Source of the DNA: Anaeromassilibacillus sp. An172
GTDB lineage: Bacteria; Bacillota; Clostridia; Oscillospirales; Acutalibacteraceae
Reading direction: 5' to 3'
Assembly: GCF_002160515.1 (NCBI RefSeq)
Contig: NZ_NFKS01000008.1
Location: 1 to 64,000, forward strand
DNA: 64,000 nt
Positions within the stretch are counted from its first letter, which is position 1. Every line of letters begins with the position of its first letter. The notes under the pieces were generated by a model. The model saw only the letters and a list, made by a program, of their open reading frames with translations, made no database searches and was not told the origin of the DNA. The translations under genes and the position numbers were made by a program. Below are positions 1 to 64,000 of this stretch, piece by piece.

Positions 1-170
1 AGGTTTCATTTAGAAATGAATATCGTTACAAGGTCGGGCGAGACCTTATTTTTATTTCCGACCTGTAAGGGTTATTTTTGGAAATGTACGCCTGCACAGG
101 TCGGGCGAGGCTTTTCCTTATTCTTTAGAATAGTTCGTCTGTATTAAGGCTTTGCTCGCATAGTAATATT
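1..170 (+). repeat. Intergenic hairpin repeat cluster 1 (modules A and B)
   Basis: The window opens inside this cluster. A partial module A ends near base 48 with the constant GGTCGGGCGAGACC tail. A complete copy follows, with arms CCGACCTG at 58-65 and CAGGTCGG at 97-104, then the GGGCGAGG tail and a degraded module B. Bases 171-386, up to the first gene, are AT-rich; I see nothing definite there beyond a ribosome site just ahead of that gene. Confidence 0.8.
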
Positions 171-386
171 TACATATTTCTTTTGTACATTGTATCACAA
201 AGAACACCGTCATGCAATACAGGTTTTTATAGATAAGTCACTTTAAATTTATGATAACAAGAAAAAATAACACAAACAGGGGATATAATTTTATGAATAT
301 ATATTGTAAAGATGTTAGTTTTGTAATATAATTAAACATAAATATCGACAAGTTTTTAATCTATTGGTAACGGGGGTGAATGGGCG

Positions 387-1076
387 ATGTTGGCAAGAAA
401 GGTAACTGCAAATATATACGGAAAACTTGCAAATAATCTTTATTCGGGGTACGCTAATATTGAGGATAAAAGCAGGCGGGCGATTATATTTACCAAAAAA
501 CCGGTAAACGATGTTTTCTACGGAATTGTTATTGCCATTGTTACTCCGAAAAACGGCGATGCAAAGATAATGGTCAGTTCAGAAAACGAAGTGTATTACC
601 AGCCAGACATCATGAAAGCTCTTTCCGCATTAAAGAGTTTTGTCCCTGCAAAAATTATCTGTTTGTATGAAAAATCCTGCGGAGCTGTAATTTTCAGAAA
701 GAACAAAAATGACGTGAAGCTTCTCCTTGTGAAAAACCACAACGGCAGACACTGGAGTTTCCCAAAGGGTCATATTGAGGAAAACGAAACCGAAGAGGAA
801 ACCGCAATCAGAGAAATCAAAGAGGAAACAAATCTCGACGTAAAAATAATGGATAATTTCCGTGAGGTCAGCAGCTACTGTCCTTTCGGAAAAATAAGAA
901 AGGAAGTTGTTTTCTTTCTTGCGAGAACCGTAAGCGACAATATCAAGCTTCAGGAAAGCGAAATCGACAGCTTTTTATGGGTTGATATTGATGGCGCAAA
1001 AAAGCTTTGCAGTTATGAAAATGATTTTAACCTTATTGACAAGGCTGACGGCTATATAAAACGCTTTGTAAAATAA
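387..1076 (+). CDS. Nudix hydrolase
   Basis: The protein has 229 residues. A complete Nudix box runs from G128 to L150, with E134 and the R142-E143 / E146-E147 pair that binds the catalytic metal. The usual glycine near the end of the box is N149, as in some diadenosine tetraphosphate (Ap4A) hydrolase-like members. Residues 1-90 form an extra N-terminal region I do not recognise. The family cleaves nucleoside diphosphates linked to another group; the substrate here is unknown. The start is the ATG eight bases after CGGGGGTG. The downstream DAHP synthase lies 35 bases away on the same strand, so co-transcription is possible. Confidence 0.85.
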   Translation: MLARKVTANIYGKLANNLYSGYANIEDKSRRAIIFTKKPVNDVFYGIVIAIVTPKNGDAKIMVSSENEVYYQPDIMKALSALKSFVPAKIICLYEKSCGAVIFRKNKNDVKLLLVKNHNGRHWSFPKGHIEENETEEETAIREIKEETNLDVKIMDNFREVSSYCPFGKIRKEVVFFLARTVSDNIKLQESEIDSFLWVDIDGAKKLCSYENDFNLIDKADGYIKRFVK

Positions 1077-1111
1077 CAGAAAACTGCTTCCTAAGAAAGG
1101 ATGAATGAATT

Positions 1112-2140
1112 TTGATTATTGTAATGAAAAAGAACGCCACTGAGCAGGAGATAAATAATGTTCAGCAAGTGCTTAAAGACCACGGTCTTGGAGTACATCT
1201 TTCAAAGGGAACAGACACCACAATTATCGGTATAATCGGCGACAAGTCAAAGCTCTGCGACACCTGCATAGAGTCAATGGACGGAGTTCAAAGCTGTGTT
1301 CCCATTATGCACAGCTACAAGCTTGCCAGCCGTGACATGTGTCCCGAGGGAAGAAAAGTAAACGTCAAAGGCTTTGAGATAGGCGGCGAAGAGTTCACCA
1401 TGATGGGCGGTCCCTGCGCTGTTGAAAGCGAAGACCAGATTATGGAGGCGGCATATGCTGTAAAGGAAGCCGGCGCACAGTTTTTGAGGGGCGGCGCATA
1501 CAAGCCAAGAACCTCACCATATTCTTTCCAGGGACTTGAGGACGAGGGCTTCAAGCTTTTGAGAAAAGCCGCCGACGCCACCGGACTGCGTGTTGTAAGC
1601 GAGGTTATAAGCGAAAACCAACTTGACATTGCGGCAAAATACTGCGACATGTTCCAGATAGGCGCAAGAAACATGCAGAATTTCCGTCTTTTAAAGGCTG
1701 TTGGCAAAAGCGGTGTTCCTGTGCTTTTAAAGAGAGGAATAGCCTCATCAATCGAGGAATGGCTGGACGCCGCCGAGTACGTGATGAGCGAGGGCAACTA
1801 CAACATAGTTCTCTGTGAAAGAGGAATAAGAACCTTTGAAACAGCCACAAGAAACACCTTGGATATTTCTGCGGTTGCTGTTGTAAAGGAGAGAAGCTCT
1901 CTGCCCATAATTGTTGACCCATCCCATGCGGCAGGCAAAAGAGCTTACATCGAGTCACTGAGTCTTGCCTCAGTTGCGGCAGGAGCGGACGGACTTATAA
2001 TCGAGGTTCACCCGAACCCAAAGGTTGCCGTTTCCGACTCAGCCCAGCAGCTCACACCAAGCTCATACATCGACCTCGCCAAAAAAGTCCGTGCCATCCA
2101 CTCCACCATGATGTCTTTTAATTCCGACCTGCAAAAGTAA
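1112..2140 (+). CDS. aroF: 3-deoxy-7-phosphoheptulonate synthase (DAHP synthase)
   Basis: It catalyses the first step of the shikimate pathway, condensing phosphoenolpyruvate and erythrose-4-phosphate. The 342-residue protein has the ferredoxin-like N-terminal regulatory domain of the AroF/Bacillus-type enzyme (about residues 1-75, beginning MIIVMK), then the barrel with GGPCAVES, RGGAYKPRTSPYSFQG, GARNMQNF and DPSHAAGKR, which hold substrate and metal ligands. The start is a TTG after GAAAGGA; an ATG four codons later is the alternative. Its C-terminus (SFNSDLQK) is unusual: the last codons and the TAA stop lie inside the 5' arm of an intergenic hairpin repeat. The natural end was probably about eight residues earlier. 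Confidence 0.93.
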   Translation: MIIVMKKNATEQEINNVQQVLKDHGLGVHLSKGTDTTIIGIIGDKSKLCDTCIESMDGVQSCVPIMHSYKLASRDMCPEGRKVNVKGFEIGGEEFTMMGGPCAVESEDQIMEAAYAVKEAGAQFLRGGAYKPRTSPYSFQGLEDEGFKLLRKAADATGLRVVSEVISENQLDIAAKYCDMFQIGARNMQNFRLLKAVGKSGVPVLLKRGIASSIEEWLDAAEYVMSEGNYNIVLCERGIRTFETATRNTLDISAVAVVKERSSLPIIVDPSHAAGKRAYIESLSLASVAAGADGLIIEVHPNPKVAVSDSAQQLTPSSYIDLAKKVRAIHSTMMSFNSDLQK

Positions 2141-2562
2141 TTTTAATAAATAAACACCTGCACAGGTCGGGCGAAACCTTTTTCTAAGTCTTTAAAATGG
2201 CTCGCTCTCGGTTAGGTTTATTTTGTTTCCGACCTGCGAGGGGAGGATATAAAAATTAACACCTGCACAGGTCGGGCGAGACCTTAACTTTAGAAATAAC
2301 AATGGCTCTGTCACAATCAACTTTGTGGCAGAGTTTTTTGTTTCCGCCTTGCAAAGGTTTAGTTTGGAAATAAACATCGTTTCAAGGCGGGCGAGACTTT
2401 TGTTTCCGACCTGCAAAAGTAATTTTAGTAAATAAACGCTTACACAGGTCGGGCGAAACCTTTTTCTAAGTCTTTAAAATGGTTCGCTCTCGGTAAAGTT
2501 TGACTTTTAAAATTATAAATTTACAGCCATGGTTTTATTTTTGAACCATGGCTGTTTCTTTA
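2118..2562 (+). repeat. Intergenic hairpin repeat cluster 2 (four A modules, S, B and C)
   Basis: Four module A copies are present: CCGACCTG 2124-2131 with CAGGTCGG 2163-2170; 2229-2236 with 2268-2275; the CCGCCTTG type at 2344-2351 with CAAGGCGG 2383-2390; and 2406-2413 with 2445-2452. The first and last copies are nearly identical, including the B tail, which suggests duplication. Module S (CTCTGTCACA 2306-2315, TGTGGCAGAG 2324-2333, then T6) looks like a terminator. Module C is the CAGCCATGG/CCATGGCTG palindrome near 2522-2555, followed by a T-rich run. An E-type CGTAGGGGGCGG lies near 2586. Confidence 0.88.
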
Positions 2563-2633
2563 TTTTTCTTTTATAGAAAATACATCGTAGGGGGCGGATT
2601 GTGTTTTATTTTTATTGAACTATAAATCATTGC

Positions 2634-2663
2634 AAAAAATAACGGGCGGTCAATTCCGCCCGT
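2634..2663 (-). terminator. Rho-independent terminator of the flippase-like gene
   Basis: Arms ACGGGCGG (2642-2649) and CCGCCCGT (2656-2663) pair perfectly. Read on the minus strand they are followed by TTATTTTTT, just past the stop of the 2674-3822 gene. Confidence 0.85.
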
Positions 2664-2673
2664 ATAACGTAAA

Positions 2674-3822
2674 TTATTCTTTTGTAAAAGATTTTTCTTC
2701 TTTGTTTTCTTCCCTATCTGTTTCATCATCATCGGAATCCAAATTATCAAAGGAATCCTCTCCTGCGATAAGGTCGTCAAGACGCTTGTTGCGTGTGGTA
2801 GTTTTTGTCATGTAGGCAAAAGGTGCGCCCACAAGTATTGAAAGATAGTATGTGATAATTCTCCAAATAAGTGTTGCGCTTTTGATTGTTGCAGGTGTAA
2901 AGAACAGTGCGAAAAGCACAGTGAAGCTAAACTCGGCAGCGCCGGAAGCTCCCGGAATTGGAATCATACCGGAAATCAGAGTTACAAAAGCCTGACTGCA
3001 TACCATATCGAAAGGTGAAGCCTGATTTAAACCGAAGCTTCTGTAGATGCAGTAAGGAACCAAAAACATAGCTATAAGCTGAATCACTGTGAGTACAACA
3101 GCCATGATAACCAGTTTCGGCTTGGAAAAAATCATTCTGTTGCCGGAATGGAACTTGGCAAGCTGAGTTTCCAGGGATTTTTCCAATCTGTCCTTGTCTT
3201 TAATAAGCCTTATTTTACAAAGCAAAGAGGCAATTCCCCTTGTGGCTTTTGCGGTAAGGTTTTTTGAAAAGGCAAGAAAGACAAATACAAGGGTGATAAA
3301 GGTTTGAGATATAAAGCCGATAGTCACAAGTGTGCTTAAAATCGGCGTGTCCATGTGTTCCTGAAAATAGCTGAACTTTAAAATTACCGCAATGACCGTC
3401 ATAACAGTCATGGTTATCTGATAGACCAGAAATCTGTTCAGCAGTCGGGAGGAGGAATATCCCACGTCAACCTTGTGCTTAGACATGTAGTAAACCTGCA
3501 TTGGCTGGCCGCCTGTTGAGGAAGGTGTTATACCCGACCAAAACAGACCAAGCAAAACAGTGCGGGCGGAATGGCGGATTTTAAACTGCTTGTACTCGTC
3601 GTGAATATAGAGATGAATAACAAGTACGTCAGCAAAAACGCTGGTACAGTAGCTTAAAAGTGCGGCGGCTATCCACCAGAGATTTATCTGCTGTGAGGAG
3701 GTTATAAGGTCGTAAAGACCCTGCTCGCTGTACAGAAAATAAAATATCATCCACACGCACAAAGCCGCAACCAAGAGGTTTAGAATAAGTCTGCCAGAAA
3801 TTTTAAATTTTTTATTTTTCAT
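2674..3822 (-). CDS. Lysylphosphatidylglycerol synthase-type transmembrane protein (flippase-like)
   Basis: This 382-residue polytopic membrane protein resembles the N-terminal flippase half of MprF (LPG_synthase_TM / UPF0104 family). It has the conserved stretches TPSSTGGQPMQVYYMSKHKV around residues 100-120 and PIPGASGAAEFSF near residue 290, with six or more hydrophobic segments and a charged cytoplasmic tail. It lacks the lysyltransferase domain. Its start overlaps the end of the glycolipid synthase gene by 11 bases, so the two are translationally coupled. From this pairing I infer that it may move or depend on the glycolipid made by its partner; the substrate is not shown by the sequence. 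Confidence 0.8.
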   Translation of the reverse strand: MKNKKFKISGRLILNLLVAALCVWMIFYFLYSEQGLYDLITSSQQINLWWIAAALLSYCTSVFADVLVIHLYIHDEYKQFKIRHSARTVLLGLFWSGITPSSTGGQPMQVYYMSKHKVDVGYSSSRLLNRFLVYQITMTVMTVIAVILKFSYFQEHMDTPILSTLVTIGFISQTFITLVFVFLAFSKNLTAKATRGIASLLCKIRLIKDKDRLEKSLETQLAKFHSGNRMIFSKPKLVIMAVVLTVIQLIAMFLVPYCIYRSFGLNQASPFDMVCSQAFVTLISGMIPIPGASGAAEFSFTVLFALFFTPATIKSATLIWRIITYYLSILVGAPFAYMTKTTTRNKRLDDLIAGEDSFDNLDSDDDETDREENKEEKSFTKE

Positions 3823-5101
3823 CTTTGTTTACCGGTGCCTCCGTGTTCTTATTTTTGGCTATAAGGTCAAGCATAAGACCGTAGATGTGCTCTGCGGAGC
3901 GGTCCTTGAAATGCTTTTTGCAGTTTGCTTTCATCTGCTCAAGCTTTTCCGGATGGGCAAGCAGGTCGTGTATCTGCTGGGCGCCGTTTTTCCTGTCAAG
4001 GTTAATTGCAAGGTTGTGGCGCACAAGAAATTCTGCGTTGTCCTTTTCCTGTCCCGGGTATGCGCTGAAGATTGCCAAAGGAAGTCCGGAAGCGAGGCTT
4101 TCTGAAACCGTAAGTCCGCCGGGCTTTGTTATAATAAGGTCGGCAACAGACATGTAGTCCGCTACGTTGCTTATAAAGAAGAAAAGAGCGGTGGGCTTGG
4201 TTTTGTTTGTACTTCTTTTAAATTTGATTTTACTCAAAGACAAATCATCCTTGAGCTGGTTTGTAAATTCCTTCATTTTCCTGAGTTTGCTTTCAGGAGA
4301 ATATTTATCGTCGTCCTCAATTTCAAAGCTGTCCTCATTTCTGTTGACAAGCTTGTCAAAGGCGTCGTAAAGCTTTCTGTTTCTTCCGGTGATTACAATA
4401 ATCTGGAACTCATCGTCTAACTGGATGAGGTTTTCGTAGATTTTAAGAATATCGGTAACTCCGAAGCTTCCCGCCATAATCAAAACTATGGGGACTCCGT
4501 CCTTAAATCCGAGGCTTTCAAGAATTTCGTGCCTGTCTTTCTTTTTATAGAAAACAGAGTTTATCGGAATACCAAGAGAATGAATTTTTTCTCTTTCAAC
4601 CCCGTAAACATTCATAAGCTCGTCTATCATATCGTCGTTTGCCACAACGTAGGCGGAAATGCCCTTGTTTATGTAGGTTTTGTGAGCTGCAAAGTCGGTG
4701 ATAATACTGATTACCGGAACCGTAACGCTGCCTTCAACAACCAGAGCGGAAACCATCTCGCTTATAAATGCATGACAGCAGACAATTATATCAGGCTTGA
4801 AATCTATAAACAAAGGCAAAAGCTTTTTGCTGAGCTGTTTGTTAAACTTAGTTACAAAAGCGTTTACCCAAGTGTCCTCGCCAGAGGATACGTACATTTT
4901 GCCATAGATAGTAGGCGCTTTGGTGGCCAGATATTGATATCCGTCGGATATTGTCTTGTTGTAAATATGGCCGCAGTACTCAATGGCGTCTACAATTTCC
5001 ACTGTTGCATCCGGCTGTTTTTCCAGAATGATATTTTTAAGTGCTGCCGAAGCGGTTTTGTGTCCGCCGCCGGTGGAAGCACTGAGAATTAAAACTCTCA
5101 T
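3812..5101 (-). CDS. Processive diacylglycerol glucosyltransferase / MGDG synthase family glycosyltransferase
   Basis: The 429-residue GT28 glycosyltransferase begins with the MGDG-synthase signature LILSASTGGGHKTASAAL (residues 3-20). It carries the GT28 nucleotide-sugar site TKPGGLTVSESLASGLPLAI in the C-terminal half. Relatives such as UgtP transfer glucose from UDP-glucose to diacylglycerol at the inner face of the membrane, giving glycolipids that also anchor lipoteichoic acid. The ATG start lies at the end of a divergent promoter region. It is the first gene of a two-gene operon with the flippase-like protein. The exact sugar and number of transfers cannot be read from the sequence. Confidence 0.85.
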   Translation of the reverse strand: MRVLILSASTGGGHKTASAALKNIILEKQPDATVEIVDAIEYCGHIYNKTISDGYQYLATKAPTIYGKMYVSSGEDTWVNAFVTKFNKQLSKKLLPLFIDFKPDIIVCCHAFISEMVSALVVEGSVTVPVISIITDFAAHKTYINKGISAYVVANDDMIDELMNVYGVEREKIHSLGIPINSVFYKKKDRHEILESLGFKDGVPIVLIMAGSFGVTDILKIYENLIQLDDEFQIIVITGRNRKLYDAFDKLVNRNEDSFEIEDDDKYSPESKLRKMKEFTNQLKDDLSLSKIKFKRSTNKTKPTALFFFISNVADYMSVADLIITKPGGLTVSESLASGLPLAIFSAYPGQEKDNAEFLVRHNLAINLDRKNGAQQIHDLLAHPEKLEQMKANCKKHFKDRSAEHIYGLMLDLIAKNKNTEAPVNKDEK

Positions 5102-5257
5102 AATTCCCTCCGTAAAATTTCGCAGGCTAAAAAATAGCCGAAAGTGTTCACCTCATTACTCCAATTTCTGCAAACCCATAAAATCTTTTTAACACTATTT
5201 CCCCTATAGATTAAAAAGAAACTATACGCTGATTTAATATTCTCTTAAGTTACCTAT

Positions 5258-5286
5258 ATTATAATAAATAAAGATAAGTTTTGCAA
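5258..5286 (-). promoter_or_regulatory. Sigma-A promoter for the glycosyltransferase operon
   Basis: On the minus strand TTGCAA is followed after 17 bases by TATAAT. It lies about 160 bases upstream of the 5101 start. The rest of the divergent gap 5102-5589 is AT-rich. A possible -10 (TATGAT, 5522-5527) for the VanW gene lacks a convincing -35. No repeats of the A family occur here. Confidence 0.65.
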
Positions 5287-5589
5287 TAGATATTATTTTT
5301 CCTTTTTATGCTTTCTAATACATTAAAGGGTAAAAAATACATTTTAACACAAAAAAATATGTTATTATTGTGCGGTAATGCGAAAGATATTTTTTACTTA
5401 ATGGGAAAGATTTCCGAAATAAAAGTTAATAACAAAATATTTGTAAACAACATAGGTAAGTTTGTTAGTTATTACATCTGAATTTTTTGTGTTTCCACTT
5501 TATTTTTCCTTTTAAATATTGTATGATAGTAGCAATCGGTAAAAATCCTACCGAATCAGGTTTCATAAAACATCCAAGGGGGTAATGAG

Positions 5590-7533
5590 TTGAAGAAAAA
5601 TAATCCAAACGAAAACGAACAAAACAAACCGGTGAATGAGAATGCTCCTGCTGATGAAATGATAGATATAAATTCATGTTTGACAGAAGAGCTTGTTTCT
5701 GAAACCACACAGAATGGCGGCGACGAGCCTCTTCCAAACGACTATGACGACTTTATCACAACAGACGAGCAGGCAGAGGACGAAGCTCAGTTTGCCTATG
5801 CAGACGAGGGAATACAGTTTGCAAACGAAGTTGAAATGCCTAAGAAAAGCACAAAGAAGAATGTTGTTATTGCGGGAGTATCCGCAGTCTGCGTTGTACT
5901 TGTAGCTGTTTTCTGTTTCCTTATTTTCAGCGGCACAATGGATTCTTTATTTGTAACCGGCGGTAACGAGGAAATGATAAACGCAATTCCTGCCGAGGTA
6001 GAGAATTTGACCCTTGAGGGCGTAAGCGACAACTATGTTTTGGCTTCCGGTATTTTTGTAAACGGACAGAGCATCGGTAAAATGAAGGTTTCCGACGCAA
6101 GAAAGCTTTTGGAAAAATACGCAAAGGACAATCAGCCTGAGTTTACATATACAATTAAGCTTGGCGAAAATACTTACGATATCCAGTCCGAGGGTCTGGA
6201 GCTTAACGCAAATATCGACAGCGTTTTGGCAACTGCTGCAAAGTACACAAAGGAAAAGGGCGACGCTCTTCCAACAGATAAGAACGGCGAAATCCAGCAG
6301 ATTGAATACACACTTCCTTTTGAGATTACAGAAAACGAAGTTTTGACAGAACAGCTTGACAAAGCATCTGAGGTTTTGAACACAGAGCCTGTAAATGCAG
6401 AGGTTGTAGGATTTAATCCGGGCGCAGATACAGATGAAAAGTTCACAATCGAGGGCGGCACAGACGGCCAGAACCTCAACTATGACTCAGCTGTTGAGGA
6501 AATGAACAAGCTTCTCTGGACACAGGAAGAAACAGGCGAGGTAGAGCCAAAGACCGACGCTGTTGAACCTGAAATCACAGCTGAAATGGCTACAGAGAAC
6601 ATGGTTCCGATTGCTACATTTTCAACTAATTCTACAAATACATACAATGCAAACCACAACATGGCTACAGCTCTTGCAGCCTGCAACGGTTCAATAATCA
6701 AGCCTGGTGAAACATGGTCATTCAACGACTCAACAGGAAACAGTAACCTTGAGTCAAACGGATATGTTCCGGCAACAGTTATTGCAAACGGCGAATACAC
6801 CAGCGGCGTAGGCGGCGGACTTTGCCAGGCAAGCAGTACAATTTACAATGCAGCACTTTTTGCAAACCTTGAAATTGTTGAGAGATACAACCACTACTGG
6901 GCATCACCTTACGTTTACTCAGGCTTTGACGCTACAATCGACTGGGGCAACCTTGACCTTAAGCTCAAGAACAACACAGATTATTCAGTTTACCTTGAAG
7001 CATACATGGAGGGCACAACCCTTACAGTTACATTCTACGGCTGGAAAGACCCGTCATACGATGGAATAGCTACATATTCCTACAACTATGAAGGCCCAAG
7101 CGGTTACTACAACACAGCAGCTTTCAGAATTTATATTAAAGACGGCGAGGAAATCAGAAGAGAAGAGCTTCCAAGCTCAACCTACAGACTTGACGGTTCA
7201 CATAGCGTATGGGATGCAGACAGCGGTACACTGGGCGGAATTCCGGGAGAGCCTGTACGTCCTTACGAGGTAGAAAAGGACCCTAACGATACAGGTTACT
7301 GGGCATCAGGTACGGACTCGGTCTCTAGTGACACAACCGAAGCCACAGAGGCTCCTACATCTCCTCCAACCACAGAGAAGCCAACAGAGCCTCCTACAAC
7401 TGAAAAGCCAACTGAGCCTCCGACAACAGAAGCACCTACAACAGAAGCTCCAACTACAGAGGCTCCAACCACGGAAGCTCCGACAACGCAGCCGCCGGCA
7501 AGCAGCGAAACGCCGTCAGAGGCTGCTGCCTAA
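5590..7533 (+). CDS. VanW family membrane-anchored protein with Thr/Pro/Glu-rich tail
   Basis: The protein has 647 residues. An acidic cytoplasmic N-terminus (1-85) precedes one transmembrane segment (91-114). Outside the membrane come a PG_binding_4-like region (about 145-270) and a VanW domain with the typical ALAACNGSIIKPGETWSFN and GGGLCQASSTIYNAALFANL stretches, which include the conserved GGGLCQ. The C-terminal 65 residues are a low-complexity run of PPTTEKPTE and APTTE units, probably a cell-wall spacer. VanW has no settled function; related proteins sit at the peptidoglycan. The start is a TTG seven bases after AAGGGGGT. It is monocistronic, with a good terminator behind it. Confidence 0.85.
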   Translation: MKKNNPNENEQNKPVNENAPADEMIDINSCLTEELVSETTQNGGDEPLPNDYDDFITTDEQAEDEAQFAYADEGIQFANEVEMPKKSTKKNVVIAGVSAVCVVLVAVFCFLIFSGTMDSLFVTGGNEEMINAIPAEVENLTLEGVSDNYVLASGIFVNGQSIGKMKVSDARKLLEKYAKDNQPEFTYTIKLGENTYDIQSEGLELNANIDSVLATAAKYTKEKGDALPTDKNGEIQQIEYTLPFEITENEVLTEQLDKASEVLNTEPVNAEVVGFNPGADTDEKFTIEGGTDGQNLNYDSAVEEMNKLLWTQEETGEVEPKTDAVEPEITAEMATENMVPIATFSTNSTNTYNANHNMATALAACNGSIIKPGETWSFNDSTGNSNLESNGYVPATVIANGEYTSGVGGGLCQASSTIYNAALFANLEIVERYNHYWASPYVYSGFDATIDWGNLDLKLKNNTDYSVYLEAYMEGTTLTVTFYGWKDPSYDGIATYSYNYEGPSGYYNTAAFRIYIKDGEEIRREELPSSTYRLDGSHSVWDADSGTLGGIPGEPVRPYEVEKDPNDTGYWASGTDSVSSDTTEATEAPTSPPTTEKPTEPPTTEKPTEPPTTEAPTTEAPTTEAPTTEAPTTQPPASSETPSEAAA

Positions 7534-7571
7534 GATTTCAGGCGTTACAAGTATATTAAATAGTTTTAAAC

Positions 7572-7604
7572 AGCAGGCAAGCCTTTTGGTTTGCCTGCTT
7601 TTCT
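7572..7604 (+). terminator. Terminator after the VanW gene
   Basis: AGCAGGCAAGCC pairs with GGTTTGCCTGCT across a TTTT loop. A short T-run follows. Confidence 0.85.
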
Positions 7605-7663
7605 GCGCTTTTTCGGTAAAAAATATATTTGATATAATACATTCGAATATTTAACAAAAATCA

Positions 7664-7691
7664 TTGATTTTTGTAAAACTTATGTTATAAT
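7664..7691 (+). promoter_or_regulatory. Promoter of the TraB-family lipoprotein
   Basis: TTGATT (7664-7669) and TATAAT (7686-7691) are separated by 16 bases, with the ribosome site AAAGGAGG and the ATG at 7722 shortly after. Confidence 0.6.
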
Positions 7692-7721
7692 CATCAATAT
7701 AACACAAAAGGAGGTCAACCC

Positions 7722-8660
7722 ATGAGGAAAAACAGAATTTTAGCCTTAATTTTAACATTGGTAATGGTTATATCCCTTACCGCATGCGGCTCATCAAAAA
7801 CTTCCCGGATAGATCCGCTTATGTGGATTGTAAAAGACGGAGAGGGCGGCTGTCTTTATCTTATGGGAACCATACACGTGGGCGACGAGAGGATGGAAAC
7901 TCTTCCTTTAGAGGTAACAAAAACAATGGATGCCTGCGACTATTTGGCGGTTGAGTTTGATATTCTGGAAACAGAAAACAATACCGCCGGACTTCTTGAA
8001 ACTATGAAGTCCTTAATGTACACAGACGGAACCACCATAAAAGACCATATTGACGGCGAGATTTACGAAGACGCTAAAAAGATTATGGAGGACAGCGGAA
8101 TTTATAACTCCGCTTTTGATTACTATGTTCCCATAATGTGGCAGCAGTTTGTTTCTGAAGCTTTCATGCAGAAAAGCGACCTTAAAACAGAATACGGCGC
8201 AGACCGTGCCCTTATTGAATACGCCAACGACAAGAATATTGAGGTTTTGGATATTGAGAGCATGGAGCTTCAAATGGATATGTTAAAGTCACTTTCTCCG
8301 GAAACTCAGGAGTATCTGCTGGGTGCTTCGGTGCTTACAACCGAGGATATGTACAATAAAAGCTTAAACGCAATGTATGAAAGCTGGGTTGACGGAGACC
8401 GTGAAAAGCTGGAAACACTTGTTGCGGCGGATTCCGGACTTACAGAATCAGTGATGAATGACGAAGCCAAAGCCGCAATGGACGAGTACAACGAAAAAAT
8501 GCTGACCATAAGAAATCAAAACATGGCGCTGGCAGCTGAAAGATATATAGACGGCGGAGCCACTGTACTGCTTGCAGTAGGAACCGCCCACATGTTCGGC
8601 GACGACGGAATTATAAGTCTTTTGGAAAGCAAAGGCTACACCGTGGAGGAATGGCAGTAA
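7722..8660 (+). CDS. TraB/GumN family lipoprotein
   Basis: The protein has 312 residues, with a lipoprotein signal ending in LTAC (Cys22), so it is probably anchored outside the membrane. The mature part begins with the family hallmark GTIHVG near residue 50 and ends with a second GTAHMFG motif near residue 290. These two histidine motifs are the putative metal site of the TraB/PrgY/GumN (erythromycin-esterase-like) superfamily. Some members are proposed metalloproteases; no substrate is known. The ATG follows AAAGGAGG. A strong terminator comes right after it and overlaps the start of spoVAD. Confidence 0.85.
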   Translation: MRKNRILALILTLVMVISLTACGSSKTSRIDPLMWIVKDGEGGCLYLMGTIHVGDERMETLPLEVTKTMDACDYLAVEFDILETENNTAGLLETMKSLMYTDGTTIKDHIDGEIYEDAKKIMEDSGIYNSAFDYYVPIMWQQFVSEAFMQKSDLKTEYGADRALIEYANDKNIEVLDIESMELQMDMLKSLSPETQEYLLGASVLTTEDMYNKSLNAMYESWVDGDREKLETLVAADSGLTESVMNDEAKAAMDEYNEKMLTIRNQNMALAAERYIDGGATVLLAVGTAHMFGDDGIISLLESKGYTVEEWQ

Positions 8661-8678
8661 ATTAAAAGTATAAAATAA

Positions 8679-8718
8679 CCCCTTTTGCAGAGAATATCTG
8701 TAAAAGGGGTGTTTTTTT
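8679..8718 (+). terminator. Strong terminator overlapping the spoVAD ribosome site and start
   Basis: CCCCTTTTGCAGA (8679-8691) pairs with TCTGTAAAAGGGG (8697-8709) over a five-base loop, with one G-U pair, then TG and T7. The 3' arm contains the AAAAGGGG that is the only ribosome-binding site for the next gene, and the T-run contains its TTG start. Confidence 0.85.
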
Positions 8719-9736
8719 GAAAAAGATAGGTAAATCAACATACAAGACAGAAAAAAATCCGGCAATCAGCTTTTTTGCCTCCGCCGTGGGAGAAAAGGAA
8801 GGTCAAGGCCCTCTTGGTGAATTGTTCGACAGGGTTTTTACGGACATGTATGCAGGAGAAACCACCTGGGAAAAGGCGGAAAGCCGTCTGCAAAAGACAG
8901 TGGCACAGATGGTTTTAAACAAGAGCAAAAAGAAAAGCGGTGAAATAGATTTGATTTTTGCAGGGGATTTGCTTAACCAGTGTACCGCATCGGCTTTCGG
9001 AATGAGGGATTTTGAAATTCCCTATCTGGGACAGTACGGAGCCTGTTCTACAATGGTTCAGTCCATAATCGGAGCGGTCACCGCCGTCGAATCCGGTGGA
9101 GCTTCCGCCTGCCTTTGCGTCACCTCCTCACATTTCTGTTCTGCGGAAAGACAATACCGCTATCCTCTGGAGTACGGATGTTTCAGAACGCCAACCGCCC
9201 AGTGGACTGTGACAGGAGCAGGGGGATGCCTTATTGAACCTATGGCGTCAGGTGCAGTGATAGCTCATGTGGTGCCGGGAAAAATTGTGGACTTAGGAAT
9301 AAAGGACGCAAACAATATGGGAGCCGCCATGGCACCTGCCGCCGCCGATACAATAGGAAATTTTTTAAGAGATACAAACACCACGCCCCAAGACTACGAC
9401 ATGATATTTACGGGGGATTTGGGAGTTGTGGGAAGCGAAATTTTAGCGGAGCTTCTGAGAAACGACGGCTTTGAAATAGAGGGCAAGCATAAGGACTGCG
9501 GAGCAATGATTTTTGACTGTCATGAACAGCAGGTCTGCGCAGGCGGTTCAGGCTGTGGCTGCTGCGCTTCCGTCCTTTGTTCCTATATCTTAAAATCCAT
9601 GGAGAAAGGCGAGCTTAACAATGTTTTAGTCACCGCCACGGGAGCATTGCTGAGCCCCACCACCAGCGGACAAAAACAAAGTATCCCGGGAATTGCCCAC
9701 CTTATCAACATTAAAAATAAAAAAGAAATTTTTTAA
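8717..9736 (+). CDS. spoVAD: Stage V sporulation protein AD
   Basis: This 339-residue thiolase-fold protein matches SpoVAD throughout: MKKIGKSTYK start, SFASAVGEKEGQGPLGELFD, the GACSTMVQSIIGA region and GAGGCLIEP. In sporulating Bacilli and Clostridia SpoVAD binds dipicolinic acid and helps load it into the forespore together with SpoVAC and SpoVAE. Neither partner flanks it here, so it stands alone. The start is a TTG placed by homology. Its ribosome site and start lie inside the terminator hairpin of the previous gene, so translation and read-through are probably limited or regulated by that structure. Confidence 0.88.
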   Translation: MKKIGKSTYKTEKNPAISFFASAVGEKEGQGPLGELFDRVFTDMYAGETTWEKAESRLQKTVAQMVLNKSKKKSGEIDLIFAGDLLNQCTASAFGMRDFEIPYLGQYGACSTMVQSIIGAVTAVESGGASACLCVTSSHFCSAERQYRYPLEYGCFRTPTAQWTVTGAGGCLIEPMASGAVIAHVVPGKIVDLGIKDANNMGAAMAPAAADTIGNFLRDTNTTPQDYDMIFTGDLGVVGSEILAELLRNDGFEIEGKHKDCGAMIFDCHEQQVCAGGSGCGCCASVLCSYILKSMEKGELNNVLVTATGALLSPTTSGQKQSIPGIAHLINIKNKKEIF

Positions 9737-9831
9737 ATTGGAAAATTCGCCCTGTTGCGCTGTACATCACGAGGGTTTTGGTTTATAATCTGTTTGTTAA
9801 ACAAAATTTGAGAATAATTGGTTGTGATAAA

Positions 9832-10317
9832 ATGATTGTAAATCTCAAAAGCAGGGAAGAAAAAATAAGAGCCGCCGCAATCCTTTTAATGATAATCACA
9901 GTTGCGGTTATATGGTTTAATTCCTCCCTGCCGATAACTGTTTCCAGCGCACAGAGCGAAATAACAGAAAAGATTGTTGAAAAGGTTGTTCCGGCGGAAG
10001 TGCCATTTTTTCAGTATCTTATAAACCACCTGAGAAAATCCGCCCATGTGATAGAGTACGGAGTTTTGGGAATAGAGGTTTTCATGATATTTGTTGCCGG
10101 TGGAAAAAAGCCTTTTCCCAAGGGCATTTTTAATAACTTTCAAAGGATATGGAACATGATTACTCTCCCCCTTTTTATAGCTGTCACAGATGAGAGTATA
10201 CAGATATTATCAGGAAGAGGCCCGGCGATAAGAGACGTTCTTTTCGATATGTCCGGCGCATTGGGAGGCATTTTCATATGCACAATAGTTTATTTTTTCT
10301 TTAGAATAAGAAGATAA
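9832..10317 (+). CDS. VanZ-like family membrane protein
   Basis: The protein has 161 residues and about four transmembrane segments. VanZ-like motifs are visible: HLRKSAHVIEYGVLG around residue 65 and TDESIQILSGRGPAIRDVLFD near residue 120. VanZ-type proteins are linked to glycopeptide resistance and other envelope traits, but most have no known role. I chose ATG 9832. A longer reading from TTG 9778 adds 18 residues, but it has poor spacing to a ribosome site and overlaps a TATAAT-like hexamer at 9784. It is followed by a repeat cluster reading in from the convergent gene. Confidence 0.7.
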   Translation: MIVNLKSREEKIRAAAILLMIITVAVIWFNSSLPITVSSAQSEITEKIVEKVVPAEVPFFQYLINHLRKSAHVIEYGVLGIEVFMIFVAGGKKPFPKGIFNNFQRIWNMITLPLFIAVTDESIQILSGRGPAIRDVLFDMSGALGGIFICTIVYFFFRIRR

Positions 10318-10344
10318 TATGTCAGAAAATATATAATTCAATAA

Positions 10345-10620
10345 AAGAAACAGCCATGGTTATTTTGAAGTGAACCATGGCTGTAAATTTATAATTTAAA
10401 AAGTAAAACTTTACCGAGAGCGAACCATTCCAAAGAATAAGGAAAAGGTTTCGCCCGACCTGTGATGATGTTAATTTTTATATCCTCCCCTCGCAGGTTG
10501 GAAATAAAATAAACCTAACCGAGAGCGAACCATTCCCAAAACTAAGGAAAACGTTTCGCCCGCCTTGAAACGACGTTTATTTCCATGTTAAACCCTTGCA
10601 AGGCGGATATAAAAAAGTCG
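10345..10620 (-). repeat. Intergenic hairpin repeat cluster 3 (C, B-A, B-A)
   Basis: Oriented with the minus-strand transporter gene whose stop it abuts. Module C is the CAGCCATGG/CCATGGCTG palindrome near 10351-10385. Two B-A units follow, each with GAGCGAACCATTC...GGTTTCGCC: the CCGACCTG type at 10455-10462 pairing with 10494-10501 (CAGGTTGG, a G-U variant), and the CCGCCTTG type at 10560-10567 pairing with CAAGGCGG 10599-10606. Confidence 0.88.
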
Positions 10621-10630
10621 GATATAAAAA

Positions 10631-12004
10631 TTAAGCGAAGAATTTTGAGTAGTAGCCCATAACAAAGATTATGATTACAATGATTGGGAGTACATATTTA
10701 AGGTAACCTTTTGCCCATTTCGGGAACTTGATTCCCTTTCCTGCGTCAACCTCTTTGATAAAGTTTTCCCAGCCCCAGCCGTGCTTTGAAACACAGAAAA
10801 GGAGATAGGCAAGGCTTCCCAGAGGAAGCAGGTTGCTGGAAACGATAAAGTCTTCCAAATCCTGAATTGTGCTTGTGCCGCCGAATGGTGCAAAACCGCT
10901 CCATACGTTGAATCCGAGAACACATGGAATTGAAAGTACAGCAATCAAAATACCGTTGAAAATAACGGATTTCTTTCTTGACCAGCCTTTAAGGTCAATC
11001 ATAAAGCTTACTGTGTTTTCAAATACGGCGATAATTGTTGAAAGTGCGGCGAAAGTCATAAATACAAAGAACAAGGTTCCCCAGATTTTTCCGCCTGCCA
11101 TCTGATTGAAGATGTTTGGAAGTGTTACAAAAACAAGTCCCGGGCCCTCGCCTGGGTTTACTCCGAAGCTGAAGCATGCAGGGAAAATTATAAGTCCTGC
11201 CATGAAAGCAACACAGGTGTCCAAAATGCAGATGTTGATTGATTCGCCCATAAGTGAACGGTCACGGCTTATGTAGCTTCCGAAAATAGCCATAGCGCCG
11301 ATACCAAGGCTCAAGGTAAAGAATGCCTGGCTCATTGCGGCGTAAACTACGTTCCAGATTCCGTAATCGAGCATCTTGCCGAAATCGGGAACAAGGTAGA
11401 ATTTAAGTCCCTCGGAGGAATTGTCAAGAAGAATACTGTTAATGCAAAGTACAATCATAATTCCCAAAAGGGCAAGCATCATTGCCTTTGTGATTTTCTC
11501 AACGCCCTTTTGCAGACCGATTGCGCATACTGCAAAGCCTATAATAACGATGATAAGCATCCATGTCATCATCTCGCCGGCGTTGCCAAGCATACTGTTG
11601 AATACGTTGCCCACGCCCTCGGCGTCAAGTCCTTCAAATTCTCCGGTTATTGTCTTATAGATGTACGCAAGCATCCAGCCGCCTACGGTTGTGTAGAACA
11701 TCATAAGAATGTAGTTTCCTGCCATTGCCGACCATCCGGCTATGTGCCACTTAGTGCCCTTAGGCTCTAAAACGTGAAAGCTTCTTGCGGCAGATTTCTG
11801 GCTTGCTCTGCCCACGGCAAATTCCATAGCCATAATAGGCATACCGAGAATTACCAGAAACAGAATATATATAAGAACAAAAGCGGCGCCGCCGTATTGT
11901 CCTACAATATAGGGAAATCTCCACACATTTCCGAGGCCTATGGCACAACCCGCAGAGATAAGAATAAATCCCAGACGGGAAGAGAAATGTTCTCTCTTTT
12001 CCAT
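10631..12004 (-). CDS. Sodium-dependent transporter (neurotransmitter:sodium symporter family)
   Basis: The 457-residue protein starts RLGFILISAGCAIGLGNVWRFPYI, the SNF/NSS family signature forming the Na+ and substrate site in transmembrane helix 1. About 12 hydrophobic segments follow. Bacterial members import amino acids (for example tyrosine, leucine or tryptophan) with Na+; the substrate here cannot be assigned. The ATG start has AGAGGAAG in front. It is single, with MATE upstream on the same strand about 120 bases away. The hairpin repeat cluster begins a few bases past the stop. Confidence 0.88.
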   Translation of the reverse strand: MEKREHFSSRLGFILISAGCAIGLGNVWRFPYIVGQYGGAAFVLIYILFLVILGMPIMAMEFAVGRASQKSAARSFHVLEPKGTKWHIAGWSAMAGNYILMMFYTTVGGWMLAYIYKTITGEFEGLDAEGVGNVFNSMLGNAGEMMTWMLIIVIIGFAVCAIGLQKGVEKITKAMMLALLGIMIVLCINSILLDNSSEGLKFYLVPDFGKMLDYGIWNVVYAAMSQAFFTLSLGIGAMAIFGSYISRDRSLMGESINICILDTCVAFMAGLIIFPACFSFGVNPGEGPGLVFVTLPNIFNQMAGGKIWGTLFFVFMTFAALSTIIAVFENTVSFMIDLKGWSRKKSVIFNGILIAVLSIPCVLGFNVWSGFAPFGGTSTIQDLEDFIVSSNLLPLGSLAYLLFCVSKHGWGWENFIKEVDAGKGIKFPKWAKGYLKYVLPIIVIIIFVMGYYSKFFA

Positions 12005-12126
12005 AATCTACTTCCTCTCTATTTATTTTTCGATTTAAAGCGAAATGAAACTAAAAATAATGATAACAGAGCTTTAATTTATTGTCAATAACAATATGAA
12101 AATTATGTGAAAAGGAAGTGTTCTCT

Positions 12127-13500
12127 TTATGCTTTGATTTTTTGTCCCTGAGCGCCTCTTTCCAAAATGCCGTTTATTTTAAGTTTAAACATGGTGGTTG
12201 TAACCGTTGCGGCGATAACGTCGCTTAGAGCCTCCGCAAGGAAAAATCCCCAAACGCCCAAACCCAAAGGCGGCAGAATAAGTGCCAAAGGAATAAGGAG
12301 AATGACTTTTCTGAGCAGTGCCAAAAATGTGCTGATTTTCGCCTGACCCAATGCGAGGAAGGTTTGCTGACAGGCTGACTGTGCGCCCATAAGTGACATT
12401 CCCGCAAGGAAAAGTCTTAAAGCGTTTTTGCCGATTGAAATAACGTTTTCGTCCGTTGTAAAGCATCCCAGAAATATCTGAGGGAAAAGCTCCACCAAAA
12501 GTATAACGCCCACGGAGAAAGCCACGTTGACGGCGAAAAGTATTTTAAATGTAGATTTTACTCTTTCCTTGTTTCCCGCTCCGAAGTTGTAGCCTATAAT
12601 AGGCTGTGCGCCCTGGGATATGCCCTGGAGAGGCATCCATATCATCTGTGTAAGAGAAAACAGAATTGACATAAGAGCTATGTAGTTGTTGTCGCCGTAG
12701 GTTCTCATTCCTCGGTTAAACACAAGCTGAACAAGACATTCCGTTGCTTGCATAATAAAGGGAGAAATACCCAGAGATATAACGCCGCTTACCACCGCCC
12801 AAGGCAGTTTTAAATATTTAATTTTGATTTTTAAAATTGTGTGTTTTGAGGTGAGGAACATTACAACACAAACAGCGGAAACGCACTGACTGATTATTGT
12901 TGCCAGAGCCGCTCCTCTAACGCCCATGTTAAAGCCGAAAATAAAAATAGGGTCCAAAATTATATTTAAAACCGCACCAATGCAGACTGTGGCCATGCTG
13001 GTTTTGGTAAATCCCTGATTTGTTATAAACATATTAAGACCCAGAGCCGACAGCACAAATATGGTTCCGTAAAGGTAAATTTGTGTGTATTCCATGGCAA
13101 AGGGAAGATTTTCCGGAGTTGCACCGAAAATCAGAAGTATAGGTTCTCTGAACACAAGGAAAAACACGGTAAGCACTGCGGAAGCGATTATTGTCATAAG
13201 GGTACAGCTTCCCAATATTCTTTCCGCCGTGTCGTTTTCTTTTCTTCCCATAAATATAGCGGCTCTTGAAGCTCCGCCTGCTCCTATCAAATAGGAAAAA
13301 GCCGAGATAAGTATAAGTATGGGGAAAGACACGCCCAAGCCGCCCAGAGCCAGAGTTCCTATGCCCTCAATTCTTCCCACATACATTCTGTCAACTATAT
13401 TGTACAAAAGGTTTACAATCTGCGCCAAAACCGTGGGGACAGCCATTTTCAAAAGCAATTTTCCCACCGGCTCGGTTTCCATCCTATTTTTTTCACCCAT
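12127..13500 (-). CDS. MATE family efflux transporter
   Basis: The 457-residue protein has about 12 transmembrane segments and the MATE pattern: MAVPTVLAQIVNLLYNIVDRMYVGRI near the N-terminus and IGYNFGAGNKERVK in the middle. MATE pumps export cationic drugs or metabolites in exchange for Na+ or H+. The substrate is unknown. The ATG sits eight bases after AAAAGGAGG. A repeat cluster lies immediately upstream of that ribosome site in the opposite orientation, so any promoter must be inside or beyond the repeats. Confidence 0.88.
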   Translation of the reverse strand: MGEKNRMETEPVGKLLLKMAVPTVLAQIVNLLYNIVDRMYVGRIEGIGTLALGGLGVSFPILILISAFSYLIGAGGASRAAIFMGRKENDTAERILGSCTLMTIIASAVLTVFFLVFREPILLIFGATPENLPFAMEYTQIYLYGTIFVLSALGLNMFITNQGFTKTSMATVCIGAVLNIILDPIFIFGFNMGVRGAALATIISQCVSAVCVVMFLTSKHTILKIKIKYLKLPWAVVSGVISLGISPFIMQATECLVQLVFNRGMRTYGDNNYIALMSILFSLTQMIWMPLQGISQGAQPIIGYNFGAGNKERVKSTFKILFAVNVAFSVGVILLVELFPQIFLGCFTTDENVISIGKNALRLFLAGMSLMGAQSACQQTFLALGQAKISTFLALLRKVILLIPLALILPPLGLGVWGFFLAEALSDVIAATVTTTMFKLKINGILERGAQGQKIKA

Positions 13501-13515
13501 TTCATCATCCTCCTT

Positions 13516-13676
13516 TTTTTATATCCGACCTGCAAAGGTTTGTTTTGAAAATTCATCTCATTTCAGGTCGGGCGAAACTTTTTTATTTCCGCCTTGCAGA
13601 ACTTTGTTTTGAAAATAAACGTTATTCCAAGGCGGGCGAGACCTCCTGTTTAGTCTTTGGAATGGTTCGCTCTCAA
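13516..13676 (+). repeat. Intergenic hairpin repeat cluster 4 (two A modules plus B)
   Basis: Between galT and the MATE gene, antisense to both. CCGACCTG 13525-13532 pairs with CAGGTCGG 13564-13571. CCGCCTTG 13589-13596 pairs with CAAGGCGG 13628-13635. A B tail (GGGCGAGACC...GGTTCGCTCTC) follows. It is one of the clusters not oriented with the gene it follows. The rest of 13501-13829 holds an AT-rich stretch and the galT terminator. Confidence 0.88.
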
Positions 13677-13766
13677 TTCACTTCTATTATTTTTATATTT
13701 TAATGTGGATAGGGTTAATCTGTAAATAAAAGCTATGTGTGTCCTATTTCCTAATATAAAAAATCT

Positions 13767-13802
13767 GAATAAAAACAGGGAAACCGGCTTGCGATTTCCC
13801 TG
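13767..13802 (-). terminator. galT terminator
   Basis: On the minus strand CAGGGAAA pairs with TTTCCCTG and is followed by TTTTTAT, 28 bases after the galT stop. Confidence 0.85.
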
Positions 13803-13829
13803 TATTATAATTATTTTAAAGGTAAAAAA

Positions 13830-15332
13830 TTATCTGACTGAGTTGATAAATCTCATGAATGCTTCTCTGCCCTCTTCTGTATCCTTGTATACGCCTGCGT
13901 CTTTCAAAACCTCAAGGAATACCTTGCCAACCTCTTCGCAGAGCATTTCGGAAACAGCGGCTTTTGTCATTGGCATATCCTTGTGGTTTTTAAGGATTTC
14001 CTCTGTCCAGTCTGCGTGCTTCTCGATATCGGCGTCGGAACGGATGTCCTTGCCCTCTACAATGAAGTCGCCCAGCTTATCAAGCTCGCCCTTAAGTCTT
14101 GATGGAAGAACAGCAAGACCCATAACCTCGATAAGTCCGATGTTTTCTTTCTTGATGTGGTGAAGCTCGTTTCTTGGGTGATAAAGACCCATTGGACGCT
14201 CCTCTGTTGTGATGTTGTTTCTCAAAACAAGGTCAAGCTCGTAGTTGTCGCCGTTCTTTCTGGCAATAGGTGTTATTGTGTTGTGGCGTTCGCCGCCTGT
14301 GTAAGCATAGATATATGCTGCCTCGTCGGTGTATTCACGCCAGTTAGCCAAAATCTTTGCGGCAAGCTCGATGATTGGAGCTTCGTCTGCGCAGGAAAGA
14401 CGGATAACGGACATAGGCCACTTAACAATACCGGCGGTAACATTTTCAAAGCCCGGGAATGTAACAGGAATTTCGATAGGAGCTTTAGCCATTGCAAAGG
14501 TGTATCTTCCGCCCTGGAAATGCTCGTGGGAAAGGATAGAACCGCCTACGATTGGCAAATCAGCGTTTGAACCTACGAAATAGTGAGGGAACTGTCTTAC
14601 AAAGTCAAAAAGCTTTCTGAAAACTGAGCTGTCGATTTTCATAGGAGTGTGTTCCTGGTTGAAAACGATGCAGTGCTCGTTATAGTAAACATATGGGGAA
14701 TACTGGAAGCCCCAAGGTGAGTCATTGATAACAATGGGGATAATTCTGTGGTTCTGTCTTGCAGGCTTTGACATGTTTCCTGCATAACCCTCTGTCTGAG
14801 GACAGAGCAAGCACTTTGGATAAGAACTCTGAACAGCGTTTTTAGCTGCGGCAATAGCCTTAGGGTCTTTTTCCGGCTTGGAAAGGTTGATTGTGATGTC
14901 GATATCGCCGTATTCAGTAGGAGTTTTCCACTTCATATCCTTAACGATACGATATCTTCTTATGTAGTCGGAATCCTGACTGAGCTTGTAGTAATAGTCT
15001 GTAGCCTTTTCAGGTGTTTTTGCGTACTCTTCAAAGAAACGGTCGATAACCGCTGATGGACGTGGAGTCAAAACACCCATAAGCTTTGTGTCGAAAAGGT
15101 CTCTGGAAACAGTGCCGTCCTCGATAATGCCATTTTCAACGGCATAGTCAAGAATTTCGCCCAAAGTCTTTTCAAGACAAACCGGCTCTGCAGGGATTTC
15201 TGCCTCAGAGTCGAAATCTTCAACCTTGAGAATACCCAAAAGGATATTTGTGATGTAAATTTCGTCTGCCTTTTTGATAAGCTCGTTATCAAGGGCGTAT
15301 TTTACAAGCTTCTTTACGGATGTTGAAATCAT
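13830..15332 (-). CDS. galT: Galactose-1-phosphate uridylyltransferase (Firmicutes type)
   Basis: The enzyme exchanges UMP between UDP-glucose and galactose-1-phosphate in the Leloir pathway. The 500-residue length and the motifs RIIPIVINDSPWGFQYSPYV, FVGSNADLPIVGGS and SHEHFQGG (uridylylation-site region) mark the longer GalT type found in Firmicutes. I place the start at the ATG (MISTSVKK) six bases after AAGAGGTGG; a GTG three codons earlier is part of that ribosome site. No galK or galE is adjacent. Functionally it could use the galactose-1-phosphate released by the GH112 phosphorylase encoded near 53 kb. Confidence 0.92.
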   Translation of the reverse strand: MISTSVKKLVKYALDNELIKKADEIYITNILLGILKVEDFDSEAEIPAEPVCLEKTLGEILDYAVENGIIEDGTVSRDLFDTKLMGVLTPRPSAVIDRFFEEYAKTPEKATDYYYKLSQDSDYIRRYRIVKDMKWKTPTEYGDIDITINLSKPEKDPKAIAAAKNAVQSSYPKCLLCPQTEGYAGNMSKPARQNHRIIPIVINDSPWGFQYSPYVYYNEHCIVFNQEHTPMKIDSSVFRKLFDFVRQFPHYFVGSNADLPIVGGSILSHEHFQGGRYTFAMAKAPIEIPVTFPGFENVTAGIVKWPMSVIRLSCADEAPIIELAAKILANWREYTDEAAYIYAYTGGERHNTITPIARKNGDNYELDLVLRNNITTEERPMGLYHPRNELHHIKKENIGLIEVMGLAVLPSRLKGELDKLGDFIVEGKDIRSDADIEKHADWTEEILKNHKDMPMTKAAVSEMLCEEVGKVFLEVLKDAGVYKDTEEGREAFMRFINSVR

Positions 15333-15461
15333 TGTTACCACCTCTTAGTATATTTTTCCGTTGCTGAGGATGATTTAAGAAAATCAACCGTTATTATTTA
15401 ATGGTATATCATTAAATACCGATTGTCAATACAAAGGCTCAATTTTTTTGTATTATTTGTA

Positions 15462-15500
15462 GAAAAAAAGTCCGTGACGGATAAAGCTTTCCGCCACGGA
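15462..15500 (-). terminator. Terminator of the ABC exporter operon
   Basis: TCCGTG and CACGGA arms (15471-15500 region) close a hairpin, followed on the minus strand by CTTTTTTTC. Confidence 0.8.
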
Positions 15501-15511
15501 TATAAAGATAA

Positions 15512-17140
15512 TTAAAATGGCATTTCCATGTTGTGGAGAGTGTTTTTGCAGATAAGTGCAAGAACCAGAGAAACTATAAAATTCCACAAAGCGCAGACGC
15601 AGGCTGCAAGCCACAGGGGAGCGCCGGAAACTGCGCCGATTACAAAGGCGAGAATTACTCCCGGAGCAACGGCTATAAGGGAAATCATAATAAACAGGAA
15701 CATTGAAAGAGCCTGATTGCTTAAAAACCCCAAAACCCTGTCGGTGAGAATGTTCACCATGCAGTAAATACAGCTAAAGCTTGTATAAACTATTATGGAG
15801 GAGATAATCACCAACGGAGACGCCGAGCAGATTATTCCTGCCACCACAAACAGCAGAACTCCGTCAAGAAACGGCTTTATTATGCTTGTAAGGGAAGCAA
15901 AAATAAGCTTTTTAAATGGCGAATCCGGTATCATATAGATATATGGCTTTGAAAGCTCTCTCGCCCAGTCGCCGGTTACGCTGAAGAAAAGCTGCATGTA
16001 GGAAGCCATGGCAAGCAAAATAAGCATTGTAGCTTCCGAAGTCAGTACCTCGCTGTCGTCACCTGAGTAAACAATGAAAAAGGAAACAAATCCGCAGACC
16101 GCAATCATTATTATGCTGTACATATCCCAGAAAAGAACATAGCCGCTTCTGCGTCTTTCCAAAAGGTGTTTGAAAAGGAAGGTTGAAGCTCCCTTTCCCC
16201 CGTTAAGACCCTTGGAACCTATTCTGATTTTTCTGTTTTTCAGGTATGCGTCTGTGTTGTTCATACCTCTTTTCTTTACCGCCTGGCGCATTTCGTGAGA
16301 GGTTTCCGTATTTTGGAGAACATCCTCGTAGTAGTCGCAGTCGGCTTTCATAAAGAACACAAGTGACAGACCCACAACCAAAAGCATTAAAACGCCGTAA
16401 ACCACAGAGGTGATAACATTGCCGCTTAAAATTCCGAATGTAAAGCCTTTCATCCAGCCGAACAGGGGGACAAACTCCGCCGCCGGTGACTTTAAAGCCC
16501 CATACAAAGAGGAAAGTGTAAATCCGTTTTGAATTACCGGTATCAAAATTAAAACCACCGGAAGAAGTATAAGGGCGTAGAGAATATATTTAGCGGTTGA
16601 AATTGCCTTTGGTTTTCCGTTTGTGGTGCTGTAAAGAAACAGAGCCACAATCTGGGATATAATCAGAAACAAAAAGAAGCTGATTATAAGTATTACCGCC
16701 TGAGCTGTTGTTAAATCGAAAATGCTTTTTGCCATTCCTCCGTACACAAGGAAGATAATAGCCATAAGCAGCATTGTGAGCATCTGTCTTACAAGTCCGA
16801 AAACCAGCAGTGATTTTGGACTTATAGGTGAACAGAACATCATGTTAACGTCGCCCATTGTAAAGAACGTGGTTCCCGATTTAAGGCCCTTTAAAATAAC
16901 GGCTCCGCCCAAAAAGAACAAGAGAAGGAAATATATTCCGTGAAGTATTCCTATATCCACGCCGCTTTCGGTGAGAGTTCCCATACTTTCCGAGTAATCA
17001 GAGGAAAACAGCACATTTAAAACGGAAAAGCCTATAATAACCACAAGGAGAACAACGCCTACAAGCTTGGTTGGGTGTCTTAACAAATCCAGAAACCAGT
17101 TTTTTATGGATTTTCTGGTCATGTAAAGTATAGCTTTCAT
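15512..17140 (-). CDS. ABC exporter permease-like membrane protein
   Basis: The 542-residue protein has about 12 hydrophobic segments and resembles the putative ABC exporter permeases of Clostridia. A charged loop lies near residues 290-320. The start is the ATG (MKAILYMTRKSIKNW) six bases after GGGGAGGT; in-frame codons further upstream are unlikely. It follows the ATPase gene after a 20-base gap and shares its transcript, so together they form one exporter. The substrate is unknown; there is no resistance, lantibiotic or regulator gene next to it to suggest one. Confidence 0.8.
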   Translation of the reverse strand: MKAILYMTRKSIKNWFLDLLRHPTKLVGVVLLVVIIGFSVLNVLFSSDYSESMGTLTESGVDIGILHGIYFLLLFFLGGAVILKGLKSGTTFFTMGDVNMMFCSPISPKSLLVFGLVRQMLTMLLMAIIFLVYGGMAKSIFDLTTAQAVILIISFFLFLIISQIVALFLYSTTNGKPKAISTAKYILYALILLPVVLILIPVIQNGFTLSSLYGALKSPAAEFVPLFGWMKGFTFGILSGNVITSVVYGVLMLLVVGLSLVFFMKADCDYYEDVLQNTETSHEMRQAVKKRGMNNTDAYLKNRKIRIGSKGLNGGKGASTFLFKHLLERRRSGYVLFWDMYSIIMIAVCGFVSFFIVYSGDDSEVLTSEATMLILLAMASYMQLFFSVTGDWARELSKPYIYMIPDSPFKKLIFASLTSIIKPFLDGVLLFVVAGIICSASPLVIISSIIVYTSFSCIYCMVNILTDRVLGFLSNQALSMFLFIMISLIAVAPGVILAFVIGAVSGAPLWLAACVCALWNFIVSLVLALICKNTLHNMEMPF

Positions 17141-17160
17141 TTTCAGACCTCCCCGTTTGC

Positions 17161-17871
17161 TCACAAACGTGAACCCTGAGGCTCTGTGATTTTAAAGAAC
17201 AAGTCCTCCAAGTCCTCGCCGTTTCTCTCAATGTCAGCCCTTGTTCTCTCTGCCACAACCCTTCCGTTCATAAGGATAAGGCATCTGTCCCAAAATTCCT
17301 CAACGCTGTCCAGCATGTGGGTGCTGACAAGTACGGAACAGCCCGCTTGTTTAAGCTCTATAAATATGTTTTTAAGCTCTTTAATGGCGTGAGGGTCAAG
17401 GCCAACAAAAGGCTCGTCGAAAAGCAGAACCTTTGGCTGAGGCAGAAGGGCGCAGCACACGGAAAGCTTTTGCTGCATACCTTTGGAAAGCTCCTTGCCC
17501 AGCTTGTCTTTTTTATCCCAAAGCTCCATTCTTTTTAAAAGTGCTTCTATTCTCTCTTTATAATTGGAAAGGCTGTAGGCTCGTGCCACAAATTCCATGT
17601 GCTCCTCAACGGTGAGAACATCGAAAGGTGCAGGTATTTCGGGAATGTAGCCGAATACTCTTTTTGCTTCAACGGTTTTGTTTGGGTGACCGTCTATAAA
17701 AATCTGTCCCTTAAAGCGCAGAAGACCTGATATACATTTTATAACAGTGGATTTTCCTGCGCCGTTTGGGCCGGCCAAAACAGCTATCTCTCCGTCGTTT
17801 ACAGTAAATGAAATATTGTCATTTGCCAATACTTTTCCGTATTCTTTTGTAAGGTAGTTGATTTGTAACAT
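17161..17871 (-). CDS. ABC transporter ATP-binding protein
   Basis: The 236-residue ATPase has Walker A GPNGAGKS, signature LSKGMQQKL and Walker B VLLFDEPFVGLD. It is close to the antibiotic/Na+ exporter-type (ABC-2) ATPases. The chosen ATG (MLQINYLTKEYGK) lies eight bases after GGAGG; a reading 16 residues longer has no ribosome site. It is the first gene of the two-gene exporter operon. Confidence 0.9.
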   Translation of the reverse strand: MLQINYLTKEYGKVLANDNISFTVNDGEIAVLAGPNGAGKSTVIKCISGLLRFKGQIFIDGHPNKTVEAKRVFGYIPEIPAPFDVLTVEEHMEFVARAYSLSNYKERIEALLKRMELWDKKDKLGKELSKGMQQKLSVCCALLPQPKVLLFDEPFVGLDPHAIKELKNIFIELKQAGCSVLVSTHMLDSVEEFWDRCLILMNGRVVAERTRADIERNGEDLEDLFFKITEPQGSRL

Positions 17872-17993
17872 ATGTATGCCTCCTTTGTGGACAGTATACA
17901 CCGAGTTGTTCATAAACACAAGTTAAATTTTGAACACAAACAGGAAAAAATTACGATAATATCAAGTTGAAATGACAAAAATAATTTATCAGA

Positions 17994-18022
17994 TTGTAAA
18001 CACCGTATAAAGTTGCTATAAT
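17994..18022 (+). promoter_or_regulatory. Promoter of the AEC transporter operon
   Basis: TTGTAA (17994-17999) and TATAAT (18017-18022) are spaced by 17 bases. A seven-pair hairpin (CCTCACA/TGTGGGG, about 18045-18062) lies in the short leader before the ATG. Confidence 0.7.
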
Positions 18023-18089
18023 GAATAAGAAAAAATAAAGAGAACCTCACAGCCTTTGTGGGGATAAACCATTATATGGGGGAATAGGT

Positions 18090-19019
18090 ATGCTTGATTA
18101 TTTTGTAATTGTTTCTCAACAGGTATTGATTTTGTTCATTCTTATAGCTGTGGGCTTTATCTGCGGAAAAATAAAGCTTATTGACGACTATGTAGCCAAA
18201 AAGCTCACTGATATTATTCTTATGATTGCAATGCCCTGCGTTATTGTAAACGCATTCCAGCGTGAATACAATCCGGAAATGCTTGTAAATCTGCTTATTA
18301 CAGCTGTATGCGCAGTTGCAATTCATATAGTGACAATAGTTATCGCCTCTCTTGTGTTCAGAGATAAGGACGAGGGCAGAAAAAAGGTTCTGCGCTTCGG
18401 AACTATTTTCTCTAACTGCGCATTTATGTCAATTCCTTTGCAGGAAGCAGTTTTAGGCTCTGAGGGTGTTTTCTACTGTGCAATCTTTATCGGTGTGTTT
18501 AACCTCTTTAGCTGGACATACGGCCTTGTGCTTATGAGCGGTGACAAAAAACAGATGTCCGTTAAAAAGCTTGTTACAAACCCGGGAATTTTGGGCGTTG
18601 TTATAGGTGTTATCCTCTTTATCTGCTCAATAACTCTGCCTGCAATTATCGGCGAGCCTATCAGATATCTGGGAACACTCAACACTCCTGTGCCAATGCT
18701 TATTATAGGTTTCTACCTTTCACAGGTAAACTTTGTAGATGTTTTTGCAGAGAAGAAAAACTATGTGGCTTCAATTATAAGACTTTTGCTTATACCGATT
18801 ATCGCTTTAGGCGTTATGTATCTCTGCGGAATCAGGGGAACTATGCTTGTTTCCATAGTTATTTCCGCTTCTGCCCCGGTTGCAGCTTCCTGCACAATGT
18901 TTGCCACAAAGTACGGCGGCGACACAATGCTTTCCGTAAGACTTGTGGCTTTGAGCACGGTTATTTCCGTAGTCACAATGCCTTTGGTTGTGGCTTTGGC
19001 AAATTCCCTTTCCGTATAA
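18090..19019 (+). CDS. AEC family transporter (auxin efflux carrier-like)
   Basis: The 309-residue protein has about ten hydrophobic helices in two halves. The N-terminal half contains the family stretch VGFICGKIKLIDDYVAKKLTD and the C-terminal half SASAPVAASCTMFATKYGGD. AEC transporters move organic acids such as malate, or other anions; the substrate here is unknown. It follows a good promoter and is 15 bases ahead of the WYL regulator, so it starts a co-directional run that may extend to 23.6 kb. Confidence 0.85.
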   Translation: MLDYFVIVSQQVLILFILIAVGFICGKIKLIDDYVAKKLTDIILMIAMPCVIVNAFQREYNPEMLVNLLITAVCAVAIHIVTIVIASLVFRDKDEGRKKVLRFGTIFSNCAFMSIPLQEAVLGSEGVFYCAIFIGVFNLFSWTYGLVLMSGDKKQMSVKKLVTNPGILGVVIGVILFICSITLPAIIGEPIRYLGTLNTPVPMLIIGFYLSQVNFVDVFAEKKNYVASIIRLLLIPIIALGVMYLCGIRGTMLVSIVISASAPVAASCTMFATKYGGDTMLSVRLVALSTVISVVTMPLVVALANSLSV

Positions 19020-19034
19020 TTAAGGGGTGATTTC

Positions 19035-20039
19035 ATGGCAGGCGCAGGTACCCAAAAAAGACTGCTCTGTGTTTACCAAATATTAAGGGAATACACCGAC
19101 GAGGAATACGGCATAACAATAAAGGATATCGCCCTTATTTTGGAGGCTGAATACCGGATTGTTTCGGCAAGAAGAAGCCTTTATGGTGATATAGCCGCAT
19201 TAAGGGATTTCGGTGTGGATATATGTATGGTTAAAAGCCATGACACAAGGTACTATCTGGGAAGCAGAGAATTTGAGCTTGCAGAGCTTAAAATTTTAAT
19301 TGACCTTGTGCAGAACTCAAAATTTATAACAAAAAAGAAAAGCGAAGAGCTTATCATAAAAATAAAGGGGCTTACAAGCCTGAGACAGGGAAGAATTCTG
19401 GAAAAGCAGGCGAACCTTAATTGCAGTCTTAAAACAACCAACGAACAGATTTATTACAATGTGGACAAGCTCCAGCACGCCATAGCCGCTAAAAAGCAGG
19501 TGGAATTTCTCTACAGCCAGTGGGTTTTGAATTTCGGTCATCTGGATATGGTGGCAAAAAGCTACAGGAAAAACGGCAAAAAATACGTGGTTTCACCATA
19601 CGGACTTATCTGGAACGACGACAACTATTATCTTGTGGCCTACGACGGAAACAGCGAAAAGATAAAGCATTACCGTGTGGACAAAATGGAGCGAATAGAA
19701 ATTCTTTACGGCGAGCGCACGGGGATTAAGGAATTTTTGAAGATGGATTTTCCCGACTACAAAAAGACCGTTTTCGGAATGTTCGGCGGCGAACCCCAAA
19801 AGGTAAAGATAAGGTTTGAAAACAGCCTTGTGGGAGCCGTTGCGGACAGGTTCGGAAAAGATGTTAAGATTGAAAAATATGACGCCTGCCATTTTGTAGC
19901 TGAGGTGGATGTGGTAATAAGCGGAAAGTTTTTCGGCTGGCTTTTTGCATTCGGCGACAAGGCTAAGATTATGGAGCCGGAAAAAACCGTAAAAGAGTTC
20001 AGAAAATTTGCAAAATCCGTATTAAAGCTTTATAATTAA
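19035..20039 (+). CDS. WYL domain transcriptional regulator
   Basis: The 334-residue protein has an N-terminal winged-helix region (about 1-70) and a WYL domain centred on VVSPYGLIWNDDNYYLVAYD (about residues 185-205). WYL proteins bind small ligands or nucleic acid and often act as repressors or activators of neighbouring genes. The ATG follows AAGGGGTG. It sits 15 bases after the AEC transporter and may control it. Confidence 0.85.
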   Translation: MAGAGTQKRLLCVYQILREYTDEEYGITIKDIALILEAEYRIVSARRSLYGDIAALRDFGVDICMVKSHDTRYYLGSREFELAELKILIDLVQNSKFITKKKSEELIIKIKGLTSLRQGRILEKQANLNCSLKTTNEQIYYNVDKLQHAIAAKKQVEFLYSQWVLNFGHLDMVAKSYRKNGKKYVVSPYGLIWNDDNYYLVAYDGNSEKIKHYRVDKMERIEILYGERTGIKEFLKMDFPDYKKTVFGMFGGEPQKVKIRFENSLVGAVADRFGKDVKIEKYDACHFVAEVDVVISGKFFGWLFAFGDKAKIMEPEKTVKEFRKFAKSVLKLYN

Positions 20040-20069
20040 AGTTAAATATATAATATAAGGGTGTAAAAA

Positions 20070-20672
20070 ATGAGCTTATTCAGATTAAAAGACGGAGAAA
20101 ATATTATACTTGCCTCCGCCTCTCCCAGAAGACGAGAGCTTTTAAAGCTTATCTGCGAAGATTTTAAATCCGTAAGCCCCGACGTGGATGAAACCGTTCC
20201 GGCTCAGGTGGAAATTTTGGAAAGACCTCAGTTTTTAGCTGTGAAAAAGGCGATGCATATATGCGGCTGTCTTTCCGAAAAAGCCGTTGTTATAGGCTGT
20301 GATACCGGAGTTTTTATAGATGATGAAATGCTGGGAAAACCAAAGGATGAAGATGACGCCTTTTCAATGCTTAAAAGGCTTCAGGGAAAAGACCATCTTG
20401 TGGTGACAGGCTGCTGTATCACCGACGGCACACATAAAAGGGAATTTTCAGTGACCTCCCGTGTGTTTTTCTATCCTTTATCAGATGAGGATATCAGGGA
20501 CTACATAGCAACCGGCGAGCCTATGGACAAAGCCGGAGCCTATGGAATACAGGGAAAAGGAAGTCTGCTGATTGAAAAAATCCAAGGGGATTATTTTAAC
20601 ATTGTGGGACTTCCCCTTTCCGCTCTTGCAAGGGAGCTTAAAGCTTTCCTGAGAGAAATCAAAAATTCCTGA
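20070..20672 (+). CDS. maf: Maf family nucleotide pyrophosphatase
   Basis: The 200-residue protein has the Maf signatures LASASPRRRELL (residues 14-25), the GCDTGV metal-site motif and GAYGIQGKGSLLIEKIQGDY near residue 155. Maf proteins hydrolyse dTTP, UTP and modified nucleotides, and in Bacillus the protein is tied to septum control. The ATG is preceded by AAGGGTG. It is the third gene in the co-directional run. Confidence 0.9.
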   Translation: MSLFRLKDGENIILASASPRRRELLKLICEDFKSVSPDVDETVPAQVEILERPQFLAVKKAMHICGCLSEKAVVIGCDTGVFIDDEMLGKPKDEDDAFSMLKRLQGKDHLVVTGCCITDGTHKREFSVTSRVFFYPLSDEDIRDYIATGEPMDKAGAYGIQGKGSLLIEKIQGDYFNIVGLPLSALARELKAFLREIKNS

Positions 20673-20688
20673 AACAGCGGAGGTGACT

Positions 20689-21651
20689 ATGGAAACAATA
20701 CATCTTTTTATAGTAAACCCCGTTGCCGGAAAAAAGGACATGAGCGGCGATATTTCCCGAAAAGCCCAAAATCTCGGTATTGAAAACTGCTTTATAGAGA
20801 TTACAAAGGGAAAAAGCGACGCCTCAAGCCTTGCGGAAAAATGGGTCAAAGAAAATCCCGATAAATTTATAAGAATTTACGCCTGCGGAGGAGACGGAAC
20901 CATAAACGAGGTTATCAACGGAGTATACAAATATAAAAACTGCGCCGTTGGCGGTATTCCAATAGGAACAGGCAACGACTTTTTGAGAACATTTGAGGAA
21001 TTTCCTCTCAATGATTTTTTAAACCTTGAGAAAATGACAAAGGGAATTGAAAAATCAATCGACCTTATCTCCTGCGAAGGACATATAGGTATGAACGAGG
21101 TTTCCGTGGGCTATGACTGTGCCGTGGCTAAAAACGTGGTGAAGTTTAAGGACATACCCTTTGTGGGAGGCTCTCTCGCCTATAAAATTTCCCTTGTGTA
21201 CTGTCTTTTTTCAAAGATGAAGCACAGGTTTAACCTTTTTGCCGACGGGAAACCAATGGGCAACAACGGAAACGACTACCTGCTGGCGGTTTTCGGAAAC
21301 GGAAAATACTACGGCGGCGGAATAAAGGGTGCGCCCAGCGCAGACCCCTATGACGGCTTACTTGATTTGGTTTACATACAAAAGGTTTCCGTGCTGAGAT
21401 TTTTAAGCCTTGTTTCACAGTTTATCAAGGGAAACCACCTTTCCGACAAACGCTGCGAGCCATATGTAAAAAACTGCCGCTGCAAAAGAATTGAAATAGA
21501 AACAAACGGTTTTGCGGATATCAGCGTTGACGGTGAAATCTACAGCATGTTAAACCCAACAGTTGAAATAATTGAAAATGCCATAAAGATAATTTTGCCT
21601 TGCGAAAAGGACATGACAAACACTAACTTATTTTCGGAGTTGAAAGCATGA
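20689..21651 (+). CDS. Diacylglycerol kinase family lipid kinase
   Basis: The 320-residue protein has the DAGK catalytic glycine-rich motif GGDGTINEVINGV and GTGNDF, which bind ATP and metal, then the beta-sandwich C-terminal domain ending in DISVDGE. YegS/DgkB-like proteins phosphorylate diacylglycerol or related lipids and recycle lipid from lipoteichoic acid synthesis. The ATG lies after CGGAGGTG; a GTG within that ribosome site is rejected. Its end overlaps the response regulator start by four bases (ATGA), so translation is coupled. Confidence 0.88.
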   Translation: METIHLFIVNPVAGKKDMSGDISRKAQNLGIENCFIEITKGKSDASSLAEKWVKENPDKFIRIYACGGDGTINEVINGVYKYKNCAVGGIPIGTGNDFLRTFEEFPLNDFLNLEKMTKGIEKSIDLISCEGHIGMNEVSVGYDCAVAKNVVKFKDIPFVGGSLAYKISLVYCLFSKMKHRFNLFADGKPMGNNGNDYLLAVFGNGKYYGGGIKGAPSADPYDGLLDLVYIQKVSVLRFLSLVSQFIKGNHLSDKRCEPYVKNCRCKRIEIETNGFADISVDGEIYSMLNPTVEIIENAIKIILPCEKDMTNTNLFSELKA

Positions 21652-22313
21652 TTTATATAGTTGAAGACGATAAAGACATAAGAGAAATGGAACGATACGC
21701 CCTGAAAAACAGCGGCTTTGATGTTAAAACATTTGAAAACGGAAAAGAGTTTTTTGCAGGACTTGCCTCGGAAGAGCCTGACATCGTACTCCTTGATATT
21801 ATGCTTCCCGGGGAGGACGGACTGAAAATCCTCAAAAAAATCCGTGACAACGCCGACACAGCCGGTATTGCTGTTATAATGGTAACCGCCAAGGACAGCG
21901 AGCTGGACAAGGTAAAAGGCCTTGACATGGGCGCCGACGACTACATAACAAAGCCTTTTGGCATTATGGAGCTGGTTTCCCGAGTAAAGGCAATCCTCAG
22001 AAGAACATCTCAGGAAGCCGACGAGTTCTACACCTGCGGCGACATAGTTTTAAACAACAGAAAACGCACCGTCACCGTACACGGTGAAAAGTGCGTCCTC
22101 ACCTTTAAGGAATTTGAGCTTTTAAAGTACCTTATCAAAAACAAAGGCATAGCCCTTACAAGAGAAAAGCTTCTTGAAAAGGTTTGGGGTTATGATTACG
22201 AGGGCGAAACAAGAACTGTTGATATGCACATAAAAACCATAAGAAAGAAGCTTGGCGACAGCGCCGACCTTATTAAAACCATAAGAAATATCGGTTACAA
22301 AATGGAAGAATAA
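21648..22313 (+). CDS. OmpR/PhoB family response regulator
   Basis: The 221-residue protein has a receiver domain (1-115) with phospho-acceptor D50 in VLLDIM and K102 in TKPF, then a winged-helix DNA-binding domain (about 125-221). It overlaps the lipid kinase by four bases and is followed 16 bases later by its histidine kinase. The signal is not evident. The coupling to a lipid kinase hints at an envelope role, which is inference only. Confidence 0.9.
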   Translation: MIYIVEDDKDIREMERYALKNSGFDVKTFENGKEFFAGLASEEPDIVLLDIMLPGEDGLKILKKIRDNADTAGIAVIMVTAKDSELDKVKGLDMGADDYITKPFGIMELVSRVKAILRRTSQEADEFYTCGDIVLNNRKRTVTVHGEKCVLTFKEFELLKYLIKNKGIALTREKLLEKVWGYDYEGETRTVDMHIKTIRKKLGDSADLIKTIRNIGYKMEE

Positions 22314-22329
22314 GTTTTTCGGAGGAAAA

Positions 22330-23649
22330 ATGAAGCTGAAATCAAAAATTCTCAAGGACTTTATTGTGGTGGCTGTTGCGTCCGTTTTGGTGACTATGAT
22401 TTCCCTGAGCCTGTTTTTCAGTCTTGCCACCTACTCTGTCATGAAAGACGACGTAAAGGATTACGGCGAAGCGGTTGCGGCATTTCTCGAAAGCTCGGAA
22501 GAAAAGGGAATTGAGCACTTTTTCGAGGATTCCGACAATTACGGCATAATAGTTGCCGATGAAAACGGGGAAATTATTTACGACAACGGCATATATGATG
22601 TTTACGAACAGAGCATAAACGCCGTTAAAAACGGTCAGTTGGAGCTGAAGGTGGGCGACAAATACTGCTACTGCCAAAAGCTTGAAAGCGGAGAAATTCT
22701 GATAATATCCCAGGAAATGGATTCTTTCTTAGATCTTTTCAACGAGTTTATCCCGGTAACGGTTTCCGTAACCCTTATTATAATCTTCGTCTGTGTGATT
22801 ATCTCATCAAAGCTCACCCGTGGCATAGTAAAGCCCATAGAGGAAATGGCGATAGATATGGAAAAAGCTCCATACGACGAGCTTGTACCATTTACCGGAA
22901 TGATAAAAGAGCAAAGGCAGAAGCTGGACGACCAGATGCAGAGGGTTTTGGAAGCGGGAAAAATAAGGCGTGATTTTACCGCCAACGTGTCCCACGAGCT
23001 GAAAACCCCCCTTACCTCAATTTCCGGTTACGCCGAAATGATAGAAAACGGAATGGCAAAGCCCGAGGACATGCAGGTTTTCGGAAAAAGAATACACCGA
23101 GAGTCCATGCGACTTTTAAGACTTATAGAGGATATTTTAAAAATATCACAGCTTGAAAGCAACCAGGTTCCAAAGGATTTGGAGGACGTGGACATATACG
23201 AGCTTTGCAAGGAATGCAGGGAAAGCCTTGACATTCTCTGCGAAAAGTACGGCGTTTCCATAGAATTGAAAGGTCAGACCGCAGTAATAAAGGGCAACCG
23301 TGACATGCTTCACGAGCTTATATACAATCTCTGCGACAACGGTATACGCTACAATCATCCAGGCGGAAAGGTCTTTGTCACAATAAAAAGCCCCGTTGAA
23401 CAGAACGGGGTAAACGGAGTTAATTTGATTGTAGAGGACAACGGAATAGGTATAGACGAAAAACACCTTTCAAGAATTTTTGAAAGATTTTACCGTGTTG
23501 ACAAAAGCCGAAGCAAGCAGACCGGCGGCACAGGCTTAGGACTTGCCATTGTTAAGCACATCTGCGAACAGTACAACGGCGCCGTATCCATACAAAGCAC
23601 CTTAGGCAAAGGCACAACCATAACCGTCTTCCTCCCCTACGTCCAATGA
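22330..23649 (+). CDS. Sensor histidine kinase (PhoR/WalK-like)
   Basis: The 439-residue kinase has two transmembrane helices (about 10-32 and 141-160) around an extracytoplasmic sensor of roughly 105 residues, then HAMP-like linker and a HisKA domain with H222 in SHELKTPL. The ATPase domain carries the N box NLCDNGIRYNHPGG, VEDNGIGID and GTGLGLAIV. It is the partner of the preceding regulator. A ribosome site CGGAGG precedes the ATG. Confidence 0.9.
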   Translation: MKLKSKILKDFIVVAVASVLVTMISLSLFFSLATYSVMKDDVKDYGEAVAAFLESSEEKGIEHFFEDSDNYGIIVADENGEIIYDNGIYDVYEQSINAVKNGQLELKVGDKYCYCQKLESGEILIISQEMDSFLDLFNEFIPVTVSVTLIIIFVCVIISSKLTRGIVKPIEEMAIDMEKAPYDELVPFTGMIKEQRQKLDDQMQRVLEAGKIRRDFTANVSHELKTPLTSISGYAEMIENGMAKPEDMQVFGKRIHRESMRLLRLIEDILKISQLESNQVPKDLEDVDIYELCKECRESLDILCEKYGVSIELKGQTAVIKGNRDMLHELIYNLCDNGIRYNHPGGKVFVTIKSPVEQNGVNGVNLIVEDNGIGIDEKHLSRIFERFYRVDKSRSKQTGGTGLGLAIVKHICEQYNGAVSIQSTLGKGTTITVFLPYVQ

Positions 23650-23654
23650 TATTT

Positions 23655-24032
23655 TTATATCCGACTTTTTTGTTTCCGCCTTGCAAGACTTTAGTTTGGA
23701 GATTAGCACCGTTTCAAGGCGGGCGAAACGTTAGTTTTGAAAATAACAATGGCTCTGTCACATTTAACTTTGTGGCAGAGCCATTTCTTATTATGGTGTT
23801 TAATAAAAAATAAATATAACCGTAGGGGCGCACATATTAGTGAGTCTCTATGATTGATAATTACTTAAAAGAATAATAAAACAACCATGGTCAAAAAATA
23901 TTAACCATGGTTGTAACTATAATATTCAAAATCAAACCTTACCAAAAGCGAGCCATTCCAAAGACTAAACAGAAGGTCTCGCCCGACCTGTGTAGGTGTT
24001 TATTTTTTATATCCTCCCCTTGCAGGTCGGAT
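23655..24032. repeat. Intergenic hairpin repeat cluster 5 between convergent genes
   Basis: Both genes carry an A module in their own sense at the 3' end. On plus, CCGCCTTG 23676-23683 pairs with CAAGGCGG 23715-23722, followed by module S (GCTCTGTCACA...TGTGGCAGAGCC, about 23753-23783). On minus, a B-A unit has CCGACCTG 23983-23990 pairing with CAGGTCGG 24023-24030. Between them are an E element (CGTAGGGGCGCAC, about 23821) and a variant of module C with paired changes, ACAACCATGGT/ACCATGGTTGT (about 23881-23914). Confidence 0.88.
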
Positions 24033-24039
24033 ATAAAAA

Positions 24040-25419
24040 TTATCTTTCGGAAAGGGGGATGTATTCTTTTTCGTCGCAAACGCTCTTGTATGCAGGACGG
24101 ATGATTTTGCCGGCGTTGATAAGCTCTTCCAGTCTGTGTGCGCTCCAGCCGGAGATTCTGGCTATAGCGAAAATCGGAGTGAAAAGCTCCTTTGGAAGTC
24201 CCAGCATGCTGTAAATAAATCCGCTGTAGAAGTCCACGTTTGCGGAAACGCCCTTGTAAATCTTCTTTTCTCTTCCGATAACAATAGGAGCAAGTCTTTC
24301 AACATTGCTGTAAAGGGTAAATTCTTTTTCAAGACCCTTTTCAACGGCAAGTTCCTTTACGAAGCTCTTCAGGGCGATAGCTCTCGGGTCGGAGATAGAA
24401 TAAACAGCGTGACCCATACCATAGATAAGTCCGGAACGGTCGAAAGCCTCTTTGTGGAGAAGCTTCTGGAGATATACGTCGATTTCCTCTTCGTCTGTCC
24501 AGTCTTTAATCTCTCTCTTCATCTCTTCAAACATGCCCACAACCTTAAGGTTTGCACCGCCGTGCTTAGGGCCTTTAAGTGAGCTGAGTGCGGCAGCTAT
24601 TGCGGAATATGTGTCTGTACCGGAGCTTGTAACAACGTGAGTTGTAAAGGTTGAGTTGTTACCGCCGCCGTGCTCTGCATGGAGAACAAGGGCAAGGTCG
24701 AGAACCTTTGCTTCAAGCTCTGTATATTTTTTATCTTCTCTCAAAAGCATGAGTATGTTCTCTGCTGTGGAAAGCTTTGGATCAGGCACATGAATTACAA
24801 GGCTCTGATTGCAGCAGTAGTGGTTGTATGCCTGATAACCGTAAACGGAAAGGAGAGGGAATACGGAAATAAGCTGCAAGCACTGTCTTAAAACATTTGA
24901 TATGGAAATATCGTTTGCATTTTTGTCGTAGCAGTAAAGTGTGAGAACGCTTCTTGCAAGTGTGTTCATCATGTCGCTTGTAGGAGCTTTCATAACTACA
25001 TCACGTACAAAGTTTGTAGGAAGTGTTCTGTAGGTAGCCAAAAGGTTTGTAAACTCCTCAAGCTCCTGAGCGTTTGGAAGCTTGCCGAATATGAGCAGGT
25101 AGGTAACCTCTTCAAAGCCAAATCTCTTATCTTTGAGAAAGCCCTTGATTATATCGTTTACATTTATTCCTCTGTAGAAGAGCTTGCCGTCGGTAGGAAC
25201 GGTTTTGCCGTCTACAATTTTGTTCTGTCTTATTTCGGAAATGTCGGTAAGACCTGCCAAAACGCCCTTGCCGTCCAAATCACGCAGACCTCTTTTTACA
25301 TCGTACTTTGTATAAAGGCTCTGGTCAATGTTGTTGTTTGCAAGGCATATATCGGCTAAAGACATAATCTGAGGATTATTATCACTGTAATCAAAAATCA
25401 TTTCATTGTTGTTTGGCAT
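24040..25419 (-). CDS. Citrate synthase
   Basis: The 459-residue enzyme condenses oxaloacetate and acetyl-CoA. It has the family regions LVLHAEHGGGNNSTFT (catalytic His) and GMGHAVYSISDPRA (second His). The start is the ATG (MPNNNEMIF) six bases after TAGGAGTG; an in-frame extension of 26 residues upstream is not supported. It lies 29 bases after the MarR gene on the same strand. With the fumarase at 35.7-37.1 kb it suggests a partial TCA cycle used for 2-oxoglutarate and glutamate synthesis, which is inference. Confidence 0.9.
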   Translation of the reverse strand: MPNNNEMIFDYSDNNPQIMSLADICLANNNIDQSLYTKYDVKRGLRDLDGKGVLAGLTDISEIRQNKIVDGKTVPTDGKLFYRGINVNDIIKGFLKDKRFGFEEVTYLLIFGKLPNAQELEEFTNLLATYRTLPTNFVRDVVMKAPTSDMMNTLARSVLTLYCYDKNANDISISNVLRQCLQLISVFPLLSVYGYQAYNHYCCNQSLVIHVPDPKLSTAENILMLLREDKKYTELEAKVLDLALVLHAEHGGGNNSTFTTHVVTSSGTDTYSAIAAALSSLKGPKHGGANLKVVGMFEEMKREIKDWTDEEEIDVYLQKLLHKEAFDRSGLIYGMGHAVYSISDPRAIALKSFVKELAVEKGLEKEFTLYSNVERLAPIVIGREKKIYKGVSANVDFYSGFIYSMLGLPKELFTPIFAIARISGWSAHRLEELINAGKIIRPAYKSVCDEKEYIPLSER

Positions 25420-25448
25420 TGTTATCACTCCTATTGTAAAATCAGCGG

Positions 25449-25970
25449 TTAAATGCTGTTTGTCTTTGATAAATTGATTCTTTCTATTTCTTCGCACATA
25501 ATGCGGTTAAATGACAGGGAAAGCCTTACAAGTTCACGTATTTCATCTTTGCCCATTTTTTCTTCCACTGCTTTGTAAAGCAGTGAGGCGGTTTCTCTGT
25601 CCCGCAAATAAATCTCCCGTCCGGTATCAGTAAGGGAGATATAGGTTTCTCGTCTGTTTTTGCTGTTGGTAATTCTTCTGATAAAGCCTTTTTCTTCAAG
25701 ACTGCGCAGTATTCTCGATACGGCAGGTGTTGAAACACCCAGAACCTCCGAAAGACTTGTCACATTTACACCGTTGTTGCAATGACCGTCATATTCGCCG
25801 TGTTTTCTCACAAAATATATAACCAGGTATTCGGTTTGGGAAAGCTTTCCCAGCACGGTTCCGATGTTTATCTTAGAAAATATGTGCATTGCGTTTATCA
25901 GCTTTGCCGCCTGAACCTCTTCCGGCTCAAGGGGCGTTATGTCATTTATCTGTCTTTGGACAGGTTCCAA
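25449..25970 (-). CDS. MarR family transcriptional regulator
   Basis: The 173-residue protein has a MarR winged helix in the middle (NVTSLSEVLGVSTPAVSRIL, wing RRITNSKNRRETY). I chose the TTG six bases after GCGAGGTG. A GTG 24 bases further upstream would add eight residues. Its neighbour downstream is citrate synthase, which it probably shares a transcript with. Regulation of citrate synthase or of itself is plausible, but no clean operator palindrome could be fixed. Confidence 0.82.
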   Translation of the reverse strand: MEPVQRQINDITPLEPEEVQAAKLINAMHIFSKINIGTVLGKLSQTEYLVIYFVRKHGEYDGHCNNGVNVTSLSEVLGVSTPAVSRILRSLEEKGFIRRITNSKNRRETYISLTDTGREIYLRDRETASLLYKAVEEKMGKDEIRELVRLSLSFNRIMCEEIERINLSKTNSI

Positions 25971-26020
25971 AAGTATCACCTCGCAGTAAGTCACTGTTAA
26001 CTATGTTATTATTTAATTTC

Positions 26021-26049
26021 ATTATATATCTACAATATCACCTTGTCAA
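26021..26049 (-). promoter_or_regulatory. Consensus promoter of the marR-citrate synthase operon
   Basis: On the minus strand TTGACA, 17 bases, TATAAT: a full match to the sigma-A consensus, about 50 bases from the start. The remainder of the divergent gap 25971-26423 is AT-rich; I see no further definite element in it. Confidence 0.85.
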
Positions 26050-26423
26050 GCATATAATGATGAACAATTAGTGATAATACCGTGAAATAATATTAAATAT
26101 CCGCCGTTTTTCTGTAGAATTTATATATATTTACAAATAAACTACAATAAACATTGAAACTATTGCTGTTAAAGTTTATCTTTCTTATGGGAAAACAAAC
26201 ACTCTTTTTTAAGTTAATTATGAAAGTTTTTTAAAACAGGATTTCATAATAGCCTTTAATTTACCGCCCAAACAGGAAAAAACAGCGAAAAAATTCAAAA
26301 TATACAAAATAAATTGCAAATATCCTATTTAATTCCTTTTGGATTTGTGATAAAATATTTTCGCTGAGTGTTTTTATCACCGTGAAAATCGGTAAATAAA
26401 TCTGATAAACGAGGTGCATATGT

Positions 26424-27413
26424 ATGGAAAAAATAAAAATCGGCATTGTAGGCTACGGCAACCTTGGCAGAGGTGTTGAGCTTGCAGTAAGACAAAACCC
26501 AGATACAGAGCTTTGCGCTGTTTTCACAAGACGTGACCCAAGCACTGTAAAAATCCTCACAGAGGGCTGTCCTGTATATAAAATGGACGATATTTTGAAC
26601 TTTAAGGGCGAATTGGATGTTCTCATCCTCTGCGGCGGAAGCGCTACAGACCTCCCTGTTCAGACTCCAATGCTTGCAAAGCATTTCAATGTAGTTGACA
26701 GCTTCGACACACACGCAAATATTCCTGTTCACTTTGAAGATGTAGACAAGGCGGCAAAAGAGGGTAACACCGTTGGCGTTATCTCTGTTGGCTGGGATCC
26801 GGGAATGTTCTCAATTAACAGAATTTACTCTGAGGCAATTCTCCCTCAGGGAAGCACATATACTTTCTGGGGCAAGGGCGTAAGCCAGGGCCATTCTGAC
26901 GCAATCCGCCGTGTTGAGGGTGTTTTGGATGCAAAACAGTACACAATCCCTGTTGAAGCAGCTATGGACGCAGTTAGAAGCGGTTCAAATCCTGAGCTTT
27001 CCACAAGAGAAAAGCACACAAGAGAATGCTTCGTTGTTGCTAAAGAGGGCGCAGACAAGGCAAAGATTGAAAACGATATCAAGACTATGCCTAACTACTT
27101 CGCTGACTACGACACAACTGTTCACTTTATTTCAGAGGAAGAGCTTAAGAGAGATCACAGCGGTATTCCTCACGGCGGTTTCGTAATCAGAAGCGGCAAG
27201 ACCGGCGAAAACGGCGAAACAAACCACATCATCGAGTATTCTTTGAAGCTTGGTTCAAACCCGGAGTTTACTTCAAGCATTTTGGTAGCTTATGCAAGAG
27301 CCGCTGTTAAGCTTGCAAAAGAAGGAAGCTTCGGCTGCAAAACAGCATTCGACATTGCTCCTGCATACCTCTCACCAAAATCACCAGCCGACCTCCGCAA
27401 AGAACTCCTTTGA
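26424..27413 (+). CDS. ddh: meso-Diaminopimelate dehydrogenase
   Basis: The 329-residue enzyme makes meso-diaminopimelate in one NADPH-dependent step from tetrahydrodipicolinate, feeding lysine and peptidoglycan synthesis. The N-terminus has the Rossmann motif IGIVGYGNLGRGVE (residues 5-18), followed by CGGSATDLPVQTP, DSFDTHANIP and SVGWDPGMFSINR, which are typical of Ddh. The ATG follows GAGGTG. It is transcribed alone. A long repeat cluster starts within a few bases of the stop. Confidence 0.95.
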   Translation: MEKIKIGIVGYGNLGRGVELAVRQNPDTELCAVFTRRDPSTVKILTEGCPVYKMDDILNFKGELDVLILCGGSATDLPVQTPMLAKHFNVVDSFDTHANIPVHFEDVDKAAKEGNTVGVISVGWDPGMFSINRIYSEAILPQGSTYTFWGKGVSQGHSDAIRRVEGVLDAKQYTIPVEAAMDAVRSGSNPELSTREKHTRECFVVAKEGADKAKIENDIKTMPNYFADYDTTVHFISEEELKRDHSGIPHGGFVIRSGKTGENGETNHIIEYSLKLGSNPEFTSSILVAYARAAVKLAKEGSFGCKTAFDIAPAYLSPKSPADLRKELL

Positions 27414-27417
27414 TTTT

Positions 27418-27757
27418 TAGCTCCGCCGTGCATAACTTCTGCTTGTTGATAAGGGTTCTGCACACGGCGGGCGAGACGTTAGCTTTAGAAATAACAATGG
27501 CTCTGTCACATTTAACTTTGTGGCAGAGTTTTTTTATATCCGACCTGCAAAGAGAGGATATAAAAATAAACTTCCGTTTCAGGTCGGGCGAGTCTTTTGT
27601 TTCCGCCTTGCAGGACTTTGCTTTGAAAATGGACGTCATTTCAAGGCGGGCGAAACCTCTCCCTAAGTCTTTGGAATGGCTCGCTCTCGGTTGAGTTTGA
27701 ATTTTAATATTTTATAATCTACAGCCATGGTTTTATTTTTGAATCATGGCTGTTTAT
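27418..27757 (+). repeat. Intergenic hairpin repeat cluster 6 (three A modules, S, B and C)
   Basis: It begins just after the ddh stop. Module A copies: the CCGCCGTG type at 27423-27430 pairing with CACGGCGG 27463-27470 (the only copy with this stem in the window); CCGACCTG 27540-27547 with CAGGTCGG 27580-27587; CCGCCTTG 27603-27610 with CAAGGCGG 27642-27649. Module S lies near 27500-27532. A B tail and module C (CAGCCATGG...CATGGCTG, about 27722-27755) end the cluster. Confidence 0.9.
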
Positions 27758-27827
27758 TTATGTCGCTATAATCTGTCTCTATAATATATAGTTCTATAAA
27801 AGAAAAATAAAGAAACAAAAAACATAG

Positions 27828-27856
27828 TTGACAAACGTTGAAATATTTGATACATT
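27828..27856 (+). promoter_or_regulatory. Promoter of the riboswitch-antiporter unit
   Basis: TTGACA (27828-27833), 17 bases, TACATT (27851-27856), placing the transcript start just before the GGGAGTAGC element of the riboswitch. Confidence 0.75.
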
Positions 27857-27862
27857 ACATTA

Positions 27863-28010
27863 TATAAAAGGGAGTAGCTGCACAATGTGTTTGCGGTGCG
27901 ACATGCCCGATGTTTTCCTTTAAAAAGGTTAATGTCCGTATCGTAATTGAAAGCAAGACTTTTATTGTATAATTTCAGTTATGCAATAAAAGCCTTGCTT
28001 TTTATTGTGT
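27863..28010 (+). ncRNA. yybP-ykoY (manganese-sensing) riboswitch with terminator platform
   Basis: The leader opens with AAAAGGGAGTAGC, close to the conserved GGGGAGUAGC of the yybP-ykoY aptamer, and contains the GCGACA and CCGAUG/AUGUCC segments expected of its second helix stack. It ends in a long hairpin, GCAAGACTTTTATTG pairing with CAATAAAAGCCTTGC with one mismatch, followed by TTTTTATT. This is a good expression platform. The class senses Mn2+ and usually controls metal exporters, which fits the CaCA antiporter gene that follows. A covariance-model search is needed to confirm it. Confidence 0.72.
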
Positions 28011-28034
28011 GCAAAAAAGAAAGGTGAAGCAGAA

Positions 28035-29009
28035 ATGATGTTAGTATGGAACATTTTGCTTTTGGTTGCAGGATTTGTTCTGCTTATCAAAGGCGCAGAT
28101 TTCTTTGTTGTGGGCGCATCAAGAATTGCCCAAAGATTCGGAATACCGGAAATTGTAATAGGACTTACAATCGTGGCATTCGGAACAAGTGCACCGGAGG
28201 CGGCAATAAGTATCAGCGCCGCAGTTCAGGGCAACACGGGAATAGCAATAGGAAATATTTTAGGCAGTAACATTTTAAATATATGAATTATTTTAGGAAT
28301 TACCGCCTGTATAGCAAATTTGCCGGTAGCAAAAACCACGGCAAAATATGAAATGCCCTTTGTAATTTTTGTTTCCGTAGTGCTTTTGGTTTTGGCTGTA
28401 ACAGCAGGAGAGCTGAACACATTTGCAGGAATTATTCTTTGGGTTTTATTTATAGCCTTCTTTGTTTACCTTATAGTTATTTCCAAAAAGGGCGGAAATA
28501 AGGAAATTTCCGACGCCGACGAAAGGGAGATAAAAGAGGTAAGAAAAAAAGGCGGAGCAAAGGCTGTTTTAATTGCAATAGTTATGACCTTGGGAGGACT
28601 TGCCGCAGTTGTAATAGGAAGCAACCTGGCAATAGACGGAGCGACCTACATTGCAAAATTCTTCGGAATGAGCGACCGACTTATTGGACTTACAATAGTT
28701 GCCTTGGGTACATCACTGCCGGAGCTTGTAACCTCTATAACCGCCGCGAGAAAGGGCAACACCGATATTGCAATAGGAAATATTGTTGGAAGTAATATTT
28801 TCAATATTCTTTTTGTGCTGGGAACCACCGCACTTATCGCCCCTGTTCCATTTGAAAGCAAATTTATAGTGGACGGTGTTGTGTGCATAGCTTCCGCCGT
28901 TATGCTTTTCCTCTTTGTTCTCAACAAGGACAGAAAGCTGAAAAGAAGCGGAGGCATAGTGATGCTCTTATCCTACTCCGCATATTTTGTATATCTCCTT
29001 GTTTCATAA
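28035..29009 (+). pseudogene. Na+/Ca2+ antiporter (CaCA family), interrupted by an in-frame TGA
   Basis: The reading frame encodes a 324-codon YrbG-like antiporter with two inverted alpha repeats: GLTIVAFGTSAPE and AIGNILGSNILNI in the first half, GLTIVALGTSLPE and AIGNIVGSNIFNI in the second. A TGA at 28284-28286 (codon 84) interrupts the first repeat. Aligning the repeats places this stop exactly where the second repeat has leucine, so a single base change TTA to TGA explains it. The frame is open before and after it, and nothing else is decayed, so the lesion is recent, a sequencing error, or read through. The riboswitch and an AAGGTG ribosome site upstream are intact. Confidence 0.85.
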
Positions 29010-29046
29010 AAAAATTACGCCATGCATTTTTGCATGGCGTTTTCTT
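29007..29046. terminator. Bidirectional terminator between the antiporter and ogg
   Basis: ACGCCATGCA and TGCATGGCGT pair over TTTT. An A-run before and a T-run after make it work for both convergent genes. Confidence 0.88.
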
Positions 29047-29892
29047 TTAGTTTTTTTCCGTCAAAAGGTCGGGATGCATACGGCTGTAGTGGAAAATGTA
29101 CTGCTGGGCAATTCCGGCATATTCTCCGAAATCCTCAGGGGTCAATTCCGGGAACAAAACCTTCATTGCACGTTTCATCCACACATCAAGAGGAAAGCTT
29201 TCCACCCTGTGCATACCGAAAAGCAATGTGCAGTCTGCAACCTTTACCCCAACTCCCACGATTTTCATAAGCTCTTTTCTGGCTTCCTCATAGGGCAATG
29301 TTCTGCATTTTTCTAAGTCAACTTCTCCGGAAGCCACTTTTCTTGCTCCGTCTATAAGGTATCTGTTTCTAAAGCCTGCACGCAGCGGAGCTAAGTCCTC
29401 TTCGCAAAGACTTGAAAGCTTTTCAATGGTTGGAAAGGCGTAATCCGTGTCGTTTATCTTTTCGCCGAAATTTTCACAGAGCCTTTGAACTATTCCCTTT
29501 ATTCTTTTTATGTTGTTGTTTTGTGAGATTATAAATGTGCAGAGTGCCTCAAAGGGTTCCTGTCTTAAAATTCTTATTCCCGGAGCATAGGAGGCTGCCT
29601 CTTTTAATATCGGGTGTATTTGGCTTATGTCGTCTCTGATTTTTCCGTAGTCCAGTGTTAAATCAAAGTAGTTTTCCCAGATGTTTTTAAAATCTTCCAG
29701 TGTGCAGTTGTCGATTTTTAAAATATCGCCGTTTAAGCTTACGTCAACCGCCTTGTTAAAAGCCACGCCGTGAAAGCTTCCGTCCTCACGCTCAACCCAG
29801 CGAAAGCTCTGTCCGCAGTCCAGCGTTTCACGCAGGTCTAAATCCCTTACGCCGTTTATAAGAACACTGTTCCCCTGCTGTGTTATTTCCAT
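29047..29892 (-). CDS. ogg: 8-oxoguanine DNA glycosylase (OGG1 type, HhH-GPD)
   Basis: This 281-residue base-excision repair enzyme removes oxidised guanine. It has the OGG N-terminal domain with CGQSFRW, the SQNNNIKRI motif typical of OGG1 proteins, and a helix-hairpin-helix GVGVKVADC with the catalytic Lys217, followed by Asp236 in PLDVWM. The ATG start is eight bases after AAAGGGTG; a GTG three codons earlier overlaps the ribosome site. Oxidative DNA repair in an anaerobe is not unusual. Confidence 0.9.
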   Translation of the reverse strand: MEITQQGNSVLINGVRDLDLRETLDCGQSFRWVEREDGSFHGVAFNKAVDVSLNGDILKIDNCTLEDFKNIWENYFDLTLDYGKIRDDISQIHPILKEAASYAPGIRILRQEPFEALCTFIISQNNNIKRIKGIVQRLCENFGEKINDTDYAFPTIEKLSSLCEEDLAPLRAGFRNRYLIDGARKVASGEVDLEKCRTLPYEEARKELMKIVGVGVKVADCTLLFGMHRVESFPLDVWMKRAMKVLFPELTPEDFGEYAGIAQQYIFHYSRMHPDLLTEKN

Positions 29893-29944
29893 TTTTTTCA
29901 CCCTTTTTCGACTTTATGTTTCTAATATTATATATAAGATTTAT

Positions 29945-30398
29945 TGAATAATTGTTCTGTAAAAGAAAAATAAAGAAATGGAAATTATCCAATCCAGCGC
30001 CGTAGCGATGTTGTGTTACCTGATGCACATGATAGTGCGCCTCTACGGTGCATAGTTCTTTAAAAGAAAAACAAAAACAGCTATGGTCATTTCAGAACCA
30101 TAGCTGTAAAAGTAATATTCAATTAAAATCAAACAAGCCGAGAGCGAGCCATTCTAAAGACTTAGGAAAAGGTCTCGCCCGACCTGTGTAGGCGTTAAAA
30201 TACAATATAAACCCTTGCAGGTCGGAAATAAAATAAATCTAACCGAGAGTGAGCCATTCCAAAGATTAAAGAAAACGTCTCGCCCGCCTTGAAACGATGT
30301 TTATTTCCAAATTAAACCTTTACAAGGCGGAAATAAAAGACTCGCCCGCCTTGAAACGACGTTTATTTCTAAGCTAAACCCTTGCAAGGCGGAATTAA
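29945..30398 (-). repeat. Intergenic hairpin repeat cluster 7 (three A modules, B, C, E)
   Basis: It is oriented with the minus-strand Na/Pi gene and shows the clearest module order. From the gene outward on the minus strand: A with CCGCCTTG/CAAGGCGG (30346-30353 with 30385-30392), A of the same type (30284-30291 with 30323-30330) plus B, then A with CCGACCTG (30179-30186 with 30218-30225) plus B, then C with a paired variant, ACAGCTATGGT/ACCATAGCTGT (about 30080-30110), a CTTTTAAAGAAC spacer, and E (CGCCGTAG...CTACGG, about 30000-30050). Confidence 0.9.
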
Positions 30399-30401
30399 AA
30401 A

Positions 30402-32150
30402 TCACATTTTGAGGTATTTTTGACGGTAGCTTTCGTATTTCTGACGGTAGTTGTCGCCGTTCTTTCTTACATCGTGGGAATAGATGTGAGTTTCAAGACG
30501 GTCGTCGGCAACTTCAATCATGTATGCAGCTACGTTTGCACAAAGGTCGCTTACACGCTCAATGCTTGAAAGCAGGTCTGAGAAGATGAAGCCAAGCTCT
30601 ATTGTGCATTCGCCGTTTTGCAGACGCTTGATGTGATGCTTCTTCATCTTTGCCTTGATGTCGTCGATTGTCTGCTCCAAAGGCTCGATGTCCTGAGCAA
30701 GGATAAGGTCACGCTTGTTGAGAGCGATAACTGTTGTGGAAAGGATTTCCTTTGTTGCTGCGATGAGATGTTCAAGCTCTTCCTGTGCTTCAGGTGAGAA
30801 AGAAACCTTTTTGTCGTGAAGCTCCTTGGCAACCTTGAGAACGGAAACAGCGTGGTCGCTGATTCTTTCCAAGTCTCCGATACTGTGAAGCATACCGGCA
30901 ACAATGTTGCTGTCATCGCCGGAAAGGCTCTTTGCGCTGAGCTTTACAAGATAAGTTCCCAGAATATCCTCGTACTGGTCAACTTTCTTTTCACCGTTTA
31001 AAATATCGGTTTCTTTCTGGGGGTCAAAATTCTTTATGCAGGAAAAAGCCTTAAACATTATATTTTTTGAAATTTCAGCCATTTCAGCTGTAAGTCTCAT
31101 GCTGCGCTCTGTAGCGATAGCAGGTGTGTTGAGAAATCTTTCGTCGAGGAAAGGAGCGTCGCCTGTAGGCTTGTCCTCTTTGATTGTAAGTGTTGCCAGC
31201 TTAACAAGAAACTTGTTAAACGGCAGGAGAATTGCGGTTGCAATAACGTTGAATGAGGTGTGAACAATAGCTATGCCGGTTCTTGTGATAGTGCCGTTTA
31301 CGAAATCAAAACTAAACAGAGCGTTTAATCCATAGAACAGCAGGGAAATTGCCACAACGCCAACTATGTTGAAATAAAGATGGATAAATGCCGCACGCTT
31401 TGCATTTTTCTTTGCTCCGATACAGGAGATAAGAGCGGTGGCACAGGTACCTATGTTCTGTCCGAGGATAATCGGGAAAGCACCGCCGAAGGAGATAGCT
31501 CCTGTTGCAGACAAAGCCTGCAAAATACCGACAGATGCGGAAGAACTCTGGATAATAGCTGTCAAAACAGCGCCGGCAAGGATACCGAGGATTGGGTTTC
31601 CTGCGAACATAAGGAACATCTGGCTGAACCAAGGAGCGTTTGCCAAAGGCTTAACAGCTGCGCTCATTGTTTCCATACCTGCCATAAGGATTGCAAATCC
31701 GATTACGATGCTGCAAATGTCCTTTGTCTTTTGTTTCTTTGAAAACATTGTGATTGCAATAGCGATAAATGCAAACAAAGGAGCAAAAGTACTTGGTTTA
31801 AGCATTTGCATCAAAAGACCGTCGCCTTCAATGCCGGTAAGGCTCAGAAGCCAAGCGGTTACGGTTGTACCGATGTTGGCACCCATAATAACGCCCACAG
31901 CCTGACCGAGCTTCATAATACCTGAGTTAACGAAGCCAACGACCATTACCGTGGTGGCTGAGGAACTCTGAATAACAGCTGTAACTGCTGCACCAAGCAG
32001 AACTCCTCTGAAAACGCCGGCGGTAAGCTTTTCAAGTGTTTTTTCAAGCTTTCCGCCGCCGACCCTTTCAAGACCTTCGCCCATTATGTTCATTCCGAAA
32101 AGGAAGAAAGCAAGGCCTCCCAAAAGGGCAATGATTGATAAGATATCCAT
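30402..32150 (-). CDS. Na/Pi cotransporter family protein with PhoU-like domain
   Basis: The 582-residue protein has two Na/Pi cotransporter repeats, each with a QSSS motif (QSSSATTVMVVGFVNSG and QSSSASVGILQAL). A cytoplasmic PhoU-like helical domain occupies about residues 340-560. Members are proposed phosphate transporters. The chosen ATG (MDILSIIALLGG) follows AAAGGATGG by six bases. It is single. Its stop is met directly by repeat cluster 7. Confidence 0.9.
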   Translation of the reverse strand: MDILSIIALLGGLAFFLFGMNIMGEGLERVGGGKLEKTLEKLTAGVFRGVLLGAAVTAVIQSSSATTVMVVGFVNSGIMKLGQAVGVIMGANIGTTVTAWLLSLTGIEGDGLLMQMLKPSTFAPLFAFIAIAITMFSKKQKTKDICSIVIGFAILMAGMETMSAAVKPLANAPWFSQMFLMFAGNPILGILAGAVLTAIIQSSSASVGILQALSATGAISFGGAFPIILGQNIGTCATALISCIGAKKNAKRAAFIHLYFNIVGVVAISLLFYGLNALFSFDFVNGTITRTGIAIVHTSFNVIATAILLPFNKFLVKLATLTIKEDKPTGDAPFLDERFLNTPAIATERSMRLTAEMAEISKNIMFKAFSCIKNFDPQKETDILNGEKKVDQYEDILGTYLVKLSAKSLSGDDSNIVAGMLHSIGDLERISDHAVSVLKVAKELHDKKVSFSPEAQEELEHLIAATKEILSTTVIALNKRDLILAQDIEPLEQTIDDIKAKMKKHHIKRLQNGECTIELGFIFSDLLSSIERVSDLCANVAAYMIEVADDRLETHIYSHDVRKNGDNYRQKYESYRQKYLKM

Positions 32151-32378
32151 TTCTACCATCCTTTTATACTTTTTTGGTGTTGAAATCATTTTCTATTATG
32201 AGGTTAGCAAGTAAAAAGAATGTTATCTGTTTGTAAAAAATGTGTAAAGTTTGTGAAATAAAATACACATAAGGGTATTTTTGTTTGTTATTTTTCCGAC
32301 ATAGAATTTTGATAAATACAATATATATAGCGTTTTTTGCCGAAAGCTGTAAAATACCGAATAATTCATAAAGGTTTG

Positions 32379-32407
32379 TTGACATTCTTTCATTTTGGTA
32401 ATATCAT
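32379..32407 (+). promoter_or_regulatory. Promoter of the FHA-RodA / PBP operon
   Basis: TTGACA (32379-32384), 17 bases, TATCAT (32402-32407), about 110 bases before the TTG start. The rest of the divergent gap 32151-32515 is AT-rich with no repeats of the A family. Confidence 0.75.
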
Positions 32408-32515
32408 ATAAGGTGCAGAAGTGACTGAAAAATAAGTTTATTTCCGTATGTAAATAGTGCATTTAAAAGAAGAGATTTTTAAATTAAAAAAGCTTTGGCA
32501 GGAAAGGGTGATTTT

Positions 32516-34189
32516 TTGGATCTGCAAATAGTTATGGACGCTTCGGTGGTAGCGCTGAGAATTCTTTTGCCCATCTATGCTATGGTTATAGTGTACCAGT
32601 GTTACAAATCTATGCGTCACCACAGAAGAGCGGAAAAACCTCTGCTCACTTTGGAGGATGTATTTACAGGACAAAAATATCCGGTGGTATTCTGGGAAAA
32701 CTCCATCGGCAGAAGCAAAAGAAGCGATATATGTATTCAAAACGAAACCGTTTCCCGAGATCACAGCGTTCTGCTTAGAAGAGAGGACGGCTGGTTTATT
32801 ACCGATACTAAGTCAAAAGCCGGAACCTATGTAAACGGAAAAAAGACACGTGGCAGAGTAAAGGTTATGATTGACGATGAAATATCGGTGGGAAGCACTA
32901 CTCTTGCAGTGAGAAGAGGCAGCGAATATTCCGAAGAGATAAAACCTTCATGGTATTTTTCAAAAGCTAAGACAAAACCGTCAATAAAACAGTATAAGCT
33001 TATGATACTTATAACGGTATTCCATCTGCTTATGGCTTTGGCGGCTTGCTTTTCTAATGAAATACAGGATTTCAGACCGCTTGTTGTGTGGGGATTTCTT
33101 ACAGCTCTCGGCTGGACATTTTTCTTTGTTTCAACGGTAATCCTTAAAAGGGTTAACTTTGAGCTGGAGGCTCTGGGATTTTTCCTTACGGGTCTTGGTA
33201 TAATGCTGTTAGTCCGGCAGGTAGAACGGCAGGCATACACGCAGATGATAACTGCGGCAATGGGTATGGTGCTGTTCATGTTCCTTATAAAGTTTATAGA
33301 GAATCCGGACAGAGTTAAAAAGTACAGAACTATCATTATGATAGGCGCAGTTGCATTTTTGGCAATAAACCTTGTGTTCGGTAAAATCCAGCACGGCGCA
33401 GCAAACTGGATTTCAATCGGCTCATTTACCATTCAGCCTTCTGAATTTGTAAAAATTGCATTTATATTTGTGGGCGCTGCAACACTTGACCAGCTGCAGA
33501 CCAGTAAAAACCTTTTGGAGTACATCATATTTTCTGCGGTGTGCGTAGGTGCGCTGGCTATTATGGGCGACTTTGGTACAGGACTTATATTCTTCGTTAC
33601 CTTCCTTTTCATAGCCTTCATGCGTTCCGGCGACTTTAAAACAATTATCCTTGCAGTTACTGCGGCGGTTTTTGCCGGAGCGATGGTACTCAAGTTTAAG
33701 CCTTACATTGCGGACAGATTTGTTTCATGGGGTCATGTTTGGGAATATGCCCAGACAAACGCATATCAGCAGGCAAGAGTTCTTACATATACTGCCTCCG
33801 GCGGACTTTTCGGTGTTGGCGTGGGCAATGGATGTTTGAAATATGTATTTGCTTCTGAAAACGACCTTGTGTTCGGACTTGTGGCAGAGGAAATGGGAAT
33901 AATTGTGGCGGTTATCTGCGCCATTGCAATAGGCGGTCTTGTTCTCTATTCAAGAGCAATAACCACCAGAAGCAGAAGTACATTCTATTCTATATCCGCA
34001 TGCTGTGCGGCAGGACTTCTGCTTTTCCAGATGGCTTTGAATATTTTCGGAGCTACAGATATTCTTCCTCTTACCGGTGTTACATTGCCGTTTATAAGCT
34101 TGGGAGGTTCAAGTATGATTTCTTGTTGGGGTCTTTTGGCGTTTATAAAAGCGGCGGACGAACGAACTTACGCCATGCGCCGCAAATAA
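32516..34189 (+). CDS. FHA domain fused to FtsW/RodA/SpoVE-type glycosyltransferase
   Basis: The 557-residue protein joins three parts: one N-terminal membrane helix (about 8-25), an FHA phosphopeptide-binding domain (about 50-130, with SIGRSKRSD, SRDHSVLL and AGTYVNGKK), and a SEDS polymerase with about ten helices (from about 155), including WISIGSFTIQPSEFVKIAFI and GVTLPFISLGGSSM. SEDS proteins polymerise peptidoglycan glycan strands and work with a class B PBP, which is the next gene. The start is a TTG seven bases after GGAAAGGG. The FHA part suggests control by Ser/Thr phosphorylation, as in actinobacterial cell-wall operons, but here both parts are in one chain. Confidence 0.88.
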   Translation: MDLQIVMDASVVALRILLPIYAMVIVYQCYKSMRHHRRAEKPLLTLEDVFTGQKYPVVFWENSIGRSKRSDICIQNETVSRDHSVLLRREDGWFITDTKSKAGTYVNGKKTRGRVKVMIDDEISVGSTTLAVRRGSEYSEEIKPSWYFSKAKTKPSIKQYKLMILITVFHLLMALAACFSNEIQDFRPLVVWGFLTALGWTFFFVSTVILKRVNFELEALGFFLTGLGIMLLVRQVERQAYTQMITAAMGMVLFMFLIKFIENPDRVKKYRTIIMIGAVAFLAINLVFGKIQHGAANWISIGSFTIQPSEFVKIAFIFVGAATLDQLQTSKNLLEYIIFSAVCVGALAIMGDFGTGLIFFVTFLFIAFMRSGDFKTIILAVTAAVFAGAMVLKFKPYIADRFVSWGHVWEYAQTNAYQQARVLTYTASGGLFGVGVGNGCLKYVFASENDLVFGLVAEEMGIIVAVICAIAIGGLVLYSRAITTRSRSTFYSISACCAAGLLLFQMALNIFGATDILPLTGVTLPFISLGGSSMISCWGLLAFIKAADERTYAMRRK

Positions 34190-34201
34190 AGGAGGTATTC
34201 C

Positions 34202-35596
34202 ATGAAAAGAACTTGGACAAGAAGTATTTTGGTGTATATAGTTGCCCTTGCGTTTTTTGCAGGACTTGCAACCTTCTGTGCAAGACTTGTTCTGAACAAC
34301 GAAGCATGGGTACAGCAGCCATATAACGGCCATACCGCAGGAAGCGGCGGACTTGCTATGGCCGGTAAAATTTACGACAGAAACGGAACCGTCCTTGCCT
34401 ATACCGAGGACGGCGAGAGAAAATATCACGACGACTATTTGACAAGATGTTCTTTGCTTCATGTGGTGGGCGACAACAGCCTTAACATTTCAACGGCTAT
34501 TCAGAGCCTTTACAGAACCCAGCTTACAGGCTTTAACTATATCTGGGGTCTTGGAATGCCTGAGTCCTTGAAACAGGGAAACGATATAAACCTTACCATT
34601 GACGCAGACATAAACAGAGCGGCTCAGGAAGCTATGGGCGACCAGGAGGGCGCAGTGGTTGTTTACAACTACAAAACCGGCGAGCTTCTCTGCTCCGTAA
34701 GCAATAAAACCTATGACCCGGCTGACCCTCCTGAGATTACCGAGGAAAACGAGGAAGAATACGACGGCGTATATCTTGACCACGCAATCTCCTCAGAATA
34801 TACTCCGGGTTCTGTATTTAAGCTTGTTACAACGGCTGCCGCTTTGGAGTATATAGACGATATCAAGGAACAGACCTTCCACTGCTCAGGAAGCGTGGAA
34901 ATTTTGGGAAACGATGTAAACTGTCACTCCGTTCATGGTGACATATCCTTTGAAGAGGCTCTTTCCCAGTCCTGTAACGTGGCATTTGCAGAAATCACAC
35001 TTCAGGTCGGTGCAGAGCATATGCAGGAGGTTGCCGAGAAAATGGGATTTAACTCCAATTTCTTAATAAGCGACGTTCCTACAGCGGTTTCACACTATGA
35101 CGTAACAGAAGCCGACGACAACCAGCTTGCATGGTCAGGTATCGGACAGTATACAGACCTTGCAAACCCAATGCAGATGGCTATTATCTGCGGAGCTATT
35201 GCAAACGGCGGACAGCCTGTAATCCCTTATCTTGTTGAGGAGTCCTCCTCAATATTCGACCAGCTGGGACTTTCCTCCGGCGGAGGAGAACTTGGCGACA
35301 GAATGATGCCCGAGGAAGTTGCAAAAGAGCTTGGCTCTATGATGCGATATACTGTAGAAACCCACTACGGCGACAGCACCTTTGCTGGACTTCCGGCCTG
35401 TGCAAAGTCAGGTACTGCGGAGGTTGGCGAGGGCGAACCAAACGCATGGATTGTGGGATATATCGACAGCGAGGAGTATCCGCTGGCTTTTGCGGTTGTT
35501 GTTGAACACGGCGGCTGGGGACTCAGCACCACAAGCCCGATAATCGACGCAACACTTGAAGCGGCAATCCTTTCCCTTGACGCAGACGCTCAGTAA
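34202..35596 (+). CDS. Class B penicillin-binding protein (peptidoglycan transpeptidase)
   Basis: The 464-residue protein has an N-terminal membrane anchor (about 8-28) and a transpeptidase domain with the three catalytic motifs: SVFK (Ser204, Lys207), SCN (Ser257-Asn259) and KSG (402-404). It is short for a class B PBP and resembles the PbpA type, with a small dimerisation region only. The ATG follows AAAGGAGG, 12 bases after the FHA-RodA stop. The pair forms a SEDS-bPBP synthase for cell elongation, division or sporulation; which of these is not clear. Confidence 0.92.
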   Translation: MKRTWTRSILVYIVALAFFAGLATFCARLVLNNEAWVQQPYNGHTAGSGGLAMAGKIYDRNGTVLAYTEDGERKYHDDYLTRCSLLHVVGDNSLNISTAIQSLYRTQLTGFNYIWGLGMPESLKQGNDINLTIDADINRAAQEAMGDQEGAVVVYNYKTGELLCSVSNKTYDPADPPEITEENEEEYDGVYLDHAISSEYTPGSVFKLVTTAAALEYIDDIKEQTFHCSGSVEILGNDVNCHSVHGDISFEEALSQSCNVAFAEITLQVGAEHMQEVAEKMGFNSNFLISDVPTAVSHYDVTEADDNQLAWSGIGQYTDLANPMQMAIICGAIANGGQPVIPYLVEESSSIFDQLGLSSGGGELGDRMMPEEVAKELGSMMRYTVETHYGDSTFAGLPACAKSGTAEVGEGEPNAWIVGYIDSEEYPLAFAVVVEHGGWGLSTTSPIIDATLEAAILSLDADAQ

Positions 35597-35610
35597 TTTG
35601 ATTTTTATAA

Positions 35611-35639
35611 ACCTCACCGTAAATGCGGTGGGGTTTTTC
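35611..35639 (+). terminator. Terminator of the FHA-RodA / PBP operon
   Basis: ACCTCACCG pairs with CGGTGGGGT (one G-U) across TAAATG, then TTTTCTTTT. Confidence 0.85.
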
Positions 35640-35659
35640 TTTTATAGAACTATTTTATA

Positions 35660-35692
35660 AAAAATAAAATGCCGTAATGAATACGGCATTTT
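35660..35692 (-). terminator. Terminator of the fumarase operon
   Basis: AAAATGCCGTA and TACGGCATTTT form a perfect hairpin, with an A-rich stretch on the plus strand giving the minus-strand T-run. Confidence 0.85.
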
Positions 35693-35704
35693 AAATGAAA
35701 ATAT

Positions 35705-36262
35705 TTATTCTTCAGTAATACGGTATTTCGGCGGTTCGGATTCGTAGAGGTTGTTGCCTTTTGAATCTATTACAACTATGCAGGGGAAATCCTCTATAAC
35801 ATAGCGTCTAATGGCTTCCGTTCCCAAATCCTCATAGCAGAGAAGCTCCTCGCTTTTTATGCTCTTGGCGATTAGTGCGGCGGCGCCTCCTATGGCGGCA
35901 AAATAAACGCAGTGATTTCTCACAATGGCGTCGATTACCTCTTTGTTTCTTGCCCCCTTGCCTATCATGCCTTTCATTCCTCTGTCCAAAAGGGCAGGTG
36001 TGTACTTGTCCATTCTGTAGCTGGAGGTTGGGCCGGCAGGGCCTACCGCATAAGGTGGTTTTGCAGGAGCAGGGCCTACATAGTAGATAATCTCTCCCTT
36101 TATATCCACCGGAAGCTCTTTCCCCTCTTCCAAAAGCTCGAAAAGTCTTTTGTGGGCGGCGTCACGGCCTGTTATTATTGAACCGCTTAAAAGCACGCTG
36201 TCGCCGGCGTTAAGGTTTTCTATGTCCTCTTCCGTAATTGGAAGTGTAATTTTTTTTGTCAT
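35705..36262 (-). CDS. Fumarate hydratase, beta subunit (class I, C-terminal domain)
   Basis: This 185-residue protein is the C-terminal half of an iron-sulfur class I hydro-lyase. It has LLSGSIITGRDAAHKRL near the N-terminus and GPTSSYRMDKYTP and GKGARN in the middle. It partners the alpha subunit encoded 12 bases upstream on the same strand. Class I fumarases interconvert fumarate and malate; L(+)-tartrate dehydratase is an alternative for this family. The ATG follows AAGGAGGG. Confidence 0.88.
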   Translation of the reverse strand: MTKKITLPITEEDIENLNAGDSVLLSGSIITGRDAAHKRLFELLEEGKELPVDIKGEIIYYVGPAPAKPPYAVGPAGPTSSYRMDKYTPALLDRGMKGMIGKGARNKEVIDAIVRNHCVYFAAIGGAAALIAKSIKSEELLCYEDLGTEAIRRYVIEDFPCIVVIDSKGNNLYESEPPKYRITEE

Positions 36263-36274
36263 CTCAGACCCTCC

Positions 36275-37126
36275 TTAAATTTCCGCTTCTTTATGTCGGG
36301 CAGCGTGACAGCAGATATTGACTGCAACAGGCATACCGGCAATGTGTGTTGGGTAGGTTTCTATGTTTACTCCCAAAGCGGTGGTGTTTCCTCCAAGACC
36401 GGCAGGGCCAAAGCCCATGCGGTTGATTTTTTCAAGAAGCTCATCTTCCATCTGCGCATAGCGTGGGTCCGGGTTCTTTGTGTCGATTGGTCTGAAAGTG
36501 GCTTTTTTTGCAAGCTGGGCGGCTTTTTCAAAGGTTCCGCCTATGCCAACGCCCACAACTATAGGAGGACATGGGTTGGGTCCTGCTTTTTTAACTGTTT
36601 CAAGGATAAAGTCCTTTACTCCCTCTGCCCCGTATGAGGGTGTAAGCATTTTGATTGCGGACATGTTCTCGCTTCCGAAGCCCTTTCCGCCCACCAAAAA
36701 TTTGATTTTATCTCCGGGAACAATCTCTGTGTGGATAACCGCAGGTGTGTTGTCCTTTGTGTTTATTCTGTCGAACACCGGGTCTGTTACCACGCTTTTT
36801 CTAAGATAGCCCTCGTCGTAAGCCTCACGGACGCCCTGTTCTACAGCTTCCTTAAAGCTTCCGTCCTCGATTACTACCTTGTCACCGTATTCAACAAAAA
36901 GCACAGCCATTCCTGTGTCCTGACAAATTGGGATTTGCTCCTTAGCGGCTATTTCGTTGTTCTCCAAAAGCTGGCTCAAAACATTTTTGCCAACGGGGGA
37001 TTTTTCCTTTTCTCTGAAATCCTTCAAAGCCTTTGTTATGCTGTCGTCGATAAAATAGTTACAGTCCATGAAAAGCTGCTTGACTGTTTTTGTGACAGTA
37101 TCCGCCTTGATTTTTCTAATTTCCAT
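36275..37126 (-). CDS. Fumarate hydratase, alpha subunit (class I, Fe-S)
   Basis: The 283-residue subunit binds the oxygen-sensitive [4Fe-4S] cluster. Conserved parts are PICQDTGMAVLFVEYGD (with a cluster cysteine), GFGSENMSAIKML, and GFGPAGLGGNTTALGVNIE near the C-terminus; cysteines in PCPPI and NICCHAARH are probable ligands. It is the first gene of a two-gene operon with the beta subunit. A two-subunit form is usual in anaerobes. Confidence 0.9.
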   Translation of the reverse strand: MEIRKIKADTVTKTVKQLFMDCNYFIDDSITKALKDFREKEKSPVGKNVLSQLLENNEIAAKEQIPICQDTGMAVLFVEYGDKVVIEDGSFKEAVEQGVREAYDEGYLRKSVVTDPVFDRINTKDNTPAVIHTEIVPGDKIKFLVGGKGFGSENMSAIKMLTPSYGAEGVKDFILETVKKAGPNPCPPIVVGVGIGGTFEKAAQLAKKATFRPIDTKNPDPRYAQMEDELLEKINRMGFGPAGLGGNTTALGVNIETYPTHIAGMPVAVNICCHAARHKEAEI

Positions 37127-37297
37127 ATTCTCACCTGATTGCTTAGAAATTTTAAATCTTAATATATTATAAAATATTGTGAAATGTATTTCAATATGAA
37201 AAAAATTATGTTATCATATTTTTAAGTAACAATACAAAACAGACATATATTTTTCACATTGGTAAATTAAGATAAGCTTATCACAGGAGGGATATTT

Positions 37298-37975
37298 ATG
37301 AGTAAAATATTGGTAGTAGATGATGAATTCAGAATAAGAGAACTTATAAAGAAATATGCAGTTTTTGAGGGCCACACAGTTGAAGAGGCTGTAGACGGAA
37401 TACAGGCTATTTCTATATGCAATCAACAGGATTTTGACCTGATTATTATGGACGTTATGATGCCTGAGCTGGACGGTTTTTCCGCCTGCCGTGAAATAAG
37501 AAAGAAAAAATCAACCCCGATTATTATGCTTTCTGCAAGGGGCGAGGAATACGATAAAATCCACGGCTTCGAGCTTGGCATTGACGACTATGTTGTAAAG
37601 CCTTTCTCACCCAGAGAGCTTATGCTCCGTGTAAACGCAGTTTTGAAGCGCACAGGCGGCGGTGAAAACGGCGAAAAGAGAGATGTTTTTGAATACAAGA
37701 CACTGCACGTTGATTTCAGCGGCAGAATTGTAACCGTTGACGGAAAACGTGCCGAAATGACTCCAAAAGAGTACGAGCTGTTTTTCTATATGGTTAAGAA
37801 CAAGGGACTTGCCCTTACCAGAGAAAAGCTTATCAGTGAAGTATGGGGATATGATTTCTTCGGTGACGACAGAACCCTTGACACACACATTAAACTCCTT
37901 AGAAAGAGCCTTGGCCCTTACGCAAGCTGTATTGTAACACTTCGAGGGGTGGGATATAGATTTGAAACAAATTAA
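37298..37975 (+). CDS. OmpR/PhoB family response regulator (second system)
   Basis: The 225-residue protein has a receiver domain with D52 in IIMDVMMPELDG and a winged helix ending in GVGYRFETN. The ATG follows ACAGGAGGG. Its end overlaps the kinase start by 14 bases, so translation is coupled. The signal is unknown. Confidence 0.9.
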   Translation: MSKILVVDDEFRIRELIKKYAVFEGHTVEEAVDGIQAISICNQQDFDLIIMDVMMPELDGFSACREIRKKKSTPIIMLSARGEEYDKIHGFELGIDDYVVKPFSPRELMLRVNAVLKRTGGGENGEKRDVFEYKTLHVDFSGRIVTVDGKRAEMTPKEYELFFYMVKNKGLALTREKLISEVWGYDFFGDDRTLDTHIKLLRKSLGPYASCIVTLRGVGYRFETN

Positions 37976-39665
37976 ACATAAATTTTCAAACATGCCCCTG
38001 CGCTACAGGGTTGTAATGTACTTTCTTCTGTTTTCATTTATAATGCTTATTCTTCTTTGGCTTTTTCAAACTGTGTTTTTTAAAGGCTTTTACAGGTCTG
38101 TAAAAATCTCACAGGTTGAATCCTGCGCAAAGAATATAATTACCATGATGCAGGGAACTGAGGACGACGAGGGCGTTAACGTGGACAAGGTAAGCGCTAT
38201 GGTGGAATATATCTACGAGCAGAACGACATGATGGTTGCTCTTTATGATTTGAACACCAACTTTGCCATGAGTATATGCTCCTCGGATGTTCCTGAAAAC
38301 CTCGAGAAAATAAGCGGTTCGGATGTTATAAGATATCGAAATATGGCAATACAAAACGGCGGAACGTATCTTGAATACCAGCATAAAGCATTAAATGAGG
38401 ACAGCGGAAGCCTTGAAAAGTATGCGGCTGAATCTGTTACATATTCCGAAGTGTTTATGGATTCGGGAAACGGCCGTTACATGATAACAATCCGCTCTAT
38501 CATTACGCCTTTTAACAGCGTTGTGGACACACTGAGAAATCAGCTTATAATAATCTCCGCAATACTTGTTGTTCTAAGCGTTATGCTTTCAATAATAGTT
38601 TCAAACCTTATTACAAGACCTATTATTAAAACAAACAAAGCCGCAAAGGAACTTGCAAAACAGAATTATGATGTTAAGTTTGAAAGCGACGGATATTTGG
38701 AAATCCGTGAGCTGAACGACACCTTAAACTTTGCCGCCCGAGAGCTTACCAAGGTTGAAAAGCTCAGGCAGGACCTTATCGCCAACATTTCCCACGACCT
38801 GAGAACCCCTCTTACAATGATTACAGGCTACGGCGAGGTTATAAGGGATTTACCGGGAGAAAACACACCTGAAAATATTCAGATTATTATAGACGAAGCC
38901 ACACGCCTTAACGAGCTGGTAACCGACCTGCTGGATATTTCAAAGCTCCAGTCCGGCGCTATGCAGCTTGTGCGCACTGACTTCTCCCTTACAAAATGTA
39001 TCGAGGAGATTTTCAACCGTTACACAAAGCTTATCGAGCAGAACCACTACAATATTGTTTTCAACTACAAAGAGGACGTTATAATCAACGCCGACGATGT
39101 AAAGATAAAGCAGGTTATCTATAACCTTATAAACAACGCCATAAACTATGTGGGCGACGACAAGACCGTTATTGTAACTCAGATTGCCGACAAAAACTTT
39201 GTCCGTGTTGAGGTTACAGACCACGGTGTGGGCATTGACCCTGACAAGCTTGAATACATCTGGGACAGATATTACAAGGTTGACAAGGCTCATAAATCTG
39301 CCGTTATCGGCACAGGCTTGGGACTTTCCATAGTTAAGAACATTTTGGAGCTTCACAATGCAAGGTTCGGAGTTAAGAGCAAGCTGGGCGCCGGAAGCAC
39401 ATTCTGGTTTGAACTGCCTGTTCAGTCCATAAAGAACAAGCACTACATGACCCAGAAAATAGACGCCCTTGAGATTTCCGAGGAAAGCACCATAAACGCA
39501 GAGGTGGTTGACCTTTCAAAGAAGCCGTCAAAGAAAAAGGAAACTGCAAAAAAACGCAAAAAATCCGATGAACAGCCGGAACAGAACACCGAAATAGACG
39601 ATGCGGAAATCTATGAATATGAGGTTTCAGGACATAAGGAAAATACTGAACCGGAGTCCACGTAA
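37962..39665 (+). CDS. Sensor histidine kinase with lysine-rich C-terminal tail
   Basis: The 567-residue kinase has helices at about 17-38 and 194-214 around a sensor domain of roughly 155 residues, a HAMP domain, HisKA with H278 in ISHDLRTPL, and an ATPase domain with NLINNAINYVGDD, DHGVGIDPDKLEY and GTGLGLSIV. About 75 extra residues after the ATPase domain form a charged low-complexity tail (KKPSKKKETAKKRKKS, then acidic), which is not typical. The start is a TTG eight bases after GAGGGGTGGG. Confidence 0.88.
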   Translation: MKQIKHKFSNMPLRYRVVMYFLLFSFIMLILLWLFQTVFFKGFYRSVKISQVESCAKNIITMMQGTEDDEGVNVDKVSAMVEYIYEQNDMMVALYDLNTNFAMSICSSDVPENLEKISGSDVIRYRNMAIQNGGTYLEYQHKALNEDSGSLEKYAAESVTYSEVFMDSGNGRYMITIRSIITPFNSVVDTLRNQLIIISAILVVLSVMLSIIVSNLITRPIIKTNKAAKELAKQNYDVKFESDGYLEIRELNDTLNFAARELTKVEKLRQDLIANISHDLRTPLTMITGYGEVIRDLPGENTPENIQIIIDEATRLNELVTDLLDISKLQSGAMQLVRTDFSLTKCIEEIFNRYTKLIEQNHYNIVFNYKEDVIINADDVKIKQVIYNLINNAINYVGDDKTVIVTQIADKNFVRVEVTDHGVGIDPDKLEYIWDRYYKVDKAHKSAVIGTGLGLSIVKNILELHNARFGVKSKLGAGSTFWFELPVQSIKNKHYMTQKIDALEISEESTINAEVVDLSKKPSKKKETAKKRKKSDEQPEQNTEIDDAEIYEYEVSGHKENTEPEST

Positions 39666-39695
39666 AATCCTTATAATGATTAAAATGCTAAAGAT

Positions 39696-39728
39696 AATTC
39701 CCCGAGGCAGAACTTCGGGGAATTTTTA
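39696..39728 (+). terminator. Terminator of the second two-component system
   Basis: AATTCCCCGA and TCGGGGAATT arms, then TTTATA. Confidence 0.85.
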
Positions 39729-39901
39729 TATTGCCGGAAGAGGACAATTCTTAGTAAAATTTTGATTTTGTATATATTTTACAATTTAAGCTATATAATT
39801 TGTACTTGCAAACTTCTGGAAAATTTGGATAACATATTGTATTTTTTTATTATTTTGTTATAATTTATTTAAGAGGTTTAGTTAAATAAGGAGGCGTTAT
39901 T

Positions 39902-40072
39902 ATGAGAATTACTTGTATAGGTTTTTTGATTTGCCTTGTGTGCATTTTCTGCGTGGCAAGCTATCCAAACACGGCTCTTTATGTTATAGCCAACATAGGT
40001 TTTTATCTTGGTGTTCTTGTAACCGCCTACGGCATAACAAAAATCCGTGAACCGGGAGATAAAAACGATTGA
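39902..40072 (+). CDS. Small hypothetical membrane protein (56 residues)
   Basis: The ORF begins at ATG with AAGGAGGCG in front and encodes a protein with two predicted membrane segments (about 3-20 and 24-46), starting MRITCIGFLICLVCIFC and ending KIREPGDKND. A promoter-like TTGTTATAATTT precedes it and a strong terminator follows, so it is a separate small transcription unit. I do not recognise the family. Confidence 0.7.
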   Translation: MRITCIGFLICLVCIFCVASYPNTALYVIANIGFYLGVLVTAYGITKIREPGDKND

Positions 40073-40106
40073 CAAATAAATAATTATTGAATTTTTTACT
40101 GAAAAG

Positions 40107-40147
40107 AAAACCTGCGGTAATACAGAAAGCCGCAGGTTTTCTATTTT
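40107..40147 (+). terminator. Terminator of the small membrane protein gene
   Basis: AAAACCTGCGG and CCGCAGGTTTT arms, then CTATTTTTT. Confidence 0.88.
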
Positions 40148-40218
40148 TTAAAAACAAAAGTAACAACAAAGTATAAAAGGACATAGGATAAAAGGAAAAA
40201 ACTTTCAGGTGTTGAACA

Positions 40219-40773
40219 ATGGATTTCCTTTCGGGTTTTATCTTATGTCTGGGACTTTCCGCCGACTCATTTTCAATGGGGTTAAACTACGGTTTAAGAG
40301 GAATAAAAGTCCCTTTTCTCTCAAGAATAATCGTAAGCCTTGTTTCTGTTCTAAATATGTTCTTGGCTCTTTCCTTGGGCAGGCTGATACTTTGCTTTGT
40401 GGATGAAAATTTTGCCAAAGTTGTGGGATGCATAATGCTTTTTGCTCTTGGGATTTTTGTCATCTGTCAGGGCTTTTTAAAGAAAAACATATCCGGCGAT
40501 TTTGACAACAACAGAAAAATCACCTGGGCGGAGGCTCTATATGTTGGCGTCGCCCTGTCCGTGGATTCTTTTGGGGCGGGCATATGCTTTGCCGTAAGCG
40601 GAAGCGGATTTTTCTTTCTTCCCCTATGCAGCGGTGTCTGCCAGTTTTTCTTAATGCAGCTTGGCAATTTCTTCGGAAAGAAAATAAAAGACCGTTCCCG
40701 TTTTTCAAAAAAGCTTTTGGTAACTGTTTCCGGCAGTCTTATCTGCTTTATGGCTGTTTTAAGATTTTTTTAA
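40219..40773 (+). CDS. MntP/YtaF family membrane protein
   Basis: The 184-residue protein has six membrane helices in two repeats: GLSADSFSMGLNYGLRG (residues 12-28) and ALSVDSFGAGICFAVSG (about 113-129). The paired Asp-Ser-Phe motifs are those of the manganese exporter MntP and the sporulation protein YtaF. The length and the aligned linker favour YtaF, but either is possible. No yybP-ykoY leader is visible upstream here, unlike at 27.9 kb. The start ATG has no strong ribosome site (TTCAGGTG, nine bases away). Confidence 0.75.
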   Translation: MDFLSGFILCLGLSADSFSMGLNYGLRGIKVPFLSRIIVSLVSVLNMFLALSLGRLILCFVDENFAKVVGCIMLFALGIFVICQGFLKKNISGDFDNNRKITWAEALYVGVALSVDSFGAGICFAVSGSGFFFLPLCSGVCQFFLMQLGNFFGKKIKDRSRFSKKLLVTVSGSLICFMAVLRFF

Positions 40774-40916
40774 TTTTGTCTTATTGGGTATTTTTTGCCG
40801 TCTTTGGTCAATACTTAAACAGAAAGCTTTCCTTTAACTATCTATATGCTGTAAAATCTTATGTTTTTTACTTATTTTTTTCGTCAAAAAAAATTGTGAA
40901 AAATTCCGTAAACTAC

Positions 40917-40945
40917 TTGCTTTTTTCTTGAAAAAATGATATGAT
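40917..40945 (+). promoter_or_regulatory. rpsT promoter
   Basis: TTGCTT (40917-40922), 17 bases, TATGAT (40940-40945). The ribosome site AAGGAGGTG follows shortly. Confidence 0.72.
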
Positions 40946-40979
40946 AACAGCACATGACGATATTTAAGGAGGTGGGACA

Positions 40980-41240
40980 ATGCCAAACATTAAATCAGCA
41001 AAGAAGCGTGTAAAGGTTATCGCAACTAAGACAGCTCAGAATAAGGCTATCAAATCTGCTTTGAAAACAGCAGTTAAGAAGGCGTACATTGCTATTGATA
41101 CAAACGCTGACAACAAGGCTGAGGCAGTTAGTCTTGCTGTTAAGAAGATTGATCAGGCTGCAGCAAAGGGTATCATGCACAAGAACACAGCTGCAAGAAG
41201 CAAGTCTGCTCTCGCTAAGAGACTCAATGCTTCCGCATAA
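40980..41240 (+). CDS. rpsT: 30S ribosomal protein S20
   Basis: The 86-residue, lysine-rich protein starts [12 protein letters not shown] and ends [18 protein letters not shown], matching S20 throughout. It binds 16S rRNA early in 30S assembly. The ATG follows AAGGAGGTG. Codon use is biased toward major codons, as expected. Confidence 0.97.
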
Positions 41241-41262
41241 TAGCAAATACGAAATTAACGCT

Positions 41263-41296
41263 AAAAGCAGAGCCACACGCCCTGCTTTTTTTGTTT
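41263..41296 (+). terminator. rpsT terminator
   Basis: AAAAGCAG and CTGCTTTT arms, then a long T-rich run. Confidence 0.85.
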
Positions 41297-41388
41297 TTTT
41301 ATTGACTTTTTATAAAAAAAGTTTTATTATTATAACAGAGAATTTTGTGTTCTTTTTTATTTAAAATTTAGAAAACGGAGGGTTTCAA

Positions 41389-41541
41389 ATGAGCAAGAAC
41401 GGAAAATTGGGATTGATTATCGGAGTTATCTCTGCAGTTGCCGCTGTTACAGCCGCAATTACAGCATTTCTGATTGTCAGAGAAAAGAAAAAGAGAGATG
41501 AGGAAGAGCTTGACCGTTATCTGGACTGCTCTATCCAATGA
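41389..41541 (+). CDS. Small membrane protein (50 residues)
   Basis: The ATG lies eight bases after ACGGAGGG and encodes one transmembrane helix (about 7-27, GLIIGVISAVAAVTAAITAFLIV) with a charged cytoplasmic tail (REKKKRDEEELDRYL). I do not recognise the family. A repeat cluster begins right after the stop. Confidence 0.72.
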   Translation: MSKNGKLGLIIGVISAVAAVTAAITAFLIVREKKKRDEEELDRYLDCSIQ

Positions 41542-41544
41542 TTT

Positions 41545-41826
41545 TTGGTTCCGACGTGCAAAGGTTTTTCTATGAAATCAACTTCTGCACACGTCGGGTG
41601 AGACGTTTTCTTTAATATGTTAGAATGGCTCACTCTATCAAGGGTGAGCTTTTTTATTTCCGCTATGCCTAAGTTTTAATTAACGGTAAGGTTCAGCACT
41701 CGGCGGCGAGTTTTTTAGTTCCGACGTGCAAAGGTTTTTCTATGAAATCAGCTGCTGCACACGTCGGACGAGACGTTTTCTTTAATATGTTAGAATGGCT
41801 CACTCTTAAATAGGGTGGGCTTTTTA
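41545..41826 (+). repeat. Intergenic hairpin repeat cluster 8 (tandem ACGTG-type copies)
   Basis: Two nearly identical A-B units lie 170 bases apart: CCGACGTG 41551-41558 pairing with CACGTCGG 41590-41597, and 41721-41728 with 41760-41767. The loops differ at only two or three bases. Each is followed by GAGACGTTTTCTTTAATATGTTAG and a GGCTCACTCT...AGGGTGAGC hairpin with T-run, that is, a B tail that works as a terminator. A remnant (TTTCCGCTATGCC...CACTCGGCGGCGAG) lies between them. Confidence 0.88.
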
Positions 41827-41978
41827 ATTTTAAAAGTGAATCCATACAATGATAGTTCTATAAAAGAATAATAGAGTGGTAAACCGATGTTGTGTTATAA
41901 CCTTCAATAAAAAATATATCCCCCTTAACGTAATTTGCATATCATGTATTGAGCCATAGTTTGTAAAGGAGGGTGTCT

Positions 41979-42539
41979 ATGACGGTTGAACAGATAGACA
42001 GCTCAAAGGTGCTGATTTCTCTATGCAACGAGGATTTAACGGAATATTCTCTGCGGTTTGACACCATGAGTTTTAACGACCCGCATTCAAGAAGAATACT
42101 CAACAAGCTTTTAACTATAGCCTGCGGAAAAACAGGCATAAAACAGGAAAAGGACAAATCTATGCTGGTGGAGGCTATGCCCCACAGCAACGGCTGTCTT
42201 ATCCTTTTGACCATGAATCACAAAAAGAAAAAAAGAACCGTATACCGCATAAAAAAGAACTCTTCCGGCTGGTGCTGTCGCTTTAAAAACGCCGAGGACT
42301 TTTTATGCTCATTGGAAAAGCTTTCCGAGAAAAAGGAAACATTATACCGTGTGTCAGCTTATCTTTTCGGTGAAAGCTATTATATGTTTATTGAACAGTC
42401 AAAACTGCCGGAAAAAACCACGGAAATTTTAAGCGAGTTCGGAAGACTGAGAAAAAGAGAACTGCTTTTTTCCAAAAGACTTTCCGAGGGCGGCAAGCTC
42501 TTGTTTTTTAAACCAAAATTTACAGGCAACCTTTGGTAA
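41979..42539 (+). CDS. mecA: MecA family adaptor protein
   Basis: The 186-residue protein begins MTVEQIDSSKVLISLCNEDL and has a short N-terminal substrate-binding region and a C-terminal ClpC-binding domain, as in MecA/YpbH. MecA delivers substrates to the ClpCP protease and assembles ClpC. The ATG lies after AAAGGAGGG. The ctsR-mcsA-mcsB operon at 62.9 kb supplies the regulatory side of the same proteolysis machinery. Confidence 0.82.
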   Translation: MTVEQIDSSKVLISLCNEDLTEYSLRFDTMSFNDPHSRRILNKLLTIACGKTGIKQEKDKSMLVEAMPHSNGCLILLTMNHKKKKRTVYRIKKNSSGWCCRFKNAEDFLCSLEKLSEKKETLYRVSAYLFGESYYMFIEQSKLPEKTTEILSEFGRLRKRELLFSKRLSEGGKLLFFKPKFTGNLW

Positions 42540-42575
42540 AAATGATAATTATTATTGTTTTATTCAACTATCCTG

Positions 42576-42604
42576 TTGACAACAGCAATCCAAGGTAGTA
42601 TAAT
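42576..42604 (+). promoter_or_regulatory. Consensus sigma-A promoter of the hydrogenase-maturation leader
   Basis: TTGACA (42576-42581), 17 bases, TATAAT (42599-42604): both hexamers match the consensus. The predicted transcript start falls at the first bases of the structured RNA. Confidence 0.88.
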
Positions 42605-42609
42605 TTAAT

Positions 42610-42739
42610 AAACGCAGAATCTCGATGGTGTTTCGGAGAGCTTGTGCCTGAAAAATATTAAATCTGCTGACAATAAGGGTTAGCCCGAGTTAAAAGCCGA
42701 GGATTTGCACAGGAATAGTGTACCTGTATATATGCGTTT
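42610..42739 (+). ncRNA. Structured leader RNA of unknown class upstream of the TM1266-hydE-hydG genes
   Basis: The 130-base element is closed by AAACGCA (42610-42616) pairing with TGCGTTT (42733-42739). Inside are CTTGTGC 42641-42647 pairing with GCACAGG 42707-42713, extended by AAATC/GATTT; a local hairpin TCTC...GAGA (42620-42639); and GCTGAC/GTTAGC (about 42665-42683). A terminator follows at once, before the first gene. This layout (strong promoter, closed aptamer-like fold, terminator, gene) is that of a riboswitch, although an independent small RNA cannot be excluded. It matches none of the classes I can recall. Confidence 0.6.
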
Positions 42740-42743
42740 TGGC

Positions 42744-42780
42744 TCCCGTATACCCTTTTGGTGTACGGGACTTTTTATTT
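42744..42780 (+). terminator. Terminator/expression platform after the leader RNA
   Basis: CCCGTATACCC (42745-42755) pairs with GGTGTACGGG (42760-42769) over TTTT, then CTTTTTATTTT. Confidence 0.88.
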
Positions 42781-42808
42781 TATAATTGTTTTGCGGATAG
42801 GAAAAGCG

Positions 42809-43087
42809 GTGATTAAAATAGACAGATTGGCTCAGATAGGAATAATAATTCAGGATATCACAGCGGCGGACAGGGTAAACGATATACTCCACGACTATTC
42901 CTCATATATTGTGGGAAGAATGGGACTGCCCTACAAAAAATACGGCGTTATGGTGATAAGCATAATTATTGACGCTCCGGTGGAGATAATAAGTGCATTG
43001 ACAGGCAAGCTGGGAATGATTAAAAACGTAACCGCAAAGTCTGTTATGTCTAAACTTGATATACCAACACTGTCGGAGGAAAAATGA
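42809..43087 (+). CDS. TM1266-type iron-only hydrogenase system regulator
   Basis: The 92-residue protein has an ACT-like/NikR C-terminal-like fold pattern (QIGIIIQDITAADRVNDIL and GVMVISIIIDAPVEIISALTGKLGMI). TM1266 family members accompany [FeFe]-hydrogenase maturation genes as putative regulators. The chosen start is a GTG after AGGAAAA. Its stop overlaps the hydE start (ATGA), so it is coupled. It is first in the hydE-hydG operon. Confidence 0.8.
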   Translation: MIKIDRLAQIGIIIQDITAADRVNDILHDYSSYIVGRMGLPYKKYGVMVISIIIDAPVEIISALTGKLGMIKNVTAKSVMSKLDIPTLSEEK

Positions 43088-44151
43088 AAGACATCAGACT
43101 GATTGAAAATTTAAAAAATACCATAATTTCACTAGATAAGGGTGAAATGCCGGAAGTATCCGACCTGGTGCTTCTCCTTGAAAATTACAGAGAGCCGGAA
43201 ATATTCGGTTTTGCCAGAGATTTGGGCAGAGAAAAAGCCTTGGAAAATTACGGCAACAATGTGTTTATCAGAGGACTTATAGAGGTTTCAAACTACTGTA
43301 CCAAAAACTGTTTTTACTGCGGAATACGCTGCGGCAATAAGGAAGCTCAAAGATACAGACTGGATTTTGAGGATATTATGAACTGCTGTGAAAGCGGCTA
43401 CAATGCAGGCTTTCGCACCTTTGTAATGCAGGGCGGCGAGGACCCGGTTTTTAACGACGATTTTGTGTGCCGAACCGTTGCCGCAATTAAAAATAAATAT
43501 CCCGACTGCGCAGTGACCCTTTCCCTGGGAGAGAGAAGCTACAGCTCCTATAAGCTGCTGAAAGAGGCAGGCGCAGACAGATATCTTTTAAGGCACGAAA
43601 CAGCCACAAAGGAGCATTACGAAAAGCTTCATCCCAAAAGCTCATCCTTTGAAAACAGAATGGAATGTCTTTATTATTTGAAAGAGCTGGGATATCAGAC
43701 AGGCGCAGGATTTATGGTGGGTTCGCCTTGGCAGACTATGGAAAATCTTGCAAACGACCTGATATTTTTAAAGGGATTTCAGCCCCACATGGTTGGCATA
43801 GGGCCTTTCCTTCCCCACAGTCAGACACCTTTCAGAGATTTTCCAAAGGGAAGCGCAGAACTCACCCTGTTTATTTTAAGCCTTGTGAGAATTATGCTGC
43901 CTAAGGTTTTGCTTCCTGCCACTACAGCCCTGGGAACAAGAGAAGAGGGCGGCAGAGAAAGAGGAATTCTCCACGGTGCAAATGTTATTATGCCTAACCT
44001 TTCACCGGTTGAGGTGAGAAAAAAATATATGCTGTACGACAACAAGCTGTCAAGCGGAGCGGAAGCCTCTGAGGGCTTGGAAATTTTGAGAAAATCCCTT
44101 GAGAAAATAGGATATGAAATCCCTGTATCAAGGGGAGATTGTTTAAAATAA
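43084..44151 (+). CDS. hydE: [FeFe] hydrogenase H-cluster radical SAM maturase HydE
   Basis: The 355-residue enzyme has a radical SAM cluster motif with C72, C76 and C79 (YCTKNCFYCG), followed by a BATS-like C-terminal region. HydE contributes to the dithiomethylamine bridge and the diiron precursor of the H-cluster. It overlaps TM1266 and lies 19 bases ahead of hydG. Confidence 0.93.
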   Translation: MKDIRLIENLKNTIISLDKGEMPEVSDLVLLLENYREPEIFGFARDLGREKALENYGNNVFIRGLIEVSNYCTKNCFYCGIRCGNKEAQRYRLDFEDIMNCCESGYNAGFRTFVMQGGEDPVFNDDFVCRTVAAIKNKYPDCAVTLSLGERSYSSYKLLKEAGADRYLLRHETATKEHYEKLHPKSSSFENRMECLYYLKELGYQTGAGFMVGSPWQTMENLANDLIFLKGFQPHMVGIGPFLPHSQTPFRDFPKGSAELTLFILSLVRIMLPKVLLPATTALGTREEGGRERGILHGANVIMPNLSPVEVRKKYMLYDNKLSSGAEASEGLEILRKSLEKIGYEIPVSRGDCLK

Positions 44152-44170
44152 AGATAAAGGAGATAAAGTT

Positions 44171-45589
44171 ATGTACGACGTAAAATCACCAAAGGCTGAA
44201 GAATTTATCAGCCACGAGGAAATACTTGATACACTTAAATATGCAGAGGAAAACAAGCACAACGCCCAGCTTATAGATGAGATTTTGGCAAAGGCTGCAC
44301 TTAGAAAAGGCCTTTCCCACAGAGAAGCCGCAGTTTTGCTTGAGTGCGATATACCAGAGAAAAACGAGCTTATTTTTGCATTGGCAAAGGAGATAAAGCA
44401 GGAATTTTACGGCAACAGAATTGTTATGTTCGCTCCCCTTTATCTTTCCAACTACTGTGTAAACGGCTGTCTTTACTGCCCTTACCACTACAAAAACAAG
44501 CACATTGCAAGAAAGAAGCTTACCCAGGAGGAAATCGTAAAAGAGGTTGTGGCTTTGCAGGATATGGGTCACAAAAGACTTGCCCTTGAAGCAGGCGAAG
44601 ACCCTGTAAACAATCCTATTGAATACATTCTTGACTGTATCAAGACTATTTACAGCATCAAGCACAAAAACGGCGCAATCAGACGTGTTAACGTAAACAT
44701 TGCCGCAACAACTGTTGAAAACTACAGAAAGCTTAAAGAAGCCGGCATTGGCACATATATTCTTTTCCAGGAAACATACCACAAGGAAAATTACGAAATG
44801 CTCCACCCAACAGGCCCTAAGCACAACTATGCATACCACACAGAGGCTATGGACAGAGCTATGGACGGCGGTATCGACGACGTAGGTCTCGGCGTTCTTT
44901 TCGGACTTAACCTTTACAGATACGACTTTGTAGGACTTTTGATGCACGCTGAACACTTGGAAGCTGCAAAAGGCGTAGGCCCTCACACAATCAGCGTTCC
45001 ACGTGTATGTAAGGCTGACGACATTGACCCTGAAGCTTTTGACAACGGTATCGACGATGATACATTTGCAAAGATTGTTGCATGTATCAGAATTTCCGTT
45101 CCATACACAGGAATGATTATCTCCACAAGAGAAAGCCCGAAATGCAGAGAGAGAGTATTGGAGCTTGGTATTTCTCAGATAAGCGGCGGTTCAAGAACCA
45201 GCGTTGGCGGTTACGCCGAGGAAGAGCCTGAGGAGGAAAACTCCGCTCAGTTCGACGTTTCCGACAGAAGAACTCTCGACCAGGTTGTAAACTGGCTTAT
45301 GAAGCTGGGTCATATTCCGAGCTTCTGCACAGCCTGCTACAGAGAGGGCAGAACCGGCGACAGATTTATGAGCCTTGTTAAGAGCGGTCAGATTGCAAAC
45401 TGCTGTCAGCCAAACGCTTTGATGACCTTGAAAGAATACCTTGAGGACTATGCTTCTGAGGAGACAAAGAAAAACGGCGAAGCTCTTATTGCCAAAGAGA
45501 TAAATAACATTCCAAAGGAAAAAGTAAAAGACATAGTAAAACAGCACCTTATCGAAATCGAACAAGGTCAAAGAGATTTCCGCCTTTAA
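44171..45589 (+). CDS. hydG: [FeFe] hydrogenase H-cluster radical SAM maturase HydG
   Basis: The 472-residue tyrosine lyase makes CO and cyanide for the H-cluster. It has a radical SAM motif with C96, C100 and C103 (YCVNGCLYCPYHYKN), and the second, C-terminal cluster site in CTACYREGRTGDRF with the CCQPNA stretch. The ATG follows AAGGAG. A 600-base repeat cluster separates it from hydF. No hydrogenase structural gene (hydA) is present in the window. Confidence 0.95.
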   Translation: MYDVKSPKAEEFISHEEILDTLKYAEENKHNAQLIDEILAKAALRKGLSHREAAVLLECDIPEKNELIFALAKEIKQEFYGNRIVMFAPLYLSNYCVNGCLYCPYHYKNKHIARKKLTQEEIVKEVVALQDMGHKRLALEAGEDPVNNPIEYILDCIKTIYSIKHKNGAIRRVNVNIAATTVENYRKLKEAGIGTYILFQETYHKENYEMLHPTGPKHNYAYHTEAMDRAMDGGIDDVGLGVLFGLNLYRYDFVGLLMHAEHLEAAKGVGPHTISVPRVCKADDIDPEAFDNGIDDDTFAKIVACIRISVPYTGMIISTRESPKCRERVLELGISQISGGSRTSVGGYAEEEPEEENSAQFDVSDRRTLDQVVNWLMKLGHIPSFCTACYREGRTGDRFMSLVKSGQIANCCQPNALMTLKEYLEDYASEETKKNGEALIAKEINNIPKEKVKDIVKQHLIEIEQGQRDFRL

Positions 45590-46170
45590 TTTATATCCGA
45601 CCTGCAAAGGTCGGATATAAAAATTAACTTCCGTTTCAGGTCGGGCGAAACGTTTTTTATTTCTGCCTTGCAGAACTTTGTTTTAGAAATAAACGTCATT
45701 ACAAGACGGGCGAAACGTTATGTTGGGTGACTGGGAGTGGCTCGCTCTCATTTGGATTGGCATTTTATTTATGCTCGACCAAACATTTGATAATTCTAAA
45801 AAGAAAACCCTAACCGTAGGGGCGGATATGTTAATTCGCCTCTACGACGAATAATTCTATAAAAGAAAATTAAAAACAAAGTTAAATGAGAGCGAACCAT
45901 TCCGAAGACTGCGGAAAAGGTCTCGCCCGGCGGAAAACAGAAGTTTATTTTTATGTGTGGGTTAAGCCGCCGGATAGAAAAAAATCGCCCGACCTGTGCA
46001 GGCGTTGATTTATTAAATAAACCTTTGCAGGTCGGATAGAAAAAAATCGCCCGACGGAAAACGGAAGCTGATTTTTAGCAGGAAGTGAAGCCGTCGGACA
46101 AGAAAAAAGCAAAGTTTAAACCGCCGCATGGCGGAGGTTTTCAAATAGATGAACCTTTCCAAGGCGGAGC
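45590..46170. repeat. Intergenic hairpin repeat cluster 9 (most stem variants, both orientations)
   Basis: It fills the hydG-hydF gap. On plus: CCGACCTG 45597-45604 with CAGGTCGG 45637-45644, and a decayed copy CTGCCTTG 45663-45670 with CAAGACGG 45702-45709. E elements (CGTAGGGGCGGATATG...CGCCTCTACG) lie near 45814-45850. On minus: CCGGCGG 45927-45933 with CCGCCGG 45967-45973; CCGACCTG 45989-45996 with CAGGTCGG 46028-46035; CCGACGG 46051-46057 with CCGTCGG 46091-46097; and a short CCGCC/GGCGG hairpin near 46121. It shows the widest range of covarying arms in the window. Confidence 0.88.
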
Positions 46171-46194
46171 TAAAAAATAGAGGTGAATTTAAAA

Positions 46195-47415
46195 ATGGGA
46201 TTGAATAATACACCTAATGCCGATAGAGTTCATATAGGTATATTCGGCAGAAGAAATGCGGGAAAATCAAGCGTTATAAATGCGGTTACTGGACAGAACC
46301 TAGCCATTGTTTCCGAAGTTTTGGGAACAACAACCGACCCGGTCTATAAGGCTATGGAAATTCTACCTTTAGGCCCTGTTGTGCTTATAGATACCCCGGG
46401 ACTTGACGACGTGGGAGAACTGGGCGAGCTGAGAGTTCAAAAGGCTTTTCAGGTGCTCAATAAAACAGATATCGCATTGCTGATTTTAGATGTAAACAGC
46501 GGCTTTTCAAAGGAAGAAGAAAAGCTTTTAGAGCTTGTAAAGGCAAAAAATATCCCCTTTGTGGCAGTGCTCAATAAAACAGATATAGCCAAAGAGGATA
46601 AAATAAAGGAATTTGAAAAGCTTTTAAAGGATAAATATAATATTGAAAATGTGGTTTCAGTGAGCGCAGAGAAAAAAGACGGTATTTTTGAACTGAAAGA
46701 AAAAATAGCTTCACTGAATACAGAAAAGGAGAAGTCACCTATAATTTCAGATTTAGTCTGTCCGGGAGAAACAGCGGTGCTGGTTGTGCCTATAGACGAG
46801 TCTGCGCCTAAAGGCAGACTTATTCTGCCGCAGCAGCAGACTATAAGGGACTTGCTTGATAACAACGCTATGGCGGCGGTTACTCAGGTTACAACCTTGG
46901 CAAAAGCCCTTGAAAGCTTTAAAGAGCCTCCAAAGATTGTTGTAACAGACAGTCAGGCTTTTAAAGAGGTTGCAAAAATCGTTCCGGAGAACGTTCCACT
47001 CACATCATTTTCAATTCTTTTTGCACGCCATAAGGGAGAGCTTTCAACCCTCGTAAATGGCGTAAAGGCTATGGATAATCTTAAGGACGGGGATACCGTT
47101 CTTATTTCCGAGGGATGCACACATCATAGACAGTGCAACGATATCGGAAGTGTTAAAATCCCCAATGCGGTGAGAAAATACACTGGAAAAAATCTCAATT
47201 TTGAGTTTACCTCAGGGGGAGAATTTCCACTTGATTTAAGCAAATACAGCCTTATTATCCACTGCGGCGGATGTATGCTCAACGAAAGAGAAATGAAATA
47301 TAGAATAGCCTGCGCAAACGATGCAGGTATTCCTATGGTGAATTACGGAGTGCTTTTGGCTCAGGTAAACGGAATTTTAAAGAGAAGCCTTGAGCCGGTG
47401 GAAAAGGATATTTGA
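46195..47415 (+). CDS. hydF: [FeFe] hydrogenase H-cluster maturation GTPase HydF
   Basis: The 406-residue scaffold protein has a Ras-like GTPase domain (P-loop GRRNAGKSS near residue 21, DTPGLDD, NKTD), a dimerisation middle domain, and the C-terminal Fe-S cluster site made of CTHH and HCGGC. HydF assembles and carries the H-cluster precursor to HydA. The ATG lies nine bases after AGAGGTG. It has its own position after the repeat cluster, so it may have its own promoter; none is clear. Confidence 0.93.
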   Translation: MGLNNTPNADRVHIGIFGRRNAGKSSVINAVTGQNLAIVSEVLGTTTDPVYKAMEILPLGPVVLIDTPGLDDVGELGELRVQKAFQVLNKTDIALLILDVNSGFSKEEEKLLELVKAKNIPFVAVLNKTDIAKEDKIKEFEKLLKDKYNIENVVSVSAEKKDGIFELKEKIASLNTEKEKSPIISDLVCPGETAVLVVPIDESAPKGRLILPQQQTIRDLLDNNAMAAVTQVTTLAKALESFKEPPKIVVTDSQAFKEVAKIVPENVPLTSFSILFARHKGELSTLVNGVKAMDNLKDGDTVLISEGCTHHRQCNDIGSVKIPNAVRKYTGKNLNFEFTSGGEFPLDLSKYSLIIHCGGCMLNEREMKYRIACANDAGIPMVNYGVLLAQVNGILKRSLEPVEKDI

Positions 47416-47452
47416 TTAACAGAAAATTACCATACACGTTATCCTATAAAAT

Positions 47453-47489
47453 AAACCGTTACCGGCAGTTAATCTGCCGGTAACGGTTT
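47453..47489. terminator. Bidirectional terminator between hydF and the DUF6062 gene
   Basis: Perfect arms around CCGTTACCGGCAG and CTGCCGGTAACGG, with A-rich and T-rich flanks. Confidence 0.88.
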
Positions 47490-47491
47490 GT

Positions 47492-48187
47492 TTATTTTGT
47501 TTGGAAATCCATGGGGCCGTTTAAAAAGACTGCGCTTCGTTCTATGGAGTCTTTGGAATTTTTAAAATCTCCTCCGGCGTTTCGGTAATCAAACATACTG
47601 CAAAAATGGGTGACGTCTCCTTTAAGCTCTTTTAAATGGTTCAGAGTTATTCTTTTTGTCACCTCAGCAAATTCCAGAAAATCTTTTTTGCCAAGAATAT
47701 CTCCGGCAGTTTTTATCATGGCTGAATAGTGCTCAAGACAGAAAAAAGGCTGGGCGGAATAAAGCTTTTTAAAGCTCTCATCTTTTACAAAAAGCTTTGC
47801 GGTGGTTTCCATAGCTCTTTGTAAATCCTCGGAAACATTTTGGCAGATAAAACAGGAATGGAAAAGCTTTTCACACTGGGCGGCTTCCCCTTTGATTTTT
47901 TTCACGTTTTCCTCTTCTTTAAAACAGTTGTCAATAATGTACTGCAAGTGACTTTCCAAAATAAGTGCGTTTGAAAGCCTTCCCCCTATTTCAAACATAA
48001 GCTGCAAATGATGCTTGCAAAAGCCTGTTTTATTTGTTTCAATTCTCACAGTAGGCTCCATTTTGGCGTCGCCGGTTATGTAGCGGGCGTAGCTTTCCTC
48101 CAGCTTTTTCTCAAGACGGCAGAAAGGACAGCCATCCTTTTCAATAAATACGTCGGTTACAGGAATTGTGCATATTGTCTGTTTCAT
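47492..48187 (-). CDS. DUF6062 family protein
   Basis: The 231-residue soluble protein has four Cys motifs: CPFC near residue 18, GFCKHH, CFIC and FFCLEHY. The spacing of Cys-His pairs looks like repeated metal-binding sites, possibly redox or zinc. The family is frequent in Clostridia and has no known role. The ATG (MKQTICTIPV) is six bases after AAGGGTG. It ends at a shared terminator. Confidence 0.75.
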   Translation of the reverse strand: MKQTICTIPVTDVFIEKDGCPFCRLEKKLEESYARYITGDAKMEPTVRIETNKTGFCKHHLQLMFEIGGRLSNALILESHLQYIIDNCFKEEENVKKIKGEAAQCEKLFHSCFICQNVSEDLQRAMETTAKLFVKDESFKKLYSAQPFFCLEHYSAMIKTAGDILGKKDFLEFAEVTKRITLNHLKELKGDVTHFCSMFDYRNAGGDFKNSKDSIERSAVFLNGPMDFQTK

Positions 48188-48272
48188 TTTTTCACCCTTT
48201 CCCCTATATTTTTCCTTGATTATATAAAAAAGGCACATGAGAAATCATGTGCCGCTTTTATAAAAAGTAATA

Positions 48273-49160
48273 TTACTTGATTATTTCTTTTTTCATGAAA
48301 TTGCCTGGGTTTGTCTGGATATCTCCCTTAGCACGGAATCTCTTTCTGTACTGTTCAGGCTGAAGTCCTGTGTTCTTCTTGAAGCACTGAGAGAAATAAG
48401 AAGGTGAAGAGAAGCCTGTGAAACCGGCAATCTGTGCGATTGAGTAGTTGCTGGAAACCAAAAGGTTCTTACATTCGTCAATTCTTTTGCTGATGAGGTA
48501 GTTTATAGGCGAAATCTTATAGTCTTCTGAGAATGCGTGTGAAAGATAATATTTGTTAACCTTAGCAACTTCTGCAAGCTCGTCCAAAGTGATGGACTCA
48601 CGGAAGTTTTCGTCAATATATCTTTTTGCTGTGCGGCATGCACGGTTAACGCTCTTGGAATTATCAAGAGTAAGGCTGTAGTTTGCCTTTCTGATTATGT
48701 TGATAATAAGAAGTTCGAGTAAATCCTGGCATACAGTTGTCTTATATGGTGTATCTTTATCCATTTCGGACTGCAAAAGCTTGAGATATGTTTCAACAAC
48801 CTCTCTGTCCTTTTTATAATGGATATGAGTATAGTCGTCGTTTGAGTTAGGATTGTCGAAGCAGAAAGCAATTCCGTCAACACCTACAAAAACATATTCA
48901 AAATCTTCACCGGAAAGAGTTTTTTCTGTATGTGAAACACCTGGATTTATAATAACGAGATCGCTTTCCTCAACTGTAAATTCTGTGTCCTCAACTTTAA
49001 CAACACCTTTGCCGCTTGTCACATAGAAAAACTCGGCAAAATAATGTGAATGAAGTGTGCTGTGCCAGTCGTTGCCGTATTTGGATTTTCCTACATAAAG
49101 TAATCTTGCGTCCAAATGTTCAGTAGTAGTGTGGTCAATTGTGTAAAGTTCGTTGCTCAA
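48273..49160 (-). CDS. AraC family transcriptional regulator
   Basis: The 295-residue protein has an N-terminal cupin sensor domain (about 1-160, with SHYFAEFFYVTSGKG) and a C-terminal double helix-turn-helix (about 185-285; SPSYFSQCFKKNTGLQPEQYR). Such proteins activate sugar genes. It is transcribed away from the ABC importer-phosphorylase operon and is its likely regulator, which is inference from position. Confidence 0.9.
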   Translation of the reverse strand: MSNELYTIDHTTTEHLDARLLYVGKSKYGNDWHSTLHSHYFAEFFYVTSGKGVVKVEDTEFTVEESDLVIINPGVSHTEKTLSGEDFEYVFVGVDGIAFCFDNPNSNDDYTHIHYKKDREVVETYLKLLQSEMDKDTPYKTTVCQDLLELLIINIIRKANYSLTLDNSKSVNRACRTAKRYIDENFRESITLDELAEVAKVNKYYLSHAFSEDYKISPINYLISKRIDECKNLLVSSNYSIAQIAGFTGFSSPSYFSQCFKKNTGLQPEQYRKRFRAKGDIQTNPGNFMKKEIIK

Positions 49161-49462
49161 TAAGATAACCTCCTCTTAAATATAACTTAAATTAAGACAA
49201 AAAAGAAACATGCCTACTCATCATCACGATAATTTTAACATATTATATATCTCTTTGCAAGTAGGAAATATGTGTAAAAAAACAGAACTTTATGTGAACA
49301 AATTAACAACTGGATTGTGCCATGTATACAATAAAATTTCTTGATTTTGCATAAAAAACAAACTTTTGGACTTGTGGGTATAAAAAAAGGCGTTTAAATC
49401 AAAAATTATTATAAAAATTAACGAAAAAAGCAATAAAAAAATAGTAAACTGCAAGAAACTTA

Positions 49463-49490
49463 TTGAAATTATTTCTGTATGAGGTATACT
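49463..49490 (+). promoter_or_regulatory. Promoter of the galacto-/lacto-N-biose operon
   Basis: TTGAAA (49463-49468), 16 bases, TATACT (49485-49490). In the leader a GATAGGC...GCCTGTC hairpin (about 49504-49526) and GCCCGGTTGGGC with an A/T tail (about 49545-49565) precede the first gene. Elsewhere the 49161-49593 gap is strongly AT-rich; AraC sites are likely there but I could not fix any. Confidence 0.7.
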
Positions 49491-49593
49491 ATGGAATGTA
49501 AAGGATAGGCGGCATACGTGCCTGTCTTTTGTCATTGCAGACTGCCCGGTTGGGCAAAATTTTTATTCATTTTCAGAAAGGATGAAATCAGTC

Positions 49594-50985
49594 ATGAAAA
49601 AGGTATTGGCAATGATTCTGTCAGTTCTCATGGTTGCTTCTCTCGCAGCTGGCTGCGGCGGCAACACAGATACTACAGAAGGAACAACAGATCCAACTGC
49701 TACAAGTGAAGGCGGCAACGCAGAAGTAAGCGGTACAATCGTTGTAAAGGCTATCGAAACAGCATACGGCGCAGATATGTGGAACGAAATCAAAGATGCT
49801 TTCGAAGCAGCATATCCTGGCACAACAGTTGAGCTCGAGGTTAGCAAGACTCTTGAGACAACTCTTGCAAACGAAATCCAGGCAGGTAACTATCCTGACG
49901 TTGTTCACCTTGCAACAAACCGTGACGCTAAGATTACAGAGAATATGATCAACAACATGCAGCTCCGTGACCTCACAGGCGTTCTTTCCCTCACAAACCC
50001 AGGTGAGGACAAAACAGTAGGCGACAAGATCATCGAAGGATTTACAGAGACAAACGCTACAAATCCATACGGCGATGGTAAAACATACCTCATGCCAATG
50101 TTCTACAGCCCATGCGGCATCTTCTACAGCGCAAACCTCTTCGAGGAAAAGGGCTGGACAGTTCCAACAACATGGGACGAGATGTGGGAACTCGGCGACA
50201 AGGCTAAGGAAGAAGGAATCTCCCTCTTCACATACCCAACAACAGGTTACTTCGATGCTTTCATGTTTGCACTTCTCGCATCAACAGATAAGGGCATCGA
50301 CCTCTACAACGACGTAACTTCCTTCAAAGAGGGCGTTTGGGATACAGAGGAAGCAAGACAGGTACTCGACGTTATCGCAAAGCTTGCTACATACACAGAG
50401 CCAACAACAACAGAGAACGCTAACGACATCGACTTCTCTAAGAACCAGCAGCTCGTTATCGACGGCAAAGCACTCTTCTGCCCTAACGGCACATGGCTCC
50501 CAGGTGAGATGGCTGACTCTACTCCAGAAGGTTTCGTATGGGGCATGACAGCTGTTCCAGCAGTTTCTGCTGACAAGAACCCAACATCCTTCACATTCCT
50601 CGAGCAGATCTGGAGCCCGCAGGGTGCTAAGAACACAGCTGGCGCAGATGCTTTCATCGCATTCATGTATTCAGATGCAGCTATCGATATCTTTGCTAAG
50701 TACGGCGCAGTTCAGCCAGTAGCAGGTATCGCTGACAAGCTCGAAGGCGACAACAAGACATTCTACAGCATCTATGATAACGGTGCAACAGCAGTTATGG
50801 GTGGCTTCGTAGCTACAACAGACGCTGGTGTAACACCTGCAGATGCATACTTCACACCAGTTAACCAGCTCGTTGCAGGCGACATCACAGTTGACGAGTG
50901 GCTCGCAGGTATTAAGGATGCTAACACAGCTCTCGGCGCAGCAGTAATTTCTGCTAGCGAAGAGGCTACTGATGCAGCAGCTTAA
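49594..50985 (+). CDS. Sugar ABC transporter substrate-binding lipoprotein
   Basis: The 463-residue protein has a lipoprotein signal (MKKVLAMILSVLMVASLAAGC, Cys21) followed by a low-complexity spacer and a MalE-type solute-binding fold. It sits outside the membrane and captures the sugar for the two permeases downstream. The third codon positions are markedly C-rich and A-rich, consistent with high expression. The ATG is 11 bases after AGAAAGGA; an in-frame ATG four codons upstream overlaps that site. Confidence 0.93.
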   Translation: MKKVLAMILSVLMVASLAAGCGGNTDTTEGTTDPTATSEGGNAEVSGTIVVKAIETAYGADMWNEIKDAFEAAYPGTTVELEVSKTLETTLANEIQAGNYPDVVHLATNRDAKITENMINNMQLRDLTGVLSLTNPGEDKTVGDKIIEGFTETNATNPYGDGKTYLMPMFYSPCGIFYSANLFEEKGWTVPTTWDEMWELGDKAKEEGISLFTYPTTGYFDAFMFALLASTDKGIDLYNDVTSFKEGVWDTEEARQVLDVIAKLATYTEPTTTENANDIDFSKNQQLVIDGKALFCPNGTWLPGEMADSTPEGFVWGMTAVPAVSADKNPTSFTFLEQIWSPQGAKNTAGADAFIAFMYSDAAIDIFAKYGAVQPVAGIADKLEGDNKTFYSIYDNGATAVMGGFVATTDAGVTPADAYFTPVNQLVAGDITVDEWLAGIKDANTALGAAVISASEEATDAAA

Positions 50986-51094
50986 TCTTAATTAGAATGA
51001 GAACAAAAGTCGCTCAAAGCGATTTATCCCCAATCTAAATAGATTTAAGTGGTATAAATAAACTTACCATGCGACTTTAATGTGGATCTATCAA

Positions 51095-51121
51095 GCGGTG
51101 GGCAGTTTGTCTGCCCGCCGC
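51095..51121 (+). promoter_or_regulatory. Hairpin between binding-protein and permease genes
   Basis: GCGGTGGGCAG and CTGCCCGCCGC close over TTTGT and are followed by only a weak T-run. It could stabilise the binding-protein mRNA or partly terminate, making the binding protein more abundant than the permeases. The rest of 50986-51155 shows nothing definite. Confidence 0.75.
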
Positions 51122-51155
51122 ATTTTCATTAAATAACCGATAGGAGAAATGCAGC

Positions 51156-52049
51156 ATGAAAAAAAGTGGCGGTAGAGGTCTGTTTGTCGGACTGTGCATT
51201 ATCCCGACAACAGTGTTGTTTACATTATTCATGGTTGTACCTACATTGGAAGTTTTTTATTACTCCTTCTTCGGCGGATTCAGTAAATATAACATTACAA
51301 GCAAAAGTTTTGTAGGCTTCCAGAACTACATAGATTTGTTTACAAATTCAACAATTGCTCCGAAGTTTATAGGCACATTCCAGAACACAATTCTTCTTAT
51401 AGTACTTGTTACTATCATTACATTTGCATTTGCACTTGTATACGCAGGTATTCTCAGCAGAGAAAAAATTAAAGGTCAAAATTTCTTCAGAATTATATTC
51501 TACATCCCAAATATACTTTCTGTAGTTGTTATTTCATCAATCTTCTTTAACGTAGTATACGATTCAGACATCGGTATACTCAACAGTATCACAAGCCTCT
51601 TTGGCTTTACAGTTCAGTGGAAATCAGGCAATGAGGTTGTTATCTTCAGCCTTGCAATTGCTATGATTTGGCAGGCAATCGGTTACTACATGGTTATGTA
51701 CATGTCAAGTATGGCAGCCATTCCAGAGAGTATTTATGAAAGTGCAAACCTTGAAGGTGCAAGCCGCGTAAGAGTATTCTTCCAGATTACAATTCCACTT
51801 GTATGGACAAATATCCGTACAACACTTACATTCTTCATCATTTCTACAATCAACTTGAGCTATCTGTTTGTTCGTGCTATGTATGGCTCAAGAGCTCCTG
51901 AAAGTACATATGTTCTTCTCTACTACATGTATGAAAAGACACAAGACTATGGTCGTGCAATGGCAATAGGCGTTATCACGTTCTTGTTCTCATTCCTCCT
52001 TGCAGGTATTGTTAATGCGGTAACAAAGCGTGAGATTCTTGAATTCTAA
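51156..52049 (+). CDS. Sugar ABC transporter permease (MalF type)
   Basis: The 297-residue protein has six transmembrane helices and the EAA loop ESANLEGASRVRVFFQITIPL (about residue 195-215) that contacts the ATPase. It pairs with the next permease. No ATPase is encoded in the operon; a shared MsmK-like ATPase elsewhere is likely. The ATG follows ATAGGAG. Confidence 0.92.
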   Translation: MKKSGGRGLFVGLCIIPTTVLFTLFMVVPTLEVFYYSFFGGFSKYNITSKSFVGFQNYIDLFTNSTIAPKFIGTFQNTILLIVLVTIITFAFALVYAGILSREKIKGQNFFRIIFYIPNILSVVVISSIFFNVVYDSDIGILNSITSLFGFTVQWKSGNEVVIFSLAIAMIWQAIGYYMVMYMSSMAAIPESIYESANLEGASRVRVFFQITIPLVWTNIRTTLTFFIISTINLSYLFVRAMYGSRAPESTYVLLYYMYEKTQDYGRAMAIGVITFLFSFLLAGIVNAVTKREILEF

Positions 52050-52068
52050 GAAAGGAGCGGATTAAATT

Positions 52069-52947
52069 ATGAAAAATACCATTCTCAAAGAGCGTATAGT
52101 AAAAGTTATAATTTATCTCGCTCTTATCATTTTCGCACTTATTATCATTGTTCCTGTGCTCTGGGTTTTCCTGGCAGCGTTCAGACCTAACAGTGATTTC
52201 CGTGGCGAAACAGCAATGACAAGCCCTTGGTCACTTCCAAGTGAATTTAGATTTGACAACTTTGTAGAAGCTTGGACAACAGCTAAAATGGGAGATTACT
52301 TCCTTAACTCTGTAATTGTTACAGCAGTTGCTCTTGCATTGCTTCTCGTTCTTGCAATCCCGGCATCTTATGTTCTTGCAAGATTTAAGTTCCCGGGTAA
52401 GAAAATACTTAACACAGCTCTCATGGGCGGATTGTTTGTTAACGTATCTTACATCGTTGTTCCGATTATGCTCCTTCTTTTGAGCTTCGACAGAGCAATC
52501 GGCATGACATTCTTTATGAACAACAAGTTCATACTTGCAGTAGTACTTGCATCAACAGCTTTGCCGTTTACAATTTATCTTCTCGAAAGCTATTTTGTTA
52601 CTATCCCTACAGCTTTCGAAGAAGCAGCATATGTTGACGGTGCAGGTTACTTTAAGACAATGTTCAGCATTATGATTCCAATGGCAAAGCCAAGTGTTAT
52701 CACAGTTATTCTGTTTAACTTCCTTGCTTTCTGGAACGAGTACATCGTATCAATTACATTGCTCTCCGGAGACAACGTAACATTGCCGGTTGGTATTATG
52801 AACCTTTCACAGGCTTCACAGTCAAAGGCAGAATACGGACGTATGTACGCTGGACTTGTATTGGTAATGCTTCCGGTTCTCATCCTCTACATGTTTGTTC
52901 AGAAGAAACTTACACAGGGTATGACCGCCGGCGGTGTTAAGGGTTAA
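52069..52947 (+). CDS. Sugar ABC transporter permease (MalG type)
   Basis: The 292-residue protein has six helices and the EAA loop EEAAYVDGAGYFKTMFSIMIP. It forms the heterodimeric channel with the preceding permease. The ATG is preceded by AAAGGAG, 19 bases after the previous stop. Confidence 0.92.
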   Translation: MKNTILKERIVKVIIYLALIIFALIIIVPVLWVFLAAFRPNSDFRGETAMTSPWSLPSEFRFDNFVEAWTTAKMGDYFLNSVIVTAVALALLLVLAIPASYVLARFKFPGKKILNTALMGGLFVNVSYIVVPIMLLLLSFDRAIGMTFFMNNKFILAVVLASTALPFTIYLLESYFVTIPTAFEEAAYVDGAGYFKTMFSIMIPMAKPSVITVILFNFLAFWNEYIVSITLLSGDNVTLPVGIMNLSQASQSKAEYGRMYAGLVLVMLPVLILYMFVQKKLTQGMTAGGVKG

Positions 52948-52958
52948 TAATAAACTGC

Positions 52959-53000
52959 AAAGGAGGTTTTGGTTATATCTCTCTTTGAGCAGATATAACA
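52959..53000 (+). promoter_or_regulatory. Ribosome site bridged to the next start by a hairpin
   Basis: AAAGGAGG (52959-52966) lies 34 bases before the nearest usable start. The gap contains GTTATATCT (52972-52980) and AGATATAAC (52991-52999), a perfect nine-pair stem with a ten-base loop. Looping it out leaves six bases between the ribosome site and the TTG at 53001, or twelve to the ATG at 53007. Confidence 0.7.
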
Positions 53001-53216
53001 TTGATTATGGAATCTAAGAAAATTATAAGCACAATAATCGGTATTGTAGCATTTATTGTTGGTATGGTTTTAATTTTCGTAGGACGTAACGTAGCAGATA
53101 TCGGACACCTTATAATGCAGTTTGTAGGTTTGTTTATTCTGCTTGGTCTTCTCTTTGTGTACAACAAAAGATGGACAAAATACGATGTTAAACCTGTTAA
53201 AAAAAATAAAAAATAA
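53001..53216 (+). CDS. Small membrane protein of the sugar importer operon (DUF6903-like)
   Basis: The protein has 71 residues from the TTG (69 from ATG 53007). There are two membrane helices (about 8-27 and 36-54) and a basic tail (YDVKPVKKNKK). Small proteins of this kind, which I assign tentatively to DUF6903, sit beside carbohydrate permeases in Clostridia and may be transporter subunits or modulators. The start is uncertain because the ribosome site is separated from it by a hairpin. Confidence 0.7.
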   Translation: MIMESKKIISTIIGIVAFIVGMVLIFVGRNVADIGHLIMQFVGLFILLGLLFVYNKRWTKYDVKPVKKNKK

Positions 53217-53260
53217 TATTGGGCAAAATATGCCGGTATAACTGTGCATATTTGCGATGA

Positions 53261-53297
53261 TGTATGTCCGCCACTGCGTAGCAGCGACGGGCATACA
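53261..53297 (+). promoter_or_regulatory. Hairpin upstream of the GH112 phosphorylase gene
   Basis: TGTATGTCCG pairs with CGGGCATACA (one G-U), with an inner CTGC/GCAG stem over GTA. There is no T-run, so processing or stabilisation is more likely than termination. Confidence 0.65.
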
Positions 53298-53366
53298 GTT
53301 GTACCTAAAGGGTTGATTGCAGATTTTTTCTGTAAACATATATTTGTTTGAAAGGAAATTAAACTT

Positions 53367-55538
53367 ATGAAAGAGCCAACTAGAGAATTTGGTCGTGTTA
53401 CCATTCCTACTGACATTGACGTTGTTCCCGAAACACTGGAACTTCTGAAAAAATGGGGAGCTGATGCTATCCGTGACTGTGACGGCACAGACTATCCAGA
53501 GGAATTGAAGTCAGTAGATGCAAAAGTTTATTCAACTTATTACACAACAAGAAAAGACAACGAATGGGCAAAAGCAAACCCGGATGAAATACAGCAGATG
53601 TACATTATGACTGCTCCGAAAACAGCTATCGACGGTTCTCTGTCAATAGAGCTTATGAAAAATCTCTATCCTGACATGCTTTCCGTTAATACACGTGATG
53701 ATATCACACGCTGGTGGGAAGTTATCGACCGTACAACAGGTGAAGTTGTTCCTGTTGACCAGTGGAAGTATGATGAAGCTACAGGCTGCGTAGTAATCGA
53801 CAAGGCAGTTCCTTTCCATGATTACACAGTAAGCTTCTTGGCATACATCATGTGGGATCCGGTACACATGTACAACGCAGTTGTTAATGACTGGAAGGGC
53901 GTTGAGCACCAGATTACTTTCGACGTTCGTCAGCCAAAGACTCACGAGTTTACAATGAAGCGTTTGCGCAAGTTTATCGAAGAGCATCCATATGTTGATG
54001 TTATCAGATATACAACATTCTTCCATCAGTTCACACTTATTTTTGACGAGCTTGCCCGTGAAAAGTATGTTGACTGGTACGGATATTCTGCAAGCGTAAG
54101 CCCATATATCCTCGAGCAGTTTGAAAAAGAAGTTGGCTACAAGTTCAGACCTGAATACATCATTGATCAGGGCTACATGAACAACCCATACAGAATTCCA
54201 ACTAAGGAATTCAGAGATTTCCAGGCATTCCAGCGCAGAGAAGTTGCAAAGCTTGCTAAGGAAATGGTAGACATCACACACGAGTACGGCAAAGAAGCTA
54301 TGATGTTCTTGGGCGACCACTGGATCGGCACAGAGCCATTCATGGACGAGTTCAAGACAATCGGCCTTGACGCAGTTGTTGGTAGTGTTGGTAACGGTGC
54401 AACTCTCCGTCTTATCAGCGATATTCCTGGCGTTAAGTACACAGAAGGCAGATTTCTTCCATACTTCTTCCCGGATACATTCCACGAGGGCGGCGACCCT
54501 GTTAAGGAAGCAAAATACAACTGGGTAACAGCAAGACGTGCAATCCTCAGAAAGCCAATCGACCGTATCGGATACGGCGGATATCTGAAGCTTGCAGTTG
54601 AGTTCCCTGAGTTTATAGAATATGTTCAGAGCGTTTGCAACGAGTTCAGAGAGCTTTATGAAAACGCAAAGGGCACAACTCCATACTGCGTAAAGACAGT
54701 AGCAGTTCTCAACTGCTGGGGTAAGATGAGAGCATGGGGTAACCACATGGTTCACCATGGTCTTTATCAGAAGCAGAACTACTCATATTTCGGCGTTATT
54801 GAGGCACTCAGCGGCGCTCCATATGATGTTAAGTTCATCAGCTTTGACGATATTAAGGAAAATCCTGACATGCTCAAGGACATCGACGTTATCATCAACG
54901 ACGGTGACGCTTACACAGCACACAGCGGCGGCGCATTCTGGGCAGACGAGGAAATCGTTACAGCTATCAAGAAGTTCGTATACAACGGCGGCGGCTTCAT
55001 CGGTGTTGGTGAGCCTTCTGCATATCAGTACCAGGGCAAGTACTTCCAGCTTTCCGGCGTTCTCGGCGTAGAGGAAGAGGTTGGATTTACACTTAACGTG
55101 GACAAGTACAACTGGGACGAGCACGAGCACTTCATCACAGAGGATGTTAAGGGCGAAATCGACTTCGGTGAAGGCAAAAAGAATATCTATGCTCTTCCAG
55201 GCACAACAATTATCTGCCAGAGAGAGAAAGAAGTTCAGCTTGCAGTTAACGAGTTCGGTAACGGACGTGCTGTTTACATCAGCGGTCTCCCATACACATT
55301 CGAGAATGCAAGACTTCTCCACCGTGCAGTTATGTGGTCATCACACAGCGAGGCTGACCTCAACAAGTGGTACAGCACAAACTACAACGTTGACGTACAC
55401 GCATATGTTGCAAACAACAAGTACTGCGTTGTTAACAACACATACGAGCCACAGAGCACAACTGTTTACAGAGGCGACGGTTCAAGCTTTGATTTGGATA
55501 TGGACGCTAACGAGATTATCTGGTACGAAATCAACTGA
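53367..55538 (+). CDS. lnpA: 1,3-beta-galactosyl-N-acetylhexosamine phosphorylase (GH112)
   Basis: The 723-residue enzyme matches GH112 from the N-terminus (GRVTIPTDIDVVPETLELLKKWGADAIRDCDG) to the end. It phosphorolyses galactosyl-beta-1,3-N-acetylhexosamine (lacto-N-biose or galacto-N-biose) to galactose-1-phosphate and the free amino sugar in the cytoplasm. Asp317 in FLGDHWIGTEPF is near the position of the general acid known in the Bifidobacterium enzyme; that assignment is my inference. The other GH112 activity, on galactosyl-rhamnose, is less likely because a hexosamine kinase gene follows. The ATG has GAAAGGA in front. Confidence 0.9.
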   Translation: MKEPTREFGRVTIPTDIDVVPETLELLKKWGADAIRDCDGTDYPEELKSVDAKVYSTYYTTRKDNEWAKANPDEIQQMYIMTAPKTAIDGSLSIELMKNLYPDMLSVNTRDDITRWWEVIDRTTGEVVPVDQWKYDEATGCVVIDKAVPFHDYTVSFLAYIMWDPVHMYNAVVNDWKGVEHQITFDVRQPKTHEFTMKRLRKFIEEHPYVDVIRYTTFFHQFTLIFDELAREKYVDWYGYSASVSPYILEQFEKEVGYKFRPEYIIDQGYMNNPYRIPTKEFRDFQAFQRREVAKLAKEMVDITHEYGKEAMMFLGDHWIGTEPFMDEFKTIGLDAVVGSVGNGATLRLISDIPGVKYTEGRFLPYFFPDTFHEGGDPVKEAKYNWVTARRAILRKPIDRIGYGGYLKLAVEFPEFIEYVQSVCNEFRELYENAKGTTPYCVKTVAVLNCWGKMRAWGNHMVHHGLYQKQNYSYFGVIEALSGAPYDVKFISFDDIKENPDMLKDIDVIINDGDAYTAHSGGAFWADEEIVTAIKKFVYNGGGFIGVGEPSAYQYQGKYFQLSGVLGVEEEVGFTLNVDKYNWDEHEHFITEDVKGEIDFGEGKKNIYALPGTTIICQREKEVQLAVNEFGNGRAVYISGLPYTFENARLLHRAVMWSSHSEADLNKWYSTNYNVDVHAYVANNKYCVVNNTYEPQSTTVYRGDGSSFDLDMDANEIIWYEIN

Positions 55539-55569
55539 TTTTAAGACAGGTATATAAAGACGGAACAAA

Positions 55570-55596
55570 GGTGCAGCTGCTTTTTGCGGCTGCACC
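55570..55596 (+). promoter_or_regulatory. Hairpin between lnpA and the nucleotidyltransferase gene
   Basis: GGTGCAGCTGC and GCGGCTGCACC pair over TTTTT, with no T-run after. It probably tunes mRNA stability within the operon. Confidence 0.7.
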
Positions 55597-55641
55597 ATAA
55601 ATAGACTGAAAATAAATCTAATTTTTAAGGAGGAATTCTCG

Positions 55642-56559
55642 TTGAAAAAGGCATTAGTTATTATGGCAGCCGGCATGGGAAGCAGATACGGCGGCTTGAA
55701 GCAGATTGATTCAGTTGGTCCTAACGGCGAAATCATCATTGATTATTCTATTTATGATGCTAAACTTGCAGGATTCAGTAAGGTTTATTTTATTATCAAG
55801 AGAGAGAACTACGATATATTCCGTGAAGTAATAGGTGACAGAATTGCTTCCCAGATCGAGACTGAGTATGTTTTCCAGGAGCTTACAAATATTCCTGAGG
55901 GATATAAGGTTCCTGAAGAGCGTGTAAAGCCTTGGGGTACAGCACATGCTATCATGAGCTGCCTCGGAAAGGTTAAAGAGCCTTTCCTTGTTATCAATGC
56001 TGACGACTTCTATGGCAGAGATGCTTTTGTTAAGGTTTCCGAGTGGATTGACAAGGCTGACCTTAACGCAGATCCAATGCAGTACTGCATGGCAGGTTAT
56101 ATTCTTAAGAACACTCTTACAGAGTATGGCCATGTTGCAAGAGGCGTTTGCACAATGGACGAGAACAACTATCTCACAAGCATTGTTGAAAGAACAAAGA
56201 TTATGCGCAGAGACGGCCAGGTTCAGTATACAGAGGATGAAGAAAACTGGGTAGACTTGGACGAAAATTCAATCGTTTCCATGAACTGCTGGTGCCTCAC
56301 ACCAAAATTCATCGATGAAACAGCAAAGCGTTTCACGGAATTTTTGGATGAGAACCTTGAGAAGAATCCTCTCAAGTCCGAATATCTCCTTCCTACAGTT
56401 ATCAGAGAGCTGATTGACGAGGGCAAGGCAACTGTTGAGGTTCTCAAGACAGACGCTACATGGTTCGGCGTAACATATAAGGACGACAAGCCATATGTTG
56501 TTAAGTCAATAAAGGATAAAGTAGACAGCGGAGAATATCCGTCAAAATTGTGGGAGTGA
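55642..56559 (+). CDS. Sugar-1-phosphate nucleotidyltransferase
   Basis: The 305-residue NTP_transferase-fold protein has MAAGMGSRYGGLKQI (residues 10-24, nucleotide loop) and INADDFYG (metal-binding Asp pair). The place in the operon, just before the hexosamine kinase, suggests that it turns HexNAc-1-phosphate plus UTP into a UDP-sugar, or makes UDP-glucose for galactose recycling. The exact substrate is not shown. In Bifidobacterium this step is done by other enzymes, so this gene is a variation. The start is a TTG seven bases after AAGGAGG. Confidence 0.8.
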   Translation: MKKALVIMAAGMGSRYGGLKQIDSVGPNGEIIIDYSIYDAKLAGFSKVYFIIKRENYDIFREVIGDRIASQIETEYVFQELTNIPEGYKVPEERVKPWGTAHAIMSCLGKVKEPFLVINADDFYGRDAFVKVSEWIDKADLNADPMQYCMAGYILKNTLTEYGHVARGVCTMDENNYLTSIVERTKIMRRDGQVQYTEDEENWVDLDENSIVSMNCWCLTPKFIDETAKRFTEFLDENLEKNPLKSEYLLPTVIRELIDEGKATVEVLKTDATWFGVTYKDDKPYVVKSIKDKVDSGEYPSKLWE

Positions 56560-56565
56560 TATTTA

Positions 56566-57678
56566 GTGGCAGAGAAGAATTATAACTTTGACCTTATCGT
56601 AAGCCAGTTTTTAAACGAAGGCGACAAAATGGTAAGCGTTGGCCCATTCGGTGAAGGTCATATTAACGATACATACGCTGCTGTTATCGAGAATAACGGC
56701 GAAAAGAGAAGAATTATTGTTCAGAGAATTAACCACAGCATCTTTACAGAGCCTGCAGCTCTCATGGACAATATTTACGGAGTTACAACTTTCCTTAAAA
56801 AGATTATCGAGGCTAACGGCGGAGACGTTCTCAGAGAGACTCTCACAGTTATCCCTGCAAAGGACGGAAAGCTCTATTTTGTAGATGAGGGCGGCAACTA
56901 CTGGAGATCTTACATCTTCATTGAGGGTGCAACAACCTATCAGAGCATCCAGACTAAGGAAGATTTCTACAACTGCGGAGCAGCTTTCGGTAACTTCCAG
57001 AGACTTTTGGCAGATTATCCTGCTGACCAGCTTTCAGAGTCCATTCCTAATTTCCACAACACAGAGAAGCGTTTCGAAGCTTTTGTTGAGGCTGTAAATA
57101 AGGACATCTGCGGACGTGCAAAAGACGTTCAGGCTGAAATCGAATTTGCAATGGCACGTAAAGAGGCTGCATGCGAAATCGTTAATATGCTCAAAGAGGG
57201 CAAAATTCCCCTCAGAGTTACACATAACGACACAAAGCTCAACAACATCATGATCGACGACGCTACAGGTAAGGCTATCTGCATCATCGACCTTGATACA
57301 ATCATGCCGGGCGCAGCTGCTTATGACTTCGGCGACAGCATTCGTTTCGGCGCAAGCACAGGCGCAGAGGACGAAGTTGACTTGAGCAAAATTGAAATGA
57401 GCCTTGAACTCTTCGAGGTATTTGCAAGCGGTTACCTCAGCGTTGCTAAGGAATTCCTTACAGATGAAGAGCTTTACAGCCTTTCAATCGGTGCAAAGAT
57501 TATGACATTCGAGTGCGGAATCAGATTCCTCACAGACTATCTCAGCGGAGATACATATTTCAAGATTCACAGACCAAACCACAATCTCGACCGTTGCCGC
57601 ACACAGTTCAAGCTGGTTGCTGATATGGAAAAGAAGATGGATCAGATGCATGCAATTGTAAACAAGTACGCAAAATAA
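56566..57678 (+). CDS. nahK: N-acetylhexosamine 1-kinase (aminoglycoside phosphotransferase fold)
   Basis: The 370-residue anomeric kinase phosphorylates GlcNAc or GalNAc at C1, using ATP, and follows LnpA in the pathway. It has the kinase catalytic loop HNDTKLNNIMID (about residues 223-234) and IDLDTIMPG as the metal motif, then DFGDSIRFGA, all as in NahK/LnpB. The start is a GTG, six bases after the nucleotidyltransferase stop, with GGGAGTG as ribosome site. It is the last gene of the operon. Confidence 0.88.
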   Translation: MAEKNYNFDLIVSQFLNEGDKMVSVGPFGEGHINDTYAAVIENNGEKRRIIVQRINHSIFTEPAALMDNIYGVTTFLKKIIEANGGDVLRETLTVIPAKDGKLYFVDEGGNYWRSYIFIEGATTYQSIQTKEDFYNCGAAFGNFQRLLADYPADQLSESIPNFHNTEKRFEAFVEAVNKDICGRAKDVQAEIEFAMARKEAACEIVNMLKEGKIPLRVTHNDTKLNNIMIDDATGKAICIIDLDTIMPGAAAYDFGDSIRFGASTGAEDEVDLSKIEMSLELFEVFASGYLSVAKEFLTDEELYSLSIGAKIMTFECGIRFLTDYLSGDTYFKIHRPNHNLDRCRTQFKLVADMEKKMDQMHAIVNKYAK

Positions 57679-57691
57679 TTCATTTTGCAGC

Positions 57692-57719
57692 TTGCAAATA
57701 TTCTTAGTTTGTGTATAAT
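57692..57719 (+). promoter_or_regulatory. Promoter of the candidate small RNA
   Basis: TTGCAA (57692-57697), 16 bases, TATAAT (57714-57719), right after the nahK stop. Confidence 0.7.
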
Positions 57720-57725
57720 TGTATT

Positions 57726-57947
57726 GTCAGAACGACAAAAATCGATAGTATTAAATACTTATCGATGATAAGTCTGCACGGGGCTGCGGTGCTTGTTATG
57801 ATTTAATATGAGTCTTTTGATTTGCAAAAAAATCATCAAAAAGTTATTCTAAGCACCTGCGTTTCAAATCTTTCTATTATTTTAAACGAGCACTGCGGCT
57901 CTTTCGCAGAAGGGGAAGGTATCTTCGGATACTTTCCCTTTTTTTGT
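57726..57947 (+). ncRNA. Candidate independent small RNA with own promoter and terminator
   Basis: The roughly 220-base region between the promoter and a strong terminator (GGGAAGGTATC/GATACTTTCCC over TTCG, then T7, 57913-57945) has no convincing coding frame. It folds into a 5' hairpin (ATCGATA/TATCGAT), then a long rod: GGTGCTT pairing with AAGCACC around a wide bubble and an apical stem TTTTGAT/ATCAAAA. A rod with a central bubble recalls 6S RNA, but I could not match any known sequence element. Confidence 0.42.
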
Positions 57948-58181
57948 TTTGTGATTTTAATCATCTTGACATTAGTAAAAAACCATATGAAACATAAGAA
58001 AACACTTTATAATATTGATATATTTATTGCGGTATGTTATAATAAGCTGAAAACAGGCTAAATAATACAATATTTCTAAGCATTAAAAATATTTTTTATT
58101 GATTATAGTATAATTGGCAGGATTGAGCAAATTTGAAAAAGGAGGTTCTAGGTAAGGGGCAATATATACCGCTTCTGTTTT

Positions 58182-60205
58182 ATGCTATTCTGCTGGCTGA
58201 TTATATTAAGACTTTTGATAATATTTCTGACTGTTGAGGACGGAGTTTTAAAGGTTACAAAGCCTGAGACAACTGCCGAGGTAGAACTTACTGCAAAGAT
58301 TTCCTACAACGACAATGAATATGACTACGTTATTAAGGTTAAAGTTTTGTCACAGCAGGACATCGACAATACATACGACATAAACCCAACACCACACAGC
58401 CTTGTTATGAACTACAAAACAATAGACTTTGACAATGTAAAAGTCTTCTACGAAACAGGCATAACTGAGGTTACAAAGAGCCGTGTCAATGAGATAATGG
58501 AAAAACAGGGCGTGGCTTATGAAGTGGTTGAGGATTACAGCCAGAGTACATTGGCTCTTGGCATTAAGGACTCAGCAGAGGCAGTAGACCAGAACACAGC
58601 AGGCTATGACAGCGATTTGTTTACAGTCGCTGAAACAAAATATGATATTCATTATATCGATATCAACGAGAACGGCAGAGTTACAATTCTCGGTGAGGAT
58701 GACGACGCTGTTTACTATGGTCTTGCAACTCTTGACGAGGCTATGACAACAGTTGACGACCAGCTTTACATGAACAGACTTAACTCTGTTTACGGAACAG
58801 ACCTTGACGTTGTTGACGGTATTGGAATACTTTCCAACCCGATGAATCAGGCGGAAGCAAGTAAGGTTTCCTTGTACGGCGTTGCTGATTACACATGGAA
58901 TACCGCAAACTTTAATGCTCAGGAAAACTGGGAAGAGTCCTTCTGCACATATACAGACGATGTGGCTATGGCAGAAGCTTTGAGAACATTTGCAAGCTAT
59001 GCTTCTAAGGACCAGGATTACACAGATATTAAATCAGTATTTGACAAATATCGTCAGGATAAGTCAAATTACGCTTTTATCAGCCGGGAACATATCCTAC
59101 AACAAATATTATCGACGGAAATAAGACAACATTTGTATGGCTTTACAGCCAGGCTGTAAATACAAACCTTACAATGAATTTTGACAGCACAAGAGCTATC
59201 AACTATGTTGAGTTTGTTACAACAACAGACGGCGGCAGATTTGTAGGTAAGGCAAATATCGAATATCTTAACGAAGCTGGACAGTGGATTGTTGCAGGTT
59301 CAATAAATTCCGACGACTTCCAGGACGGCGCAACCTCTATAACCTTTGAAGAGGTAAAGGCAAAGGGTATCCGCTTTGTAGTTACAGAGGCAGGCAGCAC
59401 AAACTGGCTCAAGGTTGCTGAATTTAACGCAGCAAATACAAACGCTAAAAACATAATTACTGTAAACGGTGTAGGCGAAACAAAGCTTAACGACATGGAT
59501 ATGAGAACATTTGTAAATCCTACAGGCGAGGGCGAAGTTGTTTACAATGTTTATGAAAGTGCTAAGGTAAACAGCCTCAGGATTTACAACGCAGCAGGTC
59601 AGTGGGACGGCGTATCTGTATACGCAGTAACAGAGGACGGCGAAACAGAGCTTGCAGTTGTAGAGGACAAGAGCAATGTCAACACTCATGTTTATGATGT
59701 TTCCGCTCTCAAGGGAGTTAAGTCCTTTAGAATAGCATTTACAGACGGAATTTATCTCAATGAGATTGAAACAGAATCAGACCGCTTTGTTGCTTTGAAT
59801 ACATATGAAGCTGAAAAGAAGGTTGACGCCGCAAAAGTGCTTTCCGAAAATACAGCAATGTATACAGAGGACTCATTGAAGGTTATCAAGGAAAAAATTG
59901 CAGCTGTAGAAGCTTTGCTTGCTGATATGGCAATAGGCGAGCCTGTTACACAGGAAGCTTTGGACGCAGCAATGGCTGATATGGCAGAGACTGTAAATAA
60001 TCTTGAAGCAGTTGAGGGAGCTTTTGAAATGGGTGACGTTAACCACAGCGGAATTGTCGATATCGACGACGCAACACTTATACAGATGCACCTTGCAAAG
60101 GCTTTGGGAAATACAGCTTTCTATAAGGAAAATGCAGACTACAGCAAGGACGGAAAGATTACTGTCTATGACGCAACTCTCATTCAGCTTATGCTGGCAT
60201 CATAA
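58182..60205 (+). pseudogene. Decayed dockerin-bearing GH84-like N-acetylglucosaminidase
   Basis: A strong ribosome site AAAAAGGAGG (58136-58145) remains, but no proper start or signal peptide follows in frame. The open frame begins with a fragment of a beta-sandwich domain (VEDGVLKVTKPETTAEVEL). Next is a GH20b/GH84 N-terminal domain (INPTPHSLVMNYKTIDF to YYGLATLDEAM), which jumps directly to the end of a GH84 catalytic domain (ILSNPMNQAEASKVSLYGVADYTWN). The catalytic centre is therefore missing. Near 59090-59160 the frame shifts; the next frame reads NIIDGNKTTFVWLYS and continues through a CBM32-like domain, a FIVAR-like helical domain and a type I dockerin (GDVNHSGIVDIDD and DYSKDGKITVYDATLIQ). 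There are at least three lesions. Confidence 0.75.
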
Positions 60206-60241
60206 TTGATTATTACCCGTTATTAAATAACCTAAAAAAAT

Positions 60242-60268
60242 GGCCGCTTCTTCGGAAGCGGTCGTTTT
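60242..60268. terminator. Terminator between the glycosidase remnant and the SLOG gene
   Basis: GGCCGCTTC and GAAGCGGTC over TTCG, A7 before and GTTTTG after, usable from both sides. Confidence 0.85.
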
Positions 60269-60282
60269 GTATTTGTATGGAT

Positions 60283-60753
60283 TTATTTGCCTAAGTTTAT
60301 AAGCTGCAAACCCTTTTCAACGGCATATTTTGCGGTGTAGGCTGTTCCTCCTGCGTTTTTTGTGAGATAGGCTATGCAGACACTGCTTTTGTCCACAAGA
60401 GCTCGGTTTCTTTTAAACATACAGCTTTTTGTATAGTTTAATGATGTGTATATAACCTCGTCGGCTTTATTTTTTATATCTTCATAAACGGAAATATCAT
60501 ATTCCGACCAGCCCTTTGTCTGTTCTAAACATGGCAGTATTAAAATCAGTTTTATGTGGGGATATTTGGATTTTAAGTTCAGCACGCATTGTGCCGCCAT
60601 TGTGTCAAAGCCCAGTGCACCCCCTGCGGCAAAAACACTGTAGCCCTTTGCAATCAGTTCTTCTACAGTGCGGTTTAAGAGGTTTGCTACATAGTTCAGT
60701 TGTCCCATGGGAATAGTTCTGTGTCCGGTAAAACAACATGTTATTTCTTTCAC
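60283..60753 (-). CDS. SLOG family protein (DUF1273/YspA-like)
   Basis: The 156-residue Rossmann-like protein has the TGHR motif (residues 8-11), FAAGGALGFDTMAAQ and LILPCLEQTKGW. SLOG proteins are thought to bind nucleotide-derived ligands. The start is the GTG nine bases after AAAGGAG; a TTG three codons earlier touches the ribosome site. It stands alone, with no defence gene adjacent, so I do not assign a defence role. Confidence 0.8.
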   Translation of the reverse strand: MKEITCCFTGHRTIPMGQLNYVANLLNRTVEELIAKGYSVFAAGGALGFDTMAAQCVLNLKSKYPHIKLILILPCLEQTKGWSEYDISVYEDIKNKADEVIYTSLNYTKSCMFKRNRALVDKSSVCIAYLTKNAGGTAYTAKYAVEKGLQLINLGK

Positions 60754-60894
60754 TTTTTTCAACTCCTTTATTTTAACTTAATATTTACAAAATTATATCT
60801 AAATAAAATATATATGTCAATACTAATTGATAATTAAAAAGGATAACTATTGGATATGTATATAGTAAAATTATATATATAGGTGGTGATAATC

Positions 60895-61218
60895 GTGGAA
60901 AAGGAAGAATTTATAAAGAGATTGACCGAGCTTAGAATGAATAAAGGCGTTTCAGCAAGAGATATGAGCCTGTCGCTGGGACAGAGTCCGGGATATATCA
61001 ACAATATTGAAAACGGAGTTAATCTTCCTTCTATGACCGTGTTCTTTTATATCTGTGATTATTTTGGCATAACACCAAAGGAGTTTTTTGACGAGGATAA
61101 TAGTAACCCTGCTAAAATCAGGGAACTTGATACAGTGGCAAAGCACCTGAGTTCCGAAGAACTGGAACATATTATTACGATTATCAATGATTTAATAAAA
61201 AATAAACAGTGTAAATAA
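60895..61218 (+). CDS. XRE family helix-turn-helix regulator (tandem copy 1)
   Basis: The 107-residue protein has an N-terminal HTH (about 5-60; MNKGVSARDMSLSLGQSPGYINNIENG) and a helical C-terminus (ELDTVAKHLSSEELEHIITIIND). It is closely similar over its full length to the next gene. The start is the GTG after AGGTGG. A TATATAGTAAAA motif lies just upstream. Confidence 0.85.
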   Translation: MEKEEFIKRLTELRMNKGVSARDMSLSLGQSPGYINNIENGVNLPSMTVFFYICDYFGITPKEFFDEDNSNPAKIRELDTVAKHLSSEELEHIITIINDLIKNKQCK

Positions 61219-61241
61219 ATGTAAAATTATTTGGTGGAAAA

Positions 61242-61550
61242 ATGACTGAAAAGGATTTTTCTTTGCGTTTGGCAAGACTGAGAGAGGAAAAGGGAGTATC
61301 TGCAAGAGATATGAGTTTATCAATGGGGCAGAACCCCGGTTATATAAATAATATAGAAAGCGGAAAGTCCATGCCTTCACTTACTGGTATATTTTATATC
61401 TGTGAATATTTGGGAATTACGCCCAAGGATTTTTTCGATATAGATAATAACGACCCTGCAAAAATTAAAGAGCTTGTTTCTGCTGCCAAGGGATTGAACA
61501 GATCACAGCTTGAACATGTTATTGCTATTATAAACGACATAAAAAAATAA
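61242..61550 (+). CDS. XRE family helix-turn-helix regulator (tandem copy 2)
   Basis: The 102-residue paralogue of the preceding protein has the same layout and shares long stretches (GVSARDMSLS, GQ-PGYINNIE, ITPK-FFD-D). It lies 23 bases downstream, so the pair arose by tandem duplication and is probably co-transcribed. Heterodimers are possible. A terminator follows. Confidence 0.85.
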   Translation: MTEKDFSLRLARLREEKGVSARDMSLSMGQNPGYINNIESGKSMPSLTGIFYICEYLGITPKDFFDIDNNDPAKIKELVSAAKGLNRSQLEHVIAIINDIKK

Positions 61551-61580
61551 TTTGGTATCTATATTATATTGTATTTAAAG

Positions 61581-61617
61581 TTTCCGGGCAATATTTTGTT
61601 GTGCCGGAAATTTTTTT
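61581..61617 (+). terminator. Terminator of the XRE pair
   Basis: TTTCCGGGCA and TGCCGGAAA arms, then T7. Confidence 0.82.
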
Positions 61618-61749
61618 GTCTGTTTTAGTTACTATAAATATATAATTATCTTTAGTAATAATTATAGTATATCAGCTCATGTATATAATATCAATAGTAT
61701 ATAGTAAAAATAAATAAATATTTATAGACTATATGCAGAGGTGATAGTT

Positions 61750-62097
61750 ATGAGCGAAATCGCAAAAAGAATAGGCAGGCGTATCAGGAGTTACAGGGTA
61801 GAATTGGGTTTAAGTCAGGAAAAGCTTGCGGAAATGTCCGGCTGTCATCCAACTTATATAGGGCAGATTGAGAGAGGGGAGAAAAACGCCACCCTTGAGA
61901 GTGTCGAAAAAATTTCATCAGCGTTAAAAGTCCCGTTGTCTAAGCTTTTTGATAAAATTGAAAATTTTGAAAGCGGAACCGAGTCTGAAAACATACCGTT
62001 GGAATGTTACGATTTTCTTTTGTCAAAAAGCAAAGAAGAGCAGGAACAGCTGTTTAAAATCCTTTTGGAAGTGGATAGATATAAGAATTTGAATTGA
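61750..62097 (+). CDS. XRE family helix-turn-helix regulator (third)
   Basis: The 115-residue protein has a classical HTH (RSYRVELGLSQEKLAEMSGCHPTYIGQIERGEKNATLE) and a short helical C-terminus (FLLSKSKEEQEQLFKILLEV). It differs from the tandem pair but also has TATATAGTAAAA in its AT-rich upstream region, which suggests a shared operator. The ATG follows AGAGGTG. Confidence 0.85.
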   Translation: MSEIAKRIGRRIRSYRVELGLSQEKLAEMSGCHPTYIGQIERGEKNATLESVEKISSALKVPLSKLFDKIENFESGTESENIPLECYDFLLSKSKEEQEQLFKILLEVDRYKNLN

Positions 62098-62111
62098 ATT
62101 TTTAAATTAAA

Positions 62112-62262
62112 GCTTTGTATGTCGGATGTAAAAAAAGGTCTCGCCCGACATGTGATGAAGTGAATTTTTAGATTAAACCTTTGTGTGTCGAAACTAAAAG
62201 GAAAAGGTTTCGCCCGACATGTGATGAAGTCAATTTTTAAATTAAACCTTTGCATGTCGGAA
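62112..62262 (-). repeat. Intergenic hairpin repeat cluster 10 (ACATG-type)
   Basis: Two or three copies carry a stem not seen elsewhere in the window: CCGACATG 62214-62221 with CATGTCGG 62253-62260; CCGACATG 62145-62152 with a decayed TGTGTCGA partner near 62184-62191; and a lone right-hand arm near 62118-62125. Each is preceded by the constant GGTTTCGCC or GGTCTCGCC. Confidence 0.85.
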
Positions 62263-62271
62263 ATAAAATAA

Positions 62272-62299
62272 TTGACAAAGGTAAAGTTAAAGGTATAAT
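62272..62299 (+). promoter_or_regulatory. Promoter of the DUF4250 gene
   Basis: TTGACA (62272-62277), 16 bases, TATAAT (62294-62299). Confidence 0.85.
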
Positions 62300-62313
62300 T
62301 ATAAAAGAAAAAG

Positions 62314-62356
62314 TTATCAACATAGGATAGGCTCAATGTTGATAAGTTTTTAATTT
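62314..62356 (+). terminator. Attenuator-like hairpin in the DUF4250 leader
   Basis: TTATCAACAT (62314-62323) pairs perfectly with ATGTTGATAA (62336-62345), followed by GTTTTTAATTTT. It starts about ten bases after the predicted transcript start and 31 bases before the gene. Confidence 0.6.
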
Positions 62357-62375
62357 TAAATAGGGGGTATTTTTA

Positions 62376-62552
62376 GTGGCTGTTCCGCAGGATCCGGTTA
62401 TTTTGCTTTCATTTATAAATACAAAGCTCAGGGATTTTTATCCCTCACTTGAGGAGCTGGGCAAGGATTTAGATGTAGATACAAATGAGATTGTCGAAAA
62501 GCTCAAGATGATAAATTACGAATACGATGAAAAACAAAATCGTTTTGTGTGA
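62376..62552 (+). CDS. DUF4250 domain-containing small protein
   Basis: The 58-residue soluble protein starts MAVPQDPVILLSFINTKLRDFYPSLEELGKDLDVD, the pattern of DUF4250, a family of about 60 residues common in gut Firmicutes and Bacteroidetes, with no known role. The start is a GTG after TAGGGGG. It has its own promoter, leader hairpin and terminator. Confidence 0.8.
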   Translation: MAVPQDPVILLSFINTKLRDFYPSLEELGKDLDVDTNEIVEKLKMINYEYDEKQNRFV

Positions 62553-62571
62553 TAATTTTTGATTTTATTAT

Positions 62572-62617
62572 AAAAGGTCAAACTTTCAACTGAGAGAGTT
62601 TGACCTTTTGTTTTTTA
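62572..62617 (+). terminator. Terminator of the DUF4250 gene
   Basis: AAAAGGTCAAACT and AGTTTGACCTTTT arms, then GTTTTTTA. The arms resemble CtsR half sites, but the hairpin and T-run fit a terminator. Confidence 0.85.
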
Positions 62618-62639
62618 TAAGAAAAACTTAAATTAGTGA

Positions 62640-62722
62640 GAACCATTCTCAAAATTACGGAAAAGGTCTCGTCCGCCTTGGAATGAAGTTAATTTCCAAG
62701 ATATACCTTTGCAAGGCGGAAA
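62640..62722 (-). repeat. Intergenic hairpin repeat cluster 11 (single B-A unit)
   Basis: GTGAGAACCATTC...GGTCTCG forms the B part. CCGCCTTG 62673-62680 pairs with CAAGGCGG 62712-62719. It lies 84 bases upstream of the CtsR-controlled promoter, in the opposite orientation to ctsR. Confidence 0.85.
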
Positions 62723-62805
62723 TAAAAAATAAAAAATTTTTAAAACGTGAGCAAAATGGAGAAAAACGGAGAAAACGGGAGATTGTATAGGGTTAATTGC
62801 TTGTA

Positions 62806-62877
62806 TTTGACTTTTATTGACTTTGACTTTCTTTGACCTTCACGCTATAATATTAACAAAGGTCAGGGAAAGTCAAA
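62806..62877 (+). promoter_or_regulatory. ctsR promoter with three CtsR operators
   Basis: The promoter is TTGACT (62823-62828), 17 bases, TATAAT (62846-62851). CtsR boxes (GGTCAAA-NAN-RGTCAAA) are visible: a full match on the minus strand at 62822-62838 over the -35, a one-mismatch site at 62806-62822, and GGTCAGGGAAAGTCAAA on plus at 62861-62877 just after the start of transcription. Binding to these would block the promoter and make the operon self-repressed and heat-induced. Confidence 0.88.
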
Positions 62878-62917
62878 CAAAGGGCAGTGAAATGTCCGTA
62901 TGATAGGTGGCATTAGT

Positions 62918-63367
62918 ATGAGAATGAGCGATTTAGTCGCCAATTATATATTGGATATGCTGGACGAGCAAAACGGCAACGCCGAAATAAGAAGAAACGA
63001 GCTTGCCGGCACCTTGGGCTGCGTTCCCAGTCAGATAAACTATGTTATCACCTCAAGGTTTACGCCGGAACAGGGATACATTGTTGAAAGCCGACGGGGA
63101 GGCGGGGGCTATATCAGAATAACGAGAATAAAACTGGGCAGAAGTTCCGCCATAATGCATATAATAAATTCAATTGGCAAAACTCTGGACAGAGCCACCG
63201 CAGAGGCTATGCTTACAAATATGGTTTCACAGGAAATAATAGATAAGCAGACAGCAAGACTGATGGCCTGCGGAATTTCTGAAAGGTCATATCAGGAAGT
63301 CCCGCAGAAATACCGTGACGGATTGAGGGCGGGCATATTTAAAAATATGCTTCTGACCTTGATTTAG
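62918..63367 (+). CDS. ctsR: Transcriptional regulator CtsR
   Basis: The 149-residue repressor of class III heat-shock genes has a winged helix with LAGTLGCVPSQINYVITSRFTPEQGYIVESRRGGGGYIRI; the glycine-rich loop is the temperature sensor. The C-terminal half is the dimerisation and McsA/McsB contact domain. The ATG (MRMSDLVANYI) lies after AGGTGG; an in-frame start six codons earlier is rejected. The first gene of ctsR-mcsA-mcsB. Confidence 0.95.
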   Translation: MRMSDLVANYILDMLDEQNGNAEIRRNELAGTLGCVPSQINYVITSRFTPEQGYIVESRRGGGGYIRITRIKLGRSSAIMHIINSIGKTLDRATAEAMLTNMVSQEIIDKQTARLMACGISERSYQEVPQKYRDGLRAGIFKNMLLTLI

Positions 63368-63435
63368 CGGTCTTAAAAAGTAAAACAAGTTAATAAACAT
63401 ATATAATGTATGATTTAAGCAAGGGGGATTGCTTT

Positions 63436-63963
63436 ATGAAATGTCAAAAATGCGGTGTTAACGAAGCTACTACACATATAAAAACAATGATAAACGGTCA
63501 GTACACAGAGTATTACCTCTGTCCGGACTGCGCAGAGAAGATGGGCTATACAAATATGTTCGGAGACTTTTCCTCTGAGTTTTCCAATTTGCTTGGAAGC
63601 TTTTTCGGAAACGCTCTTCCGGAGAGAACACAGGCCACAAGATGTCCTTTCTGCGGAAGCACATACAACGACATTGTTAAAAACGGAATTGTGGGATGCG
63701 CCCAGTGTTACGACACATTCAGAGATGAGCTTGTTCCCACAATAAGAAGAATACATGGAAATACTACACACTGCGGAAAGAAATCAACCCAGTGGAGAAA
63801 TAATTTGCAGAACAGAAAGATTGCAAAGGTTCAGAAAAAAGAACTCACCACAACAAACAGCAAGCTGGACAATTTGAAAAAACAGCTTCAGGAGGCTATA
63901 CAGGCTCAGGAATTTGAGCAGGCAGCAAAGCTTCGTGATGAGATTAAGGGAATGGAGGGATAA
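63436..63963 (+). CDS. mcsA: McsA, activator of protein arginine kinase
   Basis: The 175-residue protein has four CxxC pairs forming zinc sites (CQKC, CPDC, CPFC, CAQC), a linker, and a C-terminal UVR domain (QLQEAIQAQEFEQAAKLRDEIKGM) that can bind ClpC. It activates McsB. The ATG is nine bases after AAGGGGG. It is two bases ahead of mcsB. Confidence 0.93.
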   Translation: MKCQKCGVNEATTHIKTMINGQYTEYYLCPDCAEKMGYTNMFGDFSSEFSNLLGSFFGNALPERTQATRCPFCGSTYNDIVKNGIVGCAQCYDTFRDELVPTIRRIHGNTTHCGKKSTQWRNNLQNRKIAKVQKKELTTTNSKLDNLKKQLQEAIQAQEFEQAAKLRDEIKGMEG

Positions 63964-63965
63964 TT

Positions 63966-64000
63966 ATGGATAACTCAATAGTTGTTTCCACAAGAATCAG
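63966..64000 (+). CDS. mcsB: McsB protein arginine kinase (5' end only)
   Basis: The frame begins ATG two bases after the mcsA stop and reads MDNSIVVSTRI before the window ends. This matches the first strand of the guanido kinase-like domain (VSTRIRLARN). McsB phosphorylates arginines to tag proteins for ClpCP. Truncated only by the window edge; clpC probably follows. Confidence 0.8.
   Translation, partial: MDNSIVVSTRI

Follow-up and report, generated by a model that had tools for sequence, protein, structure and literature searches.

A conserved leader hairpin proposed as a new attenuator class for [FeFe]-hydrogenase maturation genes in Clostridia

The DNA considered here, referred to below as the window, is a stretch of 64,000 nucleotides from Anaeromassilibacillus sp. 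An172 (contig NZ_NFKS01000008.1, positions 1 to 64,000 of the forward strand). It contains a leader followed by the genes of a TM1266 family protein and of the [FeFe]-hydrogenase maturation proteins HydE, HydG and, 0.6 kb downstream of hydG, HydF (Table 1). The succession TM1266-hydE-hydG behind the leader had been named in an earlier note made from the sequence alone, and matches to TIGR03959, TIGR03956 and TIGR03955 agree with it. The first of these products gave 105.8 bits with TIGR03959 (cut-off 60.8) and 102.8 bits with PF21699 (cut-off 27), and its annotation is that of a putative regulator only. The gene upstream of the promoter (41973-42539) encodes a MecA-like adaptor (PF05389). Two tandem hairpin units, 86% identical over 118 bases and 170 apart, are situated at 41542-41829, flanked by a small ribosomal-protein-like gene on one side and a MecA-like gene on the other, and consist of CCGACGTG...CACGTCGG arms and then a terminator. 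Diverged CCGACCTGCAAAGGTCGG / GCCCGAC units, which by eye have the look of dispersed repeats, occupy the hydG-hydF interval (45595-46110).

Table 1. Predicted features of the leader and the genes downstream of it (positions within the window)
Feature	Position	Strand	Basis
Predicted sigma-70 type promoter, TTGACA-17-TATAAT	42576..42604	+	consensus match
Predicted 5' accessory hairpin, CUC/GAG with flanking GA/GA loop	42614..42647	+	RNAalifold on two sequences
P1 5' strand of core, UAAAUCUGC	42659..42667	+	
Conserved core hairpin	42666..42697	+	descriptor; covariance-model match, 32.4 bits
Core 3' half, also 5' strand of predicted antiterminator	42684..42697	+	truncated-transcript folds
Variable hairpin between core and terminator	42709..42727	+	folds
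Predicted antiterminator 3' strand GCGUUUUGGCUCCCG, overlapping terminator 5' arm	42734..42748	+	truncated-transcript folds
Predicted intrinsic terminator, 11 pairs, then T-rich tail	42744..42770	+	
TM1266 family protein, candidate RNA-binding regulator	42809..43087	+	TIGR03959/PF21699; GTG start chosen by reading
hydE, [FeFe] hydrogenase maturase	43084..44151	+	TIGR03956
hydG, [FeFe] hydrogenase maturase	44171..45589	+	TIGR03955
hydF, [FeFe] hydrogenase maturation GTPase	46183..47415	+	TIGR03918

The perfect promoter and the clean terminator described in the earlier note are both present, as consensus predictions: the former matches in 12 of 12 positions and is the sole match of this quality within the 5.2 kb scanned, and the latter is followed directly on its 3' side by CTTTTTATTT. 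The -35 box is included in a perfect 13-base palindrome, CTGTTGACAACAG (42573-42585), which is kept in the congener. This palindrome gave 15 genome matches at no more than one mismatch, corresponding to 13 sites, when it was examined as a possible operator: 11 of the 12 other sites are situated within open reading frames, one of the 12 (L011) having the appearance of an intergenic promoter, and therefore no regulon is supported.

The leader element is present in a single copy in its own genome. Without the terminator it folds no better than its shuffles (z -0.36), and with the terminator z reaches -2.47, so that folding alone is no sufficient case for structure. The earlier note had proposed a 130-base structured RNA closed by a seven-pair helix. 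That helix is absent from the minimum-energy fold of the window and appears in the centroid only; its counterpart strands in the sole congener are mismatched by eye, and it was dropped. What is left of the proposal is the leader itself, the closed 130-base domain being given up, and the conserved part is the 32-base core hairpin.

A DNA search of 98 genomes gave matches in the own genome, the congener and three others; the matches L004-L006 fell within coding sequence and were taken as chance. The leader of the congener (L003) occupies the corresponding position and is 88% identical over 105 bases, and an exact scan of the genome contigs for the core returned one record. When the window and the congener are compared alone, most positions are identical and in no pair have both bases changed. 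The 5' accessory hairpin is common to both and may possibly be a degenerate partner of the core; the variable hairpin is not the same in the congener. Covariance model R1, built from these two sequences, found matches in 24 of 398 family genomes at E <=1. Of the nine weak loci inspected (L023-L031), two, L023 (E 9e-4) and L029 (E 0.18), proved to be true leaders and seven have the look of chance matches; a further locus, L033, is situated by coordinates 132 bases before a TM1266 gene. Since L023 and L029 are placed directly upstream of TM1266-hydE, the regions upstream of TM1266 were collected, 148 in all: the own one, that of the congener and 146 from among the TM1266 matches listed, with G213, G420, G015 and G112 omitted. 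Six of the 148 were shortened by contig ends, one of them to 76 bases, and an empty region was counted as a miss.

The core of the window reads, segment by segment, GC, UGA, CAAU, AA, GGG, UUAG, CCC, GA, GUUA, AAA and GC, and the general plan of the motif is C-UGA / P2 / RA / P3 / GA / P2' / RRA-G, a hairpin with two purine-rich internal loops. Of P1, whose 5' strand is given in Table 1, the family consensus covers the last two bases only. A descriptor of this plan (C-UGA, P2 of 2-6 pairs, RA, P3 of 2-5 pairs, loop, P3', GA or GC, P2', RRA and G) reached a score of at least 18.2 in 92 of the 148 regions and in 2 of the 148 after shuffling. The sequence of P2 is free and its pairing is kept (CGCC/GGCG, CCGC/GCGG, TTCA/TGAA, TATG/CATA, CAC/GTG), the UGA, RA, GA and RRA loops being constant while P2 varies. 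Tandem hairpins were found in 13 of the 92 regions, a count that includes some doubtful pairs, for example in L116, L120, L185, L077, L062, L144, L165 and L179, and in some of the tandem loci the second copy is nearer the terminator; such copies suggest a dimeric binder or cooperative switching.

From the 92 descriptor matches, 76 passed length and loop filters, and after removal of L105, L106, L079, L139, L050 and L052 by hand the 70 cores of alignment A4 were obtained. In these cores 86.6% of the cells are paired, compared with 64.5 +/- 1.1 after shuffling and with none of 500 shuffles equal to it, and the covariation score amounts to 0.641 against 0.230 in shuffled and 0.06-0.19 in slid alignments; covariation is seen in both P2 and P3. 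Three of five covariation measures were above all 500 shuffles. The other two are the ones resistant to relatedness: further pair types were equalled by 3 of 500 shuffles, and 365 of 500 equalled the number of pairs in which both sides change (7 of 8), a measure which is saturated because seven of the eight pairs already vary. In the class set (alignment A6, 36 matches in 35 loci that had been pre-sorted as true by context and fitted to the model) pairing was 92.4% compared with 68.9% in shuffles and the covariation score 0.704 compared with 0.258; three measures again exceeded all shuffles, and no excess was seen in pairs with changes on both sides (146 of 500 shuffles equal) or in further pair types (325 of 500). 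Because the descriptor itself rewards pairing, the test was repeated with sequence as the sole criterion for picking the sites. In register, 41 of 126 regions then formed all three P2 pairs; the slid controls gave 4 to 10 of 126. When all site pairs were counted, slide 0 gave 101 of 869 and slide +1 gave 103 of 869, the other slides giving 39-54; the twin peaks arise since a match to the RRA pattern may be displaced by one base. All P values in this work are nominal, the sequences being related and not independent.

The 70 cores were used for covariance model R2, in which 68 rows come from the TM1266 list and the others are the own and congener sequences; built from leaders upstream of TM1266, it therefore favours the TM1266 context in searches. 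The window core, itself one of the 70 sequences, gives the only good R2 match in 41000-47500, and no good match was found before the hydF gene of the window. In the family, R2 matched 97 of 398 genomes at E <=0.05, in 105 rows. In 67 of these rows TM1266 follows 40-700 bases downstream, and they were accepted by coordinates. The other 38 comprise 17 before TM1266, eight before hydE, three before hydF, four before hydG, one before a NifH-family gene (L224), four false matches (G099, G170, G212 and G409) and one uncertain match (G131); G213 and G001 were accepted by position before TM1266, and the remaining rows were read. In the class, R2 matched 44 of 283 genomes in 46 rows, of which 37 genomes, belonging to 24 families, are true and seven (G527, G588, G602, G604, G609, G637 and G652) false, as is one row of G439; class contexts were read, the own row being the window and G539 being accepted by coordinates. 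Acceptance leaned partly on adjacency to TM1266 or hyd genes: a match was called false, by eye, when the fetched stretch had no hyd or TM1266 gene or when it fell within a reading frame, G604 being an exception that was called false with TM1266 7.3 kb downstream. Genes in the relatives were identified by tblastn with the window proteins, and by Pfam or NCBIfam for eight proteins.

The conservation upstream of hyd genes, on which the earlier note had beforehand made its reading depend, proved to be extensive. Homologues of the hairpin are found upstream of TM1266, hydE, hydF, hydG and operons in which an aspartate ammonia-lyase gene, aspA, precedes hydF (L381). The hairpin stands before genes other than hyd genes as well. 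In three genomes (L246, L256 and L369, the last in G524) the hairpin and a TM1266 homologue precede sulfonate/NMT1-type ABC transporter genes. In L229 (170-1360) the hairpin is followed by a TM1266 homologue and then by a NifH-family gene; a second protein of this locus looked by eye like a nitrogenase-like partner, a reading for which Pfam gave no confirmation. In L224 (G367:C1:60700-63400) the hairpin precedes a NifH-family gene without a TM1266 homologue, and a nitrogenase component-1 type protein is also present.

The position of the hairpin in relation to the terminator points to a switch. A terminator follows the core in 91 of the 92 regions and in 8 of 92 with the downstream sequence shuffled. 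Thirteen bases from RRA on can pair with the 5' arm of the terminator in the same leader, the mean energy of this duplex being -8.66 kcal/mol, compared with -6.38 +/- 0.23 kcal/mol when the terminators were swapped and -3.95 kcal/mol for other sequence segments. Ranked among such segments by its fit to the own terminator, the core strand falls within the best 5% in 37% of leaders only, and within the best 10% in 49%; in our leader the duplex has -9.0 kcal/mol and rank 0.084, and in the congener -6.6 and 0.22. It is this complementarity, specific to the own terminator, that supports an antitermination architecture, in line with the riboswitch or attenuator proposed in the earlier note. In transcripts ending before the 3' arm of the terminator, the expected pairing of the 5' arm with the 3' half of the core is 5.58 bases, compared with 3.50 when the core half is shuffled; of 91 leaders, 66 have real pairing above shuffled (Wilcoxon P 3e-9 for related sequences). 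In the RNA of the window reaching 42757-42762 the computed probability of the core hairpin falls to 1-6%, and that of the antiterminator is 0.81-0.97 at five of six positions tested; in the folds of truncated transcripts the finished terminator reverses the antiterminator. In G344, no antiterminator pairing was found for the upstream one of two hairpins (0.0). In seven loci (L232, L233, L234, L322, L324, L328 and L376) the hairpin is placed directly before hydG, and its 3' strand enters the Shine-Dalgarno sequence, e.g. AAAGGUGG.

Since the 3' strand of the hairpin has its complement in the terminator's 5' arm, hairpin and antiterminator should exclude each other, and from this competition it follows that a factor holding the hairpin would favour termination. 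As the hairpin enters the Shine-Dalgarno sequence of hydG, the bound state should again be OFF there. The locus has the marks of an attenuator, namely a leader close to the promoter in which a terminator precedes the regulated gene (predicted sites) and a predicted alternative antiterminator specific to the same leader, together with the mark of a riboswitch, a conserved covarying structure in several gene contexts. It may be concluded that the leader is almost certainly a new structured regulatory leader and that the hairpin represents a new class of attenuators in front of [FeFe]-hydrogenase maturation genes; a hairpin/antiterminator/terminator switch in which bound means OFF, a direction read from the anatomy of the leader, is in our opinion probable.

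As for the binder, the TM1266 protein deserves the first consideration. The window protein has 92 residues, compared with 80-90 residues in the family, and its predicted structure (pLDDT 88) resembles Thermotoga maritima TM1266 (PDB 2NZC; E 4e-9 by sequence, Z 15.5 by fold). The next fold match is the C-terminal sensor domain of NikR (Z 11-13), TM1266 residues from 1-6 on aligning to NikR from 49-64 on; no closer RNA-binding fold came up, which speaks neither for nor against RNA binding. By the structure alignment, no NikR-type ribbon-helix-helix DNA-binding domain is present in the 92 residues, nor is there room for one. Against TM1266 as the binder stands that small ligands are what NikR-like and ACT-like domains usually bind; the Arg and Lys residues conserved in TM1266 could serve RNA or a small ligand.

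TM1266 and the hairpin occur together. The protein was found in 194 of 398 family genomes and in 95 of the 97 with an R2 match; the two without it (G212 and G409) are among the four rejected matches, and after rejections the count becomes 93 of 93, one of them (G131) uncertain. At the class level TM1266 is present in 39 of 44 R2 genomes, compared with 175 of 283 overall; four of the five exceptions look false and the fifth, G449, is cut by a contig end, which gives 36 of 37 after rejections. The raw co-occurrence counts are safer than the sorted ones, since gene context entered into the sorting. The hairpin before hydG in G449 is convincing, and its assembly is without TM1266, the contig edge falling inside hydF; in its congener G701 TM1266 comes just after hydF.

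The reverse comparison was made with genomes lacking TM1266. HydG was over the cut-off in 6 of 80 tested out of 204 TM1266-negative family genomes, two of the six belonging to one genus and one being 59% complete. No convincing hairpin was found in these six with laxer R2 filters (best E 0.088), the five lax matches having no hyd gene within about 1.5 kb on either side, and with filters off there was no R2 match above 10 bits near HydG. The contrast of 0 of 6 with 93 of 194 has a Fisher P of 0.031, or 0.062 without the incomplete genome, both nominal because the genomes are related. HydF is near HydG in five of the six loci. The hairpin in turn was seen by R2 in only 93 of 194 TM1266-positive genomes, with a further 10 of 34 retested with laxer filters, and TM1266 genes close behind hydF in L056 and L119 are without it. 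The co-occurrence of TM1266 with HydEFG means that the association of the hairpin could reflect the pathway and not binding.

The TM1266 gene is usually the first behind the hairpin. A sensor without a DNA-binding part, encoded by the first gene and co-occurring with the element, resembles what would be expected of an RNA-binding attenuation protein. We give about an even chance to TM1266 being the binder of the hairpin, and the same, neither more nor less, to its being a new family of RNA-binding attenuation proteins in which a NikR-type sensor reads the two-internal-loop hairpin across Clostridia, through attenuation as well as through blocking of the Shine-Dalgarno sequence, and links H-cluster assembly, together with the NifH-family reductases and sulfonate-type transporters of paralogous operons, to a metal or cofactor signal. 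The pattern in the genomes favours the TM1266 protein at least as much as the candidate ligands named in the earlier note.

The explanation that we prefer overall, with the scales tipped slightly in its favour, is a new attenuator class with TM1266 as the putative binder. The core hairpin would compete with an antiterminator in which its 3' strand pairs with the terminator's 5' arm. When held, it would block the antiterminator, the terminator would form and TM1266-hydE-hydG would be turned off; when free, it would give way to the antiterminator and allow readthrough by RNA polymerase. In the copies of the hydG type the bound hairpin would block the Shine-Dalgarno sequence, with the same OFF outcome. 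TM1266 would hold the hairpin as a PyrR-like RNA-binding attenuation protein and would repress the H-cluster maturation genes together with its own gene on a metal, metabolite or cofactor-assembly signal.

The chief rival, a small-molecule riboswitch, in which a plentiful ligand related to H-cluster assembly, bound by a single hairpin or by tandem copies, would shut the maturation genes off and TM1266 would be merely a member of the operon, seems to us rather unlikely, as does the part of ligand for iron, the HydG/HydE product, tyrosine, cysteine or SAM. Terminator and Shine-Dalgarno platforms, conserved loops and tandem copies are usual for riboswitches, and all of them are seen here, the two purine-rich internal loops being strongly conserved and some of the tandem copies doubtful. 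The core, however, is small for a metabolite aptamer: it consists of one irregular hairpin, some 32 bases long, without a junction and with no visible pseudoknot. The hairpin with TM1266 also stands before NifH-family and ABC-transporter genes, and the six HydG-positive genomes without TM1266 show no convincing hairpin. Tandem riboswitches are well documented (PMC9481103).

Another protein dependent on the pathway, e.g. HydF or a different RNA-binding protein, might bind the hairpin, with TM1266 as an unrelated partner. A small hairpin interrupted by internal loops is a typical binding site for a protein, and HydF, HydE and HydG are all encoded behind the element. This reading is nevertheless improbable, as the hairpin precedes non-hyd genes too and the six genomes with HydG and without TM1266, five of them with HydF near HydG, have no convincing copy of it. 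The least probable view by far, that the region is only a promoter and a strong terminator, or encodes an independent small RNA, and plays no regulatory part for the genes behind it, agrees with the terminator, which would end a free-standing RNA, and with the two-sequence comparison, but is largely refuted because the same hairpin is conserved in several gene contexts, before hydE, hydF, hydG, aspA and TM1266 in many families, sometimes enters the Shine-Dalgarno sequence and is complementary to its own terminator.

The presence of the hairpin before all three maturases makes both the regulation of their supply and the role of TM1266 testable. If TM1266 binds, a new protein-RNA regulatory pair derived from a metal-sensor fold will have been found, and if a metabolite binds, a new riboswitch class for H-cluster assembly; either outcome would provide a handle on hydrogen production by Clostridia.

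The earlier note had matched the RNA to no known class, and the Rfam 15 search of the window likewise gave no family at the gathering cut-off. Rfam returned one tRNA only for 20 TM1266 loci of relatives, and sub-threshold matches only for 12 typical members; L144 with RF00166 (sRNA), at 27.4 bits against 44 and E 0.0019, was taken as chance. The single 6S RNA (RF00013) match of the genome is on another contig, and an identity of the leader with 6S RNA was rejected. The open-access literature searched contained no description of this RNA, no link to RNA for TM1266, 2NZC or the putative-regulator name, and no account of how HydE/HydF/HydG supply is matched to [FeFe]-hydrogenase demand. The matching passages of PMC9481103, PMC11109978, PMC3543383, PMC5640608 and PMC3091704 do not describe this RNA, and neither PMC8632094 nor PMC7266159 contains the terms hydrogenase, hydE, hydG or nitrogenase.

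Among known systems, the best weak Rfam match is L10_leader (RF00557; 23.6 bits against a gathering score of 44), which was rejected; it has GCCGAGG and a terminator in common with the window leader, which differs in its structure and has no ribosomal-protein genes behind it. With the riboswitches of Rfam the element shares the leader position, covarying helices, both expression platforms and, in some genomes, tandem copies, but no family reaches its cut-off and the core here is a single irregular hairpin. The T. maritima protein 2NZC, a homologue of the window protein, was deposited as uncharacterised. With NikR, TM1266 has in common the fold of the C-terminal sensor domain, but not the ribbon-helix-helix DNA-binding part. 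In attenuation of the PyrR, TRAP and LicT types the gene of the regulator is often within its own operon. The present leader resembles these systems in having a small putative protein site and a hairpin, an antiterminator and a terminator that are mutually exclusive; it differs from them in its RNA motif and in a NikR/ACT-like regulator, which is a candidate binder. Attenuators and riboswitches are known kinds of regulation, this RNA class is absent from Rfam 15, and, if TM1266 is the binder, the TM1266-RNA pair is also new.
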